Source: Flavobacteriales bacterium (GTDB taxonomy: Bacteria; Bacteroidota; Bacteroidia; Flavobacteriales; BACL11). From it: DNA of 33,681 nt. Location of the stretch: the NCBI GenBank assembly GCA_012960835.1, contig DUAL01000030.1, forward strand, positions 11,270 to 44,950. The letters are read 5' to 3'. The notes under the pieces were generated by a model, which searched no databases, was not told where the DNA came from, and saw only the letters and a program-made list of their open reading frames with translations. Shown one piece after another: positions 1 to 33,681 of this stretch (its first letter is position 1; the number at the start of each line of letters is the position of its first letter). A program made the position numbers and the translations under genes.

Positions 1-1595
<1,595 letters not shown>

Positions 1596-1616
1596 TTTAT
1601 TATCAATTTACATTTT

Positions 1617-1624
1617 CAAAAATA
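1617..1624 (-). promoter_or_regulatory. Bacteroidota -7 box for DUF296-ligA
   Basis: The minus strand reads TATTTTTG, a full match to TAnnTTTG, 21 nt upstream of the DUF296 start codon. With the usual short spacing, transcription would start near 1612. The box touches the 3' end of prmC (stop at 1626), so the promoter is squeezed into the gene junction. I see no clear -33 element. Confidence 0.55.
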
Positions 1625-1625
1625 A

Positions 1626-2459
1626 CTATTTCTTTGTGGCTTTTAGCATTCTATTCTTATCGTTTATATCTTTTTTTAACGCTATATCAACAAAACCTAT
1701 TTTTCGTAGCATTTCCAAAATTTCATTCCCGTATTTTTCATTAATTTCAAAATATAATTTACCCTTACAATTTAAGGATTTTGCTGCTAATTCCCCAATT
1801 TTTTTGTAAAATAATAAGGGATTATTATCCGCTACAAAAAGGGCTAAATTGGGTTCGTATTCTAAAACATTATCAAGCATCAATTCCTTTTCAGACTCCA
1901 AAACATAAGGAGGATTACTTACAATTACATCCACTTTTGGTAAAGTAGTTGTTTTTAAGAGATCTTGCCTAAAAAAGTTGATTTCTACTCCATTTATTTT
2001 TGCGTTTTCTTTAGCGACTACTAAAGCATCTTCTGATACATCAATTGCAGAAATTATAGCATTCGTATTTTTAGCAAGTACTATAGGAATACAGCCACTA
2101 CCTGTTCCTATATCTAGTGCAGAAGAAAATTCTTTTTTTAATATCCAATCTACCAATTCTTCCGTTTCTGGTCTTGGAATTAAAGTATGCTCATTTACTA
2201 TGAATTTTAATCCGTAAAACTCTGTTTCACCTAAGATGTATTGTACTGGTTTATTTGTTTTTAAAGCTGCAATAATCTGCTTAAATCTATCCGATAATGA
2301 AGTAGTAATTTGCTTCTCTGCATGAATGATACAATCCGAACGATTATATTCCAAACAATGCTCAATACTAATATATGCCCAAGAAATAATTTCACGCTCA
2401 TCAGCAATGCCACTCAGTTGCTTAATAAAATACGGTATTATATTGCTGACTTTTTCCAC
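1626..2459 (-). CDS. prmC: Peptide chain release factor N5-glutamine methyltransferase PrmC
   Basis: PrmC methylates the glutamine of the GGQ motif in release factors RF1 and RF2, using S-adenosylmethionine. The 277-residue length is normal. A helical N-terminal domain is followed by LIPRPETE (about residues 93-100), the SAM-binding ALDIGTGSGC (114-123), and the substrate-glutamine motif NPPY (182-185) within VSNPPYVLESE. The start codon is GTG. Its choice is supported by a TACATTTG box exactly 4 nt upstream, which would place the transcription start at the start codon itself. It diverges from ribD across a 34-nt gap. Confidence 0.96.
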   Translation of the reverse strand: MEKVSNIIPYFIKQLSGIADEREIISWAYISIEHCLEYNRSDCIIHAEKQITTSLSDRFKQIIAALKTNKPVQYILGETEFYGLKFIVNEHTLIPRPETEELVDWILKKEFSSALDIGTGSGCIPIVLAKNTNAIISAIDVSEDALVVAKENAKINGVEINFFRQDLLKTTTLPKVDVIVSNPPYVLESEKELMLDNVLEYEPNLALFVADNNPLLFYKKIGELAAKSLNCKGKLYFEINEKYGNEILEMLRKIGFVDIALKKDINDKNRMLKATKK

Positions 2460-2463
2460 AGGA

Positions 2464-2471
2464 CAAATGTA
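2464..2471 (-). promoter_or_regulatory. -7 box for prmC, predicted leaderless
   Basis: The minus strand reads TACATTTG (TAnnTTTG), then TCCT, then the GTG start of prmC. With a 4-nt gap the first transcribed base should be at or next to the G of GTG. No -33 TTG is obvious at the expected distance. Confidence 0.5.
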
Positions 2472-2481
2472 ATAATTTGGC

Positions 2482-2489
2482 TATTTTTG
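2482..2489 (+). promoter_or_regulatory. -7 box for ribD, predicted leaderless
   Basis: The plus strand reads TATTTTTG, then AGCC, then the ATG of ribD. The 4-nt gap equals that at prmC, dtxR and smpB. Only 10 bp separate this box from the oppositely oriented prmC box. Confidence 0.5.
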
Positions 2490-2493
2490 AGCC

Positions 2494-3972
2494 ATGCAAA
2501 ATGGGGAGATTTTCATGAAAAGATGTATTGAGTTGGCCAACAAAGCAATGGGCTATGCATCTCCAAACCCTATGGTGGGTTCAGTTATTGTTTATGAAGG
2601 TAAAATAATTGGAGAAGGCTATCATGAAAACTATGGAAAATCACATGCTGAAGTGAATGCAATTGCTAGTGTAAAAGACAAAAGTTTACTTCCTAAATCT
2701 ACCCTTTATGTCAATTTAGAACCATGTGCTCATTTCGGAAAAACACCTCCCTGTTCCGACCTAATAATAGAACATAAAATACCAAAAGTTGTTATCGGAT
2801 GTGTCGACTCTTTTTCTGAGGTTGCTGGAAAAGGGATAGCAAAAATGGAAAATGCAGGGATTGAGGTTATTGTTGGCGTTCTAGAAAAAGAAAGCAGAGC
2901 ATTAAACAAACGATTCTTTACTTTTCATGAAAAGGAAAGACCCTACATCATATTGAAATGGGCGGAAAGCAATGATGGATTTATTGCTCCTAAAAATCAA
3001 ACAGCACCTTTTTGGATGACTTCTAGTGAATCAAAGAAATTAGTGCACCAATGGAGAGCAGAAGAAGACGCTATTTTAGTAGGAAGAATTACTGCTAAAA
3101 AGGACAATCCTTCCCTAACAGTTAGAGAAGTTGAAGGAAAAAACCCTGTAAGAATTGTAATAGACAAAGATTTAAAACTTTCTGATGAATTGAATCTGTT
3201 TGATAGTGATTCAAAAACAATTGTTTTTAATGCAATAAAAACAGAAGAAATTGACTCAAATTATTTTATAAAAATTCCCCTTAACAATTTGATTGAAAAT
3301 ATATTAAGTGAATTATATAAACAAAACATTCAGTCAATAATTATTGAAGGAGGAACTATTACTTTACAGTCCTTTATTGATAAAAATATCTGGGATGAAG
3401 CTAGAATTTTTGCAACCAACAAAACATTAGTTGAAGGAGTAAAAGCACCCACTATTGATGGAGAAATTATTTCAGAAGAAGAAATTGAAGGGGATAAACT
3501 TACTTATTACAAATCAATTTCTTCAGTAGAAAAAATTTGGAAAGACTTTATTTCTGAAAATCATCAATACTATAAACTTAAAACTCCCGAATCATTCTTC
3601 TTTTGTGATAATAAGAAAGATGCAGATGAGTGTGCTGAATTGGTTTTAAACAGAATAAAACAAGCTACTGCAGGATCATTATGGTCCTATAAAAAACACA
3701 ATACTGATTTTCCCAAAAAAGGAGATTTATTTATTATAACAGATTGGAAGGGAAATGCAAAAGCAATTATAAAAACTACAAATATAAAGCAAATTCCCTT
3801 TAATCAGATTACTCCTGAATTTGCAAAAACAGAAGGGGAAGGAGATAAATCCCTTTCTTATTGGAAAAAAGTCCATTGGGATTTTTTTTCGAGAGAAATG
3901 GAAGAATATGGAGAAAAACCAAGTGAAGATATGATAATCATATGTGAATACTTTAAAATCTTATATGTATAA
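2494..3972 (+). CDS. ribD: RibD deaminase/reductase fused to a C-terminal ASCH domain
   Basis: RibD carries out two early riboflavin steps: deamination of the diaminopyrimidine, then NADPH-dependent reduction of the ribose. Residues 1-145 are the deaminase, with zinc ligands in HAEVNA (H51) and EPCAHFGKTPPC (C78, C87). Residues about 150-338 are the reductase, with RAEEDAILVG and IIIEGG. A normal RibD would stop after EGDKLTYYK at about residue 340. Here the frame continues without a linker into residues 344-492, a complete ASCH domain: SSVEKIWKDF, ADECAELVL, KQATAGSLWSY, EFAKTEGEGDKSL, and the ending MIIICEYFKILYV. K389, T392 and a glutamate in the EGEG segment could match the Lys/Thr/Glu triad described for ASCH amidohydrolases of the E. 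coli YqfB type; this is inference. The gene leads an overlapping operon with eamA and yigZ. Confidence 0.93.
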   Translation: MQNGEIFMKRCIELANKAMGYASPNPMVGSVIVYEGKIIGEGYHENYGKSHAEVNAIASVKDKSLLPKSTLYVNLEPCAHFGKTPPCSDLIIEHKIPKVVIGCVDSFSEVAGKGIAKMENAGIEVIVGVLEKESRALNKRFFTFHEKERPYIILKWAESNDGFIAPKNQTAPFWMTSSESKKLVHQWRAEEDAILVGRITAKKDNPSLTVREVEGKNPVRIVIDKDLKLSDELNLFDSDSKTIVFNAIKTEEIDSNYFIKIPLNNLIENILSELYKQNIQSIIIEGGTITLQSFIDKNIWDEARIFATNKTLVEGVKAPTIDGEIISEEEIEGDKLTYYKSISSVEKIWKDFISENHQYYKLKTPESFFFCDNKKDADECAELVLNRIKQATAGSLWSYKKHNTDFPKKGDLFIITDWKGNAKAIIKTTNIKQIPFNQITPEFAKTEGEGDKSLSYWKKVHWDFFSREMEEYGEKPSEDMIIICEYFKILYV

Positions 3973-4828
3973 CATAATCTACACCATACTCCTATTCAAC
4001 ATTTTAATAATTACATTTAAAATGTTCAAAAAATACAAAGTTGATAATTTACAAGCGTTAATTGTAAACTACTTAACTGCAGCAATATGTTCTTACTTCT
4101 TTTTAGAACAAGATTTTTCATTAAATTATGTAGTAAATTCTGAATGGTTATATCATGCAATGATTATTGGAACACTATTTATTGTTGTATTTAATTTTTA
4201 CGCTTTTGGAACCCAAAAAGTAGGAATAGCAGTTACGACAGTAGCAAATAAAATGTCCTTAATTATTCCAGTTTGTGCAGCACTTATTTTATATCCAGAA
4301 GAAAACACCTTTGATGCATTAAAAGGAGTTGCATTTTTCTTAGCTCTTGCCGGTATTTATTTATCCTCAACAAGAGGAGGTAAACTAAGTTTTGATAAAA
4401 AATATTTATGGTTAATTATATTGGTATTTGTTGGACAGGGAATTTCTGATTCTATATTTAATGATTTCGCGCAACAATTTCCTGATGAAGGAGGGTATTT
4501 ATTCTTTATGGTATTGTTTTTTATGGCAAGTATTAGTGGAATACTAATATTATCGGCTAAATCTGTTAGAAGCAAAAATCCACTTCAGATAAGGAGTCTG
4601 TTTTGGGGAATCGTTTTTGGAGTCCCTAATTTCTTTTCTTTAGTATTTTTTCTGAAAGCACTTGGAGATCCTAAACTTACAAGTTCAATAGTATTTCCAT
4701 TAGTAAGTATGGGGGTTGTTGTTAGTTCCTCAGTAATTGGATTATTTTTATTTAAAGAAAATTTAACTAGAAATAATTGGATTGGAATTATTCTATCTAT
4801 CTGTGCAATTTACATTTTTACTTATTAA
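3965..4828 (+). CDS. EamA-family (DMT superfamily) transporter
   Basis: This is an integral membrane protein with about ten hydrophobic segments and internal two-fold character, as in EamA/RhaT-like transporters. Typical pieces are the central GTKVGIAVTT-like region (FGTQKVGIAVTTVANKMS) and a second half ending SMGVVVSSSVIG...LFKENLTRNNWIGIILS. The track starts at a GTG at 3944. I prefer the ATG at 3965, seven codons later, giving 287 residues that begin directly with the first membrane helix and overlap the end of ribD by 8 nt. The substrate cannot be read from the sequence. Its position behind ribD makes a flavin-related metabolite one speculative option. Confidence 0.85.
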   Translation: MYNIIYTILLFNILIITFKMFKKYKVDNLQALIVNYLTAAICSYFFLEQDFSLNYVVNSEWLYHAMIIGTLFIVVFNFYAFGTQKVGIAVTTVANKMSLIIPVCAALILYPEENTFDALKGVAFFLALAGIYLSSTRGGKLSFDKKYLWLIILVFVGQGISDSIFNDFAQQFPDEGGYLFFMVLFFMASISGILILSAKSVRSKNPLQIRSLFWGIVFGVPNFFSLVFFLKALGDPKLTSSIVFPLVSMGVVVSSSVIGLFLFKENLTRNNWIGIILSICAIYIFTY

Positions 4829-5439
4829 TGTTTAACGATACTTACAAAGAGATAAAATCCCATACCACAGGAATTTACAAAGAGAAGGGAAGTAAATTTA
4901 TCGCTTACTCCTATCCTGTTTATTCTGAACAAGATGTAAAAGATAAACTTGAAGAAGTAAGGAAATTAGAACATTCTGCTCGTCATCATTGTTATGCCTA
5001 CATTCTTAACCCTGACAAATCAGCACAAAGAGCCAATGATGATGGAGAGCCCTCCTCTACTGCAGGAAAACCCATTTTAGGACAAATACTATCCAACAAC
5101 TTAACCAATATACTCATAGTAGTAGTTCGTTATTTTGGAGGAGTAAAACTAGGTGTTCCAGGATTAATACGATCCTACAAAACAGCAGCTGCAGCTGCAA
5201 TAGCTAATGCTACTATCCTTTCAAAAAAAATAAAAGAACATTATGAGGTGAGTTTCAAATATCCACAAATGAATGATGTAATGCGATTGGTGAAAGAATA
5301 TGATTTAGAAGTTGTAAATACTGACTTCCAAATAGATTGTAAACTTATATTTGCAGCTCCAAAAAGTAAAGCAAATGATATTGTGGATACTTTTAAGAAA
5401 AACCATGAATTAAGTATCAAGTATGTAAAAACTATCTGA
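4828..5439 (+). CDS. yigZ: YigZ/IMPACT family protein
   Basis: This is a member of the UPF0029/IMPACT family, related to E. coli YigZ and the eukaryotic IMPACT translation regulator. The diagnostic run is present: ARHHCYAYIL, NDDGEPSSTAGKPIL, then VVVRYFGGVKLGVPGLIRSY. A C-terminal ferredoxin-like (DUF1949) half follows. The track begins at 4777 inside eamA. The real start is almost certainly the ATG at 4828 (MFNDTYKEI), which shares one base with the eamA stop (TAATG) and gives 203 residues. The function in bacteria is unclear; nucleotide or ribosome-linked roles have been proposed for the family. It ends 5 nt from the convergent btuG-like gene, and I see no terminator there. Confidence 0.92.
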   Translation: MFNDTYKEIKSHTTGIYKEKGSKFIAYSYPVYSEQDVKDKLEEVRKLEHSARHHCYAYILNPDKSAQRANDDGEPSSTAGKPILGQILSNNLTNILIVVVRYFGGVKLGVPGLIRSYKTAAAAAIANATILSKKIKEHYEVSFKYPQMNDVMRLVKEYDLEVVNTDFQIDCKLIFAAPKSKANDIVDTFKKNHELSIKYVKTI

Positions 5440-5444
5440 GAAGA

Positions 5445-6509
5445 TTAGTAAAACACAACATCTAAGGCATTACCATTTACTTGAATTGACCCTACAAAAC
5501 TTCCTGTCCAAGCTTCATATTTTAAAACGAATCCACTTTGATTTGCATCATTGGCATACAAATAATCCACCTTAGTACTATCATTAATTGACTCAGTATT
5601 AATTGTTATAAAACTCGCATCAATACCGGGAATATGTAAAATAGGGTAAATGGTTAAATCCGTAATATAAATTCCATCTGTTGAAGAGAAAAACATTCTT
5701 GATTTAGATTCATTTATAGCTAAATTATCAGCATTATAAATGCTTGTTAAATTTTTATCATCATCAATTACATTACTCCAAGGCGCAATTTTATACATGG
5801 TCGACTGTCTATTTTGGGATGGATCTTGTGAATTATAAACCCCTTTACAAAGTACCCATAAATGATTAGCACTAAAAACAGCAGAATTAGGATTATAACC
5901 AACATCTAACTTTGCAGAAAAATCATTGATTGCTACCCCAGATTGAAAATAATCAATAGCAACAATTGAGCTATCTCTATCTGAAAAAGAATCCCCTCCT
6001 CCATTTAATACAAAAGCCCTGAACCAACTCCCTACAATATTTGCTGGCCTTGAAGTGTCTCCTGTTTCAATATGCCCTAAAACTTCTAATTTGGATAGAT
6101 CCACTATTTTAACAGAAGAAGCACCTTTATCCACCACATACAATCTATTTTTATCTATTTTTTTACAACTTACTGGATCAGAGAATCCACTTACAGTTCC
6201 CTCACTACCGAAAGTTTCCATATTGGCAATGTAGAGTTTATCACCAATAATATAGACCTGTTTTCCACTTATATGCAAACTTTTTGGCTGAATAATATCC
6301 GTATTATTTACTTTTTTATAGATATTTTCTGTTACAATTCTGAGCGTATCAACTGCTAAATAATTGTAAAAAGAAACACCTTGATCAGTGAGGATATACA
6401 TTCCAGCTCCATAATCTTTTGGAAGATTAATTGTTGGATCGCTTTTTTCTTCTTTCTTACAAGAGGATATTACTAAAGATAAAATAAGGAAATATTTTAA
6501 TAGTTTCAT
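5445..6509 (-). CDS. BtuG-like YncE/beta-propeller surface lipoprotein (second copy)
   Basis: This is a predicted outer-membrane lipoprotein of 354 residues. The signal peptide MKLLKYFLILSLVISSC ends in a lipobox (ISSC, C17) followed by KKEEKSD. The rest is repetitive beta-strand sequence of the YncE/DUF5074 propeller type (for example NRLYVVDKGASSVKIVDLSKL and NHLWVLCKG). It shares the WVLCxG strand with its upstream neighbour and looks like a diverged paralogue. In Bacteroides the surface lipoprotein BtuG, a seven-bladed propeller partner of BtuB, captures B12; this is the best model for the role. The track start at 6527 overlaps a TATATTTG box, so the ATG at 6509 is preferred. An intrinsic terminator separates it from the riboswitch-controlled genes upstream. 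Confidence 0.75.
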   Translation of the reverse strand: MKLLKYFLILSLVISSCKKEEKSDPTINLPKDYGAGMYILTDQGVSFYNYLAVDTLRIVTENIYKKVNNTDIIQPKSLHISGKQVYIIGDKLYIANMETFGSEGTVSGFSDPVSCKKIDKNRLYVVDKGASSVKIVDLSKLEVLGHIETGDTSRPANIVGSWFRAFVLNGGGDSFSDRDSSIVAIDYFQSGVAINDFSAKLDVGYNPNSAVFSANHLWVLCKGVYNSQDPSQNRQSTMYKIAPWSNVIDDDKNLTSIYNADNLAINESKSRMFFSSTDGIYITDLTIYPILHIPGIDASFITINTESINDSTKVDYLYANDANQSGFVLKYEAWTGSFVGSIQVNGNALDVVFY

Positions 6510-6524
6510 AAAAATAAATTTTAG

Positions 6525-6532
6525 CAAATATA
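6525..6532 (-). promoter_or_regulatory. -7 box for the second BtuG-like gene
   Basis: The minus strand reads TATATTTG, directly after the T-run of the 6532-6556 terminator and 15 nt before the ATG at 6509. The predicted transcription start is near 6520. It argues against the 6527 start in the ORF track and for independent transcription of this gene. Confidence 0.5.
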
Positions 6533-6556
6533 AAAAAAGGGAAGCTAATGCCTCCC
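6532..6556 (-). terminator. Intrinsic terminator after the first BtuG-like gene
   Basis: On the minus strand, GGGAGGC-ATTA-GCTTCCC can form a 7-bp stem (one G-T pair) with a four-base loop, followed at once by seven T. It lies 30 nt after the stop of the first lipoprotein gene and 22 nt before the ATG of the second. Confidence 0.75.
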
Positions 6557-6586
6557 TCTTTAAATCTAAATCTTATTTATTCAAGA

Positions 6587-7678
6587 TTAGTTAAAGCAAT
6601 ATCCTCCTGGAATAATACCAACTTGAGCTGAATCTACAATAATTCCACTTGTAGTGTATCGGTAGGACCAACCATTTTGCATGTAATCCACAGCATCTGT
6701 TCCGTAAATATAGCCACCATTACATCCTAAACTATAGAAACTCTTGCTAATCAATGCAGTAGTTGGTAATTCTGTAGCAGCAATATCAAAAGCATAAACG
6801 GCTTTTGTCCAACCTCCGTTACTAAAATACAAAGTTGTTCCTGCATTATTAATCACTAAATTGCTTGGATGCTGGGTAGAATCTGCAAAAATAAATGTTT
6901 CTTCAATTTGAGCAGTAACCCCATTAATTCTGATTAACTGCCCTGCCGTATGGCTTTCAATATACGACCAAGTTGAATCGTAATTTGTAGCCCCTTCACA
7001 AAGCACCCAAACATCACCATTTACATCTACTTGAATAGACCTTGGAACATCTCCCACATCAATGGTGCTTTCTATTTCATCTGTAATGGTATTGATTACT
7101 GAAACTCTTGGAGAAGAACTAGACCAACCATAACCGCCATCAGCTGTAAAAACTTTATCGCCCGCCTTTACTAAACCCTCAGGGCTACTGCCATTATAAA
7201 TAAGACCTGTTTGAATATTGCTTTCTAAATCAATGATAACAATAGAACCTCCAAAACCACCTCCCCAATCTGATACATAAGCTTTATGTTCATCTACTTG
7301 TAAAATATATCTTGGAGATTGAAAATATCCTCCTTCTATGCTTGCAACATGTGTCATAGAATTGATATTCGCCACTTCAATTTTATAGGAGTTATTCACT
7401 ACAATATAGGCCTTATCATTAATGACATTCATGGATTGCACCACATCTCCTAAAAGGAAAGAATTTACGGATGCAAACACATTATTTTCTACTGTGTTAT
7501 CACCACTAATAAAAGAAATGGAGCCATTCCCACTTCCAAACCCTCCTTCATTGCTTACAAAGTAACCTTGCTCATAATTACCCTCTGTAACAGATGGTGT
7601 TGGTGTATCTTTTTTACAAGATTCCAAAGTACTGATTGCTAATACAATCATTCCTATTATTTTTAAATTTGTGTTCAT
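6587..7678 (-). CDS. BtuG-like YncE/DUF5074 surface lipoprotein (first copy)
   Basis: This 363-residue predicted surface lipoprotein has a signal peptide ending in the lipobox LESC (C21), followed by KKDTPTPS. The body is a beta-propeller of the YncE/DUF5074 type with blade-like repeats (KAYIVVNNSYKIEVANI, KAYVSDWGGG, KVFTADGGYGW, DVWVLCEG, TTLYFSNGG). The start codon overlaps the stop of the btuB-like gene (ATGA), so the two are probably translationally coupled and share the upstream cobalamin riboswitch. That context strongly suggests a BtuG-type B12-capturing partner of the receptor. The family match is clear; the ligand is inferred from context. Confidence 0.82.
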   Translation of the reverse strand: MNTNLKIIGMIVLAISTLESCKKDTPTPSVTEGNYEQGYFVSNEGGFGSGNGSISFISGDNTVENNVFASVNSFLLGDVVQSMNVINDKAYIVVNNSYKIEVANINSMTHVASIEGGYFQSPRYILQVDEHKAYVSDWGGGFGGSIVIIDLESNIQTGLIYNGSSPEGLVKAGDKVFTADGGYGWSSSSPRVSVINTITDEIESTIDVGDVPRSIQVDVNGDVWVLCEGATNYDSTWSYIESHTAGQLIRINGVTAQIEETFIFADSTQHPSNLVINNAGTTLYFSNGGWTKAVYAFDIAATELPTTALISKSFYSLGCNGGYIYGTDAVDYMQNGWSYRYTTSGIIVDSAQVGIIPGGYCFN

Positions 7679-9555
7679 TGTTTTTGGTTAATAATATAAT
7701 TTAAAGTTGCTACTAATTCCCTACCAGCAGCCGGATAATTTTTATAGGGCTGATAGGTTTTGTTGTTGATATTTTTAATTGTTAGCTGAAAGCTAAATAG
7801 CAATTCCTCAAATTGGTACAAGAGTGCTACATCACAAAGTAGATAAGCATCTAAACTATCCTTATTATCAGAAGTAGTGAAAACTGAGCCATTGTAAGAT
7901 TGATTGATACTCAATTGAAAATTGTTTTCTTTCAGTATAAAAGTAAGGTTTCCTTTATGAAAAGGAGAGTAAATCAATTGCTTGCCGATAGAGTTGTCCA
8001 ATGTACTTATTCCTTTTTCATTGGTCGATTGGTTGTATTGATAATTTCCTACAAGCAGCAGCTCAGCACTGTTTAGTTGCATCTTGTATTTTAAATTTCC
8101 CTCAATGCCCCTACTCCATACCTGCTTTATATTTTCAGGATGCCACTGCCCCATTTCATTGGGTGTCCATTTAATCCAATCTTGCACTTTTAGGGAAAAA
8201 GCAGTGGCGCTTATTGCTAATCCTTTTAGTTTGACATCAAAACCAGCCTCATGGCTCCATCCATTTTCTGCAAGTAAATCAGCATTACCAAACCCTGCCC
8301 AGAACCTTTCATTAAAAGTAGGGGAACGGAAATTCTTATTTGTTTTGGCGCGAATAGAAAGAAAATCAGTAAGTTTTTGATCGATCCCCAATGATGGAAT
8401 GATTGGTATTTTATAAGTGCTGTGTATTTGTTGCCTTATGGAAATAGTAGAAGAAAACCCTTGAAAGTTTGTTTGCAAAGAAGCATAAACTGCCTTTTCG
8501 TTTTCCTCTCTTTTACCGTTCTGATAATTATTACTCTCTATTTTGTTGTGAGTGAATGCCGCCCCAATATTAACAGTAAAGTATTTTGAACAGTAGCTGA
8601 AATCAGCATTGGAAATATAGCTTTTTGCCAATATTTTACTGTCTATATTTTTGGGTTCATCCACATAATTAAAATCTTCCTCCATCAGGGCTTGCTTTAA
8701 TTTTAATGTTCCTGAATCAATAATATGAGAAGATTTTAGTAAAAAACGATTGGCATCATCATACTGCATGGCAGTAGCATTTGCTACTGTCATATTGGAT
8801 GGAATTTCCCTTTCTGTTTGTACTTTCCAAAAATGCATCTCTACCCTGTTTTTTGTATTGTATTTATAAGCGAAAATAGCTTGCAAATTTTCTGATTTTA
8901 CCCTAGCGTGTTTATTCTGCTCAATAGGATTATCCATTTTTGTAGTATTGACAAAGGAAAAACTATTGTTGTCCTGAATATTGTTGTAAGTTAATTTCAG
9001 AAAGTTGCGATTATTAGCATGTTTCAATTCCAAATGCTTGGATGCTAAACCAAAAGAACCCTTCTCCAATCCAAGTCTTATTTCATTTTTATTTTGGAAA
9101 GAAACGATATTATTAAGATGAATACTCCCACCAACAGCACCACTCCCAAAAATGGAGGAACTGCCACCATAAGCAACTTGCAATTGGTCAAAGGAATTTG
9201 CAGGCAATAGGCCTATATCAATCATGCCGGAAGAAAGAGAATTAAGCGGAATACCATTCCACAAGAAAAGCGTATGTGCAGCAGCCGTTCCTCTAAAAGA
9301 AGGAGTAGCCAAAGCCCCATATTGTTTTATAAAAATGCTGCCGTTTTTATTTAGGAAATCCGCAAGGGTTTGTGTTTTTCCCTCTCCTAATAAAAGAGGG
9401 AAAATAGTTTCTGTTTTACCACCGATTGCGTGTATTTCTATTTTGCTCTCGGATAGCAATACTTCTGGAAGATGAATGGTATCCAAAGTAGTTTGCGCCA
9501 GCAGGTTTACCGATAGCCCAAAAAAGAGTAATATGTATACTAAAAAATGTTTCAT
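7675..9555 (-). CDS. btuB: TonB-dependent outer-membrane receptor, BtuB-like (cobalamin)
   Basis: This 626-residue outer-membrane receptor is predicted to import B12-type corrinoids using the TonB system. The signal peptide MKHFLVYILLFFGLSVNLLAQ is followed by a possible TonB box (IHLPEVLLSES, residues about 26-36). The plug domain contains FIKQYGALATPSFRGTAAAH and GSSSIFGSGAVGGSIHL, and a beta-barrel follows. The protein ends NINNKTYQPYKNYPAAGRELVATLNY, typical of the last barrel strands. Length is close to that of BtuB. The substrate call rests mainly on the cobalamin riboswitch just upstream and the BtuG-like lipoproteins downstream. The start codon follows GGGGGA, an unusually strong purine tract for this genome and a possible target of riboswitch control. 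Confidence 0.9.
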   Translation of the reverse strand: MKHFLVYILLFFGLSVNLLAQTTLDTIHLPEVLLSESKIEIHAIGGKTETIFPLLLGEGKTQTLADFLNKNGSIFIKQYGALATPSFRGTAAAHTLFLWNGIPLNSLSSGMIDIGLLPANSFDQLQVAYGGSSSIFGSGAVGGSIHLNNIVSFQNKNEIRLGLEKGSFGLASKHLELKHANNRNFLKLTYNNIQDNNSFSFVNTTKMDNPIEQNKHARVKSENLQAIFAYKYNTKNRVEMHFWKVQTEREIPSNMTVANATAMQYDDANRFLLKSSHIIDSGTLKLKQALMEEDFNYVDEPKNIDSKILAKSYISNADFSYCSKYFTVNIGAAFTHNKIESNNYQNGKREENEKAVYASLQTNFQGFSSTISIRQQIHSTYKIPIIPSLGIDQKLTDFLSIRAKTNKNFRSPTFNERFWAGFGNADLLAENGWSHEAGFDVKLKGLAISATAFSLKVQDWIKWTPNEMGQWHPENIKQVWSRGIEGNLKYKMQLNSAELLLVGNYQYNQSTNEKGISTLDNSIGKQLIYSPFHKGNLTFILKENNFQLSINQSYNGSVFTTSDNKDSLDAYLLCDVALLYQFEELLFSFQLTIKNINNKTYQPYKNYPAAGRELVATLNYIINQKQ

Positions 9556-9597
9556 TCCCCCTACCGTTTTATCCAGAAACGATTCAGTTTTGTTTCA

Positions 9598-9745
9598 TTC
9601 AGCAGGTCTTCTGACTTGGTCCTTTTGGAGTTGGCCTTCCCATTTATTAAACAGTGGCACATGTAGTTCCCAAAAATTTACGGACTTTACAGCTTCTGGT
9701 AAAGTTGAGGATTCACGCCCCATTCCCTTTTACACCATAATGATG
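9598..9745 (-). ncRNA. Cobalamin riboswitch
   Basis: The conserved elements occur in order on the minus strand: GGTGtaaaaGGGAA, then GTGAATCC, then AGCTGTAAAGTCC, then the B12-box core GCCACTGT, then GGGAAGG, and finally AAGTCAGAAGACCTGC. Together they match the cobalamin aptamer closely. The aptamer starts about 10 nt after the predicted transcription start and ends about 40 nt before the btuB start. No poly-T terminator follows. Control is therefore more likely at translation initiation, through the purine-rich GGGGGA before the ATG; this last point is inference. Confidence 0.93.
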
Positions 9746-9759
9746 TACTAAACTTAGGG

Positions 9760-9767
9760 CAAAGATA
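9760..9767 (-). promoter_or_regulatory. -7 box for the riboswitch-btuB transcript
   Basis: The minus strand reads TATCTTTG. A transcription start near 9755 would place the whole cobalamin aptamer at the 5' end of the mRNA, which is independent support for both calls. Confidence 0.6.
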
Positions 9768-9805
9768 AAAATAGTTTGTAGTTGGCTATTGTTAGTTGTA
9801 AGTTT

Positions 9806-10651
9806 TTAGAAAACAGAATTAGATATTTCCAAACTCTTCTCCAGCGCTACCCTATTCAATCCTAAATCCTCAGTAAAATAAGTAATTAGTTTTTCGGTTG
9901 GCATATTTCCTGTAAGTTTATCTTCAGCCATTGGGCAGCCCCCGTATCCTTTTAAAGCTGCATCAAATCTTCTGCACCCATTTTGATAGGCAGCATTTAC
10001 TTTTTCCTCCCAAGTATCAGGGGTAGTATGGAAATGAGCTCCAAATTCTATTGTTGGGTATTCTTTTATTAAAGTACTGAAAAGTGGCGCAATATTTGCA
10101 GGGTTTGAAACTCCAATAGTATCCGATAAAGCAACTATATTCACTTCTAAATGGTGCAGTTTTTCCGTTAGTTCCGCTACTACATCAGGATGGTAATTCT
10201 CTTTATAAGGATTCCCAAAGGCCATGGACAGATACACAACCAATTCCTTCTTGTTTTTAACTGATAAATTCTGAATTTCTTCTACAATAGTGAGCGCCTG
10301 AACAATACTTTTATTCGTATTTCTTTGTTGAAACTGCTCAGAAACTGAAAGCGGAAAACCTAAGTAATTGATTTCCTCAAAATGACAAGCATCAGTAGCC
10401 CCTCTTGTATTTGCGATAATAGCTAATAGTTTACTAGAAGTATTTTCTAAGTCTAAACTAGATAATACTTCAGCAGTATCCTTTAATTGAGGAATAGCTT
10501 TAGGCGAAACAAAAGAACCAAAATCAATCGTATCAAACCCTACTTTTAACAATTGATTGATGTATGCAATTTTGGTATAAGTGGGAATAAACGCACTGAT
10601 TCCTTGCATTACATCTCTTGGACATTCTACTATTTTTATTGCAGAACTCAT
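9806..10651 (-). CDS. mvaB: Hydroxymethylglutaryl-CoA lyase
   Basis: HMG-CoA lyase cleaves 3-hydroxy-3-methylglutaryl-CoA to acetyl-CoA and acetoacetate, the last step of leucine breakdown. The HMGL-like TIM barrel of 281 residues shows [11 protein letters not shown] near the N-terminus (catalytic Arg-Asp pair), the metal-binding GAHFHTT, and the catalytic-cysteine loop [19 protein letters not shown] near the C-terminus. The start overlaps the pyrD stop by four bases (ATGA). No other leucine-catabolism gene is in the window. Homologous aldolases such as HOA or citramalate synthases share the fold, but the GGCPMA loop favours HMG-CoA lyase. Confidence 0.92.
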
Positions 10652-11676
10652 CTTTTAATTATCGCTTTGTTTATTCTTTTAATAAGTGCTGACCCCTCAT
10701 AAATAAAGCCTGTATATACCTGCACCAAAGTAGCTCCTGCATCTAGTTTTTCTAGCGCATCTTCAGCAGAGTGGATACCACCTACCCCAATAATTGGGAA
10801 TGCTTTATTCGATTTATCCGCTAAGTACTTAATCACTTCAGTTGACCTAGCTTTAAGCGGCTTACCACTCAAGCCCCCATTACCAATGGCCTCCACCTTA
10901 GTTTTATTCGTTTTAAGTCCTTTTCTACCAATGGTTGTATTAGTTGCCACTACGCCATCAATTTTAGTGTCAGCCACAATTGCTATGATATCATCCAATT
11001 GCTCATTGGTTAAATCTGGGGCAATCTTTAATAAAATTGGTTTTCTTTTTTCTTTCTGATTATTAATTTTTTGCAAACTATTGAGTAATGCTGTTAATGG
11101 CTCTTTCTCCTGTAAATCCCTTAATCCTGGTGTGTTTGGAGAACTTACATTCACTGCAAAATAATCAACATAAGGAAACAATTTCTCAAAACAGATCTCA
11201 TAATCGGCTACTACGTTTTCGTTTGGCGTAACTTTATTTTTTCCAATATTTCCTCCAATAATAATGTTGGACTTTTTTCTTCTTAATCTAGCAACTACAG
11301 CCTCAATCCCTTCATTATTAAAACCCATTCGGTTGATAAGTGCATTGTCTTCTTTTAAGCGGAATAGCCTAGGCTTAGGATTACCCTCTTGAGGTAAAGG
11401 GGTTACGGTTCCTATCTCTACAAATCCAAAACCAAAGGATGCTAATTCATCAAACAGTTTTGCATCTTTATCAAAACCTGCTGCCAAACCAACTGGGTTT
11501 TCAAATTTTATTCCGAAAACTTCTCTAACTAATTTAGGATGGCTAACTTTAAACAGCAAGCGCCATGTCCACATTTTAAGCGGGACTATTGCCCCAATTT
11601 TTATGGCTTTGAAGGAGATATGATGTATAAATTCAGGATTGAAAAGAAATAAAATCGGACGGAATAATTTATACAT
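10648..11676 (-). CDS. pyrD: Dihydroorotate dehydrogenase (quinone), class 2
   Basis: PyrD oxidises dihydroorotate to orotate in pyrimidine synthesis and passes electrons to membrane quinone. The 342 residues include the class 2 N-terminal helical extension ([22 protein letters not shown]) that attaches the enzyme to the membrane. FMN and substrate motifs follow: [42 protein letters not shown] (catalytic serine), and [27 protein letters not shown] box lies 14 nt before the ATG, predicting a leader of about 10 nt. It is coupled to the HMG-CoA lyase gene by a four-base overlap. Confidence 0.97.
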
Positions 11677-11690
11677 GAAAGATTTTTAAG

Positions 11691-11698
11691 CAAAAATA
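11691..11698 (-). promoter_or_regulatory. -7 box for pyrD
   Basis: The minus strand reads TATTTTTG in the 38-nt gap between the XRE gene and pyrD. A start near 11686 would give a leader of about 10 nt. Confidence 0.5.
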
Positions 11699-11714
11699 CA
11701 AGATTGATTAAAAT

Positions 11715-12014
11715 TTACGCCTTTAACTCCTCAAAAGATTTATCATCATAAAAAACAACTACTTTTCCTATGGATTTAAAGAATTTTACTTCCTGTTGCT
11801 TTTGATTTTCTTGCATATAACCAATACCCGTAATGAGCCAATTGGCATTTAAGTCAGGATAACTATGCAATAGTTTCTGTAAAAAATCAATACTCGGCTT
11901 GTTTCTGCCGGAAAGTATGTGCGAAATAGTAGCACGGTTAACCCCAATATTATCAGCCAATGCTGAGGACTTTAAGCTCTCTGATTCCATCCAATTTTTA
12001 AGTCTATTATTCAT
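11715..12014 (-). CDS. Small XRE-family transcriptional regulator
   Basis: This 99-residue DNA-binding protein has a helix-turn-helix at residues 15-50 (SSALADNIGVNRATISHILS followed by GRNKPSIDFLQKLL). The segment NANWLITGIGYMQ is a common extension in XRE regulators of this phylum. The C-terminal tail is short, with no recognisable sensor domain. Upstream are a TATATTTG box (12051-12058) and two TTTACAAATGT dyads, one between that box and the ATG, suggesting autorepression. The targets are unknown. It is separated from pyrD by a pyrD promoter-like box, so the two may not be co-regulated. Confidence 0.88.
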   Translation of the reverse strand: MNNRLKNWMESESLKSSALADNIGVNRATISHILSGRNKPSIDFLQKLLHSYPDLNANWLITGIGYMQENQKQQEVKFFKSIGKVVVFYDDKSFEELKA

Positions 12015-12025
12015 TTATTTTATTA

Positions 12026-12039
12026 TTTACAAATGTTAA
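12026..12039. promoter_or_regulatory. Dyad TTTACA-AA-TGTTAA, possible XRE operator
   Basis: An imperfect inverted repeat lies between the predicted transcription start (near 12046) and the start codon of the XRE gene. It shares the 11-mer TTTACAAATGT with the perfect dyad at 12216-12229. Binding here would block transcription. The region is very AT-rich, so chance remains possible. Confidence 0.35.
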
Positions 12040-12050
12040 TAGCAAAACTA

Positions 12051-12058
12051 CAAATATA
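12051..12058 (-). promoter_or_regulatory. -7 box for the XRE regulator
   Basis: The minus strand reads TATATTTG, 36 nt upstream of the start codon, with a predicted leader of about 32 nt that contains the 12026-12039 dyad. Confidence 0.45.
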
Positions 12059-12215
12059 TTTTAATTTACCAAATTATTTTAACTTAATCATGGTTAATTA
12101 CTATACCTAGTACTTGATATAAAAAATATAACTGATTGATTTTTAAATATTTTTATTATATTTAATTAATTCAATGCAATAATATGAATTTATAGCTGAT
12201 TTTAGTACTATTTTG

Positions 12216-12229
12216 TTTACAAATGTAAA
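12216..12229. promoter_or_regulatory. Perfect dyad TTTACA-AA-TGTAAA
   Basis: A perfect 6+6 inverted repeat sits in the AT-rich 273-bp gap between the XRE gene and the outer-membrane protein gene. On the minus strand it includes TACATTTG, which also fits the -7 box, so it could be a distal promoter overlapped by an operator. Nothing else in 12059-12287 looks coding. Confidence 0.35.
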
Positions 12230-12287
12230 TTATTTTAGAAAATACCCTGTAGATTTGTATGTTAATTGTAGTAAATTGAAAATATTT

Positions 12288-13013
12288 CTACCCTACTCTC
12301 CAACTAAATCCAACTGACACGTAATTCATTTTATGATTCAATCCTAAACCAAATGAATAATCAAGTTGGAAATGATTATTCAAAAGATAGGTTAGACCTG
12401 TATTAATTGAAGATGTTTGATTACCCAAACCTATAAATTCACCAAAAGGTTCAATATAAATACTAACTGATTCACTTACTATACTACCAAGCACTATAGA
12501 ATAAGTATAAATTTCATTATCTTTAGATAAATAATTATACCCTATATTGCAAGCAATTCCTATCTCATCGTTTAAATCTTTAGAGATACAAAATTTATTA
12601 ATCATTTGCACTTCCTTATTGCTTAGCTCATTGCTTCCAGTTGGTAAAGTAAGATGAGACAAAATTGCACAATTAACAGAATTATTATGAAATAATTCTA
12701 CTTTTACCCCTAATTCTAAATCACTAACCAAAAACTTACCAATCTTACCTTGATAAAACTTAATCTGATTAAGAAGCCTTAATTCAACACCTTTATAAAT
12801 TCCATACCTAAAAAGGTTTGATGGTAATGATATGTTTCTATTTGTTTTATCTTCACCAATATATTCTATTAACAAACCGCTTTCAATCTGCAACTGACCA
12901 ACCTCTACTGAAAACGAACTCTCTGTTTGGTCTGGTCTATCGGTAATGATTGATTGAGAAAATATTAAAGAATTAACTGTTATTAATACAATAAATATTA
13001 AACTTAGCTTCAT
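12288..13013 (-). CDS. Outer-membrane transporter-like protein (Phenol_MetA_deg-like)
   Basis: This is a predicted outer-membrane beta-barrel of 241 residues. The signal peptide MKLSLIFIVLITVNSLIFSQ is followed by SIITDRPDQTESS, a phrase typical of the MetA-pathway 'transporter' family in Bacteroidota, then by alternating strands ending NYVSVGFSWRVG. The track starts at 13040, but a TATTTTTG box at 13030-13037 falls inside that extension, so the ATG at 13013 is preferred. It is divergent from a DtxR regulator and ZIP transporter, with a DtxR-like dyad between them. A role in metal passage across the outer membrane is a reasonable but unproven inference. Confidence 0.72.
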   Translation of the reverse strand: MKLSLIFIVLITVNSLIFSQSIITDRPDQTESSFSVEVGQLQIESGLLIEYIGEDKTNRNISLPSNLFRYGIYKGVELRLLNQIKFYQGKIGKFLVSDLELGVKVELFHNNSVNCAILSHLTLPTGSNELSNKEVQMINKFCISKDLNDEIGIACNIGYNYLSKDNEIYTYSIVLGSIVSESVSIYIEPFGEFIGLGNQTSSINTGLTYLLNNHFQLDYSFGLGLNHKMNYVSVGFSWRVG

Positions 13014-13029
13014 AATAGTAATTTTAATG

Positions 13030-13037
13030 CAAAAATA
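13030..13037 (-). promoter_or_regulatory. -7 box for the outer-membrane protein gene
   Basis: The minus strand reads TATTTTTG, with a predicted start near 13025 and a 12-nt leader. The dyad at 13043-13060 lies 5 bp upstream, where a bound repressor would cover the polymerase site. Confidence 0.5.
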
Positions 13038-13042
13038 CAAAT

Positions 13043-13060
13043 ATTTAGACGTATCTAAAT
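13043..13060. promoter_or_regulatory. Operator-like dyad ATTTAGA-CGTA-TCTAAAT
   Basis: This perfect 7+7 inverted repeat with a four-base centre resembles the TTTAGG...CCTAAA-type operators of the DtxR/MntR family. It lies between the outer-membrane protein gene and the dtxR-like gene, close to the promoter box of the former. The neighbouring DtxR regulator is the obvious candidate to bind it. Confidence 0.65.
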
Positions 13061-13084
13061 TTTTATTTATACTAATTTAATTCT

Positions 13085-13092
13085 TATGTTTG
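13085..13092 (+). promoter_or_regulatory. -7 box for dtxR-zip, predicted leaderless
   Basis: TATGTTTG is followed by CAGC and then the ATG of the regulator. It is the same 4-nt spacing seen at prmC, ribD and smpB. Confidence 0.5.
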
Positions 13093-13096
13093 CAGC

Positions 13097-13753
13097 ATGA
13101 TTACCTTAACAGAAGAAAATTATTTAAAAGCCATTTTAGCCATCAGTTTGAATACTGATGGAAAAGTTTCTACGAATGCAATAGCAAATGAAATTGGCAC
13201 TTCTGCTGCCTCTGTTTCGGATATGTTAAAAAAGTTACAGGACAAGAAACTCATTAAATATGAAAAATACAAAGGAGTAATTTTAAGTAAAAAAGGGGAA
13301 AGTAAGGCCACAAATATCCTCAGGAAACACAGACTATGGGAAACTTTTTTAGTGAATAAATTAGCATTTGGCTGGGGAGAAGTACATGATGTAGCCGAGC
13401 AATTGGAACATATAAAATCAGAAGAATTAGTTGACAGATTGGATGCTTTTTTAAATCATCCTAAATTTGATCCTCATGGAGAGCCTATCCCAACAAAAAA
13501 TGGAAAGATTCCCAAAAGCAACACCATTCCATTAAATGAATTGACCAATGGAACCAATGGGAAAGTGATGGGCGTTACCTTAGATGAAAAAACATTTCTG
13601 GATTATCTGACCAAACTCAATATCAGTATAGGAACAGAAATTGAACTTTTAGAAACCATCCGTTTTGATCAATCCTTAAGTATAAAAGTAGCAAAACAAA
13701 CCCAGCACATCAGCAGTGATGTAGCCAAACACCTTTTAATTAAAATAATCTAA
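13097..13753 (+). CDS. DtxR/MntR-family metal-dependent transcriptional regulator
   Basis: This metal-sensing repressor of 218 residues has a winged helix at about residues 5-65, including ANEIGTSAASVSDMLKKLQ. The dimerisation and metal domain has RKHRLWETFL and EVHDVAEQLEHIKSEELVDRL. H78, E82, H97, E101, E104 and H105 are plausible ligands. The position of DtxR Cys102 is a glutamate here, as in MntR. The position of DtxR Met10 or MntR Asp8 is an asparagine, so iron versus manganese cannot be decided. DPHGEPIP and a C-terminal FeoA/SH3-like domain (about 150-218) complete the family layout. It is the first gene of an operon with a ZIP transporter (4-nt gap). Confidence 0.93.
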   Translation: MITLTEENYLKAILAISLNTDGKVSTNAIANEIGTSAASVSDMLKKLQDKKLIKYEKYKGVILSKKGESKATNILRKHRLWETFLVNKLAFGWGEVHDVAEQLEHIKSEELVDRLDAFLNHPKFDPHGEPIPTKNGKIPKSNTIPLNELTNGTNGKVMGVTLDEKTFLDYLTKLNISIGTEIELLETIRFDQSLSIKVAKQTQHISSDVAKHLLIKII

Positions 13754-13757
13754 ACAA

Positions 13758-14624
13758 ATGGAGAATTACGAATTATACAAATGGTTTATTCAGCAAAGCC
13801 CAATCATGCAGGCGCTTTATGCAGGGCTTTTCACTTGGGGATTAACCGCAATTGGTGCCGCATTGGTTTTCTTATTCAAAACAAGTAACCGTAAAGCATT
13901 AGATATTTCACTAGGATTTACAGGTGGAGTAATGATAGCTGCTAGTTTCTGGTCATTACTTGCCCCTTCCATTGCTTATGTAGAAATGCAAAATGAAATG
14001 GGACTTTCTGATTCCCCATCATGGTTTGCCCCAGCAGTAGGCTTCTTTTTAGGGGCTGTTTTTTTGTTTGGATTAGATAAAATAATACCTCACTTACACA
14101 TTTTCGCTAAAAGAGAAGAAGCTGAAGGAGTAGAAACTAATTGGAGAAAGACCATACTTTTAGTATTAGCAATTGCACTACACAACATCCCGGAAGGATT
14201 GGCAGTTGGAGTTGCATTTGGCGCACTTGCCAACCCTGAACTTTTAGGGATGGAAGGTCATTCTGTTTTCACCATTGGATCGGCAATTGCACTAGCAATA
14301 GGAATTGGAATACAAAATTTTCCAGAAGGATTTGCGGTATCTATGCCTCTTAGAAGGCAAGGTCTTAGCAGATGGAAATCATGGAAATGGGGACAACTTT
14401 CTGCCATTGTAGAACCTGTTTTTGCAGTAATTGGTGCAGCCATAGTAATGCAAGTATTGCCTATTTTACCGTATGCCCTAGCCTTTGCTGCTGGTGCTAT
14501 GATTTTTATTGTGGTGGAGGAAGTAATTCCTGAAAGCCAAAGAGGTGGTCATACTGATCTTGCCACTATGGGACTTATACTAGGGTTTATTGTAATGATG
14601 GTACTGGATGTCGCACTTGGATAG
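13758..14624 (+). CDS. ZIP-family metal transporter (GufA-like)
   Basis: This 288-residue inner-membrane divalent metal transporter has about eight membrane segments. The two ZIP signatures are LHNIPEGLAVG (about residues 141-151) and IQNFPEGFAVS (185-195), which line the metal path. The cytoplasmic loop contains HLHIFAKRE (112-120), a small histidine-bearing segment. It directly follows the DtxR-type regulator, so metal-controlled expression is likely. ZIP proteins carry Zn, Fe or Mn; the sequence does not tell which. No terminator with a strong GC stem follows; the gap to smpB holds an AT-rich inverted repeat. Confidence 0.93.
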   Translation: MENYELYKWFIQQSPIMQALYAGLFTWGLTAIGAALVFLFKTSNRKALDISLGFTGGVMIAASFWSLLAPSIAYVEMQNEMGLSDSPSWFAPAVGFFLGAVFLFGLDKIIPHLHIFAKREEAEGVETNWRKTILLVLAIALHNIPEGLAVGVAFGALANPELLGMEGHSVFTIGSAIALAIGIGIQNFPEGFAVSMPLRRQGLSRWKSWKWGQLSAIVEPVFAVIGAAIVMQVLPILPYALAFAAGAMIFIVVEEVIPESQRGGHTDLATMGLILGFIVMMVLDVALG

Positions 14625-14634
14625 ATTCTTAATT

Positions 14635-14689
14635 TGCTGATTTGATAATATGCTAATTAATAAATTATCATCAAATTAATATTTCAGCA
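14635..14689. repeat. AT-rich nested inverted repeat between zip and smpB
   Basis: TGCTGA (14635-14640) pairs with TCAGCA (14684-14689), and inside them TTTGATAAT pairs with ATTATCATCAAA with a small slip. The wording resembles short dispersed repeats common in intergenic DNA of this phylum. It may form a hairpin in the transcript end of zip. Only one copy is in the window. Confidence 0.45.
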
Positions 14690-14706
14690 CATCAGTACAT
14701 TTTTTC

Positions 14707-14714
14707 TATCTTTG
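14707..14714 (+). promoter_or_regulatory. -7 box for smpB, predicted leaderless
   Basis: TATCTTTG is followed by CAAT and then the ATG of smpB, again with a 4-nt gap. Confidence 0.5.
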
Positions 14715-14718
14715 CAAT

Positions 14719-15174
14719 ATGTCATCCAAGGTAAATATCAAAAACCGTAAAGCATCATTCGAATATCAATTTATTGATAAATATGTAGCTGGAATAATGC
14801 TGCTTGGTACTGAAATAAAGTCAATTCGGAACAACCAAGCCAATATTTCGGATGCTCATTGCGTTTTTATTGAGGACGAACTATTTGTAAGAAATTTGCA
14901 CATAGCGGAATATAGCAATGGAGGGCACAACAATCATGAGCCTAAAAGAGAGAGAAAACTACTGTTGAATCGGCAGGAGCTTGGTAAAATGATAGGCAAG
15001 GTAAAAGAAAAAGGAATGTCCGTTATCCCTATTCGTTTGTTCATCAATGATAAAGGAAAGGCAAAATTGGAAATTGCACTCGCTAAGGGTAAAAAGATTT
15101 ATGACAAAAGAGAAAGCATAAAAGAGAAAGACCAAAAACGCGACATTGCAAGGGAACAATCTACTAGAAAATAA
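14719..15174 (+). CDS. smpB: SsrA-binding protein SmpB
   Basis: SmpB binds tmRNA and brings it to stalled ribosomes for trans-translation. The 151-residue length is normal. It begins NIKNRKASFEYQFIDKYVAGI, followed by the signature LGTEIKSIRNNQANISDAHC, and by EPKRERKLLLNRQEL in the middle. It has the basic tail KIYDKRESIKEKDQKRDIAR, which enters the ribosomal decoding site. It appears to be a single-gene unit with its own -7 box, ending 3 nt before the 3' end of a convergent tRNA gene. Confidence 0.98.
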   Translation: MSSKVNIKNRKASFEYQFIDKYVAGIMLLGTEIKSIRNNQANISDAHCVFIEDELFVRNLHIAEYSNGGHNNHEPKRERKLLLNRQELGKMIGKVKEKGMSVIPIRLFINDKGKAKLEIALAKGKKIYDKRESIKEKDQKRDIAREQSTRK

Positions 15175-15177
15175 AAG

Positions 15178-15251
15178 TGACTCTGGAGGGAGTCGAACCC
15201 CCAACCTCCTGATCCGTAGTCAGGTGCTCTATCCAATTAAGCTACAGAGCC
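15178..15251 (-). tRNA. tRNA-Arg (anticodon ACG)
   Basis: The minus strand folds as a complete 74-nt tRNA. The acceptor GGCTCTG pairs with CAGAGTC (one G-T pair), the D-arm is GCTTAATTGGATAGAGC, and the anticodon stem CCTGA/TCAGG has loop CTACGGA. The T-arm is GGGGG-TTCGACT-CCCTC, and the discriminator is A. CCA is not encoded. The anticodon ACG (read as ICG after editing) decodes CGN arginine codons. A TATCTTTG box lies 14 nt upstream. Confidence 0.97.
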
Positions 15252-15265
15252 ATCTTTTGAGGGCG

Positions 15266-15273
15266 CAAAGATA
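15266..15273 (-). promoter_or_regulatory. -7 box for tRNA-Arg
   Basis: The minus strand reads TATCTTTG; transcription would begin near 15261, about 10 nt before the mature 5' end of the tRNA. Confidence 0.55.
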
Positions 15274-15300
15274 ATTAACTAAAAATAGTAGATAAAATTT

Positions 15301-15570
15301 TTATACGATTTCTACATCCAAATCATATTGATTTAGATCGTTTTTAAAAGAAAGCAAGTCCTTAAATTTTCCAGTTTTAATAATACAAGAACCATTATAA
15401 TGGGTGATAGTTGCGCATTGTTCTGCCTGAATTGGATCATGCTCACAAATAGCTACAAGGCAATCGATAACATGATCAAAACTATTAAAATCATCATTAA
15501 TTAAAACCAACTTTTTCTGGTCAACTAATTGCTTTTTTCCTTTGGGTGAGAGATGGGGATTATATTTCAT
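15301..15570 (-). CDS. clpS: ATP-dependent Clp protease adaptor ClpS
   Basis: ClpS delivers N-degron substrates to the ClpAP or ClpCP protease. This 89-residue protein has the core LVLINDDFNSFDHVIDCLVAI, in which the NDD region lines the N-degron pocket. It also has CATITHYNGSCIIKTG, matching the helper surface for the Clp ATPase. The N-terminal extension before the core is short. It follows plsY by 3 nt at the end of the long tpiA-region operon. No strong terminator is visible before the tRNA gene. Confidence 0.92.
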   Translation of the reverse strand: MKYNPHLSPKGKKQLVDQKKLVLINDDFNSFDHVIDCLVAICEHDPIQAEQCATITHYNGSCIIKTGKFKDLLSFKNDLNQYDLDVEIV

Positions 15571-15573
15571 AAT

Positions 15574-16212
15574 TTATTTTTTACCGAATTTAGCTTTATT
15601 TTCTTCTCGTCTTATTAGCCTTTCAATATTTTTTTGGTGAGTTATTAACGAGAGAATGGGGACAAATATGGAAAATATGATTAAAGAAGAGTTAGTATTA
15701 TTCATTCCTAATATAACAATTACGATAAAAGGAAATGCCAATGATGCAATAATTGAACTTAAAGAAACATACTTACTTATAAGAAAAGCAATAACAAAAA
15801 CTAGGGCAGAAAGTAAAGCCGCCTGCCAGTAAATTCCTAACATAAAGCCAAGCATAGTAGCGATACCTTTTCCACCCCTGAAACCCGTATAAATAGGGAA
15901 CAGATGCCCTATTACAGCTGCAATACCAAAAACTAATTTTAGCTCAAAAAACTTTTCATCTGACAAGAGCTGATTATCAGTAACAAAATAAACAAGATTT
16001 ACAGCTAACCATCCCTTTAAAATATCCATTAGCAAAACAGGAACACCTGCTTTTGCCCCTAAAGTTCTGAAAGTATTAGTAGCGCCAGCATTACCACTTC
16101 CGTATTCTCTTACATCCGTATTGTAAAAAGTTCGCCCCAGCCAAACAGCTGATGGAAATGCTCCAATTAGATACGCAAAAGTTAAAAATAATATGTTTTC
16201 AGTAGTTAGCAT
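15574..16212 (-). CDS. plsY: Glycerol-3-phosphate acyltransferase PlsY
   Basis: PlsY transfers an acyl group from acyl-phosphate to glycerol-3-phosphate, the first step of membrane phospholipid synthesis. This 212-residue inner-membrane protein has several membrane helices. The three family motifs are visible: AYLIGAFPSAVWLGR, YGSGNAGATNTFRTLG (residues about 36-51) and FRGGKGIATMLG. The acyl-phosphate producer PlsX is not in the window. It lies 22 nt after the giant exported protein gene and 3 nt before clpS, so it is probably co-transcribed with both. Confidence 0.97.
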   Translation of the reverse strand: MLTTENILFLTFAYLIGAFPSAVWLGRTFYNTDVREYGSGNAGATNTFRTLGAKAGVPVLLMDILKGWLAVNLVYFVTDNQLLSDEKFFELKLVFGIAAVIGHLFPIYTGFRGGKGIATMLGFMLGIYWQAALLSALVFVIAFLISKYVSLSSIIASLAFPFIVIVILGMNNTNSSLIIFSIFVPILSLITHQKNIERLIRREENKAKFGKK

Positions 16213-16234
16213 TTAAAGTTCGGCAATATAGTAA

Positions 16235-19200
16235 TTAATGCTTTTTCTCCATTTCTTTTACAAAACGATCAACTGATTGCTGAGGTGCTATCTGATAACG
16301 AAATGCTGGAATACCTCCTTTATGAGGCGCTTTTCGTTTTCCTTCTTTTATTTCTTGAATGGCTTCATTAAATTCTAAATTGGATGATCGTGCTCGCATC
16401 ACTCCAGATTTATAATTAAAGTAATAGCTTTCGTAAGATTCTGTTACTAAATAGATAGTAAGAATATCATTATTTCTGCCTTTTTTAATTTTGATGTAAC
16501 TATCCTTTAGAAAGCTATTTAATTGATAGTCAACCATACTTCCTAATCCAATACTTCCAATAGAATAATACGCTTTTTCCTTTCCGTCCCATCTCAGCTC
16601 TAAGTCGGTAAAGCTCATGGTATGATTTAGGGCATCAGGGAATTCAACAAATTCTGCTCTAGTTTCCAACTCCAAGAGCAACATCTCTGCCTCTTCCTTT
16701 CCAACAATTCTTCCTAAAGTTTTTCCGTAAAATTCACTTTCAAATTCATAATTCTCAATTCCTGGTGACAGAAATATATCTTCTGCCATCACCTTTAAAG
16801 CTTTCTCAGAAAAGAAAAAATCTAATAGTAAAAACAGACGCATCTGCTCTTTATCCGCTAAAATATTATGTTCTACAAAACCTGCTGTTTCTACCTTAAT
16901 TCTTCCTAAAAAAATACCTAAATCCATAAGTCCATCTCCCTTTGTTTTGCACTGCTTATCGTAAAGGCGAAAAATATTAGAAAGCGTATCGTATCCGCTA
17001 ACTACAAATGCTGATTCATTTTTGTCATAATACAGAAAATAAGAAGCAGAAAGTAAATCAATATCCATACTTCTATTTTTACGATTTAAAAATGTAGAAT
17101 AGACATTGGAGGAATCTGCCCCCATTATTAGCCCAGTGGTTAATCGCTCATCATCATCATTTACAACTACTGAATCCAATTCAAGCGTGATATTATCTGG
17201 GGCAATTTCTGAAGTGAATCGCACCCACTCAATTGGAATAAAAGAGCACTGATGATCCATCTTGAAATAACCATCAAAAGTCAAGTATTTATCATCTGCT
17301 GATAAATTCACTACTCCTTTAAAACTAAATTTAGCACCTAACTTAAATGGCTTCTCCCCTTCAACCGAACCACTTGCAATCGTCATTTTATCGTCATTAA
17401 CACTAATTTTTTGGAACAAAATAGTTTGCTCTTTATTTAGTTCGTCCTTGTAGGTGTAATCGCCAGAACCAGTATAATTGTTTTTACCCTTGATATTGAT
17501 ACTCGCCTTTTTGAAGGTATGGTATTCTGTTAGGTTATTGGTTAAAACTGTCGCATTCTCAAGAATTCGGATAAATGCTTTTTTCTCAACGATAACTTTA
17601 CCAGAATCAGGGAAAATAGTGGCATCTGCCACCTCAATTTTATCCACTCCTCTAGCATGAATCACATAATCTTTTAAGCTATAATTTGCTGTTTTTGCAA
17701 TAAAACTGAGGGAATCCTGTAATGGATGAGAAGATACAAATTCAGTTCCTAAGGAAGATTTGCTTGTTTCGCCCAACTCCAATAGTTGCTCTTTCATATA
17801 CCATTTCAGTTTATCGATATAACAGATGTATTGATTTTCCGGAAGTCGAACATAGGATTCTGATCCATTGGAATAGAACATCCCTATTTTCTCTTCTAAG
17901 TCGATATGAGTTCTTAAATTTTTAGACTCAAATGCAATGCCTTCCAAATCATCCGCATGCACTACTAAATCAGCAGTGTCGGCATTAAAAAATACGGTAT
18001 TATACATAAAGAAATTAGAAGTTACTTCTGCTTTATCTAATTTCATAATTCCATTTCCAGTCAATCCGGTTGGGCGTAATTCTATATCGCCATCCAATGT
18101 TACTTGTCCGTTATAAAAACTAAATTCACTTTGTTTTTTGTAAATATTCATTACATCATAATAGGGCTGATAATGTACATAAGTAGTGGTATTATTTGCT
18201 TCTGGAAATTCAATCCCCTCTCTTACAGCTAATAAGTTAAATTGCTGAGTGTGTAAGTTCGTGGAATCAGGGAAAAACAGAATATTATCAGCAATAGAAA
18301 CTGAGGTAAGATACTCCATTTTTCCACTTCCTTTTATTCCTTTATTACTTAACTGAATCTCATTAAAATATTTTCCTTTCCCACCATAAATTGGAAACCC
18401 ATCTTTAGGAGTGTTTCTTTTAAAGCCGAGTGAATAATCCTTTTGTAAGCGCAAAGTATCATCAAAAACAGGGAATATTCCTGCCGATTTAAAAGTTCCT
18501 GCAAACCTTAATCCTTTTCCTGTAAAGTTTTCTAAACTATCAATCTCAAAGGGAAGCAAATGAAAGGAAACCCTATCCCTGTCATACACCCCATTGTAAA
18601 TACTTTTTCTATCGTAAAAAACATAAGAATCTTCATAGCTTCTAAAAATAGGATAGCCCGGAAAACTATCTTTTCTCAATCCCGATTTATTAGTAGGATG
18701 ATCAATTTGCAAATCGCCAGTAACCGCCTCAATTACCGTCTTAATTTTTGTAAGGATTTCATCTCCATACATATCTCTTCTAATTGGTTCTAGTGGAACA
18801 GAAAGCTGCACAGAATCAATTTTGTTTAAATCTACCCAAAAGCTATCGTAATGAAAATAGAAGTCTTTTCCGAAAAGATTGAACCTACCATTTCCAGCAG
18901 AAATTTGCCCAGAGAAAATAAAATCTCTGTTTTTCTTTATTACTATTCTACCATCTGTTGGATACATATAAACTCTTTGGGAATCGGAAAGCGTAATTTC
19001 AGGAACCCCTAAAATATTCAAATCTTTGGTTTTGATATTCAGGGCAGAATTAATTTGCATTTTCATTGCCCCAGAAGTGCTTTGAACTTGCGATTTGAAA
19101 CTAATCACATCATAATCCCCTTTCCCTGACTTTGCTTTTAAGTAGTTGTGAAGTTTTCCTAGTACTTTTATTCTCTGCTCACCATAGTCATAATACACAA

Positions 19201-20686
19201 ATCCTTTATTGGAAAGATTAGTAAGATAATGTTGAATTTGAGAAAGTGTATAGCCAGCATATCTAGCAAAATCTTCCACAAAAAACAACTCTTCCCCTTT
19301 ATCTTTCATGTAATTTCTTATTAAAATTAAAGGATGAATTTTATCCATTCCGTGAAGTTGCTGATATTTTGCTTCCAAATAATTATTTGTAGATTCAAAA
19401 TTTGCATCTGAAATAGATGAGCCAGGCAAAGAGCCAAAGAATATCATGTCTTTATCAATACTCCATTCCAAAAGTTCACAATCCATTGTTATCTGATGGT
19501 AGGTATTAATAAGCGGACTTTCTGAAACGCCATTTCGTTTTCTGTAAAGCTCTAATTTTCTTTTGGAATCGGAATACTTGAATTGCAATGCAGAATGGTA
19601 AATAGAATCGGTATCAAAAAAAACTTTTACAGCAGCCAATTGGGAAGAAATTCTATCGTTTCCAATACTAAAACGATTGGCATTTGCAATAATAATGGGC
19701 TTTCCATTTCTTTTTAATATGATACGTGCCTCAGCATAATCGCCACCATCCGCAATAAACTCCTTCCCTTTAAGAATGTAGCCACCTTTATAATCTACAT
19801 CAGGGAAAATTTCGCTAAGCAGCACATTTTTATCCTTAGATTTAAAGTAAGGATATGCCTTTTTTTTATCGTAACCACCAACATCTATTTTATGTTGTAG
19901 CGTTCCAATTATCGGTCTTTTAAAGAGATACTTATTATAAAACAAAACAGAATCTGCATGTATCTGGTCTTTTTTAAGGTCGATTTTAAAGTGAGCTAAT
20001 TGTGCATAAACTGAATCTGTATGCAAACCCACCTTTTGCCAATCAATCATACCTCCTTTTCCTTCCCATTTGTAATTTATTGGCCAATACTTTCCTTTTG
20101 TATTATACACATAAATGGTGCTTCCTTTTGCTGAACAACTTAGAGTAAATTCTTTGTAAAAGGATAAAAATGGATGTCCTAATTCTACTTCAAAAGTATA
20201 ATCGGTAGATGGGCAATACCAACTTACAGCCCTAGAATTTCTTAGCATTCCAGAGGATAGAAAATCATCCGTAAATATAAAATACAGCATCAATCTTTTG
20301 GTAGTAGATTCTTCTAGCAGAATATCTACTATATTTAACCAATCATTGAATTTTGGGATTGCAGTTGGCTGATAAGCAAACTGATTGATGGCTTTTAGGA
20401 AATTGGTAAAATGAGGATTTGCCCTTAGCCGTTTTTCAAGCATTGTATTTGCAATTGCAATTATTTTCTTTGTGCTTTTTGTATCAAACTTTTCGGATTG
20501 AATATTTTCCTCAAACTGAGAAAAAACCCTTGATAAATCTTTGTTTTTTTTGGCGGAAATAAATACATCCATTTCCTCTAAAAAACCAGAAGTTTCCTCT
20601 GAAAATTTAGTAAGTTTCTTCTTATCTTGACTAAAACTGCTATTAAAGCAAAGTAAAAAACTTAAAAAAAGTAATAATTTTCTCAT
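16235..20686 (-). CDS. Giant exported protein of unknown function (1,483 residues)
   Basis: I do not recognise a named family. The track begins at 20794, but the ATG at 20686 starts a clean signal peptide (MRKLLLFLSFLLCFNSSFSQ) and is the better start. The first 150 residues are helical (FSEETSGFLEEMDVF...). Then come long stretches of short beta-strand repeats with recurring patterns such as KGIKGSGKMEYLTSVSIADN and TGLTGNGIMKLDKAEVTSN, which suggest a beta-helix, beta-taco or jelly-roll scaffold. Around residues 449-516 is a helix-rich insert that reads like a winged helix. There is no T9SS tail, lipobox or C-terminal membrane anchor. It sits between tpiA and plsY in one operon. An envelope role, perhaps in lipid or outer-membrane biogenesis, is only a guess from the export signal, fold style and plsY. 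Confidence 0.85.
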   Translation of the reverse strand: MRKLLLFLSFLLCFNSSFSQDKKKLTKFSEETSGFLEEMDVFISAKKNKDLSRVFSQFEENIQSEKFDTKSTKKIIAIANTMLEKRLRANPHFTNFLKAINQFAYQPTAIPKFNDWLNIVDILLEESTTKRLMLYFIFTDDFLSSGMLRNSRAVSWYCPSTDYTFEVELGHPFLSFYKEFTLSCSAKGSTIYVYNTKGKYWPINYKWEGKGGMIDWQKVGLHTDSVYAQLAHFKIDLKKDQIHADSVLFYNKYLFKRPIIGTLQHKIDVGGYDKKKAYPYFKSKDKNVLLSEIFPDVDYKGGYILKGKEFIADGGDYAEARIILKRNGKPIIIANANRFSIGNDRISSQLAAVKVFFDTDSIYHSALQFKYSDSKRKLELYRKRNGVSESPLINTYHQITMDCELLEWSIDKDMIFFGSLPGSSISDANFESTNNYLEAKYQQLHGMDKIHPLILIRNYMKDKGEELFFVEDFARYAGYTLSQIQHYLTNLSNKGFVYYDYGEQRIKVLGKLHNYLKAKSGKGDYDVISFKSQVQSTSGAMKMQINSALNIKTKDLNILGVPEITLSDSQRVYMYPTDGRIVIKKNRDFIFSGQISAGNGRFNLFGKDFYFHYDSFWVDLNKIDSVQLSVPLEPIRRDMYGDEILTKIKTVIEAVTGDLQIDHPTNKSGLRKDSFPGYPIFRSYEDSYVFYDRKSIYNGVYDRDRVSFHLLPFEIDSLENFTGKGLRFAGTFKSAGIFPVFDDTLRLQKDYSLGFKRNTPKDGFPIYGGKGKYFNEIQLSNKGIKGSGKMEYLTSVSIADNILFFPDSTNLHTQQFNLLAVREGIEFPEANNTTTYVHYQPYYDVMNIYKKQSEFSFYNGQVTLDGDIELRPTGLTGNGIMKLDKAEVTSNFFMYNTVFFNADTADLVVHADDLEGIAFESKNLRTHIDLEEKIGMFYSNGSESYVRLPENQYICYIDKLKWYMKEQLLELGETSKSSLGTEFVSSHPLQDSLSFIAKTANYSLKDYVIHARGVDKIEVADATIFPDSGKVIVEKKAFIRILENATVLTNNLTEYHTFKKASINIKGKNNYTGSGDYTYKDELNKEQTILFQKISVNDDKMTIASGSVEGEKPFKLGAKFSFKGVVNLSADDKYLTFDGYFKMDHQCSFIPIEWVRFTSEIAPDNITLELDSVVVNDDDERLTTGLIMGADSSNVYSTFLNRKNRSMDIDLLSASYFLYYDKNESAFVVSGYDTLSNIFRLYDKQCKTKGDGLMDLGIFLGRIKVETAGFVEHNILADKEQMRLFLLLDFFFSEKALKVMAEDIFLSPGIENYEFESEFYGKTLGRIVGKEEAEMLLLELETRAEFVEFPDALNHTMSFTDLELRWDGKEKAYYSIGSIGLGSMVDYQLNSFLKDSYIKIKKGRNNDILTIYLVTESYESYYFNYKSGVMRARSSNLEFNEAIQEIKEGKRKAPHKGGIPAFRYQIAPQQSVDRFVKEMEKKH

Positions 20687-20756
20687 TTTTGTAAGTGGAA
20701 TAATATCACTAAAAGGATTTTTTCTGATAGAGAAATATCCACTTGAATATAATTCA

Positions 20757-21512
20757 TTAAAATGAATGTATGATTGCCAAAAAATCATCTGCATTTAATG
20801 ATGCACCACCAATTAAACCGCCATCAATATCTTTTTGCGTGAAAAGGTCTTTTGCATTATTTGGATTGCAACTTCCCCCATACAAAATAGAGGTGTTTTC
20901 AGCAATTTCATTCCCAAACTTTTCGCTAATAATAGTCCGAATAAATCCGTGCATTTCTTGTGCTTGTTCGCTTGTTGCAGTTATACCTGTTCCGATTGCC
21001 CAAATTGGTTCATAAGCAATCACAATATTATTAAAATCAGCAACTGATAAATGGAACAAGCTCTCATTTATTTGTTGTTTTACCCAATCAAAATGAGTGC
21101 TTTCTTCTCTTTGATTTAACCTTTCCCCACAGCAAAAAATCACTTTCAAATTATTAGCAAGCGCCATATTTATTTTTTGTACTAAATCAGCATTTGTTTC
21201 TTTAAAAAATTCTCTTCTTTCAGAATGACCGATTATCACATAATCGCCATTGGAAGACTCTATCATTTCAGATGAAATTTCCCCAGTAAAAGCACCTTTT
21301 CCCTCTTTACTACAATTTTGTGCAGAAACTTTTACCCTTTCAAAATCACTACATAATTTTGCTATTTTATACAAATACAAAAAAGAGGGGGCAAACACAA
21401 CCTCTGTATTTTTGTCTTCTGGAAGTTTGCTTAAAACTGCTGAAACTAATTCCAAACTTTCCTCTCTTTTAAGGTTCATTTTCCAATTTCCTACGACAAT
21501 ATTTTTTCTCAT
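20757..21512 (-). CDS. tpiA: Triosephosphate isomerase
   Basis: TpiA interconverts dihydroxyacetone phosphate and glyceraldehyde-3-phosphate in glycolysis and gluconeogenesis. This 251-residue TIM barrel has all catalytic residues: NWKMN (K11), IGHSERR (H96) and AYEPIWAIGTG (E168, followed by the flexible loop). The phosphate-binding LYGGSCNPNNA and GLIGGASL are near the end. The start is 1 nt after the stop of the ABC permease gene, consistent with one operon. Its product links chemically to glycerol-3-phosphate, the substrate of plsY two genes downstream. Confidence 0.98.
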   Translation of the reverse strand: MRKNIVVGNWKMNLKREESLELVSAVLSKLPEDKNTEVVFAPSFLYLYKIAKLCSDFERVKVSAQNCSKEGKGAFTGEISSEMIESSNGDYVIIGHSERREFFKETNADLVQKINMALANNLKVIFCCGERLNQREESTHFDWVKQQINESLFHLSVADFNNIVIAYEPIWAIGTGITATSEQAQEMHGFIRTIISEKFGNEIAENTSILYGGSCNPNNAKDLFTQKDIDGGLIGGASLNADDFLAIIHSF

Positions 21513-21513
21513 T

Positions 21514-22590
21514 TTATGTTATTCTTATTCTAGGATCTAATATTCCGTAAATAATATCAACCGCTATATTAACGACAACAAATATAGTAGCAATAAATAA
21601 AACAGCCCCCATTACAACTGGCAAATCCAAATTATTAAGCGCATCTACTATTTCTTTTCCAATTCCGTTCCATGCAAAAATATATTCTACAAATACTGCA
21701 CCAGCAAGCATTGACGCAAACCAACCCGAAACTGCCGTTACCACAGGATTAAGAGCATTGCGTAATCCATGTTTGAAAAGCACTACAAATTTACTCAAAC
21801 CCTTTGCAATTGCTGTTCGCATATAATCCATTTTCAAAACTTCTAAAAGGGAATTTCTGGTGAGTTGCACAATTACAGAAAGAGGCCTAATACCCAAAGT
21901 AATGGCAGGCAAAATCAAGTTTTTCAAATTGATAAACTCCCCTCTTCCGTAATCATCAACCTCATGCAAACTGCCCGTCATAGAAAGGCCCGTAATATCG
22001 GCAAGCAAAAAGCCAAAAAACCAAGCAAAAAGAATTGCCGAGAAAAAAGAAGGAACAGACATTCCTAAAACAGATAGGAATAAAGTCAATTTATCAATCC
22101 AAGAATTTTTATAAATTGCTGCCAAAACCCCTAATAAAATACCAATCAGTAGTGCAATACTAATAGAAGCCAAAGCCAAAACAAAGGTGTTTGGAAATGT
22201 ATCAGCAATTATGGAAGATACGGATTTCCCCCTTTTTACAAATGATTCTCTTAAATAAGGATACTTAACAACAATTGCTAATTTTTTAGTTTCAAAAATA
22301 GTGGTATAATTGTATTTTCCAGATTCTATAAAATGAAAAGCATCTTTGTTTTTGCTATGAAAGGAAAGTGGCGATAAATCATTGAGATACAAAAAGTATT
22401 GCGCACTAATGGATTTATCAAATCCGTATTTTTGCTTTAGCGCCATAAGTTGCTCAGAGTCCTCTCTTTGGTCAAGCATCATTCGGGCAGGGTCGCCAGG
22501 TAAAACATTAAACAAAAAGAAAACCAAAGTAAGGACACCCCAAAGCACCAAAATGCTATAAGTAATTTTCTTTATTATGAATTTAATCAC
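21514..22590 (-). CDS. ABC transporter permease, dipeptide/oligopeptide (DppB/OppB) type
   Basis: This 358-residue inner-membrane permease subunit has an N-terminal helix with the DppB-like opening (ITYSILVLWGVLTLVFFLFN, then LPGDPARMML). A periplasmic region of about 90 residues follows, then five further helices with the EAA-loop sequence FKHGLRNALNPVVTAVSG. It ends with the family's YGILDPRIR. The start codon is GTG, 3 nt after the preceding gene. No partner permease, ATPase or binding protein is encoded in the window, so the rest of the transporter must be elsewhere. The substrate is unknown; peptides or nickel are the family options. Confidence 0.93.
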   Translation of the reverse strand: MIKFIIKKITYSILVLWGVLTLVFFLFNVLPGDPARMMLDQREDSEQLMALKQKYGFDKSISAQYFLYLNDLSPLSFHSKNKDAFHFIESGKYNYTTIFETKKLAIVVKYPYLRESFVKRGKSVSSIIADTFPNTFVLALASISIALLIGILLGVLAAIYKNSWIDKLTLFLSVLGMSVPSFFSAILFAWFFGFLLADITGLSMTGSLHEVDDYGRGEFINLKNLILPAITLGIRPLSVIVQLTRNSLLEVLKMDYMRTAIAKGLSKFVVLFKHGLRNALNPVVTAVSGWFASMLAGAVFVEYIFAWNGIGKEIVDALNNLDLPVVMGAVLFIATIFVVVNIAVDIIYGILDPRIRIT

Positions 22591-22593
22591 AAT

Positions 22594-23694
22594 TTAGTTT
22601 GTGAGTTTTTCTATGGAAGGAAAATCATTAAAATGCCATTTCCCTATAATTGTACCTTCTTCTATTTTTACCAGCCCAGGATTGGAACGAACGATTGTTT
22701 TTAGGGTTGTTTCATCCGTAAAATGATAAGGAAACATAATGTTGTTTTCATGGCGAAATACATCAATCAGCTCATCAGATGAAGCAGAAAGTGCTACAAA
22801 AGTAATCCCCTTTTTTTCGCAAGCCAAATACAAATCAGTTAGTTTTTTGCTTGCTTCTGCATTTGTTTTTCCAATGTTATAGGCAATGACTAAATACGCC
22901 TTTTTTGCAGACAAAATAGAGTCGGTAATATCCACCTCATCTTTTGAGATGGAAAAATCATGAATGGGCGGCTCATATCCTTTTTCAATGAGTTTTGTTT
23001 TTCTATCCACATATTTTGCCCCCTCTATTTTCCATGGTTCTTGCTCGGTGGTAAATTGCTGAGTTTCTCCATCAAGTTCATAGTACCAAATATCTTCAAA
23101 AACATCTTGCTTTGCATCTTTTGGAATTAGCATTCCCTCTGGAATATTTTCACCAATTGCATAGGGTCTAAAATCTTTGGTAGGTAAATGGGAATAGGTA
23201 TGCCAAACGAAATAACAACTTAACAGAAGGATTAATAAATTAATTTTGTTTTCCGCTTTTTTGGTAAATAATGACTGTATTTTATTCTGGCTTTTAAATA
23301 GGAGAAGAATGAAAAATAGCAAAACCATATCTTTTGTGAAAGATTGCCATGGCGTGAGTTTTAAGGCGTCCCCAAAACATCCACAATCTGTTACTTTGTT
23401 AAAATAGGCAGAAAAGAAAGTAAGAAAAGTGAAAAATACTATCATCAAAAGCAAACTCCAAGAAATTAATTTTATTCGACTGCCAAGAAGCAGCATTACA
23501 CCAAGCAATATTTCAAAAATACAAATACTTACAGCCGTTAAAAGTGCAAAAGGAACAAACCACTCCATTCCAAAAACTTCAAAATACTCTGCTAATTTGT
23601 AAGAAAATCCTATTGTATCATTAGCTTTTATCAGCCCAGAAATAATGAATAAAACACCAACTAAAAATCTTGAAATGATAAGTAAAATCCTCAT
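22594..23694 (-). CDS. BT_3928-like membrane protein: DoxX/MauE domain plus thioredoxin-like domain
   Basis: This 366-residue inner-membrane protein is of the kind named BT_3928 family in this phylum. The N-terminal half has four to five helices of the DoxX/MauE type, with the characteristic VTDCGCFGDALKLTPWQSF loop (residues about 80-98). The C-terminal half resembles a thioredoxin/peroxiredoxin fold (KKAYLVIAYNIGKT, GITFVALSASSD, HFTDETTLKTIVRSNPGLVKI) but has no CxxC. It may participate in envelope redox chemistry, as MauE-like proteins do; the exact role is unknown. It is tightly packed between DUF1599 and the ABC permease. Confidence 0.8.
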   Translation of the reverse strand: MRILLIISRFLVGVLFIISGLIKANDTIGFSYKLAEYFEVFGMEWFVPFALLTAVSICIFEILLGVMLLLGSRIKLISWSLLLMIVFFTFLTFFSAYFNKVTDCGCFGDALKLTPWQSFTKDMVLLFFILLLFKSQNKIQSLFTKKAENKINLLILLLSCYFVWHTYSHLPTKDFRPYAIGENIPEGMLIPKDAKQDVFEDIWYYELDGETQQFTTEQEPWKIEGAKYVDRKTKLIEKGYEPPIHDFSISKDEVDITDSILSAKKAYLVIAYNIGKTNAEASKKLTDLYLACEKKGITFVALSASSDELIDVFRHENNIMFPYHFTDETTLKTIVRSNPGLVKIEEGTIIGKWHFNDFPSIEKLTN

Positions 23695-23695
23695 C

Positions 23696-24232
23696 TTATT
23701 TTGTTTTAATTAAAGCAAAAACAGCATAATTTATCATATCCAAATAATTAGCATCAATCCCTTCCGAAATCAGTGTTTCCCCTTCATTATTTTCAATCTG
23801 TTTTACGCGTAATAATTTTTGTAAAATAAGGTCGGTAAGTGAACTTATCCGCATATCTTTCCATGCCTCATCATAATCATGGTTTTTATCAGACATTAAT
23901 CGTTTTGCTTGATTGGCATATTGACTAAAAAGTCCCATGGCATTGGAAAAAGACAATTCTTCTGCATGCTCTGCCACCCCTAGTTCTAATTGTATCAGTC
24001 CAATAATGGAATAATTGATTATCCCAACATATTCATTACTTATATCTTCATTTATCTTTTGTGTGCCCTTTTGGTCAATGCTTCTTATTCTTTGGGCTTT
24101 GATGAAAATTTGGTCTGTAAGTGAGCTAATTCTCAGAATTCGCCATGCTGTTCCATAATCTTTTAGTTTTTTAGCAAAAATGTCCTCACATTTTTTTATT
24201 ATTGACTCGTATTCAGTAATTGTCTGTTTCAT
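23696..24232 (-). CDS. DUF1599 protein with internal duplication
   Basis: This 178-residue cytosolic protein has two similar halves. KDYGTAWRILRISSLTDQIF (about residues 22-41) is matched by HDYDEAWKDMRISSLTDLIL (about 119-138). Each is followed by a basic stretch and a NYxxxxNYxxxxLI-type helix (EYVGIINYSIIGLI and NYLDMINYAVFALI). The family is DUF1599, which as far as I recall has been linked to nucleotide-modification contexts. Its cellular role here is unknown. It is the first gene of the tpiA operon, with a TATTTTTG box upstream. Confidence 0.85.
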   Translation of the reverse strand: MKQTITEYESIIKKCEDIFAKKLKDYGTAWRILRISSLTDQIFIKAQRIRSIDQKGTQKINEDISNEYVGIINYSIIGLIQLELGVAEHAEELSFSNAMGLFSQYANQAKRLMSDKNHDYDEAWKDMRISSLTDLILQKLLRVKQIENNEGETLISEGIDANYLDMINYAVFALIKTK

Positions 24233-24256
24233 GAATTTTTTATTGTTCTTTTAAGC

Positions 24257-24264
24257 CAAAAATA
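24257..24264 (-). promoter_or_regulatory. -7 box for the DUF1599-to-clpS operon
   Basis: The minus strand reads TATTTTTG in the 44-nt divergent gap to folP. The predicted start near 24252 gives a leader of about 20 nt. It is the only full-match box I found upstream of this seven-gene run. Confidence 0.5.
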
Positions 24265-24276
24265 CATTTTTTCCAA

Positions 24277-25113
24277 ATGAAAGCTTTTAATATAAAAGGT
24301 AAAATGCTTGATTTATCAACACCAAAAGTAATGGGGATTCTTAATATTACTGACGATTCTTTTTTTGATGGCGGAAAATACATTAGTAAAAATAAAATAT
24401 TAGAAAGGTGCGATAAAATGCTTACGGAAGGTGCATCAATCATTGATATTGGCGCACAATCGTCAAGACCTGGTTCAAAAAGCATAAACTCTAATCTTGA
24501 AAAAGAACGCCTACTTACAGCTATCACAAATGTAAAACATCATTTCCCCGACATTATTATTTCGGTGGATACTTATAATGCATCTATTGCAAAAAGCTGC
24601 ATTAAAAATGGAGCTGATATTATTAATGATATTTCAGCAGGAGAAAAGGATAAAGAAATGTGGGCAGTAGTAGCAGAATTTGGCGTTACCTATATTATGA
24701 TGCATATGAAAGGTAAGCCAGAAAATATGCAAGAAAATCCACAATACGATAATGTAACTAACGATATTATGGTATTTTTTGAAAAAAAAATAAAGAACTT
24801 GAAAACGAAAGGAATTGAGCAAATTATCATTGACCCTGGTTTTGGTTTCGGAAAAACTATGGAGCATAATTATGAGATTTTAAATAATTTAGAAAGATTT
24901 CAAAAATTCGGCTTACCACTATTAGTTGGCGTATCACGAAAGTCTATGATTTACAATTTACTAGATACAACAGCTCAAAAAGCATTGAACGGCACAACAG
25001 CCATAAACATGATGGCATTACTAAACGGGGCAAATATTTTGAGAGTTCATGATGTAAAACAGGCCATTGAATGTATTAAAATTGTTAATTTCGCCAAAAG
25101 TTGTAAAAAATGA
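24277..25113 (+). CDS. folP: Dihydropteroate synthase
   Basis: FolP joins 4-aminobenzoate to the pterin diphosphate in folate synthesis and is the sulfonamide target. This 278-residue TIM barrel shows VMGILNITDDSFFDGGKY (loop 1), IDIGAQSSRPGS (loop 2), VDTYNASIA, NDISAG, IDPGFGFGKTMEHNYEIL and VGVSRKSMI. Loop 1 reads TDDSF where most homologues have TPDSF, a change in the pterin/sulfonamide loop region. The ATG overlaps no other gene. The cdaA start overlaps its stop by four bases. Confidence 0.96.
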   Translation: MKAFNIKGKMLDLSTPKVMGILNITDDSFFDGGKYISKNKILERCDKMLTEGASIIDIGAQSSRPGSKSINSNLEKERLLTAITNVKHHFPDIIISVDTYNASIAKSCIKNGADIINDISAGEKDKEMWAVVAEFGVTYIMMHMKGKPENMQENPQYDNVTNDIMVFFEKKIKNLKTKGIEQIIIDPGFGFGKTMEHNYEILNNLERFQKFGLPLLVGVSRKSMIYNLLDTTAQKALNGTTAINMMALLNGANILRVHDVKQAIECIKIVNFAKSCKK

Positions 25114-25895
25114 GTTTTCTGGATTTTATAGAATTTAATTTTATTAGCATTATTGATATTGTATTGGTTGCCATACTAATGTATCAGTTATACAAATTGG
25201 TAAGAGGAACGGTAGCAATCAATATTTTTATTGGTCTAACTTCTATCTATTTGCTTTGGAAATTGGTAGATGCCTTGCATATGGAGTTATTAAGTGAGAT
25301 TTTAGGACAATTTATTGGAGTTGGCGTTATTATTTTGGTAATTGTTTTCCAGCAAGAACTTAGAAAGTTTTTGATTATGATTGGCAGAGCAAAGCTGATA
25401 AAAAATAAAGGATTCTTTAAATTTAATATAGGAGAACAAGACAACAAACTCAATATAGGAATTATTTGCAAAGCCTGTCAGGATTTATCAAACAGTAAAA
25501 CAGGAGCACTACTTGTTATTACCCATACAGATGACTTGGCTTTTTTCTCAGAATCGGGAGTGCAAATTGGATCCGATATAACCATACCATTACTAAAAAG
25601 TATCTTTTTCAAAAATAGTCCTTTACATGATGGAGCAGTAATTATTAGAGATAATAAAATAGTTGCTGCTAGATGTGTTTTACCCGTTACAAACAATACT
25701 AATTTCCCTACCCATTTAGGGATGCGACACAGGGCTGCTGCCGGAATTTCGGAAGATACGGATGCAGTTGTAATTATTGTTTCCGAGCAAAATGGAGAAA
25801 TCTCATTTGCGAAAGAAGGAAAATTACAAAACCATTGTAGCGGAGAAAAGTTAGAAGAATTATTACGCTTTGAAGCAAATAAGCTTAACGCTTAG
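25110..25895 (+). CDS. cdaA: Diadenylate cyclase CdaA (DAC/DisA_N domain)
   Basis: CdaA makes cyclic di-AMP from two ATP at the membrane. This 261-residue protein has three N-terminal membrane helices (about residues 12-85). The DAC domain follows, with SPLHDGAVIIRDNK (DGA motif) and LGMRHRAAAGISEDTDAV (RHR motif), both needed for catalysis. It is coupled to folP through ATGA, a linkage seen widely in this phylum. The regulator CdaR is not nearby. The last 11 bases overlap the 3' end of the convergent def gene. Confidence 0.95.
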   Translation: MSFLDFIEFNFISIIDIVLVAILMYQLYKLVRGTVAINIFIGLTSIYLLWKLVDALHMELLSEILGQFIGVGVIILVIVFQQELRKFLIMIGRAKLIKNKGFFKFNIGEQDNKLNIGIICKACQDLSNSKTGALLVITHTDDLAFFSESGVQIGSDITIPLLKSIFFKNSPLHDGAVIIRDNKIVAARCVLPVTNNTNFPTHLGMRHRAAAGISEDTDAVVIIVSEQNGEISFAKEGKLQNHCSGEKLEELLRFEANKLNA

Positions 25896-26445
25896 GAAAA
25901 CGCATTTTATAACTTATCTCTACTTTTCCTTTTGAAATGTCAGAAAGTTTTCCTTTCAAAACTCTTTTACGTAAAGGGCTGATTTTATCGGTAAATAGAA
26001 TTCCATCCAAATGATCGTACTCATGTTGAATTACCCTAGCGGTAATTCCATCAAATTTTTTCTGCAGTTTTTTAAAATTTTCGTCCAAAAATTCTATTTC
26101 AATTTCAGATTTGCGAGAAATATCTTCCCTAATTTCAGGAATGCTCAAACAACCCTCATTAAATAACCACTTCGGCCCTTCTTCCTTTATCATTTTAGGA
26201 TTGATAAATACTTGTTTCATGGGCTGAATATCATTCTCTTCATCATCAACAAAAGGAGCAGTATCTATAATAAACATACGGATTGATTTATTGATTTGTG
26301 GAGCAGCCAATCCAACACCACTTGCCGCATACATAGTCTCGAACATATCGTCAATAATTTCCGGTAAATCAGGAAAAGATTTTGAGATTTCTTTGCATTT
26401 CTCTCTGAGAATCGGAGAGCCAAAAGCTACAATAGGAAGAATCAT
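25885..26445 (-). CDS. def: Peptide deformylase
   Basis: Def removes the formyl group from the N-terminal methionine of new proteins. This 186-residue enzyme has the three motifs that form the metal site: GVGLAAPQI, EGCLSIPE and HEYDHLDGILF. It is preceded by the moxR-like gene with a 3-nt gap and is the last gene of the guaB-to-def run. Its 3' end overlaps that of cdaA on the other strand by 11 nt. Confidence 0.98.
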   Translation of the reverse strand: MILPIVAFGSPILREKCKEISKSFPDLPEIIDDMFETMYAASGVGLAAPQINKSIRMFIIDTAPFVDDEENDIQPMKQVFINPKMIKEEGPKWLFNEGCLSIPEIREDISRKSEIEIEFLDENFKKLQKKFDGITARVIQHEYDHLDGILFTDKISPLRKRVLKGKLSDISKGKVEISYKMRFPKR

Positions 26446-26448
26446 ATT

Positions 26449-27420
26449 TTATAAAATGATGTCGATAATATCATCCACAGTAATCCCTTCTGCTTCTGCT
26501 TTATAATTCCTTATTATTCGGTGTCGGAGAATTGGCTTTGCTACTGCTTTTACATCTTCAATATCAGGGGAGTATTTACCGTTTATTGCGGCATAACATT
26601 TTGCACCCAAAAGCATAAACTGAGAAGCTCTAGGGCCAGCTCCCCATGAAATATACTGCTGTACCTTTTCTGAAGCCATCTCAGTATCGGGGCGGGTTTT
26701 TGCTACTAAGGAAACTGCATACTCTATCACATTGTCATTCACAGGGATTTTCCTAAGAATATTCTGATGAAATACAATGTCTTCTGCATCCATTACTTTA
26801 TTTAAAGTAGCTGAATAATCAGAGGTTGTTTGTTTAACAATTTGGATTTCCTCATTATAATTAGGATAATCTAAAATCACATTGAACATAAATCGATCTA
26901 ATTGGGCTTCTGGCAAAGGATATGTACCTTCTTGTTCGATAGGGTTTTGGGTTGCCAGCACAAAAAACGGATTCTCTAATTCGTATTTATTTCCAGCATT
27001 AGTAACAGAGCGTTCCTGCATGGCTTCCAAAAGTGCGGATTGGGTTTTTGGTGGCGTTCTGTTTATCTCATCTGCTAAAATAATATTGGCAAATAAAGGG
27101 CCTTTTATAAATTTGAAATTTCTACTCTCATCCAAAATTTCAGCACCCACAATGTCTGAAGGCATTAAATCAGGTGTAAACTGGATTCTGTTGAATTTTA
27201 GCCCTAAGCAATCTGCAATGGTTTGCACCAATAGAGTTTTTGCCAATCCTGGAACACCAACTAAAAGACAATGCCCCTTGCTAAAAATAGAAATTAAAAC
27301 TTGGTCAACTACCTCATCTTGCCCAACAATTACTTTGGCTATTTCTGTTCTAAAATTTTTGAAAACCTTTGCAAAAGCATCAATCGCTTTAACATCCGAA
27401 TTTATTAGTTGTTCATCCAT
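26449..27420 (-). CDS. MoxR-family AAA+ ATPase
   Basis: This AAA+ ATPase of the MoxR class works as a chaperone-like factor in the maturation of partner proteins, often with VWA-domain proteins and DUF58 proteins. Motifs are Walker A GVPGLAKT, Walker B ILADEINR, sensor 1 ATQNPIEQEGTYPLPEAQLDRF, and a C-terminal lid with SWGAGPRASQ. The track start at 27438 overlaps the surA-like gene by 16 nt. The second methionine at 27420 (MDEQLINSDVK) avoids the overlap and gives 323 residues; both are possible. The usual DUF58/VWA partners are not beside it, which is unusual for this family. Confidence 0.93.
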   Translation of the reverse strand: MDEQLINSDVKAIDAFAKVFKNFRTEIAKVIVGQDEVVDQVLISIFSKGHCLLVGVPGLAKTLLVQTIADCLGLKFNRIQFTPDLMPSDIVGAEILDESRNFKFIKGPLFANIILADEINRTPPKTQSALLEAMQERSVTNAGNKYELENPFFVLATQNPIEQEGTYPLPEAQLDRFMFNVILDYPNYNEEIQIVKQTTSDYSATLNKVMDAEDIVFHQNILRKIPVNDNVIEYAVSLVAKTRPDTEMASEKVQQYISWGAGPRASQFMLLGAKCYAAINGKYSPDIEDVKAVAKPILRHRIIRNYKAEAEGITVDDIIDIIL

Positions 27421-27422
27421 AT

Positions 27423-28751
27423 TTATAAAATTATCCATTTATGATCAAAAGTACAATCCTTTAAGCTATTTCCTAATTTAATATAGGTTTTTTCTATTTT
27501 TTCTTCTAACCAATCATTTATTGTTTCTTGTTTCTTTTCTGATAATGTTACATTCCGAATTTTATCGTAATCCTCAGTTAAGTTAGCCGTATGTGCTATG
27601 GTTTTTTTTCTTAGTTTTATGAGTCGGTACGCTTTTCTCCCATCATCTGTTTGCATAATCATTGGTGCCGATATTTCATTTTCACTCATTTTTTCAATTA
27701 CAAAATACAAAGTTGGATCCAAATCTTTCATAATAAACATACTAGAACCAGAATTAGGATTTATGAGTAATCCCTCATTGTTTTTACTCTCATCATCCGA
27801 AAAATTCAATGCCGCTTTTTCAAAAGTTATTTTTCCATCAGAAATCTGCTTTGCAATATCCTCAATTTCCGATTTTAGCTCCATAAGTTGAGTGGAAGAA
27901 ACTTTTGGTTTTAAAAGAATATGTCGCACATTTATCTGCTCTCCCCTTCTTTCTATCAGTTGAATGATATGATAACCAAATTCACTTTTAATAATATCAG
28001 AAAGTTCATCTCCTTTTAGCTTATAAGCTGCCGCTTCAAATGCTGGAACCAAATCGCCCCTCCCTACAAAACCTAATTCTCCTCCATTTTTTGCAGAACC
28101 AGGATCGTCAGAATAAAGGGTAGCTAATACCTTAAAATCTTCTCCTTTTATTATCCTCTCTTTAAAAGTTTCTAATTTATTTTTTATCCTTTCTTTTTCC
28201 TCAACTGAAATTTCTGGTTTTAAAACTATTTGGGAAATTTCAACTTCTGCCTCAACCGTAGGAAGGCTGTCTTTTGCTAAATTGTTAAAATAGTTTTTTA
28301 CTTCTGAAGGAGTAACTTTCACTCCAGCAGTAATACCTCCTTGCATTCTTTGTGAAAGTAATTGATCGTTTATTAAATCTCGAAATTCTGATTTTATTTC
28401 AATAATAGATTTTCCATAAAACTCTTCTAATTTTTCTTTGCTTCCCACTTGTCCTACAAAATAACGGATTCTTTTTTCCAATTCACTCTCAATTTCTTGT
28501 TCCGATATTTCCAAGCTATCAATTTTTGCTTGGTTTAAAAGCAGTTTCTGATACAATAAATCTTCAATAATCCTGCATTTTATCTCGCCCCTATTTGTAT
28601 ACCCTTGCGCTAAATATTGTTGGTATTGGGTCTCAATATCAGAGGTGAGAATAATTTCATTTCCAATTATTGCTTCTACGCCATCAATCACTTTTTGGCA
28701 GTAGATTTTACTGCTAAAAAGCAAAAGTGCTATAAGGATATATTTTTTCAT
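27423..28751 (-). CDS. SurA-like periplasmic peptidyl-prolyl isomerase
   Basis: This 442-residue periplasmic chaperone/foldase has a signal peptide (MKKYILIALLLFSSKIYCQ) followed by a SurA N-terminal chaperone region (VIDGVEAIIGNEIILTSDIE, LLYQKLLLNQAKID). Two parvulin-type units follow. The first, around residues 168-270, is canonical (EISQIVLKPE, FKVLATLYSDDPGSAKNGGELGFVGRG, FGYHIIQL). The second (about 272-385) starts with NVRHILLKP and is more diverged. SurA assists folding of outer-membrane beta-barrels. It is the third of three consecutive PPIase-type genes and shares four bases with the preceding lipoprotein gene. Confidence 0.92.
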   Translation of the reverse strand: MKKYILIALLLFSSKIYCQKVIDGVEAIIGNEIILTSDIETQYQQYLAQGYTNRGEIKCRIIEDLLYQKLLLNQAKIDSLEISEQEIESELEKRIRYFVGQVGSKEKLEEFYGKSIIEIKSEFRDLINDQLLSQRMQGGITAGVKVTPSEVKNYFNNLAKDSLPTVEAEVEISQIVLKPEISVEEKERIKNKLETFKERIIKGEDFKVLATLYSDDPGSAKNGGELGFVGRGDLVPAFEAAAYKLKGDELSDIIKSEFGYHIIQLIERRGEQINVRHILLKPKVSSTQLMELKSEIEDIAKQISDGKITFEKAALNFSDDESKNNEGLLINPNSGSSMFIMKDLDPTLYFVIEKMSENEISAPMIMQTDDGRKAYRLIKLRKKTIAHTANLTEDYDKIRNVTLSEKKQETINDWLEEKIEKTYIKLGNSLKDCTFDHKWIIL

Positions 28752-29596
28752 TGATGTATTTTAATTTTATTTGTTGAAATTGCTTTCTGATATAACTTAT
28801 CTTCTAAATCTTTCAAAAACAACAATTTATTTCTATTTAAAATTATTTCTCTAATTTTTTCTTGCACCAAACTTAACGGACTTCTGCTGCCTTTTATTTG
28901 ATATCCATGAATAAATAAAAAATATTTGCTACTATCAGCAGTATAGCTGTAATATTTATTACTACTTAAATAATAGGTTGAATTCTTCACTTCCATTGGC
29001 AACTTGTCGGCAAACTTAGAAAAATAAACCCATTTGGATTCATCTAAATGATAGTCAGCAGCAAATTGTCTGCAATACTCTATTAAATCTTCTTTATCTT
29101 CCTCTTTGTTTGAACGAAATAATTTGCGTAACAAATCTAATTTTGGAGCGTCAAAAGCCGTTTTTACATATCTTCCTTTAAATATATTTTCTTTTAATTC
29201 CAACTCATCCAAATTCTTATCATAATAATTTTGAATTTCTGCTTTTGTAACAACTGTATCAAAATTTTGCTTTATCAATTCTTGCTGATAGGCATAAATA
29301 AGTAGTGAATTTCTATAATCGTCAATTCTATCTTCTACATCCTTGAGAGCATCCGTCAAATTCATTTCGGCTTGCGCCACCAAAAGCTGTTTTTTTATCC
29401 AACTATCGATATAACTTTGTACAAATGCGGCACTATCGGTTTTATCCTCAGGAAGAGAGTTGCTTATTTCAGAAAAATACAAATCTTTATCGTACAAACT
29501 AACCAACAACTTATCATCAGAAGACAAGCCATTGCAAGCCATAAAAAATAATGCAGTACAATAAAGGAAAAGATAGTGTTTCACTTTCAAAACCAC
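28748..29596 (-). CDS. PPIase-like lipoprotein with degenerate parvulin region
   Basis: This predicted lipoprotein of 282 residues starts at GTG, with the lipobox FMAC (C21). It has a SurA-like helical N-terminal part (SYIDSWIKKQLLVAQAEMNL, RNSLLIYAYQQELIKQNFD, VTKAEIQNYYDKNLDEL). The C-terminal half is in the place of a parvulin domain. It lacks the conserved HIL...YS.D....GG.LG pattern of its two neighbours, so isomerase activity is doubtful. It is placed exactly between two recognisable PPIase genes (gaps of 4 nt and an overlap of 4 nt), so a joint role in outer-membrane protein folding is likely. A second GTG at 29584 is an alternative start. Confidence 0.8.
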   Translation of the reverse strand: MVLKVKHYLFLYCTALFFMACNGLSSDDKLLVSLYDKDLYFSEISNSLPEDKTDSAAFVQSYIDSWIKKQLLVAQAEMNLTDALKDVEDRIDDYRNSLLIYAYQQELIKQNFDTVVTKAEIQNYYDKNLDELELKENIFKGRYVKTAFDAPKLDLLRKLFRSNKEEDKEDLIEYCRQFAADYHLDESKWVYFSKFADKLPMEVKNSTYYLSSNKYYSYTADSSKYFLFIHGYQIKGSRSPLSLVQEKIREIILNRNKLLFLKDLEDKLYQKAISTNKIKIHQ

Positions 29597-29600
29597 TTGC

Positions 29601-31556
29601 TTATCGAATTAAAGAATGGAGAACCTGAGCATTAGCCCTTACCTGATACTTTTCTTTTAACTCATCTAACCATTGCTTTTCCAAGAAATCCTGATAATCT
29701 GAAATAACTTTACCTTTTGTTTCTGAAAGCTCTTTTTGTTGTGGAGGAATTAATGCTAAAATATCTACAATGATTATAGAACCATCTTTGCCTTTAATAT
29801 TTTTACTTATACCAATATTCCTACCAGCTTCATTTACATAATCATTCTCCTGTTGAGAATATTTTTTTCCTAGAATCTGAAGGTTTAATGGCGAGCTATA
29901 ATTTACCTTTTTTAGCACATCTTCATCAGTCAAATACAGCATTCTGTGTCGTTTTTTAATTTGTCTTAAAGTTTTTTTGGCAACTGTTTCATCAATACAA
30001 GTATATATTTTTGCTTCCACCCTTTCGCCCCACATATAATTTTCTTTATTGTTGTTAAAGAATGTTTGTAATCCTAAAGTATCCTTTATAGCTTTTGTCC
30101 AAACTTTATCATCCATTAAATCAAAAAGAAGAATACCATCCGTATATTCTTGTAATAATGACTTAAATTCAGGATACTTTTCCTCTAATCTGCTGTTTTC
30201 ATAACTCAGACAACTCTCACTTACAAAGGCCTTATACAAATCATTAAAATAAGTTTGATAATTATCTTTTACCTGCATTTGATTTGCCAGAATAAATGCA
30301 ATAAAATCAGCTTGGGTATAATAATTTGCATCTAAAACAAACAGGTTTCTTTTGAGTAAATTTGTTTTTTCGGAAGCCCATTTTCCTTTAGACAAACTCT
30401 CATCAATGTATTTTGAAATTTCGTTTAATCTGCTGCTGTATTGCTTAAAATTATACTCTTTTTTAATTTTGCTAATTAGTGCCTTATCTCGCAAAGCATT
30501 TCTGGAATCTTGATTGACTTTCTTTTCTAAATTATCTTTTACATCCTCAAAAGCAGGAATAGGTTTTTTTTCTAAAAGCTTGACTACATGCCAACCGAAA
30601 GGAGTTTTAAAAACAGTACTAGTCTCATCAATGGTTTGTAATAAAAAGGCGGCATTCTCAAATTCCTTTACCATCTTTCCTACGCCAAACCAAGGGATAC
30701 TCCCTCCCTTTACAGCTGTGGCTCTATCCTCTGAAAACTGTTTAGCTAAGTCGCTAAAATCCTCTCCATTTTTTAGTTTTATGGCAATCTCCTCAATCTT
30801 AGTTTTACTAATATTAATCGCTTCCTCTGAAGCATCTTTTGCTAATTTAAACATGATGTGGGCTACCTTCACCTCTCCAATTGCCTTCCTTTTATCATTC
30901 ACTTTTATCAGATGATAACCATACTTTGTTCTAACTGGCTTAGATATTTTCCCTATTTCTGTATTATATGCCGCATTCTCGAAAGGATAAACCATCATAA
31001 AAACAGTAAAATAACCCAAACTTCCTCCATTATTTATAGCTGATTTGTCATCAGAATATTGCTTGGCTGCATGATAGAAGTCCATTCCTTTAAGGATTTT
31101 ATTCCGAATATCTGTTGCTTTTTTATATGCTTTTAGTGTGTCGGTAGGAGTTGCTTTTTCAGCTATTGCAAATAAAATATGGCTTGCATTTACATCTTCT
31201 TGCATTCGCTCGTATGCCTCTTCTATTAATTTTTCATCAAATTGATTGTCACTCAAATAGGGCTTTGCCAATTGATTTCTGTACATGGCGAGTTCATTTA
31301 CAAATGCAGCAATAGTATCGTATTTTAGCTCTTTTGCTTCTTTTACTTTCAAACGAAAATTAATAAACAGTTGCATATAGTCATTCAAATACTCCTTGGT
31401 AATGATAGAGTCATTGTGGTTATTTTTTAAGAATATCGCTTTAAACTCACCAAGAGTGATGTTATCTTCTCCTACACTTAAAATTACTTCATTGTTTTGT
31501 GCAAAAGACAAAGAACAAAAAAGACCAATACAAAATACTAACACATTTTTTTTCAT
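29601..31556 (-). CDS. Periplasmic peptidyl-prolyl isomerase with two parvulin domains
   Basis: This 651-residue periplasmic PPIase has the signal peptide MKKNVLVFCIGLFCSLSFAQ. Two parvulin (PpiC) domains lie at about residues 123-222 (NASHILFAIAEK, QYSDDKSAINNGGSLGYFT, YGYHLIKVND) and 230-330 (KVAHIMFKLAKD, QFSEDRATAVKGGSIPWFG, FGWHVVKLLEK). The C-terminal 320 residues are helical and unassigned, perhaps a chaperone module. It follows guaB by 19 nt with no visible promoter and leads the three-gene foldase cluster. Confidence 0.92.
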   Translation of the reverse strand: MKKNVLVFCIGLFCSLSFAQNNEVILSVGEDNITLGEFKAIFLKNNHNDSIITKEYLNDYMQLFINFRLKVKEAKELKYDTIAAFVNELAMYRNQLAKPYLSDNQFDEKLIEEAYERMQEDVNASHILFAIAEKATPTDTLKAYKKATDIRNKILKGMDFYHAAKQYSDDKSAINNGGSLGYFTVFMMVYPFENAAYNTEIGKISKPVRTKYGYHLIKVNDKRKAIGEVKVAHIMFKLAKDASEEAINISKTKIEEIAIKLKNGEDFSDLAKQFSEDRATAVKGGSIPWFGVGKMVKEFENAAFLLQTIDETSTVFKTPFGWHVVKLLEKKPIPAFEDVKDNLEKKVNQDSRNALRDKALISKIKKEYNFKQYSSRLNEISKYIDESLSKGKWASEKTNLLKRNLFVLDANYYTQADFIAFILANQMQVKDNYQTYFNDLYKAFVSESCLSYENSRLEEKYPEFKSLLQEYTDGILLFDLMDDKVWTKAIKDTLGLQTFFNNNKENYMWGERVEAKIYTCIDETVAKKTLRQIKKRHRMLYLTDEDVLKKVNYSSPLNLQILGKKYSQQENDYVNEAGRNIGISKNIKGKDGSIIIVDILALIPPQQKELSETKGKVISDYQDFLEKQWLDELKEKYQVRANAQVLHSLIR

Positions 31557-31575
31557 GCTTATTTTATTTTTAAAT

Positions 31576-33042
31576 TTATTTTCGACTATAATTTGGAGCT
31601 TCCCTTGTTATAGTTACATCATGAGGATGGCTTTCCGTAACTCCTGCGGCTGTAATTTTTATGAATCTAGCTTTTGCTAAATCTGTTATGTTTTTAGCAC
31701 CACAATAACCCATTCCAGCCCTTAATCCTCCAATCATTTGATGTATTACTTCTGATAAAGCACCTTTATAAGCTACTCTACCAACAATCCCTTCTGGTAC
31801 TAATTTCTTTGGATCATTTTCAGTAGTTTGAAAATACCTGTCCTTTGAGCCATCCTGCATAGCATCCACTGAACCCATCCCGCGAAATGTTTTGAATTTT
31901 CTTCCCTCAAAAATAATAGTTTCACCAGGAGCTTCTTCCACTCCAGCAATTAAGGAGCCTAACATTACAGTACTAGAGCCTGCAACCAATGCTTTTACAA
32001 TATCTCCAGAATACCTTATTCCTCCATCCGCAATTACAGGAATATTATTCTTTTTTGCTACCTCATTTACATCCAAAAGAGCAGTAAGTTGAGGAACCCC
32101 AATTCCTGCAATAATTCTGGTAGTACAAATTGAACCAGGACCAATTCCTACTTTTATGGCATCTGCACCAGCATCAATAAGAGCTTTTGCCGCTTTTGCA
32201 GTAGCGATATTTCCTACCACAACATCCAATTTTGGGTAGTCCGATTTTATTTTCTTTAACAAATCAATTACTCCTTTTGAATGTCCATGAGCTGTATCAA
32301 TAATGATTGCATCAACTGATACTTTTACTAGTGCTGCAACCCTTTCAAAAACATCAGTAGTTACGCCAACAGCCGCAACAACTCTTAATCTTCCATACTT
32401 ATCTTTGCAAGCGTTAGGACGCATCCTGTTTTTAATAATGTCCTTAAAAGTAATTAGCCCAACTAGTTCATTATTTTTGTTTACTACTGGCAACTTTTCA
32501 ATTTTGTTTTCTTGCAGAATGTGTTCCGCATTTTCTAAATCAGCAATTTCAGTAGTAATAATGTTATCAGTAGTCATGATTTGCTTAATCGGTAAGCTCA
32601 AATCTTTCTCGAATCTTAAATCTCTATTAGTTACTATGCCCACTAATTCATTTTTCTTATTTATAATTGGAATTCCTCCAATTTTAAATTCTTGCATGAT
32701 ATTCATAGCATCCCCTACCTTGGCTTCAACCAATAAAGTTATGGGATCTAAAATCATTCCACTTTCTGATCGTTTTACTTTTCTCACTTCATTTGCCTGA
32801 TTTTCGATACTCATGTTTTTGTGCAAAACACCAATACCACCTTCTTGGGCGATTGCGATAGCCATTCCTGCTTCTGTAACCGTATCCATTGCTGCAGAAA
32901 CGATAGGAATATTTAACTTTATATTTTTGGTGAAATTTGTAGTTACACCCACACAAGATGGCAATACCTCAGAATAATCAGGAACAACCAATACATCATC
33001 ATAGGTAAGCCCTTCTGATATAAGTTTGTTCTGTTGTTTCAT
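31576..33042 (-). CDS. guaB: Inosine-5'-monophosphate dehydrogenase
   Basis: GuaB oxidises IMP to XMP with NAD+, the committed step to guanine nucleotides. The 488 residues show [16 protein letters not shown] at the start, a pair of CBS domains (about residues 95-205), and [13 protein letters not shown]. The catalytic cysteine loop is [22 protein letters not shown], and the flap sequence contains [13 protein letters not shown]. The track begins at 33069, inside a TATTTTTG box (33065-33072). The ATG at 33042 ([12 protein letters not shown]) is the realistic start, giving an 18-nt leader. It is the first gene of a run to def. Confidence 0.98.
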
Positions 33043-33064
33043 ATTCTGTTTTTTAAAAATTGTG

Positions 33065-33072
33065 TGCAAAAA
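33065..33072 (-). promoter_or_regulatory. -7 box for the guaB-to-def run
   Basis: The minus strand reads TATTTTTG with a predicted start near 33060. It decides the guaB start codon in favour of 33042 and lies just after the terminator of the upstream gene. Confidence 0.55.
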
Positions 33073-33095
33073 TAGTTAAAATATCAGTTCAAAAG

Positions 33096-33120
33096 ACAAA
33101 AAAAAGTCCCAAAAATGGGA
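33096..33120 (-). terminator. Intrinsic terminator after the T9SS cargo gene
   Basis: On the minus strand AGTCCCA-TTTT-TGGGACT forms a perfect 7-bp stem with a four-base loop, followed by a run of seven further T. It begins 23 nt after the stop of the 33144 gene and ends 24 nt before the guaB promoter box. Confidence 0.85.
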
Positions 33121-33143
33121 CTCTTATTTTTATGTGATCTTTC

Positions 33144-33681
33144 TTATCTTATTAAACTTACAATATCTGTTTTTTCTGTGAGCATTCCAACTCCATTTAT
33201 GTATTGAACATGATAGACATAATTTCCATTCTGTGCAGGATTGCCTAAATAATTTCCATCCCATCCTTTAGAGGGGTCATTAGTCCTAAAAATTTCATGC
33301 CCCCATTTATCATAAATTGCAAATGAATAGCCAATTTCAGAAACAAAAGAGGTTATAGGATGAAATATTTCATTATGCTCATCATCATTTGGGGTAAAGG
33401 TGTTTGGCACAATTAAAACAGGAACTTGTGAAATACAAGATATATTCGACAGACTTCTTTCAACAAAACCATAAGGATTTGTATTCCCCTCTAATGCCTC
33501 AACATAATAACAAAACCGGCCGTTTCCATCTGTATATTCAACTACATTATCATTATAAAAATAGTTCTCGCTTCCACCAGAAAAGGTTGCTAATGGAATG
33601 GCTGAGAAATCACCTCTGTTAACCGAACGATAAAGATTATATACTACATCATCACCAAGCCAACCATCATAATCATTAAAC
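33144..33681 (-). CDS. T9SS type B sorting-domain protein (C-terminal part; cut by window edge)
   Basis: This is the C-terminal end of a secreted or surface protein exported by the type IX secretion system. The track shows only 33144-33410 from a GTG, but the frame stays open to the window edge, giving about 179 residues. The last 90 residues are the gliding-motility-associated (type B) C-terminal domain: PNTFTPNDDEHNEIF, YSFAIYDKWGHEIF, GWDGNYLG, GNYVYHVQY and the ending VSLIR. Before it is a fibronectin-III-like or PKD-like stretch (YNLYRSVN, GRFCYYVEALEG, ERSLSNISC). The N-terminus, length and function are unknown. An intrinsic terminator follows. Confidence 0.93.
   Translation of the reverse strand, partial: FNDYDGWLGDDVVYNLYRSVNRGDFSAIPLATFSGGSENYFYNDNVVEYTDGNGRFCYYVEALEGNTNPYGFVERSLSNISCISQVPVLIVPNTFTPNDDEHNEIFHPITSFVSEIGYSFAIYDKWGHEIFRTNDPSKGWDGNYLGNPAQNGNYVYHVQYINGVGMLTEKTDIVSLIR

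Follow-up and report, generated by a model that had tools for sequence, protein, structure and literature searches.

The window, i.e. the whole stretch of 33,681 nucleotides analysed from a Flavobacteriales genome (G000), encodes on its forward strand a protein of 492 amino acids (2494..3972, stop codon included) in which the riboflavin pathway enzyme RibD and an ASCH domain are confirmed to form one continuous chain. This RibD-ASCH architecture is real and rare and, as far as the literature searched shows, undescribed: no publication naming RibD together with ASCH was found in a search that leaves many journals outside its coverage, and a search on COG4405 returned nothing. The preliminary description of this DNA had likewise known of no such enzyme. 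We give roughly even chances to the reading that the protein is a genuine three-domain enzyme, in which RibD carries an ASCH domain that was gained once and spread by recombination, and whose YqfB-like small-molecule pocket serves an accessory clean-up.

Domain make-up and locus of the fused gene

An open-frame check of 2494-3972 (+) gave 492 uninterrupted codons, and Pfam matched dCMP_cyt_deam_1 (PF00383) at residues 2-103, RibD_C (PF01872) at residues 150-312 and ASCH (PF04266) at residues 378-490, all of them well over their cut-offs, the last with 79.9 bits against a gathering cut-off of 21.2. The NCBIfam model TIGR00326 for RibD was matched with 291.4 bits (curated cut-off 156.4) with both domains in order, so that a full deaminase and reductase indeed run into a complete ASCH domain in a single frame, as had been proposed. 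The deaminase domain (2494..2937, +) could be aligned with 2hxv and with 2b3z of B. subtilis, and is followed by the reductase domain with its C-terminal tail (2941..3519, +). Among solved structures, RibD 2hxv came closest to the first part of the fusion, and the ASCH proteins 3s9x and 1t62 came closest to its last part. Zinc motifs of the RibD part were found as HAE at residues 51-53 and as PCxxxxxxxxC with C78 and C87, and all positions conserved in unfused relatives were retained (115/115). The fused ribD is the sole RibD copy in G000, where RibH and RibB are both present. Given this full conservation, the N-terminal two thirds would act as the organism's only RibD and carry out the normal deaminase and reductase steps. 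The protein resembles RibD/RibG (TIGR00326; 2hxv, 2b3z) in its two domains, its conserved positions and the gene order of the family; unlike the unfused RibD proteins of the family genomes examined, which end at approximately 342 residues within the same gene order, it continues for a further 150 residues of ASCH.

The junction (3493..3534, +) joins the RibD tail GDKLTYYKS to the N-terminal ASCH helix SSVEKIW. Across KLTYYKS/ISSVEKIW neither an in-frame stop nor an ATG was present, as previously noted, and GTG and TTG were lacking as well. The RibD part stops at about residue 342, the end point of unfused relatives, and the ASCH part starts where stand-alone ASCH proteins start, just after their methionine; since both ends match those of the separate proteins, the joint contains no linker. 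This holds at the level of the sequence, and in the predicted full-length model, in which the ASCH part is of low confidence (41-80), a helix begins at 344 after a strand spanning 334-340. The ASCH domain had been given as 149 residues; it is intact, but its extent has to be corrected to residues ~343-492 (3520..3969, +), the N-terminal helix included.

The order of genes at the locus was prmC, ribD-ASCH, eamA and yigZ, with prmC (release factor glutamine methyltransferase; 1626..2459, -; Pfam/NCBIfam) as the divergent neighbour. The EamA-family transporter gene (3965..4828, +; Pfam EamA) starts, at its ATG, 8 bases before the fused gene ends, an overlap also present in relatives, and a YigZ/IMPACT-family gene (4777..5439, +; Pfam) comes next in the conserved order. 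Elsewhere in the window, a frame of 1519 residues (16235-20794, -) gave no Pfam match.

Recurrence and exchange of the fused domain

When the RibD-ASCH architecture was sought in related genomes, as the preliminary description had suggested, the identical in-frame joint was found in three MAG species from two genera and three assemblies, all within one Flavobacteriales family. The fused relatives of G000 are G034 (NIOZ-UU109; L003/L115) and G456 (L004/L108), with ASCH identities of 86 and 72%, and the three fused ASCH domains formed one clade among 29 relatives (98/98). ASCH was found in 3/52 genomes of the family and was fused in all three. It had also been considered that close relatives might carry two separate genes, joined here by an indel; this origin was ruled out, as 49/52 family genomes were without detectable ASCH and the fusion recurs. 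In samples of approximately 400 genomes each from the order and the phylum, 7% carried ASCH, and no further frame was long enough for RibD and an ASCH domain of the YhfF type; frames of 747-763 aa in the phylum genomes G062, G067, G106 and G114 matched the ASCH model in part only. When 84,980 species genomes were scanned by a method that detects close relatives only, 31 loci were obtained, two of which were the fused relatives, the others not being RibD fusions. A viral source was rejected, since a pattern scan of viral contigs, sensitive to close relatives only, revealed no encoded relative.

In the ASCH comparisons dN was well under dS (0.06/0.25 and 0.17/0.82), and a SurA-like protein at 27423-28748 of the window contig was 96% identical to its counterpart in G001 of the same genus, a neighbour by which the contig is judged to belong to its genus. 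An assembly or binning artefact or a frame error might be suspected because all three cases are MAGs and a contig break lies inside ribD of G034, but its probability is negligible and it was ruled out by the recurrence of the joint in three species and assemblies at 72-86% ASCH identity, by purifying selection on the fusion and by the placement of the contig.

Immediately downstream of the stop codon, the window and its unfused close relatives have the bases TAACATAATCTACACC... in common, and the ASCH domain was therefore inserted exactly at the RibD tail, leaving the eamA overlap intact. G034 and the unfused G463, which are near sisters at this locus, were 94.0% identical in the DNA of prmC, 94.7% in the RibD N-terminus, 95.8% in eamA and 92.9% in yigZ. 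Along RibD, their identity stayed at 97% as far as codon 313 and was only 72% over codons 314-336, the drop spanning the final ~28 RibD codons; directly after the stop it was 96% again. The contrast between these two genomes may reflect a recent gain in G034 or a recent loss in G463. Between G000 and G034, which belong to different genera, the ASCH DNA was 91.3% identical (dS 0.25) and the flanks only 78.7% (dS 0.6-1.15; Fisher p 2e-11). G456 and the unfused G001 were 93% identical in eamA, 78% in prmC and 80% in yigZ. Locally, the fusion is a presence/absence polymorphism between near sister species. The collapse of identity in the RibD tail, together with ASCH domains more alike than their flanks, thus argues for an exchangeable 3' cassette; on these DNA comparisons, the final RibD codons and ASCH are shown to be swapped between species as a short unit, evidently by homologous recombination. 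The ASCH domain would have joined the 3' end of ribD in a single event, lacking a start codon of its own, and would afterwards have been passed on along with the last RibD codons.

The ribD-eamA-yigZ locus is a recombination-prone mosaic in the family, as seen from the window and from loci L110, L113 and L117. In G012, G460 and G465, eamA was absent from its place between ribD and yigZ, and distant eamA substitutes were present in G002 and G035. The RibD proteins of G023, G030 and G461 (L120, L121 and L111) had the C-terminus FKILYV, whose DNA agreed with the end of the window fusion in 17-18/18 bases; other unfused genomes agreed in at most 10/18. Such ends are possibly the scar of a lost ASCH domain. 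A chance likeness is also plausible, since these RibD proteins are one codon shorter and that of G009 ends in LKILYND.

The ASCH domain and its putative active site

The AlphaFold2 model of the ASCH part, computed from 29 aligned sequences, had a pLDDT of 94.6, and in Foldseek it matched 3s9x from Lactobacillus crispatus (TM 0.89) and 1t62, E. faecalis EF3133 (TM 0.84). The match to both covered the whole domain at ~31% identity, and the motif EGEGD.(S/T)L..W, of the EGEGDxSLxxW type common to these proteins, was present. The DUF984 label comes from the title of the 1t62 entry, and the subfamily is also called YhfF. The members encountered here stand alone or join other partners, and a RibD partner was limited to the three genomes. 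Nearly every position conserved in stand-alone ASCH proteins was retained in the fusion. The fused domain is probably functional, judging from the invariant family positions K389, A391, P407, A444, L454, W457, H461 and M480, which were kept in all three fusions. No tested activity was found in the literature for the YhfF/DUF984 subfamily.

The N4-acetylcytidine amidohydrolase YqfB (9kyf-9kyh) has the fold in common with the ASCH model (TM 0.55 by query and 0.83 by target length), the fused domain being about 50 residues longer. The K389/T392/Glu pattern noted earlier could be recovered: in a profile alignment, which is a weak match (hhalign probability 3%, E 0.013), K389 and T392 of the K389-Q-A-T392 motif (3658..3669, +) fall on Lys21 and Thr24 of YqfB, and E447 of the E447-G-E-G-D motif (3832..3846, +) falls on Glu74, the YqfB residue letters having been verified against 1te7. 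The proposed parallel with YqfB therefore stands for the fold and these three residues, but not for Arg26, whose position is occupied by G394 two residues after T392, or for His70, which is replaced by F443. Arginine was found at the Arg26 position in 0/29 aligned family members. YqfB removes acyl groups from N4-acylcytosines, and loses its activity in the K21A, T24A and R26A mutants (PMC6972931). As the Arg26 equivalent is missing, the ASCH part may at best work like YqfB with an altered site, and is not assignable as a YqfB-type enzyme.

Possible roles of the fusion

In the three-domain reading, the ASCH domain would most likely form a YqfB-like pocket in which an acyl- or formyl-amide carried by a pyrimidine is bound or hydrolysed, and tethering of the domain to RibD may provide an accessory clean-up of nucleosides generally or of modified RibD intermediates. 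The fusion is not needed for RibD itself, since it occurs in 3/52 genomes only and is absent in near sisters.

Nearly as likely is a passenger role, because the link to riboflavin is plausible yet unsupported by the neighbourhoods of stand-alone relatives; the ASCH domain would then do its own cytoplasmic job of the YhfF type, unrelated to riboflavin, and ribD would lend it a promoter and a ribosome binding site. No riboflavin gene was recognised beside the stand-alone ASCH genes of Maribacter and its kin, whose neighbours, named by eye, were sugar isomerase-like, Gfo/Idh-like, transporter-like and GMC-oxidoreductase-like. These lay mostly on the opposite strand, and guilt by association was set aside as uninformative here. 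The occurrence of the same ASCH family on the unrelated partners VF530, GNAT and a lipoprotein-like protein with Big_14, the rarity of the fused gene and its variable presence in near sister species are consistent with a passenger; the persistence in three species of an exact joint with no linker would, however, also be expected from functional coupling, and a separate co-transcribed gene would serve a passenger as well.

A more specific form of the three-domain reading, which we regard as unlikely, is metabolite damage control, in which the ASCH domain would deacylate or deformylate modified diaminopyrimidine intermediates of RibD. The fold and K/T/E pattern of the N4-acylcytosine-deacylating YqfB (PMC6972931) are in line with it, and the intermediate between the two RibD steps has been described as highly reactive (PMC4921024). 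A precedent in the same pathway is the N-glycosidase COG3236, which removes reactive intermediates and is fused to riboflavin enzymes, as RibA-COG3236 in Vibrio and in plant fusions (PMC5312566, PMC4921024). There too a domain of separate origin has been added to a riboflavin pathway enzyme, but COG3236 is unrelated to ASCH and its activity has been demonstrated, whereas that of the ASCH domain here is predicted. The ASCH motif, on the other hand, lacks the Arg26 equivalent. Moreover, with GTP cyclohydrolase II, no formylated intermediate is known to require removal. Somewhat more speculative still is the proposal that the domain represents a catalytically new type of amide hydrolase, without Arg26, repairing acylated or formylated aminopyrimidine intermediates, and that the C-terminal cassette of ribD is an accessory trait shared between species.

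An RNA-binding regulator, with the PUA-like ASCH domain binding RNA such as its own leader and thereby controlling riboflavin synthesis, is improbable. PUA and ASCH domains frequently bind RNA, and the ASCH protein ZmASCH (5guq) is a ribonuclease (PMC5615036) with a basic RNA-binding cleft containing Tyr47, Lys53 and Ser128. It belongs to the same superfamily but is distant: the ASCH model matched it with a TM of 0.45-0.49 at 9% identity and is nearer in fold to YqfB, and proteins of the YqfB type showed no binding to nucleic acid (PMC9599836). The fused domain is near neutral in charge and its family mostly neutral to acidic, and some relatives have lipoprotein-like N-termini, unexpected for RNA binders, so that the RNA binding put forward in the preliminary description finds little support.

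Fusions to vitamin-pathway enzymes have earlier revealed the functions of unknown domains, COG3236 among others (PMC4921024). RibD-ASCH offers a concrete biochemical lead for the uncharacterised YhfF/DUF984 ASCH family, and pairs of near sisters that differ in the presence of the domain provide a natural comparison. The fusion is, in addition, a clear example of a single-copy housekeeping enzyme gaining or losing a domain through short-tract recombination.

Other fusions of the ASCH family could also be observed. In a Vicingaceae genome (L006:4761-5468), Pfam identified a VF530 DNA-binding domain followed by an ASCH domain of the same subfamily, and at L067:707-1726 (-) ASCH is joined to a GNAT acetyltransferase. 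ASCH proteins with lipoprotein-like N-termini (L-x-x-C) were found at L092, L093, L007 and L125; one such protein has a C-terminal Big_14 domain, and those at L092, L093 and L125 are without the usual EGEGD motif. By these N-termini, they apparently represent an exported branch in Flavobacteriaceae, an odd location for a supposed RNA-binding fold.
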